DNA of 41,484 nt, from positions 1 to 41,484 of the IMG/VR virus record IMGVR_UViG_3300010885_057888, one strand, 5' to 3'. How positions within the stretch are numbered: the stretch's first letter is position 1; the number at the start of each line of letters is the position of its first letter. Of this stretch, positions 1 to 41,484 are shown in pieces. This DNA is from a virus. The notes beneath the pieces were generated by a model. The model was not told where the DNA came from. It saw only the letters and a list, made by a program, of their open reading frames with translations, and made no database searches. The translations under genes were made by a program, and so were the position numbers.

Positions 1-96
1 CCCGTACCCTTGAATGAGTTGATCCGCCTTGCGGTGCTCTTGGACGCGGTTGAGGTACAGGTCTTTGACTTCTTGTTTTCCGTGGTATGCAATCAT
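1..96 (-). CDS. Second copy of the 5' end of the Ala/Tyr-repeat protein gene (partial, at window edge)
   Basis: This is the first 32 codons of the gene at 40798-41457, present a second time because of the terminal repeat. The ATG is at 96-94 and overlaps the TGA of the upstream gene (95-93) as ATGA. In the circular genome it is the same gene, not a duplicate. It matters because the overlap shows that the early operon continues without a break from position 93 into position 41361. Confidence 0.85.
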   Translation of the reverse strand, partial: MIAYHGKQEVKDLYLNRVQEHRKADQLIQGYG

Positions 97-123
97 GTTT
101 TTTGGTGTTGATGTTTGAACTGA
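1..123. repeat. Direct terminal repeat (left copy), circular join
   Basis: These 123 bases are identical to the last 123 bases of the window (41362-41484). The Ala/Tyr-repeat gene starts inside the repeat and reads without interruption across the join, and genes on both sides keep the same strand and the same overlap style. The simplest reading is that the assembly of a circular (or circularly permuted) genome overlapped itself by one assembly word. A true short terminal repeat on a linear virion molecule is less likely, because the repeat sits inside a gene. Confidence 0.93.
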
Positions 124-302
124 CGAAGCTTTTGCGTTTCGGCGATTTGAAGACGCTCAGCCAGCTGTTCGCACAGGCTTCTGGATTGCGAAAGAATCCA
201 GTCATCTTCCCTATTTCCCCTGTGCGCGTTTTCAACCTGTGATTCCAACAGGGTAGCTAAATCCAACGCCTTTCTAAGTTGGTCGATATTCATGGTGGCC
301 AT
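93..302 (-). CDS. Small helical protein, unknown function
   Basis: A 69-residue, charged, mostly alpha-helical protein rich in Leu, Gln and Glu, so a short coiled coil is likely. No motif is recognised. The ATG at 302-300 overlaps the stop of the upstream HTH gene as ATGA; a second Met at codon 4 is possible. The stop overlaps the start of the Ala/Tyr-repeat gene, again as ATGA. Such couplings on both sides make it a translated member of the early operon. Confidence 0.7.
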   Translation of the reverse strand: MATMNIDQLRKALDLATLLESQVENAHRGNREDDWILSQSRSLCEQLAERLQIAETQKLRQFKHQHQKT

Positions 303-1114
303 CAGTGAGAAATTTCTGGAGTACCTGAACCATCGACGATGTGGCTGGCGCCGGCCGAAATCGCACCCCCCGCCCCCCCGGTCTGCGCGGGCCGGTCGAT
401 GGCGGGGTCCGGCTGGACCTGGGCGATGCTGCCGGACTCGGGTTGATCAGCTTCCGAGGATGTATGTCCTTCTGTATGCAGAGCTTTCGATGCGTTGATG
501 CGCAATGCATTAGACTCTGCTTCTGGGGACTCCACATCCACAGCGGCGGCGGGCGACACCACTTGGAACCCGGATTGGGCGAGGAAAGCCTCCAGGTCCG
601 CGCGACCGGGCGCCGACCTTTGCTCGATAATTTCGGTCGGCAGACCGGTTAACAGCTGATCCTTATCTACAGCGATTCCCATCACCGTTCCGGCGGCCTT
701 CAGCCACTGAGAAGCGTCCATATCTTTGAGCCCGCTTTGGAGCGCTTCCCGGGTTTCCTCGACGGCCTCGAGGGCGAGTCGGGCAACTGCTTGACGGACT
801 CTCTCCTTGAGTGGTTCGAGGTGTCCTCCGTTGGTAGCAGCGGCATCGATCGCATCTATGGTGTAGTGGTGGACCCCGCAAATCTTCCGGATCTGGCGTC
901 GGCTCATACCCGAGGCGAGGCACGCGAGCACCTGCATCGCCTTCTGCTCATCCTTCGTGCTGATCTTGCCGTTGATGTCCCACTGCTTTCGCCCGAAAAG
1001 GCGACGTCCTGCGGCTGTTATGCCTGACTCCAGCTCCTGCTCGGTTTCTAAATCGAAAAGGCCGGGCTGGGCTGCTGCTGCCTGCTGAATGCGTAAAAGG
1101 GCGGCGGGATTCAT
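302..1114 (-). CDS. Helix-turn-helix DNA-binding protein, small-terminase-like in style
   Basis: A 270-residue protein. Residues about 52-90 look like a helix-turn-helix (MSRRQIRKICGV followed by a second helix). They are followed by a helical stretch ending in KDQLLTGLPTEI, a type of segment I know from phage HTH proteins related to small terminases. The last 90 residues are Ala/Ser/Gly/Pro-rich and probably disordered. It overlaps the methyltransferase stop as ATGA (1114-1111). It lies in the early block, far from the large terminase, so a regulatory or replication role is as likely as packaging. The DNA-binding assignment is fairly firm; the role is inferred. Confidence 0.6.
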   Translation of the reverse strand: MNPAALLRIQQAAAAQPGLFDLETEQELESGITAAGRRLFGRKQWDINGKISTKDEQKAMQVLACLASGMSRRQIRKICGVHHYTIDAIDAAATNGGHLEPLKERVRQAVARLALEAVEETREALQSGLKDMDASQWLKAAGTVMGIAVDKDQLLTGLPTEIIEQRSAPGRADLEAFLAQSGFQVVSPAAAVDVESPEAESNALRINASKALHTEGHTSSEADQPESGSIAQVQPDPAIDRPAQTGGAGGAISAGASHIVDGSGTPEISH

Positions 1115-2343
1115 GCGGCGAGTTGGATGGAGGCTTGCTGGGTGAGCTGCGCTCGAAGCAGCGATCGGGCGAATCCGCAGGGGACCGCATTTCCGATCTG
1201 GCGCACTTGCTCTTTCACCGTGCCGCTAAACTTGTATCCAGGTGGAAAACCTTGTGCGGCGGCTAACTCATGGGAGCGCAGCATGCGGAAGTGGACTTCT
1301 CGACCGTCGAACTGCACGAGTCCGAAACGGTCGTTACAAGTCACTGTTGGAAGAGGCTCTGTGACTTCGCGGGATTTCCCGTTTCCGTAATACTCCACCA
1401 CGAGAGCAATAGCCCCCGAAGTCGTCACGGTTGGCGCCGGCTGCGACACATGGCGCAGAATTCCCGCGCTATGCTGTGGAAGAAGGTACGCCACACCAAA
1501 AGCTCCACCTTTGGCTGTTGTGACCGTTGGAAGCGGATCGAGCGCGGAGAGAGATCGACCACCGTGTTCCATGGCCACAATCACCGGCGATCCACGAAAG
1601 CGCGCAAGACCCTCGTTGATTCGCGCCATTGTCTTTGGAGCCAGAGCCTTCTTGCGGTCGCTGATTGCTTTGGTCGGAATGCTCCAGTCGATTACAGCAT
1701 CGGCAGCACTTCGCCATCGAGGAAGGCCAAACAAGTTGGCATCGGGTGAATGGGTGGCATCAGGCCAGACAATTCGGCGCCGGCCACGAACCGCCTGGAC
1801 GAATAAGCGTCGCCGAGTGGTCGGATCTCCATAGTCAGCAGCGCACAGAATCTTCCAATCGACCGTGTACCCAATCGCTCGCAATGTCTCAACCCAGGCA
1901 AGGAACGTCCTGCGCTTGTTGGCTTGAATTGGTTTCCCGTTAGATCCGAGCGGTCCCCACTCCAGAAACTCAGGCACGTTCTCCACCATCACCACCGAAG
2001 GCAGGAGAGCTTCAGCCCAGCGGGTGACACACCACGCGGTTGCGCGGGATTGGTCCAGCATCGGTTTACCGCCACGAGCCCGGGAATGGTGCGTGCATTC
2101 AGGGGAGGCCCAGAGCACGTCGAGCTTGCCATCTGAAAACAGGTGGCGAGGGTTGAGCGAATCAACCGAGGCGCAGTAGTGACGGGCCTCGGGATGGTTC
2201 GCGCTGTGCGTCTCCACGGCGCGCTCCCAGTGATTTACCGCGGTCAAATCCACGCGATACCCGAGAGATTCAGCGGCTTGCACAGCCCCAGTGGATGTCC
2301 CACCCGCTCCGCAAAATAGGTCCGCGATGGTGAGGGTTTTCAT
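1111..2343 (-). CDS. DNA (cytosine-5) methyltransferase
   Basis: A 410-residue enzyme transferring methyl from S-adenosylmethionine to cytosine C5 in DNA. Visible motifs are motif I DLFCGAGG (residues 8-15), motif IV with the catalytic Cys83 in the context SPEC (the usual form is PPC), motif VI ENV (121-123), a TTRRR motif VIII, and a C-terminal motif IX/X region with EQVRQIGNAVP. The length is normal for the family. I place the start at the ATG at 2343, because it forms an ATGA overlap with the upstream PP-loop gene; two further codons upstream are also open. No cognate restriction enzyme is nearby, so it is an orphan enzyme, probably protecting phage DNA or altering expression. Confidence 0.92.
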   Translation of the reverse strand: MKTLTIADLFCGAGGTSTGAVQAAESLGYRVDLTAVNHWERAVETHSANHPEARHYCASVDSLNPRHLFSDGKLDVLWASPECTHHSRARGGKPMLDQSRATAWCVTRWAEALLPSVVMVENVPEFLEWGPLGSNGKPIQANKRRTFLAWVETLRAIGYTVDWKILCAADYGDPTTRRRLFVQAVRGRRRIVWPDATHSPDANLFGLPRWRSAADAVIDWSIPTKAISDRKKALAPKTMARINEGLARFRGSPVIVAMEHGGRSLSALDPLPTVTTAKGGAFGVAYLLPQHSAGILRHVSQPAPTVTTSGAIALVVEYYGNGKSREVTEPLPTVTCNDRFGLVQFDGREVHFRMLRSHELAAAQGFPPGYKFSGTVKEQVRQIGNAVPCGFARSLLRAQLTQQASIQLAA

Positions 2344-3200
2344 ACTCCACACATCCCTTCACATTCAGCCATGAAGCCGAGGGTTCCTTGGTCTCCGCGT
2401 TCCTCTGCGGTTCGGAAGTCAATTTCCTCAAGCGGGATGCATGACCGGTGCAGGTATTGAAGACTCCTCATCCCATTTCGATGGGCCAAGTTCTGGCTGC
2501 GAAGCATTCGATCTATCTCGACGGCCCGCGCGAACTCTGCGGAATTGTTCTTTAGCTTCTGCCATTCAGCATTGCTCTTGTACGGGCAGAAAACGCACGC
2601 CGACCTTTCAACGGTGTGAGGAACGCCGTAATCGCTGAGCCACTTAATGCAGTGTCGGCGCGTCATCTCCATTTCGATGAGCGGGAAAAGGGGCTTTGCG
2701 TGACCTTTCCTTGGTCCGTCGTTAAATGAACGGGTGACACGACCAGCGCGCCCACATTCCTCCAGAGACAACCCGAACAGTTGATTGACGACGACATTCT
2801 TTGGCCATCTTTGGCGCGGCTTAAGTCCCAATATCTCTCGACGTATAGCACCCTCCACGACGTCGACTTTAAAATCAGACGTGCAGCGTCTAGGCATTAT
2901 TGCGATGACTCCAGTGGATTGGTTGAACGTAAAGGAGGGAATGTTGGAATGCCCTTTCCTATGCGATCTTCCTGTAGTAATCGCATCTCCAAGCCTCCCA
3001 GCCGTCCTAACCAGAACGGGGAACGACGGGGCAACCTCTGCGATCAGCCAGTTTAGATGGTCATACACAGCCTTAGGCTCCTCTTGGACATCCGCGAAGA
3101 TCGCGCAGTCGACAGGCGGAATAATCCCCTTGTGAATCATCAGTGCGACGACTGTGCTCTGCACTCCGGCACCCAGGTTGAGGACTCGATAAGTTCTCAC
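2340..3200 (-). CDS. PP-loop ATPase, PAPS reductase-like (adenine nucleotide alpha hydrolase superfamily)
   Basis: A 286-residue protein. A modified PP-loop is at residues 10-16 (GAGVQST), an RRCTSDFK element at 104-111 resembles the substrate/phosphate loop of phage PAPS-reductase-like proteins, and CVFCPY (202-207) is a likely metal or thiol site. It starts with GTG in a GTGA overlap with the upstream small gene, and its stop overlaps the methyltransferase start. Phage members of this family are usually called phosphoadenosine phosphosulfate reductase, but true sulfate reduction is doubtful. Its tight coupling to a DNA methyltransferase suggests nucleic-acid modification or a counter-defence role (inference). 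Confidence 0.8.
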   Translation of the reverse strand: MRTYRVLNLGAGVQSTVVALMIHKGIIPPVDCAIFADVQEEPKAVYDHLNWLIAEVAPSFPVLVRTAGRLGDAITTGRSHRKGHSNIPSFTFNQSTGVIAIMPRRCTSDFKVDVVEGAIRREILGLKPRQRWPKNVVVNQLFGLSLEECGRAGRVTRSFNDGPRKGHAKPLFPLIEMEMTRRHCIKWLSDYGVPHTVERSACVFCPYKSNAEWQKLKNNSAEFARAVEIDRMLRSQNLAHRNGMRSLQYLHRSCIPLEEIDFRTAEERGDQGTLGFMAECEGMCGV

Positions 3201-3400
3201 GGCTTCACCTCTTCAATTGGGAATTCAACCAAAGCCTCACCAAACACGTCCTCGTAGTCCTCGTAGTCCTCGGCGTGTCCGTCGCAAAATTGACCGGCTC
3301 CGTCCGGCTCGTAGTGGGTTGGGGTGTGTGGGCAAAAAACAGTGCGTGGACGGTCGGCGATAATCCACGAACAGTAGGGGCGTTTCGATAGCAGTTTCAC
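3197..3400 (-). CDS. Small protein with Cys/His residues and acidic tail
   Basis: A 67-residue product starting at GTG 3400. Two CxH-like pairs (FCPHTPTH, FCDGHAED) could bind zinc, and a repeated acidic EDYEDYED tract follows. The long reading frame upstream of this start is the shadow of neighbouring genes, so I use the GTG that overlaps the previous stop (GTGA) and is preceded by GGAGGTG. It ends in EEVKP, almost the same tail as the gene before it, because these codons also form the ribosome-binding site of the next gene. Function unknown. Confidence 0.65.
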   Translation of the reverse strand: MKLLSKRPYCSWIIADRPRTVFCPHTPTHYEPDGAGQFCDGHAEDYEDYEDVFGEALVEFPIEEVKP

Positions 3401-3594
3401 GGCTTCACCTCCTTCAACCAATGATCCAGCCGCACGCCTCTTTCGCCGTGTTCTTCGCCATCCCAGCAAAGGTCGCAAAGCCACTGTGAACACTTCTCGC
3501 ACCAGTTCAGATCGGAAGCGGGCCAACTGACGTCCTCCCGGCAAATGTGGCACGAGTACAACGCTTCTGGAACGTGCGTAGGTTTTGCGCTCAC
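3397..3594 (-). CDS. Small zinc-finger-like protein
   Basis: A 65-residue protein from GTG 3594 (GTGA overlap with the MazG-like gene; AAGGAGGCGG lies just upstream inside that gene). Cys pairs CHIC, CEKC and CDLC are spaced as in a treble-clef or RING-like double zinc site. It ends in KEVKP, where the last codons encode the GGAGGTG site for the following gene. It is probably a protein-protein or nucleic-acid adaptor, but no specific family is recognised. Confidence 0.65.
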   Translation of the reverse strand: MSAKPTHVPEALYSCHICREDVSWPASDLNWCEKCSQWLCDLCWDGEEHGERGVRLDHWLKEVKP

Positions 3595-3950
3595 TTGTCC
3601 GCCTCCTTCCACGCTTTGAGCGCATGGCGGTCTGATTTGTGACGCAAACAATCAGCGCAAGTATTTGCCCTTGGCGCGCAACGGCAATCTGTAGTCTCTG
3701 GCGTTTTGTCATCCAGCCCTTCGAAGAGTCGCCCTCCAATGTCGCGCAAGGTTTCAATCTTATCCCGCATCTTCCCAACCTCATCCTTCAACCTCATTAA
3801 GTATCCAGCTCCATCCAGCATCTCTTCGATCGCGTGCTGAAGCCATTGCTCTGGCGTCAGGTCTTCGCGGTCCATGGTAACGCCGTACTTTGCCAGGCCA
3901 AGCGCGTGGCGCTGGCGCAGCATCGAGCAGAGTTGTTCGGTGGTGCTCAT
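3591..3950 (-). CDS. MazG-like conserved phage protein
   Basis: A 119-residue protein. Residues 13-55 carry a KYG element, then WLQHAIEEMLDGAGYL, whose EExxxD helix pair recalls the all-alpha NTP pyrophosphohydrolase (MazG) fold, which in phages acts on nucleotides or alarmones. The C-terminal part has a coiled-coil stretch and a Cys cluster (CRC...CADC). The family link is by motif style only. The start forms ATGA with the upstream HTH gene, and the stop is followed by the zinc-finger-like gene in a GTGA overlap. Confidence 0.6.
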   Translation of the reverse strand: MSTTEQLCSMLRQRHALGLAKYGVTMDREDLTPEQWLQHAIEEMLDGAGYLMRLKDEVGKMRDKIETLRDIGGRLFEGLDDKTPETTDCRCAPRANTCADCLRHKSDRHALKAWKEADK

Positions 3951-4204
3951 TTGATGGGATGCGCCTCCAAATATTGCTCCAGCTCCGACAATCGCCCGCG
4001 CAGATCACCACCGCCGAGGCGCACAGAGCCGGGCAGGGAACTGATGATCTCGCGGGCCTTGCGATCGCTTATGTCCCACAGCGCGCCCAGCTGGGCCACG
4101 CTGACCAAGTGGATGCGCTGTGTGATCGGCGGCTGCACCACGACTCCGTGAGCAGACAGCACGCGGAGCGCGGCAATCAGATCGGGTATGGTGGTGGTCG
4201 GCAT
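3947..4204 (-). CDS. Small HTH / excisionase-like DNA-binding protein
   Basis: An 85-residue protein. Its second half (residues about 33-70) has the form of a winged-helix or MerR/excisionase-type motif: a helix, ALWDISDRKAREII as turn and recognition helix, then a Gly-rich wing with VRLGGGDLRGR. It lies 6 nt downstream of the conserved phage gene and overlaps the MazG-like start as ATGA. It could be a recombination directionality factor or an early regulator; the sequence does not decide between them. Confidence 0.55.
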   Translation of the reverse strand: MPTTTIPDLIAALRVLSAHGVVVQPPITQRIHLVSVAQLGALWDISDRKAREIISSLPGSVRLGGGDLRGRLSELEQYLEAHPIK

Positions 4205-4210
4205 GGCGAG

Positions 4211-4552
4211 TTACACTTTAACGAATTGGATCAGTCGCTTGATCACATCCATGGAGGTGTGCCCATCCCATATGGGCGCACGATCCATCACCCTTGCCTC
4301 ACAATGCTTGCAGACTGGCCACAACCTTTCTGGAAGATGATATGAGACGACGCCTGTTGGCAGTTCGATGCCGGCGATAAACCACCCAGGCATCTCGGTG
4401 CCATCATCGTGCTGACGAGACATCCAAGCGGGGAATATCCCAGCGTGGCACGACAGCAGGCACAAAAACAGGGCGTGCCGATGCTCGTAGAGTTCATCGA
4501 ACGTATGGTAGCCGTCGGAGATTGGGCCGGTGCGATTTGAGTCGACTTGCAT
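4211..4552 (-). CDS. Conserved phage protein with WDGHT motif, unknown function
   Basis: A 113-residue protein of a type common in phage early regions. Hallmarks are SDGYHTFDELYEHR near the N terminus, a central HDDGTEMPGWFIAGI, YHLPERLW, and a C-terminal WDGHTSMDVIKRL. I chose ATG 4552 because the family normally begins just before SDGYHTF; the 40 codons upstream are the shadow of a repeat region. There is no convincing Shine-Dalgarno. I know the family only as a hypothetical protein. Confidence 0.75.
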   Translation of the reverse strand: MQVDSNRTGPISDGYHTFDELYEHRHALFLCLLSCHAGIFPAWMSRQHDDGTEMPGWFIAGIELPTGVVSYHLPERLWPVCKHCEARVMDRAPIWDGHTSMDVIKRLIQFVKV

Positions 4553-4560
4553 ATAAGTTG

Positions 4561-4583
4561 GTGCCGGTCTTTCCCGGCTGTCA
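4561..4583. repeat. 23-bp direct repeat, copy 1, with short hairpin
   Basis: GTGCCGGTCTTTCCCGGCTG plus TCA. It differs from the copy at 4686-4708 by one base. On the minus strand each copy contains GCCGG, a 6-nt A/G-rich loop, and CCGGC. This copy lies just upstream of the WDGHT gene. Confidence 0.75.
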
Positions 4584-4721
4584 TCTCGCTGCGGCGAGAA
4601 CGGAGTGGTTGAGGTTGAAGCCTGTCTCCCGGCTTTGCCACGCTTGCAAGGGTACGTAGCCAGGGTGACCACTCTTCGGCTTCCAGTGCCGGTCTCTCCC
4701 GGCTGTCACGCACTCAGGCAT
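4581..4721 (-). CDS. Candidate 46-residue small protein
   Basis: A possible gene in an otherwise empty stretch. ATG 4721 is preceded by AGGTGG at close spacing, and the stop is TGA at 4583-4581. The product is basic and rich in Trp, His and Arg. Both repeat copies fall at its ends, so its N-terminal VTAGRDRH is echoed by a second frame starting in its stop codon. No family is recognised, and it could equally be an RNA region. Confidence 0.3.
   Translation of the reverse strand: MPECVTAGRDRHWKPKSGHPGYVPLQAWQSRETGFNLNHSVLAAAR
4686..4708. repeat. 23-bp direct repeat, copy 2, with short hairpin
   Basis: Same as 4561-4583 except one T to C change in the loop. The distance from copy to copy is 125 bp. 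The stem GCCGG/CCGGC is kept and the change falls in the loop, as expected for a conserved structured element, although two copies are too few to prove it. Confidence 0.7.
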
Positions 4722-4939
4722 ACCACCTGTTCAGCGTTTGATGTCTCAGAGCGGGTTTGGCGATTCGCAAACTATCCCCGAATTTACCCAACCGTGCACG
4801 GCTGCGGGGCTTACTGAGATGATTGAATTTCGGATGGCCCGTGTTGCCGCTACAGGCGGCAGTGTGTTACTGAACCCCCATCCACTCTCGTCACCGTTGG
4901 TTCACACCCACGGGCCAAAATTGAATCAGGCGCCATAGA
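4722..4939. other. 218-bp stretch without a convincing gene
   Basis: Between the small membrane gene ending at 4940 and the 46-codon candidate. It holds a perfect 6-bp hairpin (TGCCGC, 5-nt loop, GCGGCA at 4845-4861) without a T tract. A 28-codon frame starting at ATG 4936 on the minus strand has nothing to support it. A regulatory or RNA function is possible but not shown. Confidence 0.4.
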
Positions 4940-5110
4940 TCAATCGCGATCTATCCATTGGCTCCTGGTAGTTGTGACGGCACCAATCGCTATCCACGCG
5001 ATGGTCCACAGAAACGCTGAGCCGACACGGATCGGCAGCAGCCATTCGGTCATTCCGATCGAGCACCAGCCCATTAGGATCAGTGCTGCGATTGTGATGC
5101 GGTCATTCAT
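4940..5110 (-). CDS. Small two-helix membrane protein, holin-like in shape
   Basis: A 56-residue protein with two hydrophobic segments, residues 5-25 and about 30-46, separated by a short polar turn, and a basic/polar C terminus. The ATG at 5110 overlaps the end of the preceding 30-codon gene by 8 nt (ATGAATGA). The shape is that of a small holin or antiholin, but the gene lies in the early block, so a role in membrane-based superinfection exclusion is equally possible. The double-TM pattern and coupling support a real gene. Confidence 0.6.
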   Translation of the reverse strand: MNDRITIAALILMGWCSIGMTEWLLPIRVGSAFLWTIAWIAIGAVTTTRSQWIDRD

Positions 5111-5195
5111 TTTCGATGGCGGGGCTTAGGCAAATGCCGATGATTATTGCGAGGGCGATGACAACAGCGATTCCCGCCATCATGTCCACGCTCAC
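5103..5195 (-). CDS. 30-residue single-span membrane protein
   Basis: A very short gene starting with GTG 5195 in a GTGA overlap with the preceding stop. GGAGGG lies five bases upstream, embedded in the last codons of that gene. The product has one hydrophobic helix (residues about 7-25, GIAVVIALAIIIGICL) and a short acidic tail. The strong ribosome-binding site and the gapless coupling make translation likely. Function unknown. Confidence 0.6.
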   Translation of the reverse strand: MSVDMMAGIAVVIALAIIIGICLSPAIENE

Positions 5196-5539
5196 TTGAC
5201 CCTCCGCATAGAGCCGCCAGCGATCAGCTGGTGGCCGAAAGAAGACTCCGCGCGCGTGATGGACGTGGAGTAAGACGCTCCACTGGATTTATGCTCTGGG
5301 GATGACTGGCCGAGTTCATTGCTATGGGGAGGTTGATGACCTGTCGGAGAGGGTCGATCAATTGCGGCTTCAGTCGGCGAGCTTCCATCAGCACGCGCGG
5401 AAATTGTGTCGTCGTCGAGCCAGTCGCGGTCCTTGTTCAGGATCTTGCGAAGACCTCGGCCGTATCGGTCGGCCCAGAGCGCGCACACGACGATCAGCGC
5501 GCCCGTGAAACAGAAGCCGACGAGTCCAAAAATGATCAC
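5192..5539 (-). CDS. Single-pass membrane protein with long polar tail
   Basis: A 115-residue protein from GTG 5539 (GTGA overlap; GGAGGTG upstream). Residues 2-23 form one transmembrane helix, followed by a basic juxtamembrane stretch and about 80 polar, Ser/Pro/His-rich residues. An inner-membrane spanin is conceivable, but the tail lacks an obvious coiled coil and the gene is in the early block. The longer open frame upstream is a shadow of the neighbour. Confidence 0.6.
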   Translation of the reverse strand: MIIFGLVGFCFTGALIVVCALWADRYGRGLRKILNKDRDWLDDDTISARADGSSPTEAAIDRPSPTGHQPPHSNELGQSSPEHKSSGASYSTSITRAESSFGHQLIAGGSMRRVK

Positions 5540-5838
5540 TTGACACCTCCGTTCACCCGGTTGAGTTCGCGGGCGAGAATGCGGGATTGAAGATCGTGAA
5601 CGTCCTCGGCCTTCCGTTCGCGCCAAACCGCCACGCGAGCGGCCAGTGTCGTCCTGGCGTTTGCATCCCCAGTCCGCCAAATCCATCGAAGGCCAGGAAC
5701 GCAAAAGTTTCGGAAGTATTGCCGCCACTCCTGCTTCTCCCGTTTGCTCGGGTAGTTCTTCACGAACTGTTGGGCGAGACTGTCCGAGATGGACAGCGTC
5801 TCAAAGAAGGTCGGCGTCGAGTTGATCGGTGTTGGCAT
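5536..5838 (-). CDS. Small protein, unknown function
   Basis: A 100-residue soluble protein, basic and aromatic-rich in the middle (EWRQYFRNFCVPGLRWIWR), with a helical C-terminal half. ATG 5838 has AAGGA at good spacing. It ends in NGGVK, where the final codons also carry the GGAGGTG site of the next gene. No family is recognised. Confidence 0.65.
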   Translation of the reverse strand: MPTPINSTPTFFETLSISDSLAQQFVKNYPSKREKQEWRQYFRNFCVPGLRWIWRTGDANARTTLAARVAVWRERKAEDVHDLQSRILARELNRVNGGVK

Positions 5839-5856
5839 TGGATTCCTTGGTGACGG

Positions 5857-6195
5857 TTACAGACTGTGAAGCTTGCTCTTCAGCCCGAGGCCTTCGCCGG
5901 TCACGGCATCGGATTTGGTCAGTGCGCCAGTCAGACTGTCAGAGCTGGGCGGCATAGCTGCGCCGGTGCCTCGGAACTTGTCGATGGCTCCACTCAGGCT
6001 GTCGTGCAGACCCTGGCGGAGATCGAGCTTCGCTTGGTCGCGCATGCCGATCAGTCCCATCTGGGCCCGCGTGGCATCACCCAGGAAACCATCGTCGAGA
6101 CCGAATTGCTTCAGGGTGTCCATTCGGCCTTGCAGATCCTGCTTGGACACAGGGGCAAACTTCTGGATTAGGCTTGAGTAGGGGTTGTTGTACAT
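5857..6195 (-). CDS. Small protein, unknown function
   Basis: A 112-residue protein. ATG 6195 lies one base after the RHH gene stop. The N terminus (MYNNPYSSLIQKFAPVSKQ) and the helical, Gly/Asp/Lys-rich remainder resemble small virion-associated proteins more than enzymes, but it sits second in the early operon. The upstream extension of the frame overlaps the RHH gene and is not used. Function unknown. Confidence 0.6.
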   Translation of the reverse strand: MYNNPYSSLIQKFAPVSKQDLQGRMDTLKQFGLDDGFLGDATRAQMGLIGMRDQAKLDLRQGLHDSLSGAIDKFRGTGAAMPPSSDSLTGALTKSDAVTGEGLGLKSKLHSL

Positions 6196-6196
6196 A

Positions 6197-6376
6197 TCAG
6201 TGGATTTGGTGGGTCTCCTTGAGACGCTTGACCTCACCCGGGATATAGAGGAGCAAGGCCTCACGAACGATGTCGCTCGGGGAGAGCAGTCTCGATTGCG
6301 CGAGCTGATCCACTTGCTCCTTCATGTCGACCGGGATGCGGGCTCGGATGCCCGCTGTTAGCCGATTGCGCTTCAT
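6197..6376 (-). CDS. Ribbon-helix-helix (Arc/CopG-type) regulator, leftward
   Basis: A 59-residue protein. A short strand (GIRARIP) is followed by two helices (DMKEQVDQLAQSRL and SPSDIVREALLLYI), the RHH layout in which the strand pairs in a dimer and enters the DNA major groove. I prefer ATG 6376, with AGGGA six bases upstream, over the in-frame ATG 6406. It is the first gene of the leftward operon and diverges from two rightward RHH genes, so it probably takes part in the lysogeny/early switch (inference). Confidence 0.8.
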   Translation of the reverse strand: MKRNRLTAGIRARIPVDMKEQVDQLAQSRLLSPSDIVREALLLYIPGEVKRLKETHQIH

Positions 6377-6468
6377 CTGTCCCTGTTGTGCTACATTAGG
6401 GAACAACTGTCAAGCGGGGTTATGAAATAATGTTGCCGGTTGTGCTCCGTTGTGCCACAAACACGCCC
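6377..6468. promoter_or_regulatory. Divergent regulatory region with GTTGTGC operator-like repeats
   Basis: A 92-bp gap between divergent RHH genes. It holds three direct copies of GTTGTGC at 6385-6391, 6439-6445 and 6449-6455. The last two are 10 bp apart, one helical turn, which suits cooperative RHH dimers. A TTGACA box reads leftward at 6414-6409, but I find no well-spaced -10 box, so the promoter position is not fixed. Confidence 0.5.
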
Positions 6469-6630
6469 ATGTGCAGGTCGAAAAAAGATTCCGACGTAAG
6501 AGCGAGAGTGGATAGCCAGACTCGTTTGTCGCTGGAGGTCCTTGCCAATCGGGAACAACTAGAGCTTTCTGATATTCTCCGCAGGGCTATCCGCGAATTC
6601 CTTCAACGCCAAATTCCCATCTCAAAATGA
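6469..6630 (+). CDS. Ribbon-helix-helix regulator, rightward, first of a pair
   Basis: A 53-residue protein with strand DVRARVD, helix QTRLSLEVLANREQ and helix SDILRRAIREFLQ. I use ATG 6469 because it aligns with the start of the next, paralogous gene; ATG 6430 would add 13 residues. Its TGA overlaps the following ATG (ATGA 6627-6630), so the two are translated together and may form a heterodimer. It lacks a clear Shine-Dalgarno. Confidence 0.72.
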   Translation: MCRSKKDSDVRARVDSQTRLSLEVLANREQLELSDILRRAIREFLQRQIPISK

Positions 6631-6857
6631 GCAAAGACGAAGACATTCGAGCGCGTGTTACGCCTGAAATACGACAACAGCTCGAAGCCATCGCGACTGC
6701 TCGCGGTGAGAGTCTGAGCATCATTGTACGCGAAGCGATCAGGCAATACCTTGGAGCCCACCAATCCGCCGTCGACACGGCCGCTTCAATTGCCGAGAAG
6801 GCTGCCGTCGAGGTGGCGAGTAAACGCCGAGGGACTGCGAAATCTCCGCGTACATAA
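6627..6857 (+). CDS. Ribbon-helix-helix regulator, rightward, second of a pair
   Basis: A 76-residue protein whose N-terminal 45 residues are clearly related to the preceding protein (EDIRARVTPEIRQQLEAIA, then SIIVREAIRQYLG). It carries an extra 30-residue Ala/Lys/Arg tail. The ATG overlaps the upstream stop. Tandem duplication of an RHH gene opposite a third RHH gene is compatible with a bistable switch like the Arc/Mnt region of P22, here without an adjacent CI-type repressor. Confidence 0.75.
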   Translation: MSKDEDIRARVTPEIRQQLEAIATARGESLSIIVREAIRQYLGAHQSAVDTAASIAEKAAVEVASKRRGTAKSPRT

Positions 6858-6960
6858 ATTTCCACGATTCCATCACCACCAGAGCCTCTTCATGTGAAAG
6901 ATTTGCCACCACGGAACGCACACGATCCCTCAATGAATCCAATTCCTCCTGTGAAAGCAT
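6739..6960 (-). CDS. Candidate small protein overlapping the RHH gene antisense
   Basis: A 73-residue frame. The first 45 residues look like a natural helical protein (SQEELDSLRDRVRSVVANLSHEEALVVM). The last 35 are basic and low in complexity because they are read antisense to the second rightward RHH gene. It lies downstream of the small membrane gene at 7038 on the same strand, with a perfect dyad between them. It may be a real gene with a 119-bp convergent overlap, or a decayed one. Confidence 0.4.
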   Translation of the reverse strand: MLSQEELDSLRDRVRSVVANLSHEEALVVMESWKFMYAEISQSLGVYSPPRRQPSRQLKRPCRRRIGGLQGIA

Positions 6961-6979
6961 GCCTAGTAGCTAACTCTGG

Positions 6980-7002
6980 GGATAGGACAACCGCTGTCCT
7001 AT
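6980..7002. promoter_or_regulatory. Perfect 8-bp dyad
   Basis: GATAGGAC, 7-nt loop AACCGCT, GTCCTATC. It lies between the stop at 7038 and the start at 6960 of two minus-strand genes. No T tract follows on either strand, so an operator is as likely as a terminator. Confidence 0.55.
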
Positions 7003-7037
7003 CGAAACCAAATCGAATGCACATTTGGGCCAGTGGG

Positions 7038-7232
7038 TTATTCGACCAATTGAAAGCCATTCTGATCCAGTCTTGGAATCAGTTTCCAGCCATCCAACGT
7101 TCCAATTTCGCATTTCCCAGTCCATCTGTCGATTCGGGCCATGCCGTTAGAATTAGTTCTCACATCGTATCGGAGCATAATCACCGCTGCTGCCAGCCAG
7201 AGTGAGGAGATAACCAGAATTGTCTTGTTCAT
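7038..7232 (-). CDS. Small membrane-anchored protein
   Basis: A 64-residue protein from ATG 7232 (a GTG two codons upstream is possible). One N-terminal hydrophobic helix (TILVISSLWLAAAVIML) is followed by a compact polar domain with a RYDVRT...RIDRWTGK pattern typical of small periplasmic or membrane-anchored proteins. It diverges from the integrase with only 37 bp between the starts. Function unknown; possibly expressed in the lysogen. Confidence 0.6.
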   Translation of the reverse strand: MNKTILVISSLWLAAAVIMLRYDVRTNSNGMARIDRWTGKCEIGTLDGWKLIPRLDQNGFQLVE

Positions 7233-7269
7233 CAGCACATCAAACCGAATCCGGCGATTGAATCAACTC

Positions 7270-8595
7270 ATGAACGCTCCATCGTTTCAGTTCCACGACA
7301 AGCAATACGTGCTGTGTCGACAGCCTCGCGACCGGGAATTGCCCGAGGCTGAACAGGCGACACGTCCCTGGTACATTCGATACCGGCGCCCGGACAATCT
7401 GGTCTGGGGATGGAAGCGCATCGGGGCCGCCAGCGAGCGTCCCGCCGACCTGATCGCACGCGCCAAAGCATTCCTGAAGGGGTTGGAAGAGCATCGATCG
7501 GGGATCGACCGTTACCTGGACGGGGTTGCAGATCGCCGCGTCACTACGATCAATCAGATTGCGACCCTGTACCAAGCCGCCGGATGTCCTGATCGCAACG
7601 GCAATCCTCGCACTGGTGACCGACTCGATGAGCAGACCAAGCACCTGGCAGGAGCGCTGGCATTCTTTGGGGCGCTGTCGCCGCGCGCCATCGGTCCCGC
7701 TGACTGCTTGGAGTATCGCACGTGGAAGCGGTCGCATCTGGCCTATCAAGCTTCGGGATCCGTGCATGCCGGCGCCCGGACTTGCGAGCTGGATCTCTCC
7801 GCTCTGGCCAACTGCCTCCAGTGGGCGGTCCTGACTCGGCGCCTCGACGTCAATCCGCTCACCAGTCGACCGGCCCTGCGGGATTCCGACGCCATCGAGC
7901 ATCACCACCGTTACCAACCGGAGAGTGACGAGGAGCTGCACAAGCTGGCGGGTTGGTGCTTCGCCTCGGACTCGTGGGAAACACGCGTCTGCGGCGCCCA
8001 GATCCTATTCCACGCCATGACTGGGCTTCGCTCCGGGGAGAGTGCGTGTATGGAATGGCCGGCCGAGAATCGATCCTACAACGCCGCGGGGATGCGTCAG
8101 GTCTGCCGCCCCGACGGCGTCGAGGTGGAGTGGCTCCATGTGCGGCGCGAGAAGCGGGGGATAAATCCCGTGGTCCGCGTCCATCTAGCCCTTCGACAAT
8201 TCCTTGCGGCTTGGCATGCTCACGCGAGCCAACATGTGAAGAGCACTTACATGTTCGCCCAGGCATCCGGGGATCCATCTCCGAGCGATTTCACCCGGAC
8301 GTTGAATCAAGCCGCCGAAGCCATCGGCAGCCCCAAGAACCGATTCGGGGAGTCGAGGAGGACGGCCCATGCGCTCCGAGGCTACTACGTCAGCGTCCGT
8401 CGTGATGCCGGGGTCGCCGACATCATGATTGCCGCCGAGCTGGGGCAGGGCGGGGGAGATCGCCTCATCCGTTCCACCTACGGGGCGCCCGACGCCTTCG
8501 CCTCGGGGCGACTGGACTGGATGCCGACGACTGAACCTGCATGGTCGATCCTTTCGAGACCCAGCAACGTGGTTCCAATGCAAGCTGGCCTCTGA
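7270..8595 (+). CDS. int: Tyrosine recombinase (phage integrase)
   Basis: A 441-residue enzyme for site-specific integration and excision at attP/attB. Catalytic residues are visible: Arg254 in TGLRSGE, His367 and Arg370 in HALRGYY, and Tyr404 in RSTYG. The preceding 200 residues match the arm-binding and core-binding layout. I start at ATG 7270, since the frame upstream is antisense to the small membrane gene; the long form would begin at 7141. The carboxy half resembles integrases I associate with Verrucomicrobia. The attP site lies directly downstream. Confidence 0.93.
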   Translation: MNAPSFQFHDKQYVLCRQPRDRELPEAEQATRPWYIRYRRPDNLVWGWKRIGAASERPADLIARAKAFLKGLEEHRSGIDRYLDGVADRRVTTINQIATLYQAAGCPDRNGNPRTGDRLDEQTKHLAGALAFFGALSPRAIGPADCLEYRTWKRSHLAYQASGSVHAGARTCELDLSALANCLQWAVLTRRLDVNPLTSRPALRDSDAIEHHHRYQPESDEELHKLAGWCFASDSWETRVCGAQILFHAMTGLRSGESACMEWPAENRSYNAAGMRQVCRPDGVEVEWLHVRREKRGINPVVRVHLALRQFLAAWHAHASQHVKSTYMFAQASGDPSPSDFTRTLNQAAEAIGSPKNRFGESRRTAHALRGYYVSVRRDAGVADIMIAAELGQGGGDRLIRSTYGAPDAFASGRLDWMPTTEPAWSILSRPSNVVPMQAGL

Positions 8596-8601
8596 TTTGG
8601 C

Positions 8602-8619
8602 GCATACAATTTAGCATAC
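8602..8619. repeat. Integrase arm-type site pair, left (GCATAC x2, 12 bp apart)
   Basis: GCATAC at 8602-8607 and 8614-8619. The same pair with the same 12-bp period recurs at 8857-8874 on the other side of the tRNA segment. An 11-bp word TACAATTTAGC (8605-8615) also recurs at 8841-8851. Paired repeats on both flanks of a core are what arm-binding sites of a tyrosine integrase look like. Confidence 0.6.
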
Positions 8620-8634
8620 ACGAACCCACAGCCA

Positions 8635-8664
8635 CCAAAGGATGCCAAAGGATGCTAAAAGATT
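8635..8664. repeat. 10-bp tandem repeat in attP arm
   Basis: CCAAAGGATG twice exactly (8635-8644, 8645-8654), followed by a degenerate third unit. A 10-bp period places the units on one face of the helix, as for cooperative binding by an excisionase or bending protein. Confidence 0.6.
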
Positions 8665-8757
8665 GGACGGAAGCTCAATTTGGGGTCACAAATCGAACTC
8701 CAAAGCGTTTGTCCAACAGGTGGTTGCAGTGCAAGTGATGCGGAATCAGTGAGTTAC

Positions 8758-8797
8758 GCCGACGTGGTGGAATGGCAGACACAGGGGACTTAAAATC
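8758..8797 (+). other. attP core: 5' half of tRNA-Leu(UAA), not a complete tRNA
   Basis: Forty bases match the 5' half of bacterial tRNA-Leu(UAA): acceptor strand GCCGACG, D arm (GTGG...CAC), 5' strand of the anticodon stem (GGGGA), and the anticodon loop CTTAAAA with TAA. The match breaks two bases into the 3' strand of the anticodon stem, and no T arm or 3' acceptor follows. This is the expected trace of an attP whose crossover lies at the anticodon stem-loop of a host tRNA-Leu gene. Here the phage restores the 5' half instead of the usual 3' part. Confidence 0.72.
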
Positions 8798-8849
8798 AAT
8801 CTGTGTCTAAAATGCCGACCTTGCGGTGCAGTGAGTTCTGTACAATTTA

Positions 8850-8881
8850 GCTCCCCGCATACATGGCAGCATACGGGGAGC
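8850..8881 (-). terminator. Hairpin ending the leftward late operon
   Basis: As RNA from the minus strand, GCUCCCCG pairs with CGGGGAGC, and the stem continues through five inner pairs including G-U wobbles around a 6-nt loop. It lies 29 bases after the last late gene (stop at 8911). The T tract is weak (TAAATTGT), so termination may be partial. The plus-strand RNA lacks the inner pairs, which fits a role for leftward transcripts. Confidence 0.5.
8857..8874. repeat. Integrase arm-type site pair, right (GCATAC x2, 12 bp apart)
   Basis: GCATAC at 8857-8862 and 8869-8874, matching the pair at 8602-8619 in sequence, orientation and spacing. It overlaps the terminator-like hairpin. Confidence 0.6.
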
Positions 8882-8910
8882 GAACTGTCCGGAATTCCCG
8901 GATGGTTGAA

Positions 8911-9171
8911 TCAGAGCTTCAGACCGTCGGCGGTGGGCTCGATCTTCGTGTTACTGGGATCCTTAGAGTTCGGATACGGATTTGCGATCGATCCTGGAAC
9001 TTGTTCATTGATGCGCTTCAGATCCATGCCAAGCCACATTACTGCTTCTTGCAGCTTGGTGATGGTGATGGATCGCTCCCTGCTGGAGGGAAGATCCTTG
9101 ACCCTTTGGATGTTGGCATCGATATCGCGTCTCAGTTCTTTGTTTGAGACGATTTCTTGTTCAGTGGTCAT
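8911..9171 (-). CDS. Acb2/Tad1-hairpin family protein, candidate anti-CBASS cyclic-nucleotide sponge
   Basis: An 86-residue protein. The core, residues about 28-52 (SSRERSITITKLQEAVMW, then LGMDLKR), is the Ser-Arg-Glu ... TKLxEAxMW helical hairpin that I recognise from phage Acb2 and the hairpin part of Tad1. The tail NPYP...IEPTADGL also recurs in such phage proteins. Acb2 binds cyclic di- and trinucleotides and so blocks CBASS effectors. It is the last gene of the late operon, with AAAGG before ATG 9171. Family assignment is strong by eye; ligand binding is inferred. Confidence 0.75.
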   Translation of the reverse strand: MTTEQEIVSNKELRRDIDANIQRVKDLPSSRERSITITKLQEAVMWLGMDLKRINEQVPGSIANPYPNSKDPSNTKIEPTADGLKL

Positions 9172-9192
9172 ACCTTTGTTCGGTCGTGATAA

Positions 9193-9573
9193 TTACTTCG
9201 CCGGAGCGTTGGTCAATACGGTCGGCGCTGACTTGGGCGGGATTGGGATGCCGTACATGCGGGCCGCGATCTCTGCCCCGCGTTCAAACTGTTCCTTCAT
9301 GGCATTGAACATTTGCATCTGGGATTCCGCCTGCCTCTCGGCGGCTGATATGGCCGCTTCGTTGGCGGTGCTGCGATACTTCTTGATTCGAACCGTGCCG
9401 TCGCCGGGATTGACCATTAGATCTTCCCAGGACGTGTCTTTGGGGTTCACAACCGACAACTCATTGGTGCCGACCTTGAATCGGATTTCGGTTGTGACGA
9501 GCTTGCGGGCGCTGGTAGCGCATCCGGTCGCCAGAAGAGTGACCAGCCCGAGGGCGGCCAGGAGGTATTTCAT
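9193..9573 (-). CDS. Lipoprotein
   Basis: A 126-residue protein. The N terminus is a lipoprotein signal peptide: MK, a hydrophobic stretch, then lipobox LATGC with the lipidated Cys at position 18. The rest is a short beta-like domain followed by a long helix (residues about 68-110, rich in Ala, Glu, Gln, Met) and a Pro-rich end. It is located in the host envelope, probably the outer membrane. It could act as an outer-membrane spanin, a virion-associated lipoprotein or a superinfection-exclusion factor; its late position slightly favours lysis or virion. Confidence 0.7.
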   Translation of the reverse strand: MKYLLAALGLVTLLATGCATSARKLVTTEIRFKVGTNELSVVNPKDTSWEDLMVNPGDGTVRIKKYRSTANEAAISAAERQAESQMQMFNAMKEQFERGAEIAARMYGIPIPPKSAPTVLTNAPAK

Positions 9574-9606
9574 GTGGTGTTCATGACGGTGAGGTGGATT
9601 CCTAAA

Positions 9607-12600
9607 TCACTTGGGGGCCATCTCGCGGCGCAGGATCTCCTGTTTGGAGGCCTTGGACGGCATACGTTGCAGTCGCTGCTGGAGCAAGTCCTGCCGGGCA
9701 CGGATAACATCGGGCAGCTTTCGAGCGAGATGCTCCATGGCATACGGCTCCCGGAGTAACACGCGCTCCGCTTGGCTCAATTCGGAGCGGGCAATGGATT
9801 CAGCGATGTTGCCGATCGGTTGGCCCCCATTGGCATGACCATCTAAAATGCCGGAGTCAGACCAGCGCTCCAGAAGTGTTCGAACAGCCTGTTGGATTTG
9901 AGCCTGATGCTGTTCTATTCCCTGAGTGTTTCTTTGGTCGGTGTCGAAGACACCACGGTTGCTGATCTTGATCCATCGACCCAACGCGTTGGCAATGACC
10001 GGCGCCCGTAAAATTTCCTCCATGCTCGTGGTGGGGGGATTATCCAGGGCGATGTTCTGGAATCGATGCAAGGCCCCTCCACCAAAAGCATTCCAAGTAT
10101 ATTTGCCCATCGCCTCGGAAGCAGGCCATCCGCCCGCCTTAAAGGTGGTGCTGTCCATGATGGGCCTCCCGGTGTGGTGATCGATGGGGTTCTGACCCAT
10201 CAGATATTCCCCCTGGGCTCGTAACGTATCGACGATGGGATTCATGCCCGGCAGCTGGCCGCCGGCAAGGGCCGTGTAACCTTGGCCTCTTCCCGTCATG
10301 GTCTTGAACAGGGCGGCGTGCGCTACCTTGAGCGGATCGGGAAGCGGCAATCGGAAATAGGCCACCTTCTGTTTGGACTTATCGGCCCACCCCATCGGAA
10401 TGCACAGGTAGTTGCTGAGGTCGTAGTCTGGGATGGACGCGTACTTCTCCTTGGCGTCGGGTCCAATGGCTCCGTTGTTGGCGGCTGCCATCAGTGCCGT
10501 TGGCACAAGGATTCCAGTGCCCAACTTCAGCCCAAACTGCCCAGGGTTGCGCTTTGCTGAGTTGACGACGGCGCGCACTCCCTGTTTCCACGGATTGTAG
10601 AAGAGCATGAAGAAGTCGATCGCCGAGTTGCTTGCGCCTCGCTGGAGGAAGTCCGGGCTGCCCGCGTTCTCCCTGACGATTTCCTGCTTCTCCCACTCTG
10701 GCATATTGGGGAATTTCTCGTCCAAGTAGAGCATGCCGATGGCTTTCTGGGTCCGTTCGAGCGTTTGACCAATTCCCAGGTAGCCGTGCCAGATCTTGGC
10801 CAATTTCTGCATGCCACTCAACTGGCCGCTCCACAACACTGGATCCATCCCAAACGAAGCCAACTTGATGTTGAATTCGTTGTCGGCGGCGCTCGTAACT
10901 CCTCGAGGATCATCGCGAGCCACGACCATCTTGCGGCGGAGCATCTGCTCCGCGACCGGGTTCGACATGTCCCCTTTAACGCTGGCACGCGCTGCTCGAA
11001 TGGCCGTGGGCAAGTTCTTGGCCCAATACCAAGGAGTCGCCGTGCCTGGCATGGTCAGGAAGAACGTGGCAGTGTCGCGCGTGAAGTTCGCCGCCCAAAA
11101 TCCAATATTGTACGCGGTAAATATGCCCTTCAAATGGTTGAGCGAATTAATGACGGCGCCCTGCAATCGATTCTGCATTGCCGGTCCACGATTCACACCG
11201 TCAGCAACAGCCCTGGGCACGTAGAACGCCTTCACTTGGCCGTCTTCCAGATAAAGAATTGTGCCAACCCGATCCGTTTCCTGCACTACTGGTTCCCAAC
11301 GGGCGCCATTCCATCGCTTCTCGGCGGGGATGATTTCTGCGGGAGCATCTCGGAGCATCGTGTCAACGATGGCGCGCTTCGCAATGTTGCGATGGGCGGC
11401 CGTCATCAGGCTCAACGCCTTCAGGATTGTGGCGGTGGCGGGATTCTTTACTTCCCCCAGCATGCCGATCTGTCGGTAGATGTGGGGCGTGACTGAACTG
11501 CCGAAACTCAACTCCAGCTCCCGTTGTATGCCCGTATCGGGAAGATTGCGGACGGCGGCAAACGTCGCGTAATTGACGTTGGAGTCGATCTTGGCCTGCA
11601 ACTCCTCGGACCACATCCGAGCTTGTTTCATCAGCGGGATGACTTGCTCGGCGTAAGTCTTCCGAAATCCCTGGGCGGCGGCTTCCAGTTGCGCAAATCG
11701 GTCCGGTCCAAGCTGACCTTGCATTTCTGCCAGTCGCTCCAGTGAGTTCTTTGCCGTCCATCCTAGCGGGTTGAACATCGAGTGGCGTTCCTCGGCGACC
11801 CGCTTGTGGAACATGTACTCGCCCAACCAGTGGAAATCGAGGCTGGCCTGCTTCAGGGCGCCACCGACCCGGGTGTTCACGCGACCTAGGAACAACTCGT
11901 GCTCGGCTGCACGGTACAGGAAGTTTCCGATGGCCTCCTTGGTCTTTGGTGTTGTGGCCCGTCGATACACTGGACCGAACTCCCGATCGAAGTGATAGAT
12001 CACGTTGTCGTACACGTCGGAAGCGCTGGATTTCTTGCGCTCCCACCAGGTCTTTACCGATCGGTCGGCGTCACGTGTCCATGTTTCTCGCAAACGACTC
12101 ACGCGATCTCGCATGACAGTCCCGGCCGCGATCTGGTCCTGAATCTTGTTGTACTCCGCCATCGCCTCGGGGCGTCGGTCCATCCATCCACGGAAGAGAG
12201 CGTACGAAGTGGGCGCGCGCTCAGCCATGGCCGCCGGATTGTTCATGAAGACGGAGAACGCCTCTGCATACATCTCGGCTCCGGTGGCGAAGTAGGGCTC
12301 CATCTTATCGGTACCACGCCACCACGCAATCAGCGGCTGCAGCTCTGCTTTGACAGCGTCGAGTTGCACCATGCGGCGCGCCTTCATTTCCTTCTCGAAC
12401 AGTTCCCGGAATCGCGCCTGCACCTCGGCCTTGGAGGGGGACCTGCCGACCGTTTCGCGGACGGTGCGCTCAATCTTCCGCGTTCCAGTCTGAACCTTTC
12501 CGGACACTTGCGACAGCCGCTCATCGAGCATCCCCTTCATGGCTGCCTTCAGAATCTCCGCCTTCACCTTGCCGTCCTGCTTGGCAAACCATTCGTACAG

Positions 12601-15321
12601 ATCCGGCATCCGCTCGCGCGCCTCCATGCCGAGCATGGACTTGACGTCCTCCGGCGTGATCTTCAGCTGCTCATAGATGGGCTCCTCGATGACGATCTTG
12701 CGGACCAGCTCTTGCATGGGCCCGACTTCGTCGGTCATCTGCTTCTCGGCTTCGCGGTACAGCCGACTGCGCTCGGCATTGGTGATGGGTCGATCCGGGA
12801 TCTTGGAGTCCAACGGCAGGGTGTTGCGCAGGTAGTTCTTAAGCGCGGCGATGTGACCGAACAGGTTGCCTCGGCCATGGATGTCCTTGTCTGGTAGCCA
12901 ATCGACAAGGTGTCCAATCTCGTGCCAGATCACCTTCATGGCGATCTCTGGATTCTGGCGCTTGGCCTTCTCCAGAGCTTGTTCCATCAGGATCTTGAGA
13001 TGGTCCTTGTAGGCTGCTCGGAATTCCGCATCGGTCTTGGACGTGGCTCTGGCGTACTCCATCGCCCGGTCTCGAATCTCTGCCTTGTGTGCATCCGTAA
13101 GGAGTTCGGCGGTCGACGCCAGCATCTCAATGGATGCGTCCTTGCCTTGCGCTTTGAACACTCCAAACGCCCGACCCCGCAATGCCCCAATCTTCTCGAC
13201 CACCTTAGGGTATTTGCCGCCCAGCAAGTTCTTGGCGAATTCCACCGCTTCCGGCATCTCAGCAGGGAACACACTGAATTGACTGGTCGCCCCGGGCTTT
13301 GGCCCTTCACCGATCGGCCCGCCCGGATACGCTCTCGGTGGGGCTGCATGGCTTCGGCTAGGACCAAAGCCCGGAGAGAACAGCTCGGTCTTGTCCTCGG
13401 CAAACAGAGGTTGCTGCCCCAAGTCCCCGCGGGTGCCCTCAAAGGGTGCCGCTTGCCGTCTGGCCATCTCTTCTTGCTGCGCCCGACGGGCCTCCTGAGC
13501 GGCAATGGATTCCTCGCGGGCTCGCTGTTCCTCTATGCTCTCAGGCTTATCAAAGAATCCGGATTGACCGATATCTTCCGCCCGAAGGAAATCGGGATTT
13601 GCTTTGCTGACGTGGGAACCTGCGTCGATGTGGACGGCGCCAGCGTCCTCTGGGCCAAAGCGTTGGATCCCAAACTTGGGGCCGTCCTTAACGGTGACGG
13701 AGACCGTGTATCCATCCTGGTCAATTTCCAGATCCTGAACTGTGAACTTGTGCCCTTGGACCGTGAATTCATCCCCTCGAATGAGTGAGTCGATCGGCAA
13801 TGGCTGCACGTTGGCAGCTTCGGCCTTGGGTCGTTCTCCATTCAGAACCTTCTTCTGAAACTGGATGGCCTGCTTGGACTCGTCCTCGATGGAACGCTCG
13901 TCCCGGTAATACGACTTGCGCCATTCCTTGCGCTGCTTGGCGGCATCCTCAAGGGCGTTCTTGAACTGATCCAGTGTGGCGTCCTTGAATCGTTCACCCA
14001 TGGTGCTGCTGCGCACCAACGCATCGAGAGCCTGGTCGGCGCCTACTCCGCCGCGGCGAAAGTATTGGCGAATGACTCCCGGTGGTTTCCAGCCTGGGGC
14101 CAACTCCTCGAGTAGCTTGGGGTCAAACTTGCCGACTTGCGCCTCAATCTCATCGAGGATGTCGGGTGGTCGTTCTGCGTCAGCACGTGCGTACTTCGGC
14201 TGCTTTCGCCCGGTCGCCCCTTGGTTAGACTGACCGGGCTCCTGTGCGGGGCGTTCCTCACGCTCCGCCGGCATTTCAGAGCCTATTCGCTCATTGGAGC
14301 CGGTGATAGTTCCCTCGACAGGAGCCCTAGTCGGTGGCGTTGGTACAATGGATGGCTCGCTTTGTCGAGCCTCCACCGGTGGTTGAGTTAGCAGCCTTTC
14401 TTGCCCTTGCCCTTGCGTTTCATTCTGAAGGTCACCCCCTTTCGGTTGAGTGCTTTGAAGCGACTCTGACGGTGCTTGTTGCGGAAGATCTCTTGCGATC
14501 GGCTGATCAGGCTCAACAACGGCTTCGCCGCGAGCCTGGGCGGCGGCACGGTTGATCCACGGCGCCTGTTCGGGATCGACTGTGTACGGCTTGGGTGCTT
14601 CTGGGGACGGCGTTATAATGGGTTGGCGCCACAGGTCCCCGCCTTGGATTGGTGCTTTGTCGATTTGGTTCGCCAGTTCGACCGCCATGGACGTCTGCGG
14701 GACCGGGTCCAATGCATGTTTGGCGGATCCAGCCGCCATCACAACGCTGGCCAATGTGCCAAGACCAGATTCAACGCCTTGCTGCACGTCTCCAGCCTTG
14801 GCGGCCTCGATGGTAGAGCGGACGCCCTGGGGAACATGGGATGCCATGTCTCCCGCAAAGTAGGCGCTGGTCAGGGCCCGGATGGGAGCCGCTGGGCTGC
14901 CGCCGGCCATCAACAGCAACGGATTGGCGAGGCCTTCCACGAGGCCGGATCCAGCGTTGACCGCACCCGCTGCAATCTGCTTGGGAATGGTGTCCTGCTT
15001 GGCAATGCGAGGAATGGAAACGGACGACTTTGCGTCCATTAGACCGCGGGGTGCCAGACCTTCGATCTGCTGAGCTTTCTGCTCTTCGGTGTATCCGATC
15101 AGCGGCGACAGTGCCTCGCGGATGCGCTTGCGCTGCATCGCGGCGATGTCCATTTGGCTGGCTGCTCGAAGTTCTGTGCCGTACTGAGGCTTCACAGATG
15201 GGTCTACGCCCACCACTTCAAAGCCCATCTCGTCAACATTGGGTGTGGAAGTGGCAAATTCGAACCCAAGTTTGTCCGCCTTGGGTTCGTCAATGACTTC
15301 GAATCCGAGCGCATCCTTCAT
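9607..15321 (-). CDS. Giant internal virion (ejection) protein with zincin motif and LPD38-like region
   Basis: A 1904-residue protein, the largest in the genome. It begins with three short repeats LGFEV, LGFEF, MGFEV (residues 5-36), followed by a Pro/Gln-rich linker (about 200-370). A zinc metallopeptidase signature HEIGHLVDW is at 800-808, followed by long helical regions. Residues about 1380-1700 resemble the large polyvalent protein-associated domain LPD38 (NIGFWAANFTRDTATFF and nearby). Such proteins are packaged and ejected in podoviruses. The zincin may cut host or virion proteins, or help cross the wall. The ATG overlaps the previous stop (ATGA). Confidence 0.85.
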   Translation of the reverse strand: MKDALGFEVIDEPKADKLGFEFATSTPNVDEMGFEVVGVDPSVKPQYGTELRAASQMDIAAMQRKRIREALSPLIGYTEEQKAQQIEGLAPRGLMDAKSSVSIPRIAKQDTIPKQIAAGAVNAGSGLVEGLANPLLLMAGGSPAAPIRALTSAYFAGDMASHVPQGVRSTIEAAKAGDVQQGVESGLGTLASVVMAAGSAKHALDPVPQTSMAVELANQIDKAPIQGGDLWRQPIITPSPEAPKPYTVDPEQAPWINRAAAQARGEAVVEPDQPIARDLPQQAPSESLQSTQPKGGDLQNETQGQGQERLLTQPPVEARQSEPSIVPTPPTRAPVEGTITGSNERIGSEMPAEREERPAQEPGQSNQGATGRKQPKYARADAERPPDILDEIEAQVGKFDPKLLEELAPGWKPPGVIRQYFRRGGVGADQALDALVRSSTMGERFKDATLDQFKNALEDAAKQRKEWRKSYYRDERSIEDESKQAIQFQKKVLNGERPKAEAANVQPLPIDSLIRGDEFTVQGHKFTVQDLEIDQDGYTVSVTVKDGPKFGIQRFGPEDAGAVHIDAGSHVSKANPDFLRAEDIGQSGFFDKPESIEEQRAREESIAAQEARRAQQEEMARRQAAPFEGTRGDLGQQPLFAEDKTELFSPGFGPSRSHAAPPRAYPGGPIGEGPKPGATSQFSVFPAEMPEAVEFAKNLLGGKYPKVVEKIGALRGRAFGVFKAQGKDASIEMLASTAELLTDAHKAEIRDRAMEYARATSKTDAEFRAAYKDHLKILMEQALEKAKRQNPEIAMKVIWHEIGHLVDWLPDKDIHGRGNLFGHIAALKNYLRNTLPLDSKIPDRPITNAERSRLYREAEKQMTDEVGPMQELVRKIVIEEPIYEQLKITPEDVKSMLGMEARERMPDLYEWFAKQDGKVKAEILKAAMKGMLDERLSQVSGKVQTGTRKIERTVRETVGRSPSKAEVQARFRELFEKEMKARRMVQLDAVKAELQPLIAWWRGTDKMEPYFATGAEMYAEAFSVFMNNPAAMAERAPTSYALFRGWMDRRPEAMAEYNKIQDQIAAGTVMRDRVSRLRETWTRDADRSVKTWWERKKSSASDVYDNVIYHFDREFGPVYRRATTPKTKEAIGNFLYRAAEHELFLGRVNTRVGGALKQASLDFHWLGEYMFHKRVAEERHSMFNPLGWTAKNSLERLAEMQGQLGPDRFAQLEAAAQGFRKTYAEQVIPLMKQARMWSEELQAKIDSNVNYATFAAVRNLPDTGIQRELELSFGSSVTPHIYRQIGMLGEVKNPATATILKALSLMTAAHRNIAKRAIVDTMLRDAPAEIIPAEKRWNGARWEPVVQETDRVGTILYLEDGQVKAFYVPRAVADGVNRGPAMQNRLQGAVINSLNHLKGIFTAYNIGFWAANFTRDTATFFLTMPGTATPWYWAKNLPTAIRAARASVKGDMSNPVAEQMLRRKMVVARDDPRGVTSAADNEFNIKLASFGMDPVLWSGQLSGMQKLAKIWHGYLGIGQTLERTQKAIGMLYLDEKFPNMPEWEKQEIVRENAGSPDFLQRGASNSAIDFFMLFYNPWKQGVRAVVNSAKRNPGQFGLKLGTGILVPTALMAAANNGAIGPDAKEKYASIPDYDLSNYLCIPMGWADKSKQKVAYFRLPLPDPLKVAHAALFKTMTGRGQGYTALAGGQLPGMNPIVDTLRAQGEYLMGQNPIDHHTGRPIMDSTTFKAGGWPASEAMGKYTWNAFGGGALHRFQNIALDNPPTTSMEEILRAPVIANALGRWIKISNRGVFDTDQRNTQGIEQHQAQIQQAVRTLLERWSDSGILDGHANGGQPIGNIAESIARSELSQAERVLLREPYAMEHLARKLPDVIRARQDLLQQRLQRMPSKASKQEILRREMAPK

Positions 15322-16331
15322 TTGTATCCTGCCTTCTTCGCTTCCTCTACTCGGTCAGCTGGAACATTGACTCTGCGTCCATCCGGATTGGTCATGACAA
15401 CGGTGGCCGATTTACCATCGGTCTTCGTAGCGCTGGGTGGCGTGTTGGATTGGCCATTTGATTCCATCCAAGCTTTGTACTGCGCAGGGGTTCCAGTGAA
15501 CCCAACCTGATCATTAAGAATTCCAGTGCCGGTCTTGATCTTGGGTTCTTGAGTCTTCACCACCGTCACATTCCCGCGGGGGCCAACAACGGCATGCACT
15601 CCCGGGATGGGATTCCCTTCAGCGTCTTCAATGGCCATTGCCTTGGTGTTGGCGATGCGTTTCGGGTTGGTTCCGCTCGGCAACGCCTGCTTGCCCATCA
15701 TGAAGAAACGAGCACCGGTCTCGGGGTCCTCCGAGAATTCTGGCTTCATCGTCTGCTCATCCTGCTTTGGCATGTAATGGAACAGCGCCTGTATCGCCGG
15801 GTGCATCAAGGCGATTGGATTCTGCTCGGCTGCATACTTGAAGTTGCCCTGTGGCCCCTCGTATCGCGAGAGAGAGTCTGGGGAAAGGGCCTGCGGAGGA
15901 CCTTGCGCCCAATCACGCGCAAACATTTGAACGGCACCCTTGAGCGCCTCGTCATCAGCACGTCGCTGGTCTTCGTTCCTTCCTGACCGTTCAAACTGCT
16001 TGAGATTGAGACCTAGATATTGATCAGCCCGGGTGTTGTTGGCGGATTGGTTCGCCATCTGTGACTGCTGGAGCTGGCGTTGCATCTGGTCTTGCTCCAT
16101 TTGCCGCTTGGCAGCTTGGGCGGCGGACTCGGCTTCCAGATCCTTCAACCCCATGGCGTTGAACTCATCCTTCCGATCCGGATTGTACAGGGCCATGACC
16201 TTTCGAAGAGAAGCACTTTTCTGGCTGTCTTCCTTGGTCTTCTGGGCGAAGTTTCGAATGTTCTGCCCAAACTGGGCAATTCCTTGCGCCAGCGGGCTGA
16301 AATCATATTGCTGTCCAGGTGCGTACGGCAT
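15318..16331 (-). CDS. Internal virion protein, coiled-coil rich
   Basis: A 337-residue protein with a Gln/Asn/Met-rich helical N-terminal half (residues 20-130, heptad-like) and a less regular C-terminal half ending in a Lys-rich tail. It lies directly upstream of the giant ejection protein in an ATGA overlap, the usual place of the second or third podoviral ejection protein. Composition and position support the call; no specific family is recognised. Confidence 0.65.
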   Translation of the reverse strand: MPYAPGQQYDFSPLAQGIAQFGQNIRNFAQKTKEDSQKSASLRKVMALYNPDRKDEFNAMGLKDLEAESAAQAAKRQMEQDQMQRQLQQSQMANQSANNTRADQYLGLNLKQFERSGRNEDQRRADDEALKGAVQMFARDWAQGPPQALSPDSLSRYEGPQGNFKYAAEQNPIALMHPAIQALFHYMPKQDEQTMKPEFSEDPETGARFFMMGKQALPSGTNPKRIANTKAMAIEDAEGNPIPGVHAVVGPRGNVTVVKTQEPKIKTGTGILNDQVGFTGTPAQYKAWMESNGQSNTPPSATKTDGKSATVVMTNPDGRRVNVPADRVEEAKKAGYK

Positions 16332-16334
16332 AGG

Positions 16335-16502
16335 TCAAATCGTGGTCAGTTCAGATCGGTGGACCATGACGGTCTTCATGTCGTGGAGTCGGATGGCTTC
16401 CCAGAAATGCAGGAGCCAGGAGACCGCTTTCATTTCAGCAAGTTCCCAGACTTTACCCTCGCGGTCTTTGTAGCCGATGCGTTTAGGGTTGGTGGCGTTC
16501 AT
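16335..16502 (-). CDS. Small protein downstream of the glycosyltransferase
   Basis: A 55-residue protein from ATG 16502, with AAGGA six bases upstream. It overlaps the end of the glycosyltransferase gene by 20 nt. The sequence is compact with several Trp and Lys (GYKDREGKVWELAEMKAVSW). The longer frame starting at 16640 is a shadow. Function unknown. Confidence 0.55.
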   Translation of the reverse strand: MNATNPKRIGYKDREGKVWELAEMKAVSWLLHFWEAIRLHDMKTVMVHRSELTTI

Positions 16503-17226
16503 ACCATTCCTTGTGTGTCTTCCAATTTCCTCTGAAGAGTTCGGGGCGTTCGATGGCCATCCGGTGGGATTCGCGCAGCCCGGGGATGTGCGGCTCGACG
16601 TACTTGCTCCAAGTGCCGCATTGCAGATGGGCAAAGGCATTCAGTTGCTGTTCGTTGAAATGCTGTCCACCGATGGCGTTGTAGGCAATGGATCCTGTAT
16701 CTGCGAAGTGAAGTTCGCGCCCGATTGGAAGCCATTGCTGCCTCCATGGTTCAAACAAGGGCGAGAATGGGTTCGGCGGAAGCGTGGCCTTCCACGCGTC
16801 AAACGCGTTCCGCGTCGATTCTGGTTTAACCCACAACAGGCACGAGTGAAGGCGTGGCAAATGAATGGCACTGGTGACTGGATTCCGATGCTTTGGCTCA
16901 AACATGCCAGCCATGGGCTGATCAAAGCTCCAATCTTCCACACTTTCGTAGAACACCATGTCGGTGTCGCAAAAGACAATGGAGTCACATGGAATCTCCG
17001 AGTATTTGGCGATGAACGCATCGTGCGTCTGAATCTTAGATCCATCCCACATACAGCAGCCGGCGTCATCTCCGGATTTCATCACTTCTTCAAGGCACTC
17101 CCCAGAGTACCACACATAAACCTGCGAGTTAGGGAATCCAACGCGCAGTGTCTTGAACACCAACGTGCTCATTTCGAACGCGCTTTCGTCGCTCACGTGG
17201 GCGCGAATGTAAACACGGGGCTTCAC
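16483..17226 (-). CDS. Glycosyltransferase (GT-A fold)
   Basis: A 247-residue enzyme with an N-terminal Rossmann-like half and the metal/nucleotide-sugar motif DTD at residues 87-89 in the context IVFCDTDMVFY, typical of GT-A transferases related to GT2/GT8. It starts with GTG in a GTGA overlap with the upstream gene, with GAGGGG upstream. It sits among virion genes together with a cupin and a DDxxD protein. Likely substrates are host surface glycan, virion protein or DNA; the sequence does not tell which. Confidence 0.78.
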   Translation of the reverse strand: MKPRVYIRAHVSDESAFEMSTLVFKTLRVGFPNSQVYVWYSGECLEEVMKSGDDAGCCMWDGSKIQTHDAFIAKYSEIPCDSIVFCDTDMVFYESVEDWSFDQPMAGMFEPKHRNPVTSAIHLPRLHSCLLWVKPESTRNAFDAWKATLPPNPFSPLFEPWRQQWLPIGRELHFADTGSIAYNAIGGQHFNEQQLNAFAHLQCGTWSKYVEPHIPGLRESHRMAIERPELFRGNWKTHKEWYERHQP

Positions 17227-17657
17227 TTCGGATCCCCCTCAATGGTGTGGTGTTCACGCCAGCAAAGAGCCCTCAAAGGGATCGAGATCTGCCTCATCAG
17301 TGAATATCCGCCGACTATAAATGCCACCATTCGAACCATGTCGGCTCCGTTGCTGCGAATCACATCCGCCACAGTCCGCTGCCAGCGTTCCTTGGACTTC
17401 TCCATTTCCACGGAGTCCTCGTAGTGGCAGGTGATAAGTTGAACTTGAGGCCCAAGTACCACGGAAAATCGCTGGTAAAATGCGGACGAATAAAGATCGT
17501 TGGCCCAACGCCCAACCTGGGCGGCTTTGATGGTGGGTTCTTCTCCATCCACCACGTCATCGATCAAGTGGCAATACCGATGCCAGGCATACAGAAAGGC
17601 CTTTGCTTCCGGATTGGTTCCGGATGCCAGGTCGATCAGTTCTTCCACGTCGTTCAT
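17223..17657 (-). CDS. Helical protein with DDVVD motif, unknown function
   Basis: A 144-residue, mostly helical protein from ATG 17657 (ATGA with the cupin). The motif HLIDDVVDGE (residues about 30-39) places two Asp pairs on one helix, as in metal-dependent prenyl or nucleotide phosphohydrolase sites, and a later HYEDSVEMEK adds acidic residues. I recognise similar proteins from other phages only as hypothetical. The tight coupling cupin - DDxxD - glycosyltransferase suggests one pathway. Confidence 0.6.
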   Translation of the reverse strand: MNDVEELIDLASGTNPEAKAFLYAWHRYCHLIDDVVDGEEPTIKAAQVGRWANDLYSSAFYQRFSVVLGPQVQLITCHYEDSVEMEKSKERWQRTVADVIRSNGADMVRMVAFIVGGYSLMRQISIPLRALCWREHHTIEGDPK

Positions 17658-17992
17658 GCCAGTTGCAAGTCGCATGCTGCCGATGATTTATCGCCGCGCC
17701 ACGTTTCCCAGTTGGCAAACAGTCCAAACTGACCCGTTGTCACTGCGCCGTGGTCATCGTCTGGCCCAACATGAAACATGCGCCCAACATCCAGCCATCC
17801 GAACACTTTGCTCTTGGCATTCAGCGTCCATTGCATTCGGCCGCCTAAGAACACCAGGAGGCTTTCGATGCGCGAATGGCGGTGCATTGGGATCCGCGTG
17901 CCCCGCGGGCAGTACCATAATTCCAACTGCCTGTTTCCAGGCATTGGTATGGTCACGCCGTGACAGCCAAAGATGTGCTGAAACTGAATCAC
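17654..17992 (-). CDS. Cupin-fold protein
   Basis: A 112-residue single-domain cupin. The metal-binding motif is IPMHRHSRIE, with His37, His39 and Glu43, followed by the Gly-rich turn FLGGRMQW. Small cupins can be sugar epimerases/isomerases, dioxygenases or binding proteins. Next to a glycosyltransferase, a sugar-modifying or binding role is the best inference. It starts in an ATGA overlap with the upstream virion protein. Confidence 0.68.
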   Translation of the reverse strand: MIQFQHIFGCHGVTIPMPGNRQLELWYCPRGTRIPMHRHSRIESLLVFLGGRMQWTLNAKSKVFGWLDVGRMFHVGPDDDHGAVTTGQFGLFANWETWRGDKSSAACDLQLA

Positions 17993-18795
17993 AGAGCCGA
18001 AAGTCCGCCGGCGACAACGGAGGCGGTTGCGTTCGTCTCGGCAATGTCCGCCGCAGCGCGCCCGTTGTAGTTGGTGTTGAACAAGTCTGCCGAGTAACTG
18101 TTGAACGGGTTGAAGTCGGGAGAACCCTTTCCGCCGGCATTCATTTGGCCCGCGCCAAGCAGGTTCTGGGCACCGGCACCGGCTGACGATGGCCGGCCAA
18201 GAATTGCCAGGGCAGGGTCGGCTCCCGTGGCGGCATTGATCCCTGCGACCTGTCCGGCGAATCCTTGCCGCTGCTGGCGCAGAGCCTGTCCGCGGTCGCC
18301 CATGGCGTAGGCTTCCGTGACGGCATCCGGCATTCCAAAACCAAACCCGTTGGCAGCGGAGCGGGCTCGAACGCTTTGGCTGATGGTATTGGCCAACGAC
18401 GGATCAAGGCTGGCGCCGGCATCCAGCCCTTGAGTTGCTTCGCGATTCAGCCGTTCGACCAAAACTTGCTGCTGGGGATCGGCGCTTCGAATGGCAGCAA
18501 CTGCCTGCGGGCCGTATTTCTGCAACGCTTCAACGTCGGCTTGCCGCTGGGAAGCCTGTGTCGAGTTGGCAATCTGCTGAATCCTTGGAGATAACGTCTC
18601 CATGGTCTGGAGCAAGCCAGGGGACGTGCCGTTGCCCATCAAGGCTCGATTGACCTGCTGAACCTGCAAATCGGTGTACAGTGGATCAAATTTGGCCCGG
18701 TTTGCGTACACGTCTGGAGCCAGGTCGACTTGTGCCTGCAAGCTGTCGCGGCCTTCCTGAGCGAGATTGCGGTCGGGGGGTGCTGAGACGTTCAT
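17989..18795 (-). CDS. Internal virion protein
   Basis: A 268-residue protein of low complexity, with Gln/Ala-rich helices in the first 130 residues and a Gly/Asn/Ala-rich C-terminal half ending in a hydrophobic ASVVAGGLSAL. The YDPLYTDLQ-like start (here FDPLYTDLQVQQ) recurs in ejection proteins of short-tailed phages. The position between tail fibre and the other ejection proteins agrees. ATGA overlaps occur on both sides. Confidence 0.65.
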   Translation of the reverse strand: MNVSAPPDRNLAQEGRDSLQAQVDLAPDVYANRAKFDPLYTDLQVQQVNRALMGNGTSPGLLQTMETLSPRIQQIANSTQASQRQADVEALQKYGPQAVAAIRSADPQQQVLVERLNREATQGLDAGASLDPSLANTISQSVRARSAANGFGFGMPDAVTEAYAMGDRGQALRQQRQGFAGQVAGINAATGADPALAILGRPSSAGAGAQNLLGAGQMNAGGKGSPDFNPFNSYSADLFNTNYNGRAAADIAETNATASVVAGGLSAL

Positions 18796-19220
18796 TTGTC
18801 CTTTGCTAAAGCAGATATCTGAAGCCGCGTAATCAGCTTCTTGTTGAGTTGCACGCGTCGACCTTTCCGGTCTGCGATCAATCGAAGCTGCTGCCAGTCG
18901 GGGACGCGGGCCTCAAACAATGCAATGATGGTTGCCAAAGCCAAAGGCGACTTGCTGTGCAGCTGATCGAAATAGAAACAATCGCCAGTATCGTCCCAAT
19001 AACTCCATCGATCATCGATGTCGCCCATGTGCCCTCGCCACCCAATTCCAACCGCCATCACTTCGCCCTTGATTGCAACGATTGCGCACGCTTGCTGAAC
19101 AATGTGATGCCGAAGCCAATGGCGCATCTTCTGTTCCGGCCAGGACGAAAACACGTCCGGTCGGCTCTCCAAGAGAAACTTGGATACTTCGCTCACCAGT
19201 TGATATTCAGGGAGGATCAT
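18792..19220 (-). CDS. Conserved phage protein, GNAT-like in outline
   Basis: A 142-residue protein. A central VMAVGIGWRG segment, a DCFYFDQLHS segment and a C-terminal LRLIADRKGR resemble the strand order of acetyltransferase-like proteins found near phage tail genes, but the acetyl-CoA pyrophosphate loop is not clear. The ATG overlaps the tail-fibre TAA by one base (TAATG), with GGAGG-like sequence absent. Function not established. Confidence 0.5.
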   Translation of the reverse strand: MILPEYQLVSEVSKFLLESRPDVFSSWPEQKMRHWLRHHIVQQACAIVAIKGEVMAVGIGWRGHMGDIDDRWSYWDDTGDCFYFDQLHSKSPLALATIIALFEARVPDWQQLRLIADRKGRRVQLNKKLITRLQISALAKDK

Positions 19221-20380
19221 TATTTGTAGCCGTATCCCTTGATCTTCCAGTTGGCCTCGGTGATGGCGGTACGCACGCCGGTGGATTTATGGGGAAGCTT
19301 GATGTTGGTCATGTCGCTGTACCGAACAATTCCAATCACGGTCGCATTCGCGTAGACGGCCGACAGCATGACCTCTTCGTCGCCAGCACCTGGGGATTCC
19401 CAACCGGCTCCAATATCCATTTCGTCATCGACTGAATAGCCAATCTCGGCAGATGTGCAGATGAGTACGATCTGGCGTGGCCACGGTGTGGATCCGAGGC
19501 CGTGGGTGAATTCCGCCTTGGCGCCCGCTGCTGGAATCGCCGCATAGGCTCCAGAACTGGTGACGTACTTGGACCCGGCGGTTACTGCGGTCACACGGCC
19601 GGCGGAGTCCGTCGTCACGCTGGTCGGGTAGGCGTAGGTTCCGGCGGTTCCGGCGGTCTCGCGTCCATAATTGCCCAACAGTTTGAAGTTGGTGCCGTCA
19701 TAGGCCACCTGCACCAGTGCGCCGCTGGGTAAATCTCCGGACAATGGATCCGATCCGGACACCAGCTTGATCGATTTGGCTCCCAGGCCGTTCACGTTCA
19801 GGGTGCATGCGCCTGTGTTCGCGGCGTTGGTCTGAAACACGATGGGCAGTCCCACGATATCAGCCAACCCGAGGCTTTCCCGGACGGTGATGGCGTAGGT
19901 GTTGGCCGCACCGGTTGCCACGGCAAAGTTCCAGACCGCAGCCCTGGCATCGTTCAGCATCTGCCAATTCGTGCCGTCGTATGCGACGAGCAGCAATTGG
20001 CCGGATTGAATGTCGCCCGCTTGTACATCAGAGCCGTTGAGCTTCTTAATGGATTTGGCTCCCAATCCACTGACATTCAAAGTTGCAGCGCCCGTGTTGG
20101 TGAAATTGCTCTTGAGGATCAACCACGTGTTTGCGACCAGCGCCGGGACCGCCGGGGTAGGGGATGCCAAATAGGCGTTGGCGCTTCCGGTGGTCGTGAC
20201 GGCACAGATCGCCCCCGGTGTGATCTTGAGGTTAGAGACTGCGCCATCCACCAGATCAGCTGTCCCAACGGTTCCGCTTAGGAGCACGCTGGGCAAAGCG
20301 CCGGCATTGAGGTCCGCCGTAGTGACGGGCGTACCACTGACGAACGTGTGGCCTCTGGTGACGGTTAAACTGAGTGACAT
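19220..20380 (-). CDS. Tail fibre protein with duplicated beta module
   Basis: A 386-residue fibre. After an N-terminal attachment segment, two copies of an ~82-residue module (residues 63-144 and 155-237) share NTGAxTLNVxGLGAKSIK and LxxVAYDGTN. Residues 238-300 form a TAGTYAYPTSVTTDSAGRVT linker, typical of fibres, and the C-terminal ~90 residues form a distinct tip. It probably trimerises and contacts a cell-surface receptor. Located between the stabilisation protein and the ejection proteins. Confidence 0.75.
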   Translation of the reverse strand: MSLSLTVTRGHTFVSGTPVTTADLNAGALPSVLLSGTVGTADLVDGAVSNLKITPGAICAVTTTGSANAYLASPTPAVPALVANTWLILKSNFTNTGAATLNVSGLGAKSIKKLNGSDVQAGDIQSGQLLLVAYDGTNWQMLNDARAAVWNFAVATGAANTYAITVRESLGLADIVGLPIVFQTNAANTGACTLNVNGLGAKSIKLVSGSDPLSGDLPSGALVQVAYDGTNFKLLGNYGRETAGTAGTYAYPTSVTTDSAGRVTAVTAGSKYVTSSGAYAAIPAAGAKAEFTHGLGSTPWPRQIVLICTSAEIGYSVDDEMDIGAGWESPGAGDEEVMLSAVYANATVIGIVRYSDMTNIKLPHKSTGVRTAITEANWKIKGYGYK

Positions 20381-20382
20381 TT

Positions 20383-20397
20383 GCCGCGTTGCGCGGC
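20383..20397 (-). promoter_or_regulatory. Hairpin next to tail-fibre start codon
   Basis: GCCGCG, 3-nt loop, CGCGGC, ending two bases before the tail-fibre ATG (20380). In the mRNA it would occupy the ribosome-binding position; no Shine-Dalgarno is visible there. Confidence 0.45.
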
Positions 20398-20407
20398 CGA
20401 CGGACTG

Positions 20408-20423
20408 TTGTGCGGATTCCCGG
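20408..20423 (-). repeat. Intergenic 16-bp element, copy 1 (upstream of tail fibre)
   Basis: TTGTGCGGATTCCCGG on the plus strand, identical over 16 bp with 34083-34098 and over 14 bp with the inverted copy at 31488-31501. Similarity to the others continues into the C/G-rich flank. Confidence 0.8.
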
Positions 20424-20464
20424 AAACGAAACTACGGATCGCCGACGATTCTGCAATCTCAAAA

Positions 20465-22216
20465 TCACGCTTGAGCACCATCCCGAGGACTGGCTCCAAA
20501 CGTTTCGCAAACCACGTCGCGGACTACGATGCGCCCTTGAGTGCCCGTAAATACCAACTGGGTGAATCTGCCGTGCGTCTTGGGTCGGAAGCCGAGATCA
20601 ATCGTTTGATGCAGCTCGAGTGTGACTCCGTTGGCGCCGGGAAGGATGCCATCGGTTGGTAAGATTACCGCATAGTCTTCGCGATAGGGGTCGTGGAAAT
20701 CGTCGTTGACGTTGGTATTGATCCAGTCGGCGCGCCCGTATGGTCTTCGGTACTTGGTAGCTGAATAGTTGGCAATGGTCCCAATCGACCTCTCTTCGGA
20801 CACCCCATCCGCCCGGGCAGTGATGGCGCCCGCCGGCCACCATGTGCTTAGGCGGCATTGAACCTTTCCAAAACGCTTCCTTCCCGGCGCATTGCCGCCG
20901 TACCCACGCGTGACCAATTGGGTCTGAACAGAGGTGCTTGTGATGGCGCCGGAAACGTCCCCGGTTTGGTCAAGGTAACCGTCTTCGTACATGACCAAAA
21001 ATCCATCGACGCTCACAAAGCACAACCGGACCAAGCCAGCAATGGTGAATTTCACCCATTCACGAACCTTGATGCCATTGCCTTGATCGATGCCCGCCCA
21101 TTTCTGATTGACCGTGTCGTAGACAAGCACCGCATTGTTGACGGTGGATCCGTCGATCGGGACTGCAATGTAGACTCGATTGTCGTGACTGGCCGCGACA
21201 GCGCCCGAGGCGTTCTCCCAGTTGATCCGGTCGATCAAGGGTTGGATGTCTCTGGACACCGGCACATCCACGCCCTGCAGCTTATTCTGCTCGGTTTGCT
21301 TGATGCTGACAATCCCTCGTCGATGGGCCAGAAACCAAACATCGGATCCGACTTGCACGAAAGAGTTGGGGGCGTTGCAACCGTATTCCGTCGTGATCGC
21401 ATCCAGGGCGGCGTTGGCGGCTAATTCCGCATTGGTCCCGCCCACGTTGGTGACCACGTATATGGAGGTCTCTTTCGCCGCAATCAGGGTCTGATCGTTG
21501 AATCGGTACAGCGCCTTGAGACGATCAGAGGAGCCTTGGTTGATCTTGAAGCTGTTGTAAGCTATGGAACCTTCTAACACGTCGAATACCGTGCCAAAGT
21601 CGGAAACGAACACCGTGTCGACGTGTGCGGCGTCCGTGCGTCCATCCACCACAAACAGCCGGTTCTGGAAGTAAATACCCGTGCTGGCCGGTGGGATTGG
21701 GATGTTTGCTGGATCGTTGGTTGCCACCGGCAGGGTTTGCCATCCAGCTGACAGGCTGGTGCAGTAGAGTGGGTTCAGATCGGGTCCACGCAACATGACC
21801 AACCCATTGTAGGTCTGGATCATGCGAACAGATGACGGAATGGTTTCCCCGGTGGGCAATGCGATCTGCGACGCCAGCACGCCCGGTTTGGCTGCGTACA
21901 CTCCCCCGTTGGTGGCGATGATCAACCAACTTTCTCCGGAAATGGGATCACTGAAAAGTCCGGCACCGCTGACGTTGGAGTAAGGGAATATCAAACCCGG
22001 GTCACTGCCCAAGACATATTTGGAAGCCCAACTGACAATCCGGGTGCCTTGACGCGGTTCCGCCACGCCATTGGTAAACCTGAGATTGATCGCCTCGGAG
22101 ACTGTGCCGGGTTCCAATTGCCCCGGATCCCGACGCATATCCACGCCCAGGAAGTAAGGATCGCCAGCATCCGCTGGTGCATCGTCTCCTGTGGTGTACT
22201 GCCGGTAAAAGGGCAT
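20465..22216 (-). CDS. Tail stabilisation / hub protein, beta-propeller-like
   Basis: A 583-residue protein. The N terminus (GVDMRRDPGQLEPGTVSEAINLRF) and the repeated Tyr/Trp/Gly strands (residues about 100-400) resemble the propeller-type stabilisation or hub proteins that close the tail tube of P22-like and related podoviruses. It may also carry fibre docking. The gene lies between small neck genes and the tail fibre. Assignment by architecture and context. Confidence 0.65.
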   Translation of the reverse strand: MPFYRQYTTGDDAPADAGDPYFLGVDMRRDPGQLEPGTVSEAINLRFTNGVAEPRQGTRIVSWASKYVLGSDPGLIFPYSNVSGAGLFSDPISGESWLIIATNGGVYAAKPGVLASQIALPTGETIPSSVRMIQTYNGLVMLRGPDLNPLYCTSLSAGWQTLPVATNDPANIPIPPASTGIYFQNRLFVVDGRTDAAHVDTVFVSDFGTVFDVLEGSIAYNSFKINQGSSDRLKALYRFNDQTLIAAKETSIYVVTNVGGTNAELAANAALDAITTEYGCNAPNSFVQVGSDVWFLAHRRGIVSIKQTEQNKLQGVDVPVSRDIQPLIDRINWENASGAVAASHDNRVYIAVPIDGSTVNNAVLVYDTVNQKWAGIDQGNGIKVREWVKFTIAGLVRLCFVSVDGFLVMYEDGYLDQTGDVSGAITSTSVQTQLVTRGYGGNAPGRKRFGKVQCRLSTWWPAGAITARADGVSEERSIGTIANYSATKYRRPYGRADWINTNVNDDFHDPYREDYAVILPTDGILPGANGVTLELHQTIDLGFRPKTHGRFTQLVFTGTQGRIVVRDVVCETFGASPRDGAQA

Positions 22217-22219
22217 GGC

Positions 22220-22525
22220 TTAAGTCGGTGGTTGTATCAATGTCACCAAGTTCGCAGGGGAAGCAGGTGGATATTGTCCAACCACGTACTCACCAGGCAG
22301 TGGCCAGGATCCGAAAACACTCTTGAGTCGGGCATTGATCATGCCGATGTCGATCCCGGAGATTGTAACCGTACCGGTGCTGTAGAGCTTTCGACCCACG
22401 TACTTCCACTGGTGGTAGTGGTTGGCAATCATGTACGCATTCAGCTCCGCTTCTTCGGCTGGGTTGGCCGGCGGAAGTCTGACTGGCTCGTCAGGTGGAG
22501 TGTTGCCTCCGGGTGGGATGATCAT
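22220..22525 (-). CDS. Small protein, unknown function
   Basis: A 101-residue protein with Pro-rich ends and a compact middle (NHYHQWKYVGRKLYSTGTVTI). It overlaps the spanin-like gene as ATGA (22525-22522) and ends 4 bp before the stabilisation protein. It is probably a virion or lysis accessory, with no recognised family. Confidence 0.6.
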   Translation of the reverse strand: MIIPPGGNTPPDEPVRLPPANPAEEAELNAYMIANHYHQWKYVGRKLYSTGTVTISGIDIGMINARLKSVFGSWPLPGEYVVGQYPPASPANLVTLIQPPT

Positions 22526-22851
22526 TTGCGTTCAATGTGGGTTTCACCAGCAACAGTGGATCCGTCCAAAGCGATCCGATTGACAATTCCCTTGGCTTCC
22601 AGCCGGTTCCGAATCGCTTCCAAGGTCTTCTGCATTTCTTCAATCGCTTTCTGCTGGGAGTGCGTTTGTTCTTCCAGGCGGATAAGGGATTCACGCGTCT
22701 GGGTCAGTTTCGTCTGCAATTCCGAGATGTACGGCACCCCACCAACCCCACCAAAGCCGATCAACCCAAGGATTACGGATAGTTTCCAGTCTTTCTGGGG
22801 TTGGGTTTGTGGTGGCATCTTGGGTGGTTGGATTGCGATTGCTGGAGTCAT
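22522..22851 (-). CDS. Membrane-anchored coiled-coil protein, spanin-like candidate
   Basis: A 109-residue protein. After a Pro/Gln-rich N terminus there is one hydrophobic segment (residues about 23-40, LSVILGLIGFGGVGGVPYI), followed by a long coiled coil (ELQTKLTQTRESLIRLEEQ to about residue 88) and a short polar end. One TM plus coiled coil directly after a holin-like gene is the layout of an inner-membrane spanin, although the N-terminal extension is unusual. Confidence 0.55.
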   Translation of the reverse strand: MTPAIAIQPPKMPPQTQPQKDWKLSVILGLIGFGGVGGVPYISELQTKLTQTRESLIRLEEQTHSQQKAIEEMQKTLEAIRNRLEAKGIVNRIALDGSTVAGETHIERK

Positions 22852-23039
22852 TTCTTGGTCTCTGTCTTGATCCCGGCGCGAAGGGTGGCAAGTCCTATGG
22901 ATCCAAGAATTCCGATGACTTTCTCATTCACGGGCTTTCCGGTGAAATCACATGTTACCAAGTACAAGGCAGCGGCAGATGCGACTGCGTAGGTGCGCTT
23001 TCCCTTTAGGAATTCCAGCAATAGAGAAATATTGTTCAT
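22848..23039 (-). CDS. Putative holin
   Basis: A 63-residue protein from ATG 23039 (the frame extends further upstream, but the family-like start is here). The pattern LLEFLKGKRTYAVASAAALYLV, a short loop, then VIGILGSIGLATLRAGIKTE is that of small phage holins: two hydrophobic helices and the closing LRAGIK. Holins form the inner-membrane lesion at lysis. It lies directly after the tailspike and before the spanin-like gene (ATGA). Confidence 0.72.
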   Translation of the reverse strand: MNNISLLLEFLKGKRTYAVASAAALYLVTCDFTGKPVNEKVIGILGSIGLATLRAGIKTETKK

Positions 23040-23061
23040 GCAACCGGTTTGATTGGGGTGA

Positions 23062-26000
23062 TTACAGATCGGTGATGTCGATGATTTCGCCATAACTACC
23101 AGCTTTCGCGGTGATGGCGGAAGACGAAACTTCGGACGCGAAGCGCAGGCTCAAAACACCGGTAGCGGATAGGGTGATTGTGCCCTCGACGATTGCGTAG
23201 TTTCCGGCTGTCAAACTGCTGGCGTTCGCGGATGCTGGTGAATCGTACGCTTGAAGGTTGTTCAGGGTTTCCGTGGTGGCATCAAGACTATATCTGGAAA
23301 CGTACTGCAAAGCGGATGTGGAAGGACCGTTCAGGCTCCAGCGCGATCCGGTGGTGGTTGCTGCCGAGGTGTAATTGACGAAGAATTTGAACCGGTAGGT
23401 TCGACCTGATGTGACGTTGAATGACATCCCGGTCACAGTGGCCATGGTGTTAGCTGACGCGTTGTTGTTGACCACATCAGCCGCGAGCTTAATCCGGCGA
23501 ACACCAAGATTGTAATTCGCATCCGCCCCCACAGCGACAACGCCCGCTCCAATTACCGTGCCATCCAGACCGTTTGAGGTTCGATCGGTAATCTCACCCG
23601 CTTGACCACTGGCCAGATCCGGGTCTAGAAACCAACCAATCCGCTTTACCGTGTTGGACGCATCAAGCAGCCCGGCGCCGGTGGTAGTAGCTACGAACTC
23701 AGTGCCAACGTTGGAATTGGCGGCGCCAGCCGTGGTAAAATTTGAAGTAGCCTGGGCAACAATTCGATAGCGTTTGCCTACAGTCAGGGTGCCTGAATTC
23801 AAGATTGTAGTTGACCCCCAAACATCAGCCGCACCAACACCGCGGTTGAGCGCGGCAACCTCGGTTGCGCTGAGCGCTCTGTTGGCAACTCGAAAAGACG
23901 TGATGGTAGAAGCCCATGGCTGAGACCCAAGGAACACTCCGATATTGTAACGATCCGTCGTGAGACTGTCTCCCCAAGTCGGCGCAGTGCCGTTTAGACC
24001 CTCGGCGTACGTGAGGGCAGTTCCGTTCACGTACATTGCCAGATTTGTGCCAGAACGAGTAATCGTCAGATTTACCGGAACACCAGCATAAGAACTCAGC
24101 TGAGCGGCCGTGACGTTGGCCACGCGTACATCTCCGCTGGTTGATCCATATCGTAAAAATTGAAGGGTTCCGTCAGTCGCCACATACAATCCGCAACCCA
24201 GCACAGCGATGGATCCGTTTGCTGTGGTCATGGTAAAAATGCCCGATTGTGTCGTTGGGTTTACGGAAGGATAGCGAACGCGAACTTGGATTGTGAATGG
24301 ATCGGTTCCCAATTGCTGAGACAGTCCTCCAATATAGCTGCTTGTTTGAACGCCGTCCCATGAGTACCCGCGATCTTGCTGATCAATTTGAGCTGTTGAA
24401 ACCGTTGCAACTGGTGGGGCTATTCCAACTTGCTTGGTCCATCGAACCCCATTTCCAACCAAGGCACCGTAATTGTAATTAGGAGTCCGGTCGTAGACGG
24501 ATGTTCCGGAATTACCAGTCAGATCCAAGTCAACAACCCAGCCAATTCGAGTGAGGGTGTTTGACGCGTCGAGAAGTCCGGAACCAGTTCCAGTGGCAAT
24601 AAACTCGGTTCCAACACTGTTATTCGCCGCACCGACTGATGTGAAAGAAGATGAGGCCCAGGATGAAATTCGATATCGCCAGCCAATTGTCAGAAGTCCA
24701 CTGGATTGGTTTGTATTGCTACCCCACATGTCGCTGGGCTTTGGTCCAGATGACAAAGCGGAAACGTCCGCGGCGGATAACTCGCGGTTTGCCACCCTGA
24801 ACTCGTGAATCAACGAGGGCCAAGGTGCGCCAATGCCTGCCCCAAGATTCCATTTGGTGGTAGGCATTGACGCAGCCCAAGTAGGGGCTGCGCCGGCAGT
24901 CGCCGTAGTGTACTCCATTTCACCGCCGTTTAGATAAATCTTTAGCGTGGTGCTGCTCCGGGTAAATGCAAAGTCAACCACCTGACCCATTAAAGGAACA
25001 TACTTTTCAGGGGGGATCACTGCTACAAATCGGTCGGATTGAGTGCCGGCGTAGAAGATGAAATAGATGTTCTTGTCGCTTGACCAATAGCAGGCAATGC
25101 CAGGAAAAGACGATCCGCCAGCGGATGAGCCAAGACTGAACATTGCTGATGTCGCTGCGGGTGGTGTAATCGGGAGCCTGACGCGAGTGTGAATGGTGAA
25201 TGGATCCGTATTAATAGCGGCCATCGTACCGCTTGCGTATGATCCTGAAATCGCCGTGTCGAACGTGAGTCCAGAATCGGAATCCGGGCGAGACTGCGTA
25301 GTCTTCCACCCTGTAGACGTGTCCTGATTTGCAAGCAAGTACAGGAACGTGTTGTCCGAAATGACGCCGGATCCAGCCGTTGCCTTGATTCCAATTTCAC
25401 CGTCCGCCGAAGGGTTTGTGTATGACGAGTTGAAGAAATTGTGGTTTACCTGAACGTGCTCTGGATTGTAGTTGGCGAATGCGATTGGAGTGCCACCAAG
25501 CGAGCTGGCTGCAATTTCCAGTGACGGTTTGTTCTGCCCCGAGAAAGCAAATCGGTTGTTTATGAATCGAACATCATAAGTAGCCCCAACCTTGACAAGA
25601 TTGTACTGACGAAGTGTGGAAGACCCTGACAAAGTGCTAAAAAATTCCACTGTTGAGAACGCGGAAGACCACCCATGAAACCAGCAGTCTTCGAACGCGA
25701 TGTTGTTGACCTTTCGTCCAGCGTTCGGGATCTGGCGCGTATCCACATAGACCCCATCACCCAGCGAGAACACCACCTCACACTTTCTAAAGGTAATTCC
25801 ATTGTGCACGTCTTCAGTGCTAGAGGTTGACGTTTCTTGATTGACAACAGATACGGCTGGCCAGCCTCCTCCGACGTTATTCGTTGCATCGCGCTTCCCG
25901 CAAAATCGCACGGATACATTGTCAAAAAGCGACTCTCTAACGCTGGTGTTCAGATAAATTCCAGACCGCTGAAACCTCCAGATGTACACATCCCGAACAA

Positions 26001-26640
26001 CAAAGTAGTCACAATGGTTCAGGTAAATAGCCCCCAAATCAGATATGCGATTGTTCCCCTCAAGGCTTAAGTTGGTGATTAGTGACGGTGCCAGATTGAA
26101 TTCCGTATCAACTTGGGCGCCTGACAATTCATCAAACGATATCATCCAGCCCGTGGCGCCGGACAAGGCTTTTAGACAGGTGTTCCACGATTGATGACCA
26201 GAAAGGGTGACGCCTCGCTTAATGCTGAGATTGGAAATCGTGTTGGTTCCGGACAGCTGAACCTTTCCATAAACAACCGTGTCAATTGCACTTTGAATTG
26301 CCAAAGTTGAATCCGCACTTGGGATTCCAATTGCCCCAAACCAAGCGGCTTCCACGTACCCAACAGGATGGATTCTCTTCACTCGACCAACGCCGCTGAG
26401 AGGCGCAAACACGGTGCCTAAGTTGGTGGCGGTGGTTGATGTGGCATCGTAAAAAAACTCCCCTCCACCGCCATCATTGATGGCGTTTCTGCCAAGGGTT
26501 CTCCAGGTGCCCAGTTTCGATTGAGGGCGGGCCAGCAAAATGTCTAGCGTATCAACCACCTTGGCTGTTTCTTGGCCGTTCAAATGCAAAACAGCCGTCA
26601 CGGTTACAAAAACCAAAACGATGAGTCGTAGATATCGCAT
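23062..26640 (-). CDS. Tailspike/adhesin with signal-like N terminus, beta-helix and two LamG-like domains
   Basis: A 1192-residue protein from ATG 26640, one base after the upstream stop. Residues 1-22 (MRYLRLIVLVFVTVTAVLHL) look like a signal peptide, which is odd for a virion protein. A right-handed beta-helix with pectate-lyase-like turns follows (about 90-450), then two related LamG/concanavalin-like domains (about 470-690 and 770-990, each opening with DPFTI and ending in a DxWGS motif), and a C-terminal beta domain. It probably binds or degrades surface glycan. Confidence 0.78.
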   Translation of the reverse strand: MRYLRLIVLVFVTVTAVLHLNGQETAKVVDTLDILLARPQSKLGTWRTLGRNAINDGGGGEFFYDATSTTATNLGTVFAPLSGVGRVKRIHPVGYVEAAWFGAIGIPSADSTLAIQSAIDTVVYGKVQLSGTNTISNLSIKRGVTLSGHQSWNTCLKALSGATGWMISFDELSGAQVDTEFNLAPSLITNLSLEGNNRISDLGAIYLNHCDYFVVRDVYIWRFQRSGIYLNTSVRESLFDNVSVRFCGKRDATNNVGGGWPAVSVVNQETSTSSTEDVHNGITFRKCEVVFSLGDGVYVDTRQIPNAGRKVNNIAFEDCWFHGWSSAFSTVEFFSTLSGSSTLRQYNLVKVGATYDVRFINNRFAFSGQNKPSLEIAASSLGGTPIAFANYNPEHVQVNHNFFNSSYTNPSADGEIGIKATAGSGVISDNTFLYLLANQDTSTGWKTTQSRPDSDSGLTFDTAISGSYASGTMAAINTDPFTIHTRVRLPITPPAATSAMFSLGSSAGGSSFPGIACYWSSDKNIYFIFYAGTQSDRFVAVIPPEKYVPLMGQVVDFAFTRSSTTLKIYLNGGEMEYTTATAGAAPTWAASMPTTKWNLGAGIGAPWPSLIHEFRVANRELSAADVSALSSGPKPSDMWGSNTNQSSGLLTIGWRYRISSWASSSFTSVGAANNSVGTEFIATGTGSGLLDASNTLTRIGWVVDLDLTGNSGTSVYDRTPNYNYGALVGNGVRWTKQVGIAPPVATVSTAQIDQQDRGYSWDGVQTSSYIGGLSQQLGTDPFTIQVRVRYPSVNPTTQSGIFTMTTANGSIAVLGCGLYVATDGTLQFLRYGSTSGDVRVANVTAAQLSSYAGVPVNLTITRSGTNLAMYVNGTALTYAEGLNGTAPTWGDSLTTDRYNIGVFLGSQPWASTITSFRVANRALSATEVAALNRGVGAADVWGSTTILNSGTLTVGKRYRIVAQATSNFTTAGAANSNVGTEFVATTTGAGLLDASNTVKRIGWFLDPDLASGQAGEITDRTSNGLDGTVIGAGVVAVGADANYNLGVRRIKLAADVVNNNASANTMATVTGMSFNVTSGRTYRFKFFVNYTSAATTTGSRWSLNGPSTSALQYVSRYSLDATTETLNNLQAYDSPASANASSLTAGNYAIVEGTITLSATGVLSLRFASEVSSSAITAKAGSYGEIIDITDL

Positions 26641-26641
26641 G

Positions 26642-27649
26642 TCAGGAAATCCGCACATAGCGCCCTGGGTTTCCGGGTAAAATATTGTCGGGCTGCAAGA
26701 AATCGATCGCGTCATCCGCGGTGGAATCCGCAGATTTGAAGCGAAACCAACCTTCTGCTCCGTCACCTTCAGCCGTGGCATAAAGCAGGTAAAACATCGC
26801 ATTGTTTGAATACGTGGTGTTTTCCCTCAAACTCGCTATTCCGGGATATCCATTAAGTCCGGATGCAGATGTCACGATACTCGGCGCCGTGGTAGTTGCA
26901 TCGTCTCCAGTGACTGCTGTGTAAGCTGAAGATGATGAGTAAATGTCCCCAGTAAATCGATGTGGACGCCGCATCAGCACCAAGAACGGAGAATTGGACG
27001 CGTTCGAGGTTCTCGGCTGAATGCCATCCGGAGTCGTGTCGAATGGGATTTCGGCCGCTCCAACATTGATGGTCGGGTCGGTTTGATGCAGTGACACTGC
27101 ATCCCCGATCGGCGTCTTTCCGCTCTGGGTCCATTCGATCGTTGGAGCAAATTCATTCAAAGCCCCCCAATAGCTGGAACTGGTCGGCAAATTGCCAGTG
27201 CTGGCGGTGTGGCACTGGTAATACAGGCCCGTGGTCGAATACTTAACCTGCGAGCCTCTGGCGTAAGCAGTCGTGTTGCTGTATTCGTTGCCGTCGTAGG
27301 AGCCTCGGGCAAACGCCCAGTACTGAAGATTGATTGTCCACGCGGTTCCGGATTGAGTGGCTGGCTCGTTTCCAATGGTTCCCTGAATGGCTTGGTAGTA
27401 ATCGTCGGAACCAATGTGATACACGACATCGCCTGCGCTGTACGTCGTCCCTGAATTGTAGACCGGGGCGTAGCGCCGTTGTTCCGTCAGTTTAAGGTCT
27501 GACCAATGGGCGGCTTTCCAGATTTCTTCGAGTGCTTCGCTGATGCAGTCCCGAATGCTGGCGAACTCGGTGCCGTCCAATAAGTCAGGATCCAGTCCGA
27601 GCTGACTGGCAACTCGTCGCTGCAAGGTTGAATATGGAACGCGCCTCAT
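26642..27649 (-). CDS. Head-tail adaptor with carbohydrate-binding-like modules
   Basis: A 335-residue protein. The N-terminal 60 residues (LGLDPDLLDGTEFASIRDCI, then EIWKAAHWSDLKL) resemble adaptor or tail-tube proteins of short-tailed phages. They are followed by two modules (about 70-105 and 128-165) with YxxGDVVYHxxxxYYQAxQG and GNEP...W, as in CBM5/12 chitin-binding-like domains. The remainder is a beta-rich neck domain. The combination suggests a neck decorated with glycan-binding knobs. Confidence 0.6.
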   Translation of the reverse strand: MRRVPYSTLQRRVASQLGLDPDLLDGTEFASIRDCISEALEEIWKAAHWSDLKLTEQRRYAPVYNSGTTYSAGDVVYHIGSDDYYQAIQGTIGNEPATQSGTAWTINLQYWAFARGSYDGNEYSNTTAYARGSQVKYSTTGLYYQCHTASTGNLPTSSSYWGALNEFAPTIEWTQSGKTPIGDAVSLHQTDPTINVGAAEIPFDTTPDGIQPRTSNASNSPFLVLMRRPHRFTGDIYSSSSAYTAVTGDDATTTAPSIVTSASGLNGYPGIASLRENTTYSNNAMFYLLYATAEGDGAEGWFRFKSADSTADDAIDFLQPDNILPGNPGRYVRIS

Positions 27650-27652
27650 GAT

Positions 27653-27946
27653 TTATCGGATCCCAACCGATGAGCGTTGTGATTGAACTCGGCCAATTCT
27701 GGAGACTTCCTTGTAAACGGTTTCCTCCAAGATCTGGGCGGCGCCTGCTCTCTCCCCGCGGCGTCGATCGGTTTGACCTTCGCCGGGCAACATCTTCTCG
27801 TAAGCCGCCTGGATGATGTAGCGCTCGAACTGCGCTGGAATATCCATGATCCGCCACTTCTCCGAGTTGGTCGCCGGAGACTCACCCGCAGCGGTGTTGC
27901 TCACGCATTCGTACCAGTCGCCGTTGTAATAGGCCTGGGAAGCCAT
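27653..27946 (-). CDS. Small neck protein with one carbohydrate-binding-like module
   Basis: A 97-residue protein. Residues 5-31 (AYYNGDWYECVSNTAAGESP, then W) repeat the CBM-like motif of the downstream adaptor gene. The rest is helical and basic and may bind DNA or the portal. It lies between the head protein and the adaptor with 3-4 bp gaps. A virion structural role is inferred from position. Confidence 0.6.
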   Translation of the reverse strand: MASQAYYNGDWYECVSNTAAGESPATNSEKWRIMDIPAQFERYIIQAAYEKMLPGEGQTDRRRGERAGAAQILEETVYKEVSRIGRVQSQRSSVGIR

Positions 27947-27949
27947 TGG

Positions 27950-28264
27950 CTAGACGTATTGGAACGGACTGGCTTGGATGACAGCATCGGCTGCACCTTG
28001 GCGAATGAAGCTGGCCGCGGCCCATTGTTGCTTGGTCCAATAGTCTTGATACCCAGCTGGGTATCGATGGCCAGCGGAGGCTGATGGGGTGCTGCCGTCG
28101 AACGTTACCATGATGTCGTTGGTCTGTACCCCAACCAGGACGTGGCTCGTGTTGTTTGGCAGGGTTGCGATAATGGCGCTTGGAAGCACTACGGATGTGG
28201 AAATGGTGGCCCTTGCAGTGGCGCCATTGGGGGCAAATCCGGCGGTCTTAAACGTTGCTGCCAT
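27950..28264 (-). CDS. Small virion protein, head-associated
   Basis: A 104-residue, Ala/Thr/Ser-rich beta protein (FAPNGATARATISTSVVLPS, VLVGVQTNDIMVTFDGS). The composition is like capsid decoration or head-completion proteins. It overlaps the preceding gene by 17 bp. No family is recognised. Confidence 0.6.
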   Translation of the reverse strand: MAATFKTAGFAPNGATARATISTSVVLPSAIIATLPNNTSHVLVGVQTNDIMVTFDGSTPSASAGHRYPAGYQDYWTKQQWAAASFIRQGAADAVIQASPFQYV

Positions 28265-28628
28265 AGGTCTTTCTGAATCGGGGGTTGGACGGGGCTGAGT
28301 ACCCCACTTGAATCTTTGTGCCGGTCTCGGGGACGTGAAACCACTCCCCTCGTTTCTTCAGGAATTCAACGAACTGATCGTCTTGAAATATCTTGTCCCC
28401 ATGCAGCCGGCGGAAATAACTGACCCAGTACGGATCCATTGCCAAACCGACGGGGCCGATTCCATTCTTGGTTGTGCCGGGCGCAACCGAGTCCCGATAC
28501 ATCTGCGCGATCTTGGCTTGCCTGACTTTCGCCAGCGCCATTTGCGCCGCGTCCTCTCGTTGAAGGGATCGAACGATGGATTGCCGTTGGGACAATGGCA
28601 ATTGGCTGAGGTCTGCGGTGAAATGCAT
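28248..28628 (-). CDS. Small virion-region protein, unknown function
   Basis: A 126-residue protein, helical in the first half (LSQRQSIVRSLQREDAAQMALAKVRQAK) and then aromatic/basic. It lies between the decoration-like gene and other head genes and is probably a head-completion or connector protein by position. A 17-bp overlap with the downstream gene is larger than usual in this genome. Confidence 0.6.
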   Translation of the reverse strand: MHFTADLSQLPLSQRQSIVRSLQREDAAQMALAKVRQAKIAQMYRDSVAPGTTKNGIGPVGLAMDPYWVSYFRRLHGDKIFQDDQFVEFLKKRGEWFHVPETGTKIQVGYSAPSNPRFRKTYGSNV

Positions 28629-28690
28629 GGCTTTGAAAGGCCGCCGACCGACTCAACACAATCGATCGACGGCCATTGATTTGGATCAGA

Positions 28691-29170
28691 TCAACTCAGG
28701 GGACCCTTGGCTCGGGTCATCATGCTTGTGTCTGTGATGTGGAGAAGGATATGCACTTCGCCAGCGGTGGCTTCGCCGAGCGTCGGGCTGGCGCCGCCGG
28801 CGACAGTGAACAGCGCCTTGATGGAGTCGGCAGCCGTGTACGCATACGCGCTATTGGCTGCCTTCTGCGTCACGGGCGTTCCGGCCGATGCAATCTGAGT
28901 CTGCGTCAGATGGCGGTTGGTCACGGTTCCGTCGCCGATTTCCACCAAAAGTGAATTGATGGATCCGTCGGAGAACGTGAACGGGGTTGGCAGATAAAGT
29001 CCGGAAAACCGAACCGTGCTTCCGGCGGGAAATGTGCCGCTGGTTGGAAGGATTTGCACCGTGCCAGTGGTGCCGGCTCCAAATCCAGTGATATCCGTAG
29101 ACAATAGCACCACTTTGTGTGTGGCGAACTGGAACTTGTTGTCCGACGGGCTGAGGGGAATGAGTTTCAT
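28691..29170 (-). CDS. Head decoration-like protein
   Basis: A 159-residue beta-rich protein (ILPTSGTFPAGSTVRFSGLY...FTFSDGSINSLLVEIG) encoded 36 bp after the major capsid gene. Size, position and composition match cementing/decoration proteins or short head fibres of tailed phages. No specific family is named. Confidence 0.6.
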   Translation of the reverse strand: MKLIPLSPSDNKFQFATHKVVLLSTDITGFGAGTTGTVQILPTSGTFPAGSTVRFSGLYLPTPFTFSDGSINSLLVEIGDGTVTNRHLTQTQIASAGTPVTQKAANSAYAYTAADSIKALFTVAGGASPTLGEATAGEVHILLHITDTSMMTRAKGPLS

Positions 29171-29206
29171 GATGAAGAGGCTGAAATCTTCGCTTGGGGT
29201 TGCGGA

Positions 29207-30244
29207 TTAGCTCGTCGGTTGGTAACGGCCTTCACCCTTGGGGTTGAGGCACTCCAACATGGCAAGGGTTTCGCAAAACGCTTCGTAGCTTCCGCCTTCG
29301 TACGGCTTCCGAATCCATGTTGGCTTTCCGCTCTTGCTCTTGGTGGCCTCGCTGCCGGGGCCCCATCGCAATTGCCACATGTTCTGGTGCAGGAAGTATG
29401 TGCAATACGCCTTCTCGACCGCGCCGCCATTCAGCGCCACGTTGTACCAACTGATGCCGGGAAGATCGATCGGACCAAAGTCGGACATGTACCGCTCAAA
29501 GATGCGGTCGATCGTCTTTCCGTTCTTGCTGTACGTAATACCCGTTGCGACTGCGGTGCCGCCGGGAACCAGCGTGGCCTGCGGGTTGAACAACGGAATG
29601 TTGTTGAACGCGCGCTTGGCTTTCTGGCCAGGGAACGCCGTGATTGGATTCTTGCTCTTGGTCACTTGGCCCATGGATTCCAAGATGTCCAAGATGGTGT
29701 TCTCGGTGAGGGAAGCGCTGGCCGTAGTGCTGATGGAGGCGGTCGGCGGTCGGAAATCGACCGGCACCGGGTATAGCGATTGCGCCGAGTTGCTGATCCA
29801 CGAAGCCACGCCACGGGTCTTGTAAGCGGTGGTGGAGCTGCCTTCGACGTGATCCGTGCCTTCAAGAAAAGCGACTTCGATATCGCGGGCCAGCTCTTTG
29901 GTGCGTTTCACCATGTCGCGGCCCAGTTCGTCCTCGATGCCGGCGATGTTGGACACATCTTGGTGCAGTCGGGTGACGCTGGAGGTCTTGGTGAAGTACT
30001 GGATGAGCGCGATCAGTTTGCCGCGGCCGTCACCGGCGGAGGCAAATCCGCTGACGGGGCGACCGTCAACGTGCGCGTTGAGAACCGGATCTTCGTACTT
30101 CTCAGCTTGGTAGTTGTGAAGGACGTTTACCGGCTTGTCCCCGACTGGAAGCCAGTCGAGGAAGGGTGTTTCCATCATCTCGACGTTCGTGATGATGTCT
30201 GCCCAATCTTCCTGATTACCGACGATCTGCGAATATTGCAGCAT
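29207..30244 (-). CDS. Major capsid protein, SU10/DUF5309-like HK97 fold
   Basis: A 345-residue protein. The N terminus (DWADIITNVEMMETPFLDWL) is characteristic of the SU10-type/DUF5309 major capsid group, and further family-like segments are TSSVTRLHQDVSN and the C-terminal YEGGSYEAFCETLAMLE. It assembles the icosahedral shell on the scaffold encoded upstream. No clear Shine-Dalgarno precedes ATG 30244, which is surprising for the most abundant virion protein. Confidence 0.85.
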   Translation of the reverse strand: MLQYSQIVGNQEDWADIITNVEMMETPFLDWLPVGDKPVNVLHNYQAEKYEDPVLNAHVDGRPVSGFASAGDGRGKLIALIQYFTKTSSVTRLHQDVSNIAGIEDELGRDMVKRTKELARDIEVAFLEGTDHVEGSSTTAYKTRGVASWISNSAQSLYPVPVDFRPPTASISTTASASLTENTILDILESMGQVTKSKNPITAFPGQKAKRAFNNIPLFNPQATLVPGGTAVATGITYSKNGKTIDRIFERYMSDFGPIDLPGISWYNVALNGGAVEKAYCTYFLHQNMWQLRWGPGSEATKSKSGKPTWIRKPYEGGSYEAFCETLAMLECLNPKGEGRYQPTS

Positions 30245-30268
30245 GGTGCTTGGAATTGGCGTTTTGAA

Positions 30269-31414
30269 TCACGCTTGCATCGAGGCTTTAACAGCCGCGC
30301 TGGCGTACTTCATAAACCCATCCAACCCTTTCGAACCTCTGAGGTTTGCCCTGGCTTGCTCCAACTCCCCGGGTTTCTCCGGAGGAACAGGGGCCACCCT
30401 GGGAACGGACACCGCTGCTGGCGCCTTCGGCAATGGCTTTGCCGCTGATTTGGCTGCTGGCGCTTTCGCACCTTTGGCCATGTCTTGGTATTGCCGCAAC
30501 CCGAGCGAATAGATTGTGTACTGCTCTAGCCAATCCGGGCGCGATCTCAACGCGGGATACGCTTTGAGAACTTCCTGGATTGTCCCGTGCAACGTGCTGT
30601 CTTCATCTTGCAAGTCAGGGACCACCTGAAGTACGCGTTGAATTGCCTGTTGCTCTTGCTGTACGTGATTGATTCGCCGTGGCGCTGACTCCACTGCCGC
30701 ATTGGCTTTGTCCCGCACTTCTCGCATGTAATCGCGCATCTTCTGCGGCGTCCAAGCCTCGGGATCGCTCCCAAGATTTGCCCCCATGGATCTCAATCTC
30801 TGCTCAACCCGTTCGGGGTCGTGCGTGAGATCTTCGATCAGGGTCCGCATGCGCTCGCTGACGGATCTAGCCTGATCTGCAAGCTGATTGATGGCCTGCG
30901 GATCGGAAATTCCCTCGTACGGATCCTTCTCACCCTTGGGTGTATCGCGCGTTCCGCCGATTTCAATTTGAGCCTGCAGCTCGCGTTCGCGTTGCTTCAG
31001 TTGCTCAACTTGATTTCGGAGTTCCGCTCGTTGCGCCTTGAGTTTCTTTGTCCGTTCAATGGCAGACTTGGGCCATTGTTTGGACTCTGGCTCGGAATCC
31101 GTTTCCCGCGCATCGTGCGTTTCTGCCTCTGCGTTGTCCGTTGTCTCGTCGTTCGAATTGGAAAGAGCTGGCTGAGCTTCGTCCGACCCCGTTTCTCCCG
31201 CCGGTGATTCTTGAGCGGAAGCTGGTGTCGGATCTGGCGTTGTCGCTTTGGCTGGTTCCGTGGGCTGCCCGGACGACCGGAGCTGCTCGGAGATTCGCTT
31301 GGCGATGTCTGCCGTGGTTCGCGGCGTTGAGGCCGGTGGTGCGCTGACATTTGGTGTCGCGGTTGACGCACTGCTCTCCGCGGCTGGCGTCGCGCCAGCG
31401 GTAGTTGGATCCAT
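30269..31414 (-). CDS. Scaffolding protein
   Basis: A 381-residue protein with a disordered, Ala/Thr/Ser/Glu-rich N-terminal third, a strong coiled coil at about 115-150 (SAIERTKKLKAQRAELRNQV), further helices, and an Ala/Pro/Lys-rich linker before a short basic C-terminal helix (residues about 355-381). This is the classic composition of capsid scaffolds, and the gene lies directly before the major capsid gene. Confidence 0.8.
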   Translation of the reverse strand: MDPTTAGATPAAESSASTATPNVSAPPASTPRTTADIAKRISEQLRSSGQPTEPAKATTPDPTPASAQESPAGETGSDEAQPALSNSNDETTDNAEAETHDARETDSEPESKQWPKSAIERTKKLKAQRAELRNQVEQLKQRERELQAQIEIGGTRDTPKGEKDPYEGISDPQAINQLADQARSVSERMRTLIEDLTHDPERVEQRLRSMGANLGSDPEAWTPQKMRDYMREVRDKANAAVESAPRRINHVQQEQQAIQRVLQVVPDLQDEDSTLHGTIQEVLKAYPALRSRPDWLEQYTIYSLGLRQYQDMAKGAKAPAAKSAAKPLPKAPAAVSVPRVAPVPPEKPGELEQARANLRGSKGLDGFMKYASAAVKASMQA

Positions 31415-31463
31415 GCTTCAGGCCCGCATGTGGGCAAAAACGGTTCCGAGGTTTCCCAGAGAA

Positions 31464-31485
31464 GCGCCGGCCACTCGGCCGGCGC
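31464..31485 (-). promoter_or_regulatory. Strong GC hairpin upstream of scaffold/capsid genes
   Basis: GCGCCGGCC, 4-nt loop, GGCCGGCGC: a perfect 9-bp GC stem 50 bp upstream of the scaffold start. No immediate T tract (TTCTCT follows on the minus strand), so it may be an RNA processing or stabilising element. It touches the inverted copy of the 14-bp intergenic element. Confidence 0.6.
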
Positions 31486-31487
31486 CT

Positions 31488-31501
31488 GGGAATCCGCACA
31501 A
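31488..31501 (+). repeat. Intergenic 14-bp element, copy 2 (inverted)
   Basis: GGGAATCCGCACAA on the plus strand, the reverse complement of the first 14 bp of the copies at 20408-20423 and 34083-34098. It lies in the 203-bp gap before the scaffold gene, beside the GC hairpin. That gap has no supported gene. Confidence 0.75.
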
Positions 31502-31617
31502 CGAGCACCGTCAGCTCGCGTGTGCGCTTCGCATAAACCACGCGGCCAACCATCGATCAATTGAACTCTGCGTCGCGGTGTACGAATTGAACGTTAGTGA
31601 ACACTTTCGGTCGTTGT

Positions 31618-31869
31618 TCACTCGGTTGTGTGAGCCTCTGCATGCAATCGAACCAATTCTTCGCGCAACTCCAACAGAATGCCCATGCGTCCACGGGCTC
31701 GATGAACTTCACTGTCTGGGATATTCGGCGCGCAGATGGCGATCTGTTCGATTTGGAGGTTGGTATCCAGAATTCCAAGCAACCCAGTCCAGAGTCGATT
31801 GTTCTGGCTGATTCCACGGAGACCGATGATCACATCTGCCCTCGATTGATCTTGTGCCTGCGGATTCAT
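31618..31869 (-). CDS. Small protein after portal
   Basis: An 83-residue protein from ATG 31869 (ATGA with the portal stop). It is a mixed alpha/beta sequence with a C-terminal amphipathic helix (MGILLELREELVRLHAEAH). The position between portal and scaffold suggests a head-assembly accessory. No family is recognised. Confidence 0.6.
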   Translation of the reverse strand: MNPQAQDQSRADVIIGLRGISQNNRLWTGLLGILDTNLQIEQIAICAPNIPDSEVHRARGRMGILLELREELVRLHAEAHTTE

Positions 31870-34052
31870 GGCTGGTGTCCTTCCGGAGTGACCCCAATTC
31901 GACCAATGGTCTTGTTCTGTTCCTGCTGCACTTGGAATTGGAGCGATTGAACCCACTTGTTGAGCAGTTCACTGAATCGACTCTTGGTCTTGAGAGCCTC
32001 TTGGTACGTCGGATTCGCGGCGATGATCTGCTGTCCGTACTGCAACTTGGTTGCTGCGGTCGGATCTTTCTCGGCGTAACGCGCTTCGTTTCCGAGGAAC
32101 ATCTGGGCGATATCAGTTCGGACCGATTCGTACAGTTGCTGACTGGCGGCCTGGCCTGGAAGCATGAGTTCCTTGGCCCAGCGTGGGTTGATGGTGCGCA
32201 ACTGCAGCTCGACCAATTTGCGGCGGTCAATGGCGCCCGTGGCATCGCTTGGAAGCACTACCTTGGAGACCGCTTCAATCTGCTTTCCGACCAATTCCGG
32301 ATCCAATTCACGCACGTCAAACTCCAGCTGCACGCGCAAAGCGCCCGGCTTGTCGCGGTATTGTTCAAGCCATCCTTCCGGCGCCGAGGTCGCCTTGCTG
32401 AATTCCGCAGACGACATGAAACGCTGAGACAGGGCAACCAGTTGAGCGAAAGCTTGCGTCCACGCCACGAGGAACCCGGACACCATGGAGCTTTGAATCA
32501 ACTGACTACGCTCCGGTGGAACCTTGTCTGAGCGAATCCCAAAGTAGTTGTCGATTTCGTAATCAATGCGATCGATGGCCACAATGGATTCGTTCAGACC
32601 TTGTCCGCTTGGCATGTCCATGAATCGAGGTTCCTTGCCTTGCATTACGGTGTTCTGAACTGCCGGGCCGAATCTAAATTTGGATCCGACCGTCGTCGGA
32701 TAAACATTGACGGGTGGGAGCACGGTGATGGACGTGCGATCGATCATGGCGTCGAGCAGCGACTTCTTCTCGTTCTGCCGCGTCGTGATGATTTCGGGGA
32801 TTCCGCGTGAGCTGGTGAATCTCCGGCAGTGGTACTCACGCGCGCCCGCCACGTAGGGATATTCTCCATGTGGGTAGTCGAGCAACTCGTGCTTGGCATA
32901 CAGTTCGACTCCATTCAGTTGGCAAATGGCAGGATGGATGGTCGTCTTGTAAACGGCGGGGACTCCATCGTCGTCGATACTCTTTCGAACGCAGTGGATG
33001 ATTTCGATGAAGTCCGTCTTGTTGCCTTGCTCCACGCTCTGGGTGTATTGCACACCGCTGTTGCTGAGGGCTGATCCGGGAATCCCTTCGGGCATTGAGT
33101 CGAATGAAATACGGCCCTTGTGCTTGACGGCTTCCTTGATCCAATTCGGATCGTATCCTTCGGTCCGTTCGCGTTCAGACAAAGTGGTTTCTGTCACCCA
33201 TTCGCGCTGAAACCACACGCGGGAACTTTCCACGTCGGTGGTATCATCTGGCGTGAAGATTTCGTCCCATGGTTTGAGGGCCATGATGGAAGGGCCGTCT
33301 TTGGAAACGTAGGGGACTGCGATGGATGTCTGCTGTTTGGTTCGCAACTCCCTCAGAGCACGCCTTAACGTCTTGTCGCTGACCGGCGGAATCTCCACTT
33401 CGAAACTCGCTTCGAGGTTCTGACGTGCGTAGGCATCGTAGATAAACTTCAATTGCTGAAGCGCTACGCTCTCGAGTTCGGGTTCGAGCACTGTCTGAGC
33501 CAGCGTGCTCAAATCCGGCTGATCCGGCATTGCCTGGCTCAACTGTGCTGCCAGCATCACCAGTTCCTGTAGCGTCACGGTCTGCCTCCGTAACGATAGG
33601 CGCTGTTCCCAGGTGGGATGCAGAACAAACCATCCGTAAGTCTGCATGTACTGGGCGGACAACTCTACTTCTCGGGTCAACTGCGAAGTCATCTTCTCGA
33701 ACACGAAGTACTCGACTAGGCGTGTGCAATACGTGCCGATGTCGTCGTCGGCTGCCTTCTGCTTCGTGGTGGCTCGCCAGAACGCTTCCTTCAGGGTGGC
33801 GACCGTTTCGCCGATCAAACGATCGGCTACCATGGGGCGCGTGTCGGATGCGCCTTCCCATGGAAAGGCTTTGATGGATCCGCTGTCGTGTTTGCGGCCG
33901 TCGGCGTTCTGTCCGGTCCAGCGACAGAAGCGAATGTCATCGGCGACAACCGGGTAGTTGCGGCGGTTCTTTCCGATTTTGTTCCACTCGTGCTGGAGGG
34001 CGGCGATGTCGGGTGTGGTCTCGGCGTGCGAGATTGGGTCTGGCGTGTCCAT
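31866..34052 (-). CDS. Portal protein (podovirus type, large)
   Basis: A 728-residue protein from ATG 34052; an in-frame ATG 46 codons upstream overlaps the HTH gene and is less likely. Features of large podoviral portals include the segment with FPWEGASDTRPMVADRLI, repeated helical hairpins, a wing with PYVAGAREYHCRRFTSSRGI, and a long Gln/Glu-rich C-terminal helix region (barrel). It forms the dodecameric DNA channel and docks the terminase encoded upstream. Confidence 0.85.
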   Translation of the reverse strand: MDTPDPISHAETTPDIAALQHEWNKIGKNRRNYPVVADDIRFCRWTGQNADGRKHDSGSIKAFPWEGASDTRPMVADRLIGETVATLKEAFWRATTKQKAADDDIGTYCTRLVEYFVFEKMTSQLTREVELSAQYMQTYGWFVLHPTWEQRLSLRRQTVTLQELVMLAAQLSQAMPDQPDLSTLAQTVLEPELESVALQQLKFIYDAYARQNLEASFEVEIPPVSDKTLRRALRELRTKQQTSIAVPYVSKDGPSIMALKPWDEIFTPDDTTDVESSRVWFQREWVTETTLSERERTEGYDPNWIKEAVKHKGRISFDSMPEGIPGSALSNSGVQYTQSVEQGNKTDFIEIIHCVRKSIDDDGVPAVYKTTIHPAICQLNGVELYAKHELLDYPHGEYPYVAGAREYHCRRFTSSRGIPEIITTRQNEKKSLLDAMIDRTSITVLPPVNVYPTTVGSKFRFGPAVQNTVMQGKEPRFMDMPSGQGLNESIVAIDRIDYEIDNYFGIRSDKVPPERSQLIQSSMVSGFLVAWTQAFAQLVALSQRFMSSAEFSKATSAPEGWLEQYRDKPGALRVQLEFDVRELDPELVGKQIEAVSKVVLPSDATGAIDRRKLVELQLRTINPRWAKELMLPGQAASQQLYESVRTDIAQMFLGNEARYAEKDPTAATKLQYGQQIIAANPTYQEALKTKSRFSELLNKWVQSLQFQVQQEQNKTIGRIGVTPEGHQP

Positions 34053-34082
34053 TGGATTTCGGAGGACACGGGCCGGCGGCGT

Positions 34083-34098
34083 TTGTGCGGATTCCCGG
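34083..34098 (-). repeat. Intergenic 16-bp element, copy 3 (upstream of portal)
   Basis: TTGTGCGGATTCCCGG on the plus strand, identical to 20408-20423. It lies in the 59-bp gap between the HTH gene and the portal start, the same position relative to the next gene as copy 1. Confidence 0.8.
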
Positions 34099-34111
34099 GT
34101 GGTGCTGTACC

Positions 34112-34297
34112 TCAGCGGCGATTCTCCTGCAACAGCAATTCGATCTGGCGGCGACGGTACTTCGGGCGTTGAAGCCCACCCAGGCGACATTGAATCGATG
34201 GATTGGCGACAACAAATCGTGCGAATGTCGCACGGTGCTTTATGTCGAGCATCGACATGGCTGTCTTTGCGCTAACGAGTTCCGGTTCGGTCGGCAT
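34112..34297 (-). CDS. Small HTH protein (excisionase/AlpA-like) between terminase and portal
   Basis: A 61-residue protein starting in a TAATG overlap with the large-terminase stop. The segment VSAKTAMSMLDIKHRATFAR with RLGGLQRPKYRRRQIELLL has the short winged-helix layout of AlpA/excisionase-like regulators. It may be the recombination directionality factor, a late regulator, or a small packaging protein; its position within the packaging genes favours the last. Confidence 0.5.
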   Translation of the reverse strand: MPTEPELVSAKTAMSMLDIKHRATFARFVVANPSIQCRLGGLQRPKYRRRQIELLLQENRR

Positions 34298-36132
34298 TAG
34301 TAGGATCCTCCTCCGTTGCTCCCAAAGGTTTGCGGCGCGTAGTACTGGCAACCGTGCTTGGCGGCCATGCGCATGCAGTCAATGGGATCTTTGGTGGCAC
34401 CATCTTCGCCATCCGCACCCGTCCAGGTGAGGAGCGCAAAGATCAAATTCTTGCAGTCGTTGGTCACAAACATGCGGGGTCCACGTTCAGGCCCGTGGCT
34501 CAGCATGTCGTTGATGAAACTGATTCCGATCTCGTCTTTCACTGCGCTGGCGGGTCCCGCTGCGAAGTCCATGCCAGGCACCAAGACGCGGCCGGAGGCG
34601 TCTACAGTCGATTCCGCCAACACTTCGAGCAGAGTTTGCTGGCCGTCTTCACCCAATGACTTAATGCCGGCCGGCCGTGGGTCAAGTAACCGCTCGGACA
34701 CTTCCTCGACGCGTTCACCCCGCATGACGGCGTTGTCCAGATCTGGATGGTTGACCCATCCTTCCGCGCGAAGCACGAGCCGCTTGTAATCGCTGAAGCT
34801 TCGTCCGCCGCCGGCTTTCTGGGCGGGACCTTGCCGTCCGTCCGGTTTGTCGCCTGGTACAGCCCATTCACCCACGGTCTGATGGTCTGGCCATTCTCTG
34901 TAGAAGAACCAGCGGTTGTTGGCATCAACCAGCAACCAGAGCAAAAACCAATTCCGGCGGCCGTGTGGGTCTCCCAGCAGATACCGCGTGCCGCGTTGAG
35001 GAACGCGCTCGGATGAGATGACGTGAATCTTTTTGTCAAACCGCGGGAACACCCGCATGGCGCGCTTGGTTGGCCAACCCCACAGACGCTCCAGGGCAAA
35101 GTCCGTGTTGCCGTTCATCGCGCTGGTGATGATCGCCTGACGACCGGTCAGGTACGGATTCATCAGGGTGGGGCATACGATCACATACCGCCCTGCGGCA
35201 GATGATTTCAGGACGAAGGGAACATGCCCCGGCTTGCAACCATCGACGTAGTCGCGATTCTCGGGCAGAAGCCACTCCGTAAATTCGTACGTCTCGCGTG
35301 GATGCCATGGACTGGGCCAGCGGTAGGTAATATCGCGCACGGGCAATTCTTCCAACACCTCGGCACCGTCGACGTACTCGGCGACTGTCTCGGTAAACCC
35401 ATTGACCGGCGTGAACGTGGAAATCAGCACGCCATTGGCTTTGTGAACACGGAAGCGTTGGGTTCGTACCAGCTCCACGGGCGGTGGTTCGTCGTTGATG
35501 ACGAGCTTGGCTTCACCACCTTCGGCGCTCGTCTTGTCTTGTTCCCACCCCTTGTAGGAAAACATGAGGCACTTGCTGCTGTTGGGTAGGACAAACACCA
35601 TCTCCGAGAATCCCGTGGCAACGCTGTACGAGATCTTTGTCACTCCACCTTGTTTCTTCACTCCTCGCAGGGCAGGGGGCATATATTTGTACATGCTGGG
35701 CTGCTGGTAATTGATCGAAGTCTTCTCGTTCTGTGAGAAAGCTCTGGCTTCTGTGCGCGGGCGCTTCATGAGCGTCTCGACAATCAGCTTTCCGCCCATG
35801 TCCGTCTTGCCGGATCCGTTTCCACCCAGCATCAGAATATCGTTGGCTTTGTGGGTGACGCCTTGTGGATCGACGTACGTTCCTTCGATCAACTTGCGGA
35901 GGATGCGCATGGGTGGCGGCTCCCATCCATTGGACAACGGATCGTGAATCTCGCATTGGATCAAATGCTCGCGCCGATCGTTCCATCCGGAAATGACATC
36001 GATGGCGCTCTTGGCTCCGCCGGGATGACGCCCGACGTAATCAAGGATTTCCGCATTGGTCGGCATGTGCTGCGTGGGCCAATTTGTCCACGAAAGGCCT
36101 GCGACCTGAAGTTGGTCGGATTGTTCGTTCAT
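34297..36132 (-). CDS. terL: Terminase large subunit
   Basis: A 611-residue packaging motor. Walker A is GGNGSGKT (residues 103-110), Walker B is KLVINDE (209-215), and the C-terminal RNase H-like nuclease starts with a strand carrying LLGDPHGRRNW (about 395) and ends with a further acidic segment (DPIDCMRM). It cuts and pumps DNA into the capsid through the portal. ATG 36132 lacks a Shine-Dalgarno and overlaps the zinc-ribbon gene by 92 nt; ATG 36066 is an alternative start. Confidence 0.92.
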   Translation of the reverse strand: MNEQSDQLQVAGLSWTNWPTQHMPTNAEILDYVGRHPGGAKSAIDVISGWNDRREHLIQCEIHDPLSNGWEPPPMRILRKLIEGTYVDPQGVTHKANDILMLGGNGSGKTDMGGKLIVETLMKRPRTEARAFSQNEKTSINYQQPSMYKYMPPALRGVKKQGGVTKISYSVATGFSEMVFVLPNSSKCLMFSYKGWEQDKTSAEGGEAKLVINDEPPPVELVRTQRFRVHKANGVLISTFTPVNGFTETVAEYVDGAEVLEELPVRDITYRWPSPWHPRETYEFTEWLLPENRDYVDGCKPGHVPFVLKSSAAGRYVIVCPTLMNPYLTGRQAIITSAMNGNTDFALERLWGWPTKRAMRVFPRFDKKIHVISSERVPQRGTRYLLGDPHGRRNWFLLWLLVDANNRWFFYREWPDHQTVGEWAVPGDKPDGRQGPAQKAGGGRSFSDYKRLVLRAEGWVNHPDLDNAVMRGERVEEVSERLLDPRPAGIKSLGEDGQQTLLEVLAESTVDASGRVLVPGMDFAAGPASAVKDEIGISFINDMLSHGPERGPRMFVTNDCKNLIFALLTWTGADGEDGATKDPIDCMRMAAKHGCQYYAPQTFGSNGGGSY

Positions 36133-36238
36133 CGAGACGGCGTTGTAGATCCAGTTTGATGCAGCGGGCGCAGACCCAATCGTTGTCGAATCTTCGCTCC
36201 GCTGGCTTTCCGCAGGCGCACTCTTTGGGTTTGGTCAA
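36041..36238 (-). CDS. Small zinc-ribbon protein with TTG start
   Basis: A 65-residue protein. Cys pairs CACGKP and CARC, 13 residues apart, form a likely zinc knuckle, followed by a basic helix (KLDLQRRLDERTIR). The start is inferred as TTG 36238, overlapping the previous stop as TTGA, which fits the coupling style of the genome. The 92-nt overlap with the terminase is large; either the terminase starts later or both are read. Confidence 0.5.
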   Translation of the reverse strand: MTKPKECACGKPAERRFDNDWVCARCIKLDLQRRLDERTIRPTSGRRPFVDKLAHAAHADQCGNP

Positions 36239-36612
36239 TCCAGACTGAGCACAAATGCCAACGGATTTCGGCGGTGGCAGTGTTGCCATGCGATCAGATC
36301 GCATGCGGCTTCGAGCTGATTGGATTTGGCTGATTGATCCTGAATCCATTGGGTGACTTCGCTTGTTTGGTTGGTGGCATAGGCAATGATTCTGTCCTGC
36401 TCGGACTGAAGCCTCGGCTTGATCTGTTTCACAAACCACGCGTTGGGAGGTGGCGTCCGCATGTATCGATCCATTGCCATTTTGATGATCTGGGCTCGGT
36501 TGGCTTTGACCCGTTCTATGACATCCGGTGCAGTGTCAGGTGGCAGCTTCGGCACTGCGGAGTCTTTGGTGTGTTCGAATCGGATGAGATCGGCTATTTC
36601 CCATTCGGTCAT
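36235..36612 (-). CDS. Protein preceding terminase, unknown function
   Basis: A 125-residue helical protein, overlapping the helicase stop as ATGA. It contains ERVKANRAQIIKMAMDRYM and a C-terminal aromatic/His stretch. There is no clear HTH, but the position just before terL, in a genome without another adjacent small-terminase candidate, makes small terminase one possibility. Confidence 0.55.
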   Translation of the reverse strand: MTEWEIADLIRFEHTKDSAVPKLPPDTAPDVIERVKANRAQIIKMAMDRYMRTPPPNAWFVKQIKPRLQSEQDRIIAYATNQTSEVTQWIQDQSAKSNQLEAACDLIAWQHCHRRNPLAFVLSLD

Positions 36613-38252
36613 ATTTCAAGGCCTTCGACGGACTTGGGTTTGTTGGATTCCTTCTTCCCGTAATCTTCGCTGTATGCGTCCACGAAACGCGTCGTTCTGC
36701 GTTGCAGTACGAGTTCGCATGGGCCTGTGGCGCCATTGCGATTCTTCGCGACGGTCATCTGGACAAAGCTCAACTCGCGCTGCCACGAGGCTGGATACTC
36801 AACCTTGTTGCCTCCAACTTCCTCTGCGGCCACCAACTTTGGGCCATCGATCCATCCACAATCCTTCTCGTTGTCCTTGTTGGGCTTTGGGGCGTCGGCC
36901 TCGTGGTACTGAATCCACTTCATGTCATGGTACGATTTCGGATCCAGCTTGGGTGTCCACAGTAGCCCGATGACATCCGCGTTCTGCGAAATGCGGTCAC
37001 TCTCGCGGATGTCGCTCATGCGGGGTTCGCGTGGCGTTCGATCCTTCTCGCTGTCGCGATTGAGCTGTGCGAGTGCGACGACAGAGATGTCCAGATCTTT
37101 GGCCGTGCGTTTGATCCAATCGGCAACCTCGGCAACCTCTTCTTCGCGACTGGCTCCGCGGCGGGTGCCCCTCATGAGTTGAATGTAATCCACAATTGCC
37201 AGGCTGATTCCTCGCTCGCGTTTGGCGCGTCGCACGCTGGCGTAGAAGTCCCGTCCGCTGAGATCCGTTCGATCGTCGACAAACAGTCGATTCTTGTAGG
37301 ACGACAATTCGCCGTATCCCTTCAGTAGCTTGGGCTCGTCGCTGGCGCTGATGAATCCATTTCGGAGTTTGAGGGTATCGACACGAGCGGTCACACCAAC
37401 AAATCGATTGAGCAGGCTCTGCCGTCCCATTTCAATCGACCAGAATCCAACACCGTGACCGCAACGGAGCACGTTGACGGCAAGAGTCACTCCAAGGGAA
37501 GTCTTGCCCACGCTGGGACGTGCGGCAATGACCACGAGTTCGCCGGGTTGGAGTCCGCACGTCATGTTGTTGAACATGTGCAGATTGGTGTCGAGGCCAG
37601 TAATGCTCTGGCGCCCGTTCTTTCGACGCTCAAGCACCGTGACGAATTCCTTCAGATCGTCCGTGATCGGCTTCAGCTTGTCTTCAGATCCGGTGTCATT
37701 GATCCGCAGCGCCTCTGCCTGCACTTTGGAAACGACCTCGGCAGCGTCCACGGCCGTCTTGGCTTGCGCTATCGCGTCGTGGCCAAACCGAATGACGTGA
37801 CGAAGCGTTGCCTTCTCGCAGACGATCTTGACGTAGTAGTCGAGATGCGAAGCTGATGGGACTGAGTCGCCAAGATTGCTGAGGTAGACCAAACCACCAA
37901 CCTGCTCCAATTCCTGATAGTCTTTCAGGTTGCTCTGCAATGTCAGAAGGTTGATTGGAATCTGCTGTTCCCACATCGATCGCAATCGAGCCCACAGCAT
38001 CTTGTGCCGGAGGTCATAAAACGCGGTGTCCTCAAACTTTCCAATCTGCTCAGCAGCGGCATCGATGGCGGTCGATGGTTCCAATATGCAGCATCCAAGC
38101 ACACCTTGTTCTGCTTCGATAGAATGCGGTGGGAGTTCAGGCTCAGGCGTCGGATTGTGACGATGTCGGCGCCTTTGTGGTGCCTGGTGGGTTTGCTCAT
38201 CCGGCAGTTCTGATGAGGCGGGGAGCGAATCGAATGGGATGTCGTCAATCAT
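36609..38252 (-). CDS. dnaB: Replicative DNA helicase, DnaB-type
   Basis: A 547-residue hexameric helicase. The N-terminal DnaB domain starts at PHSIEAEQGVLGC (residues 42-54), a linker follows, and the RecA-like motor carries Walker A ARPSVGKT (244-251) and Walker B LAIVDYIQLM (351-360), with a DnaB-type motif 4 region (VVALAQLNRDSEKDRTPREP). It unwinds DNA 5' to 3' at the phage fork and is probably loaded by the initiator encoded upstream in the same operon. Confidence 0.92.
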   Translation of the reverse strand: MIDDIPFDSLPASSELPDEQTHQAPQRRRHRHNPTPEPELPPHSIEAEQGVLGCCILEPSTAIDAAAEQIGKFEDTAFYDLRHKMLWARLRSMWEQQIPINLLTLQSNLKDYQELEQVGGLVYLSNLGDSVPSASHLDYYVKIVCEKATLRHVIRFGHDAIAQAKTAVDAAEVVSKVQAEALRINDTGSEDKLKPITDDLKEFVTVLERRKNGRQSITGLDTNLHMFNNMTCGLQPGELVVIAARPSVGKTSLGVTLAVNVLRCGHGVGFWSIEMGRQSLLNRFVGVTARVDTLKLRNGFISASDEPKLLKGYGELSSYKNRLFVDDRTDLSGRDFYASVRRAKRERGISLAIVDYIQLMRGTRRGASREEEVAEVADWIKRTAKDLDISVVALAQLNRDSEKDRTPREPRMSDIRESDRISQNADVIGLLWTPKLDPKSYHDMKWIQYHEADAPKPNKDNEKDCGWIDGPKLVAAEEVGGNKVEYPASWQRELSFVQMTVAKNRNGATGPCELVLQRRTTRFVDAYSEDYGKKESNKPKSVEGLEI

Positions 38253-38452
38253 GGTTTGGCCTCCATCTGATCCATCTGCTCAAGAACTGCTCTCATGGAT
38301 TTACGAAATGTCTGACGTTTCGGGTCGAATGGCTCGTACTCGCGGATGCAAATGGTATCTATCTGGCTTGGATCCGCCTGACACGAGAGCATTATTGTCG
38401 TTGCGCACCCCTCGCCAAACTCGGCGATTAGCCAATCCAGTTCGGGACTCAT
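38249..38452 (-). CDS. Small replication-region protein
   Basis: A 67-residue acidic protein with a C-terminal helix (SMRAVLEQMDQMEAK). It is joined on both sides by ATGA overlaps to the helicase and to the upstream gene. No family is recognised; possibly a helicase-loading or modulating factor by position. Confidence 0.6.
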   Translation of the reverse strand: MSPELDWLIAEFGEGCATTIMLSCQADPSQIDTICIREYEPFDPKRQTFRKSMRAVLEQMDQMEAKP

Positions 38453-38745
38453 TTAACCACCTCCCATGGAGCCCCGTACCCTTGTTTCCCAATCAATCTT
38501 CCATCGTCCAATAGGAGGGTGGTTTTGTACGGAAGAATTCCATCGCTTGAGCACAAGTATCCTCGGCACTCCACAACGTCGCGCACAGCGTCCAACAATA
38601 CGCCTTGGGGGTCGTAGTCGCTGGTAAGAGCCCATCGGTCAGTGTCCGGAATCCGCTTCAGCAATGCCTGCCTGAACTGATCGCGCAATTCATCCACCTC
38701 GAATCGTTCTGCCCACCAGTTGGCGGCTTTGTCCTTTATGCTCAT
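38449..38745 (-). CDS. Conserved small phage protein
   Basis: A 98-residue protein. The pattern SDYDPQGVLLDAVRDV...CRGYLCSSDGILPYKT...GYGAPWEVV recurs in small proteins next to phage SSB/replication genes, known to me only as hypothetical. ATGA overlaps occur with SSB and with the next gene. Confidence 0.65.
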   Translation of the reverse strand: MSIKDKAANWWAERFEVDELRDQFRQALLKRIPDTDRWALTSDYDPQGVLLDAVRDVVECRGYLCSSDGILPYKTTLLLDDGRLIGKQGYGAPWEVVK

Positions 38746-39125
38746 GCAAATGGTACGTTCGGGGTTTGATTGTTCTGAGGAGGGTCGATTGGATCACGCT
38801 TCGGTCCGACAAAGTGCCAGTGCTGAACCCGGATTTTGGTTTTTGATTTTTTGGCGCCCGTCTCCTTGTCTGCCCAGGTGTCCGTGATGAGGCGGCCCTC
38901 GACGAGTGCGGGCGTGCCTTTGCGATGGAATTGCGCGAAGCTCTTAGCCAGCGCACCCCACATCGTGATGCCGACGAATGCGGTCTCCTCTCTTTGCTCG
39001 CCAGAGTCCGTGGTGAATTTGTGCGTGTTCGCCAGAGTGGCATTGAGCACGGCAATGTTCGCCGCGGTGTAGGTGATTTCCGGGTCTCTCGTCAGGTTGC
39101 CCTGGAACTGGGTCGAGTTGATCAT
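38742..39125 (-). CDS. ssb: Single-stranded DNA-binding protein
   Basis: A 127-residue SSB with one OB fold: N-terminal FQGNLTRDPEITYTAANIAV, central TAFVGITMWGALAKSFAQF, then KGTPALVEGRLITDTWADKE, the usual order of SSB strands. The C terminus is short and ends in PNVPFA, lacking the strongly acidic DDIPF tip. It protects ssDNA during replication. ATGA with the XRE gene upstream. Confidence 0.9.
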   Translation of the reverse strand: MINSTQFQGNLTRDPEITYTAANIAVLNATLANTHKFTTDSGEQREETAFVGITMWGALAKSFAQFHRKGTPALVEGRLITDTWADKETGAKKSKTKIRVQHWHFVGPKRDPIDPPQNNQTPNVPFA

Positions 39126-39397
39126 TTTGCCTCCTTCTCGATGCCCAGCATTGCGTCAGCGCTCCACCCTGTGACCGCGCAAATTTTTGCGATAGTGTCG
39201 AAGCGTGGAATCCTGCGTCCGCACTCGTAATCGCTGATCATGGATGGGGTTGTACCGCTGATCTTTGCGAGTCCGTACTGAGTGAGACCTGATGTCTCTC
39301 GCAGAGACTGAAATCGTTTGGCGATTTCCGCGAAGTCCACCTTCAATGGTCTCTTCCGGGGAATGGTCATGTTGGGGCTTTGGGGTGTATTTTCCAT
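39122..39397 (-). CDS. XRE-family helix-turn-helix regulator
   Basis: A 91-residue protein. A Cro/CI-type HTH occupies residues about 25-80 (RFQSLRETSGLTQYGLAKI, SMISDYECGRRIPRFDTIAKI). ATG 39397 lies 9 bp after the initiator gene stop. It could be a Cro- or repressor-like regulator. Its place inside the replication operon, away from the RHH hub, suggests late down-regulation of early genes rather than the primary immunity repressor. Confidence 0.82.
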   Translation of the reverse strand: MENTPQSPNMTIPRKRPLKVDFAEIAKRFQSLRETSGLTQYGLAKISGTTPSMISDYECGRRIPRFDTIAKICAVTGWSADAMLGIEKEAK

Positions 39398-39406
39398 AAG
39401 TGTTGA

Positions 39407-40363
39407 TCAAACGGCAGAAGGTTGCGCATGCATTGAGCGTTTAAGCTCAGCAAGCTCGTCGACTAATTTTTGGAAATTGGGAAACTCGGCCTGCTTCCTT
39501 GCGACCGATCCGACACCATTGTCCGGATTGCCCGGGTGGTTCTGAAGTGCTTCTTCCAGCTGTCGGACTCGCTGGTATGCGGGCGGTGAATTTGGAGTTC
39601 CGCTCGGCGTGCTGGTGCCGTTTCGAGCAGTGCTACGTCGAGCAACCCAAGCGGCCGTAAATCGGCGTGTGATGTCGGACTTCCAATCCCTCGGAAATGG
39701 CTTGGTATCGCCGCGGCGCCACGCAATCCAATCGAGAATCCACGCCTCTGGAATTCCTGCCGGTATGCCTCTTGTGTGATCGCCTGGCCATGTCGATGTG
39801 AACGCCAGAATCGTCTCATCGCTCGGAATTTCAATGCCAAATCCAGCAGTACTCGTTTGGGGTATGGGTGGAACTTCATCTGCTGGTGGTGCCCCCTTCC
39901 ATTCCATTATATTCTCTTCTCTTCTCTTCTCTTCTCTTCCGCATATGCCCAATTCTGAAGTCGCTATTAGCGGGATTTCGTTTCCGCTATTAGCGGGATT
40001 TCCTGTCTGGCATTGGCTGATTGTGTTGGGGTTGGGTTGTCCCCAGCGCTTTTCTGCACCTCGCGAACCGCGCGCTCTTTTGTCCTGAACCTCAGCTTCT
40101 TTTGCCTTTGGATAGAACTCCACCAATAGGTCTTCGCCGACCCATTTCCAGAGCGGGCAGGTTGACGCCAACTGCTCCAGGTTGACGCGGAGTACGATCA
40201 TGATCTTGTTGGCAGACCACGATTTAACCGAAGGGATCCGCCCGCCATTTTCCGTCGAGCAGCAATAGCGCATCAGCTTAAGCCAGACACCATTCTGCTC
40301 GTCCGTGGCATCGAGAAACGCTTCGTGCTCCAGTTGCGCGGTGGGGATGTTGATATAGGTCAT
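39407..40363 (-). CDS. Putative replication initiator (lambda O-like organisation)
   Basis: A 318-residue protein. The N-terminal ~100 residues (FLDATDEQNGVWLKLMRYCC...) resemble a winged-helix DNA-binding domain of phage replication proteins. A variable, charged linker in the middle is encoded by repetitive DNA, and the C-terminal half (DWKSDITRRFTAAWVARR and a terminal coiled coil) would contact the helicase. The DNA for the linker holds two 18-bp repeats and a (GAGAA)n tract, as in lambda O, whose origin is inside its gene. Confidence 0.65.
   Translation of the reverse strand: MTYINIPTAQLEHEAFLDATDEQNGVWLKLMRYCCSTENGGRIPSVKSWSANKIMIVLRVNLEQLASTCPLWKWVGEDLLVEFYPKAKEAEVQDKRARGSRGAEKRWGQPNPNTISQCQTGNPANSGNEIPLIATSELGICGREEKRREENIMEWKGAPPADEVPPIPQTSTAGFGIEIPSDETILAFTSTWPGDHTRGIPAGIPEAWILDWIAWRRGDTKPFPRDWKSDITRRFTAAWVARRSTARNGTSTPSGTPNSPPAYQRVRQLEEALQNHPGNPDNGVGSVARKQAEFPNFQKLVDELAELKRSMHAQPSAV
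39912..40001. other. Candidate replication origin: two iterons plus purine/pyrimidine tract
   Basis: An 18-bp sequence CGCTATTAGCGGGATTTC occurs at 39961-39978 and again, identical, at 39984-40001 (period 23 bp). Each contains the palindrome CGCTA-T-TAGCG. Next to them, at 39912-39936, are five exact TTCTC units. Iterons with internal symmetry followed by a strand-asymmetric A-rich tract, inside the initiator gene, match the design of the lambda origin. Confidence 0.62.
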
Positions 40364-40384
40364 GGGAGGATGGTTTTTGGTGAA

Positions 40385-40801
40385 TCACCAAACGCCTGGG
40401 CGGCGTGGATAGCGGGCGGGTTTGTGGTCCTCGTGGTCTTCAGGTCCGAGATATCGAAAGGTCATGTACGGCTCGGCCGCGACCTTGATGCGCATTTTCG
40501 GAAGAAATAGACTGGCTGTGTTTCCGGGCACACGCACCACGATGATGGCGTTGGCCTCGTCGGTGCAGAGCAGTCGTCCAGATTGAATCCGAGTGACGAC
40601 TACGATCTTCCTTGGGGCTGCTTGTTGCGCAGCGATGCCTATTTCGAGCGCGAGTTTGTCGGAGGCCTCTTTCGACCAAGCGACGATTCCGCCCGATTGG
40701 CGGTGCCAATCCTTTCCACGCTGGCCCCGTTTGGCTCGCAAGAACTCGACGGACACACCAATCGAGTTCGCGAGGTCAATCTCTGGAATGAGGTCACTCA
40801 T
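40385..40801 (-). CDS. DNA-binding-like early protein
   Basis: A 138-residue protein. The N-terminal 55 residues (IDLANSIGVSVEFLRAKRGQ) look like a helix-turn-helix, and the C-terminal half (VVVTRIQSGRLLCTDEANAI, VVRVPGNTASLFLPKMRIKV) is a small beta domain with a basic end. ATG 40801 overlaps the Ala/Tyr-repeat gene stop (ATGA). It lies directly upstream of the initiator gene and may be an early regulator. Confidence 0.6.
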   Translation of the reverse strand: MSDLIPEIDLANSIGVSVEFLRAKRGQRGKDWHRQSGGIVAWSKEASDKLALEIGIAAQQAAPRKIVVVTRIQSGRLLCTDEANAIIVVRVPGNTASLFLPKMRIKVAAEPYMTFRYLGPEDHEDHKPARYPRRPGVW

Positions 40802-41457
40802 GCGGCGCGCAGAAGCTCCAGCAGTTTTTCGGATTGTCTGATGATCGCTGCTTGCTCGGCGGCGGCGTAGGCGGCGGCGTAGGCGGCGGCGGCGTAGGCG
40901 GCGGCGTAGGCGGCGTCGGCGTAGGCGGCGGCGGCGGCGGCGTAGGCGGCGGCGGCGCAGGCGGCGTAGGCGGCGGCGGCGGCGTAGGCGGCGTAGGCGG
41001 CCTGACGGGCACTCTTCCACTCGGTAATCGAGGGTTCGTCGCCCGCAATGCGGCGCTGATAAAGGTTCGCAACAGCCTGAATGGGCGCGGCGTTTTTCGC
41101 AAATTTCACCACCCCATCAGCGGGATCGACCAACAACCAGATGGCAAACTTGGGCCACACCATCGACAGGTCTGCACCTGGGCGAATGGCTGCTAGAAAC
41201 TGCTCGGGCCAAAGTCGCGCGTTTTCTTTCGGGAGTCGCTCGAACAAGTGTTCTTCGAGATGCGCAAGAACTACCGGGACTCCCAATTCTGATTCATAGT
41301 TGGAGTGTTTTCCGCTGTGTAGAGTGCAGCCAACCGCGCAGCCTTTTCCGTCTTCCCAATACCCGTACCCTTGAATGAGTTGATCCGCCTTGCGGTGCTC
41401 TTGGACGCGGTTGAGGTACAGGTCTTTGACTTCTTGTTTTCCGTGGTATGCAATCAT
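40798..41457 (-). CDS. Conserved phage protein with Ala/Tyr repeat tract
   Basis: A 219-residue protein. The N-terminal 145 residues form a conserved domain (YHGKQEVKDLYLNRVQEHRK, KGCAVGCTLHSG) that I know from many phages and prophages without a function. Residues about 150-203 are almost only Ala with Tyr every 3-5 residues (AAYAAAYAAAAYAA), encoded by a GC-rich minisatellite using GCC and TAC codons. The tract would form one long helix with a Tyr stripe. The tail is a short charged helix. The gene crosses the circular join. Confidence 0.75.
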   Translation of the reverse strand: MIAYHGKQEVKDLYLNRVQEHRKADQLIQGYGYWEDGKGCAVGCTLHSGKHSNYESELGVPVVLAHLEEHLFERLPKENARLWPEQFLAAIRPGADLSMVWPKFAIWLLVDPADGVVKFAKNAAPIQAVANLYQRRIAGDEPSITEWKSARQAAYAAYAAAAAYAACAAAAYAAAAAAYADAAYAAAYAAAAYAAAYAAAEQAAIIRQSEKLLELLRAA

Positions 41458-41484
41458 GTTTTTTGGTGTTGATGTTTGAACTGA
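41362..41484. repeat. Direct terminal repeat (right copy)
   Basis: Identical to 1-123. Together with the left copy it shows that the sequence closes on itself. Confidence 0.93.

Follow-up and report, generated by a model that had tools for sequence, protein, structure and literature searches.

A phage attachment site with the 5′ half of tRNA-Leu(UAA) next to a divergent tyrosine integrase gene

The window analysed here is the whole 41,484-nt stretch of the IMG/VR record IMGVR_UViG_3300010885_057888. On its + strand, at positions 8758–8797, it carries the 5′ half of a bacterial tRNA-Leu(UAA) gene, which breaks off just after the anticodon loop and lies downstream of an integrase gene (int). 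We consider it highly probable that this half is part of a phage attachment site (attP), that the phage would recombine in the anticodon loop of tRNA-Leu(UAA) of a Verrucomicrobiales-like host, and that it would rebuild the host gene with the 5′ half it brings along. The features on which the analysis draws are as follows.

1..123, + strand: terminal direct repeat, perfect, identical to 41362..41484; unit genome of 41,361 bp
7141..8595, + strand: tyrosine-recombinase integrase gene, 484 aa from the first ATG (7141), assigned by its phrog_1 match (E 4.3e-10) and motifs
8601..8619, + strand: CGCATACAATTTAGCATAC, candidate arm-type site on the int side; direct repeats D1 (79% identical to 8856–8874) and D3
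8758..8797, + strand: attP segment equal to nt 1–40 of tRNA-Leu(UAA), sequence GCCGACGTGGTGGAATGGCAGACACAGGGGACTTAAAATC; 40/40 against SXSK01000231.1
8777..8784, + strand: left arm of an inverted repeat (pair I4), AGACACAG, candidate core-type integrase site
8789..8795, + strand: anticodon loop CTTAAAA, putative crossover (overlap) region; identity stops 2 nt later
8801..8808, + strand: right arm of the same inverted repeat (pair I4), CTGTGTCT, in phage-specific DNA
8847..8884, no strand given: GC-rich hairpin (inverted repeat I1) where int and the leftward gene at 8911–9171 converge
8856..8874, + strand: CGCATACATGGCAGCATAC, candidate arm-type site on the far side of attP; partner in D1

The tRNA half, the integrase gene and attP

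The segment 8758–8797 was identical in 40 of 40 bases to nt 1–40 of the tRNA-Leu(UAA) gene in SXSK01000231.1, a Verrucomicrobiales MAG in which ARAGORN called the whole tRNA. When 84,980 species, each represented by one genome, were scanned for the exact 40-mer, this was the single match. Identity began at the first tRNA base and ended 2 nt beyond the anticodon loop; as the loop lies at 8789–8795, with the anticodon TAA at 8791–8793, the match covers the whole loop and 2 nt of the 3′ stem. Past nt 40, the host tRNA reads CCCCTGG and the window reads AATCTGTG. Chance is excluded: no other position in the window matched at more than 22 of 40 bases, and 60 sequences simulated with a first-order Markov model reached 26 of 40 at most. 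The match to the 5′ half of a bacterial tRNA-Leu(UAA), followed by divergence, had originally been noticed from the letters alone, and it is real.

Across the whole window, no tRNA or tmRNA gene was called, and the 3′ half of tRNA-Leu was absent from the rest of it. Rfam reported no tRNA at 8758–8797, as expected of a half. When window positions 8596–8797 were joined in silico to the 3′ half from the MAG, ARAGORN called tRNA-Leu(taa), so a whole tRNA is rebuilt, in silico only. The phage carries a fragment that runs from one end of the gene (nt 1–40, 100% identity) to a known crossover subsite, the anticodon loop. It is the 5′ part, the reverse of the usual polarity, with the crossover placed by the end of identity.

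The integrase translation, for which the ATG at 7270 is a likely alternative start, reached phrog_1 as its sole family; its match to Pfam PF00589 (E 0.068) was under the Pfam cut-off. It contains the catalytic residues R (TGLRSGE), K, HxxR (HALRG) and Y (STYG), and on the family match and these residues together we identify the product of 7141–8595 as a divergent tyrosine integrase. The tRNA half starts 162 nt downstream of int on the same strand, which agrees with the original prediction of an integrase gene upstream of the half. Searches run without a positive control yielded no relatives of the integrase in IMG/VR or among phages, and no match in 388 genomes of the host phylum or 50 of the family. 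An AlphaFold model of the lone sequence was unusable (mean pLDDT 40.6).

Judging from the perfect 123-nt direct repeat at its ends, the window is probably a complete phage genome, circular or terminally redundant. Genes for a DNA methyltransferase and a PAPS-reductase-like protein lie to the left of the site, and genes for an SU10-type major capsid protein and a DnaB helicase to its right. Because the genome ends are redundant and phage genes lie on both sides, the half is attP and not a prophage boundary, which bears out its earlier designation. The proteins scanned included no recognisable repressor or excisionase, a weak absence since most genes were unassigned. The phosphoadenosine phosphosulfate reductase-like gene (2340–3200, − strand; phrog_424, E 9.5e-29) adjoins the DNA methyltransferase gene. 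A second record, IMGVR_UViG_3300027736_000194 (L044, L046; 28,126 bp), was 100% identical to window positions 19210–40244 (21 kb compared) and represents the same virus assembled from another sample; by extrapolation it spans approximately 12763–40888 and stops short of attP.

Within attP, the inverted repeat 8777–8784/8801–8808 is perfect, with 8-bp arms centred on the anticodon, one in the tRNA half and the other in phage-specific DNA. Such arms are as expected of core-type integrase sites flanking an anticodon-loop overlap, and we regard them as candidates. The status of the putative arm-type sites is suggestive, because the repeat density at the attP flanks was equalled by 23 to 27 of 824 window segments (~3%). 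The hairpin at 8847–8884 had a predicted fold of about −17 kcal/mol on the + strand and −30 on the − strand; it is without a T-run and was not scored as a terminator. It is possibly where int transcription stops on the unintegrated genome. Integration would part it from int, as it lies beyond the crossover.

Predicted integration and occupied sites in the host family

In the model that we favour, the window represents a tailed phage, temperate or at least integration-capable, of a Verrucomicrobiales-like host, with 8758–8797 as the bacterial-homology part of attP. Recombination between attP and attB by its tyrosine integrase would take place in the anticodon loop of tRNA-Leu(UAA) and would push the promoter and the 5′ half of the host gene out to one prophage end, while at the other end the phage 5′ half and the host 3′ half would form a whole tRNA-Leu(UAA) behind int and its 162-nt downstream region. 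The expectation that the rebuilt tRNA would have a phage-derived upstream region follows directly from the int–attP geometry, and occupied sites of the same polarity were found in the family of the MAG.

The assignment to a Verrucomicrobiales host is approximate, because tRNA sequences are conserved; it draws on the single exact 40-mer and on similar GC content (0.565 for the window, 0.56 for the MAG contig). No integrated copy of the window phage was found in 388 phylum genomes and 50 family genomes, searched without a positive control. The junction pattern GNNGAAATGGCAGACRCRNNGGACTTAAAAATC, too narrow outside the family, had no match in the 388 phylum genomes, and a capsid-family search of host genomes gave no match, with the control genomes negative too. 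The MAG's own tRNA site is already beside another integrase, so its empty attB was unseen. A DUF1501-like gene beside the tRNA was considered as proof of an empty site and dropped, such genes being expected to be numerous in these genomes.

We searched 50 genomes of the MAG's family with the whole tRNA and found 5′-only fragments of tRNA-Leu(UAA) in five of them (G408, G419, G393, G397 and G389). Four of the five fragments (those in G419, G408, G393 and G397) depart from the tRNA directly after TTAAAA, that is, at the loop where identity ends in the window. Both ends of an element are displayed in G419: on contig C154, a 5′ half (22151–22188) and a whole tRNA (1902–1987) point the same way at a distance of 20.2 kb, the fragment being the upstream one, and an integrase begins directly beside the whole tRNA, on its upstream side. 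This element resembles an island rather than a phage: it carries DUF5906, Ig-domain and FGE-sulfatase genes, and phage structural genes were not recognised in it. Its two tRNA copies (L036:1902–1987 and L037:9651–9688) also have in common the ~25 nt that precede the tRNA, so that the element may carry along a part of the tRNA promoter region. The layout in G389 was as in G419, over 6.4 kb, with no integrase recognised by the profile used.

A related integrase lay directly upstream of, and divergent from, the tRNA at nine of 30 retrieved tRNA-Leu(UAA) loci (two of the nine being weak or short matches). None lay downstream at any of the 30 loci, an absence that is indicative only, because the profile was seeded from upstream cases. 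Integration by the 5′ half happens at tRNA-Leu(UAA), by other elements of the MAG's family. These Verrucomicrobial islands (G419, G408, G393, G397, G394, G001 and others) share with the window the same tRNA, the 5′ half and the anticodon-loop crossover, and the element lies 5′ of the rebuilt tRNA, as it would in our model. They differ in that their integrase is of another lineage and divergent from the tRNA, whereas int of the window points at the half.

A motif like GTAAGTNNTTG recurred within ~40 nt upstream of tRNA-Leu(UAA) at six loci (L006, L020, L024, L028, L029 and L035), where an island on the 5′ side of the tRNA is present or seemingly was once present. This motif may be an integrase site or a promoter element of the islands.

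Precedents for the 5′-half arrangement

The original prediction presented the 5′ half as a reversal of the usual arrangement. The reversal stands: of the 3919 islands in Islander, 3760 have a 3′ fragment and 159 (about 4%) a 5′ fragment (PMC4383910). Its novelty does not, given the T7-like cyanophages, including P-SSP7, and pTN3. The Islander class of 5′ tDNA fragments fits the expected layout, with a displaced 5′ fragment upstream and a whole tRNA at the other end (PMC4383910); it is a catalogue class covering several lineages, whereas the window is known as an unintegrated attP only.

The closest architecture was that of the T7-like cyanophages (P-SSP7, S-TIP37 and relatives), which share with the window the order of int and, within ~100–160 nt on the same strand (~95 nt in the cyanophages), a tRNA-Leu 5′ half of ~39–42 nt (PMC8776855). 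In P-SSP7, int ends at 5768 and the 5′ half of tRNA-Leu(UAA) starts at 5860 on the same strand and, as in the window, stops at the UAA anticodon loop. PCR showed that P-SSP7 and S-TIP37 integrate at the host tRNA-Leu, S-TIP37 needs int and attP to do so, and stable lysogens of the two phages did not form (PMC8776855). The cyanophages are phages of another type than the window, in which an SU10-type capsid gene and a DnaB helicase were recognised, and they infect another host phylum; P-SSP7 has a TATAAT promoter before its half, whereas the window is without a recognisable one. There was no detectable pairwise similarity between the window integrase and that of P-SSP7 (BLASTP E 0.19, a 13-aa match only), and no integrase homology was seen that would place the window with the P-SSP7-type int–attP modules.

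Among archaeal elements, integrases of the pTN3 type use the 5′ half, and the integrase promoter then drives the rebuilt tRNA; the same review describes 5′-half use as rarely met in bacteria (PMC8371274). In pTN3, the rebuilt tRNA-Leu is cut off from its original promoter (PMC5495485). Here too attP shares the 5′ half of tRNA-Leu, over 41 bp (PMC8371274, PMC5495485). pTN3 differs from the window as an archaeal plasmid with attP inside the integrase gene, which is split upon integration, and with a CAA anticodon. The window does not show tRNA-dependent lysogeny, which combines a short, non-rebuilding core with a phage tRNA (PMC10865867): its 40-nt core rebuilds the gene in silico, and it has no phage tRNA.

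In IMG/VR, 80 contigs with a related 5′ sequence were retrieved, of which 73 had a whole tRNA and seven the 5′ half only. On four of these seven, an integrase gene ended 93–110 nt upstream of the half on the same strand. Taken together, the cyanophages, Islander, pTN3 and the IMG/VR contigs make the 5′-half arrangement a known minority kind. The window phage adds a case to it, and the principle is already in the literature.

Several individual sequences were also inspected. On IMGVR_UViG_3300044712_002706 (L186; 76.7 kb), a tRNA-Leu(UAA) 5′ half around 11140 is preceded by int, a strong hairpin and a TATAAT box, in this order; this contig is another member of the same arrangement, and its tRNA sequence is not cyanophage-like. 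Two viral contigs with a 32-nt block (L002 and L003) were unrelated phages with whole tRNA genes. The Bcep43 candidate (H7) proved to be a whole tRNA-Leu: Burkholderia phage Bcep43 (NC_005342.2, 17806–17892; L244:1801–1887) has a complete tRNA-Leu(UAA) by ARAGORN that is unannotated in the record.

Alternative readings and expression of the rebuilt tRNA

It is very improbable that 8758–8797 is what is left of a degraded phage tRNA gene, or a captured one, instead of an att site. Whole tRNA genes do predominate among the viral contigs with such a 5′ sequence (the 73 of 80 above), but in the window no trace of a 3′ half follows the 40 bases, identity ends at the anticodon loop as at other att sites, an integrase gene is adjacent and the identity to the bacterial tRNA is perfect. 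A less remote alternative, although still an unlikely one, accepts the att site and holds that the phage is not classically temperate: integration would be transient or rare, and the half would mainly keep the host alive during it. This would accord with the failure of its closest architectural precedents, P-SSP7 and S-TIP37, to form stable lysogens on integration (PMC8776855), with the lack of a recognised repressor or excisionase and with the lack of a prophage copy in the 388 phylum and 50 family genomes. Most genes are unassigned, however, which makes the repressor's absence weak, and as the integrase has no detectable similarity to that of P-SSP7, the lifestyles need not match.

Two readings concern how the rebuilt tRNA would be transcribed under the preferred integration model. 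We give even chances to a tRNA promoter of the phage's own within the 162 nt between int and the half, with int and the tRNA expressed independently. In P-SSP7, TTGTTA-16-TATAAT stands 19 nt before the half, and in L186 a hairpin and then TATAAT lie between int and the half; these boxes suggest a tRNA promoter of the element's own. No such promoter was recognisable in the window, but a scan for sigma-70-type promoters has no power to decide here, because Verrucomicrobial tRNA-Leu genes themselves score no better (6 to 8 of 12 consensus positions, against 7 of 12 for the window). The original prediction instead proposed that read-through from int would make the rebuilt tRNA in the lysogen, coupling integrase expression to an essential tRNA, which we hold to be less likely than not. 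Read-through is possible because no terminator-like site lies between int and the half, 162 nt apart on the same strand, and the strong hairpin at 8847–8884, past the crossover, would be parted from int by integration. Against it, a lysogen that transcribed int all the time would bear a cost; nor is read-through a general requirement, since int of the Verrucomicrobial islands is divergent from the tRNA.

The analysis ties a phage without a detected close integrase relative to a likely Verrucomicrobiales host, and adds a second, sequence-divergent integrase for a tRNA half at which islands, too, have settled repeatedly in the MAG's family. More speculatively, the tRNA-Leu 5′ half may be a convergent target of divergent integrases, those of cyanophages, Verrucomicrobial islands, the window phage and archaeal plasmids, perhaps since the 3′ half of this class II tRNA is, owing to its long variable arm, a poor attP segment. 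Elements that use the 5′ half have to supply the transcription of an essential tRNA, which makes them natural test cases for how integrated elements spare their host.
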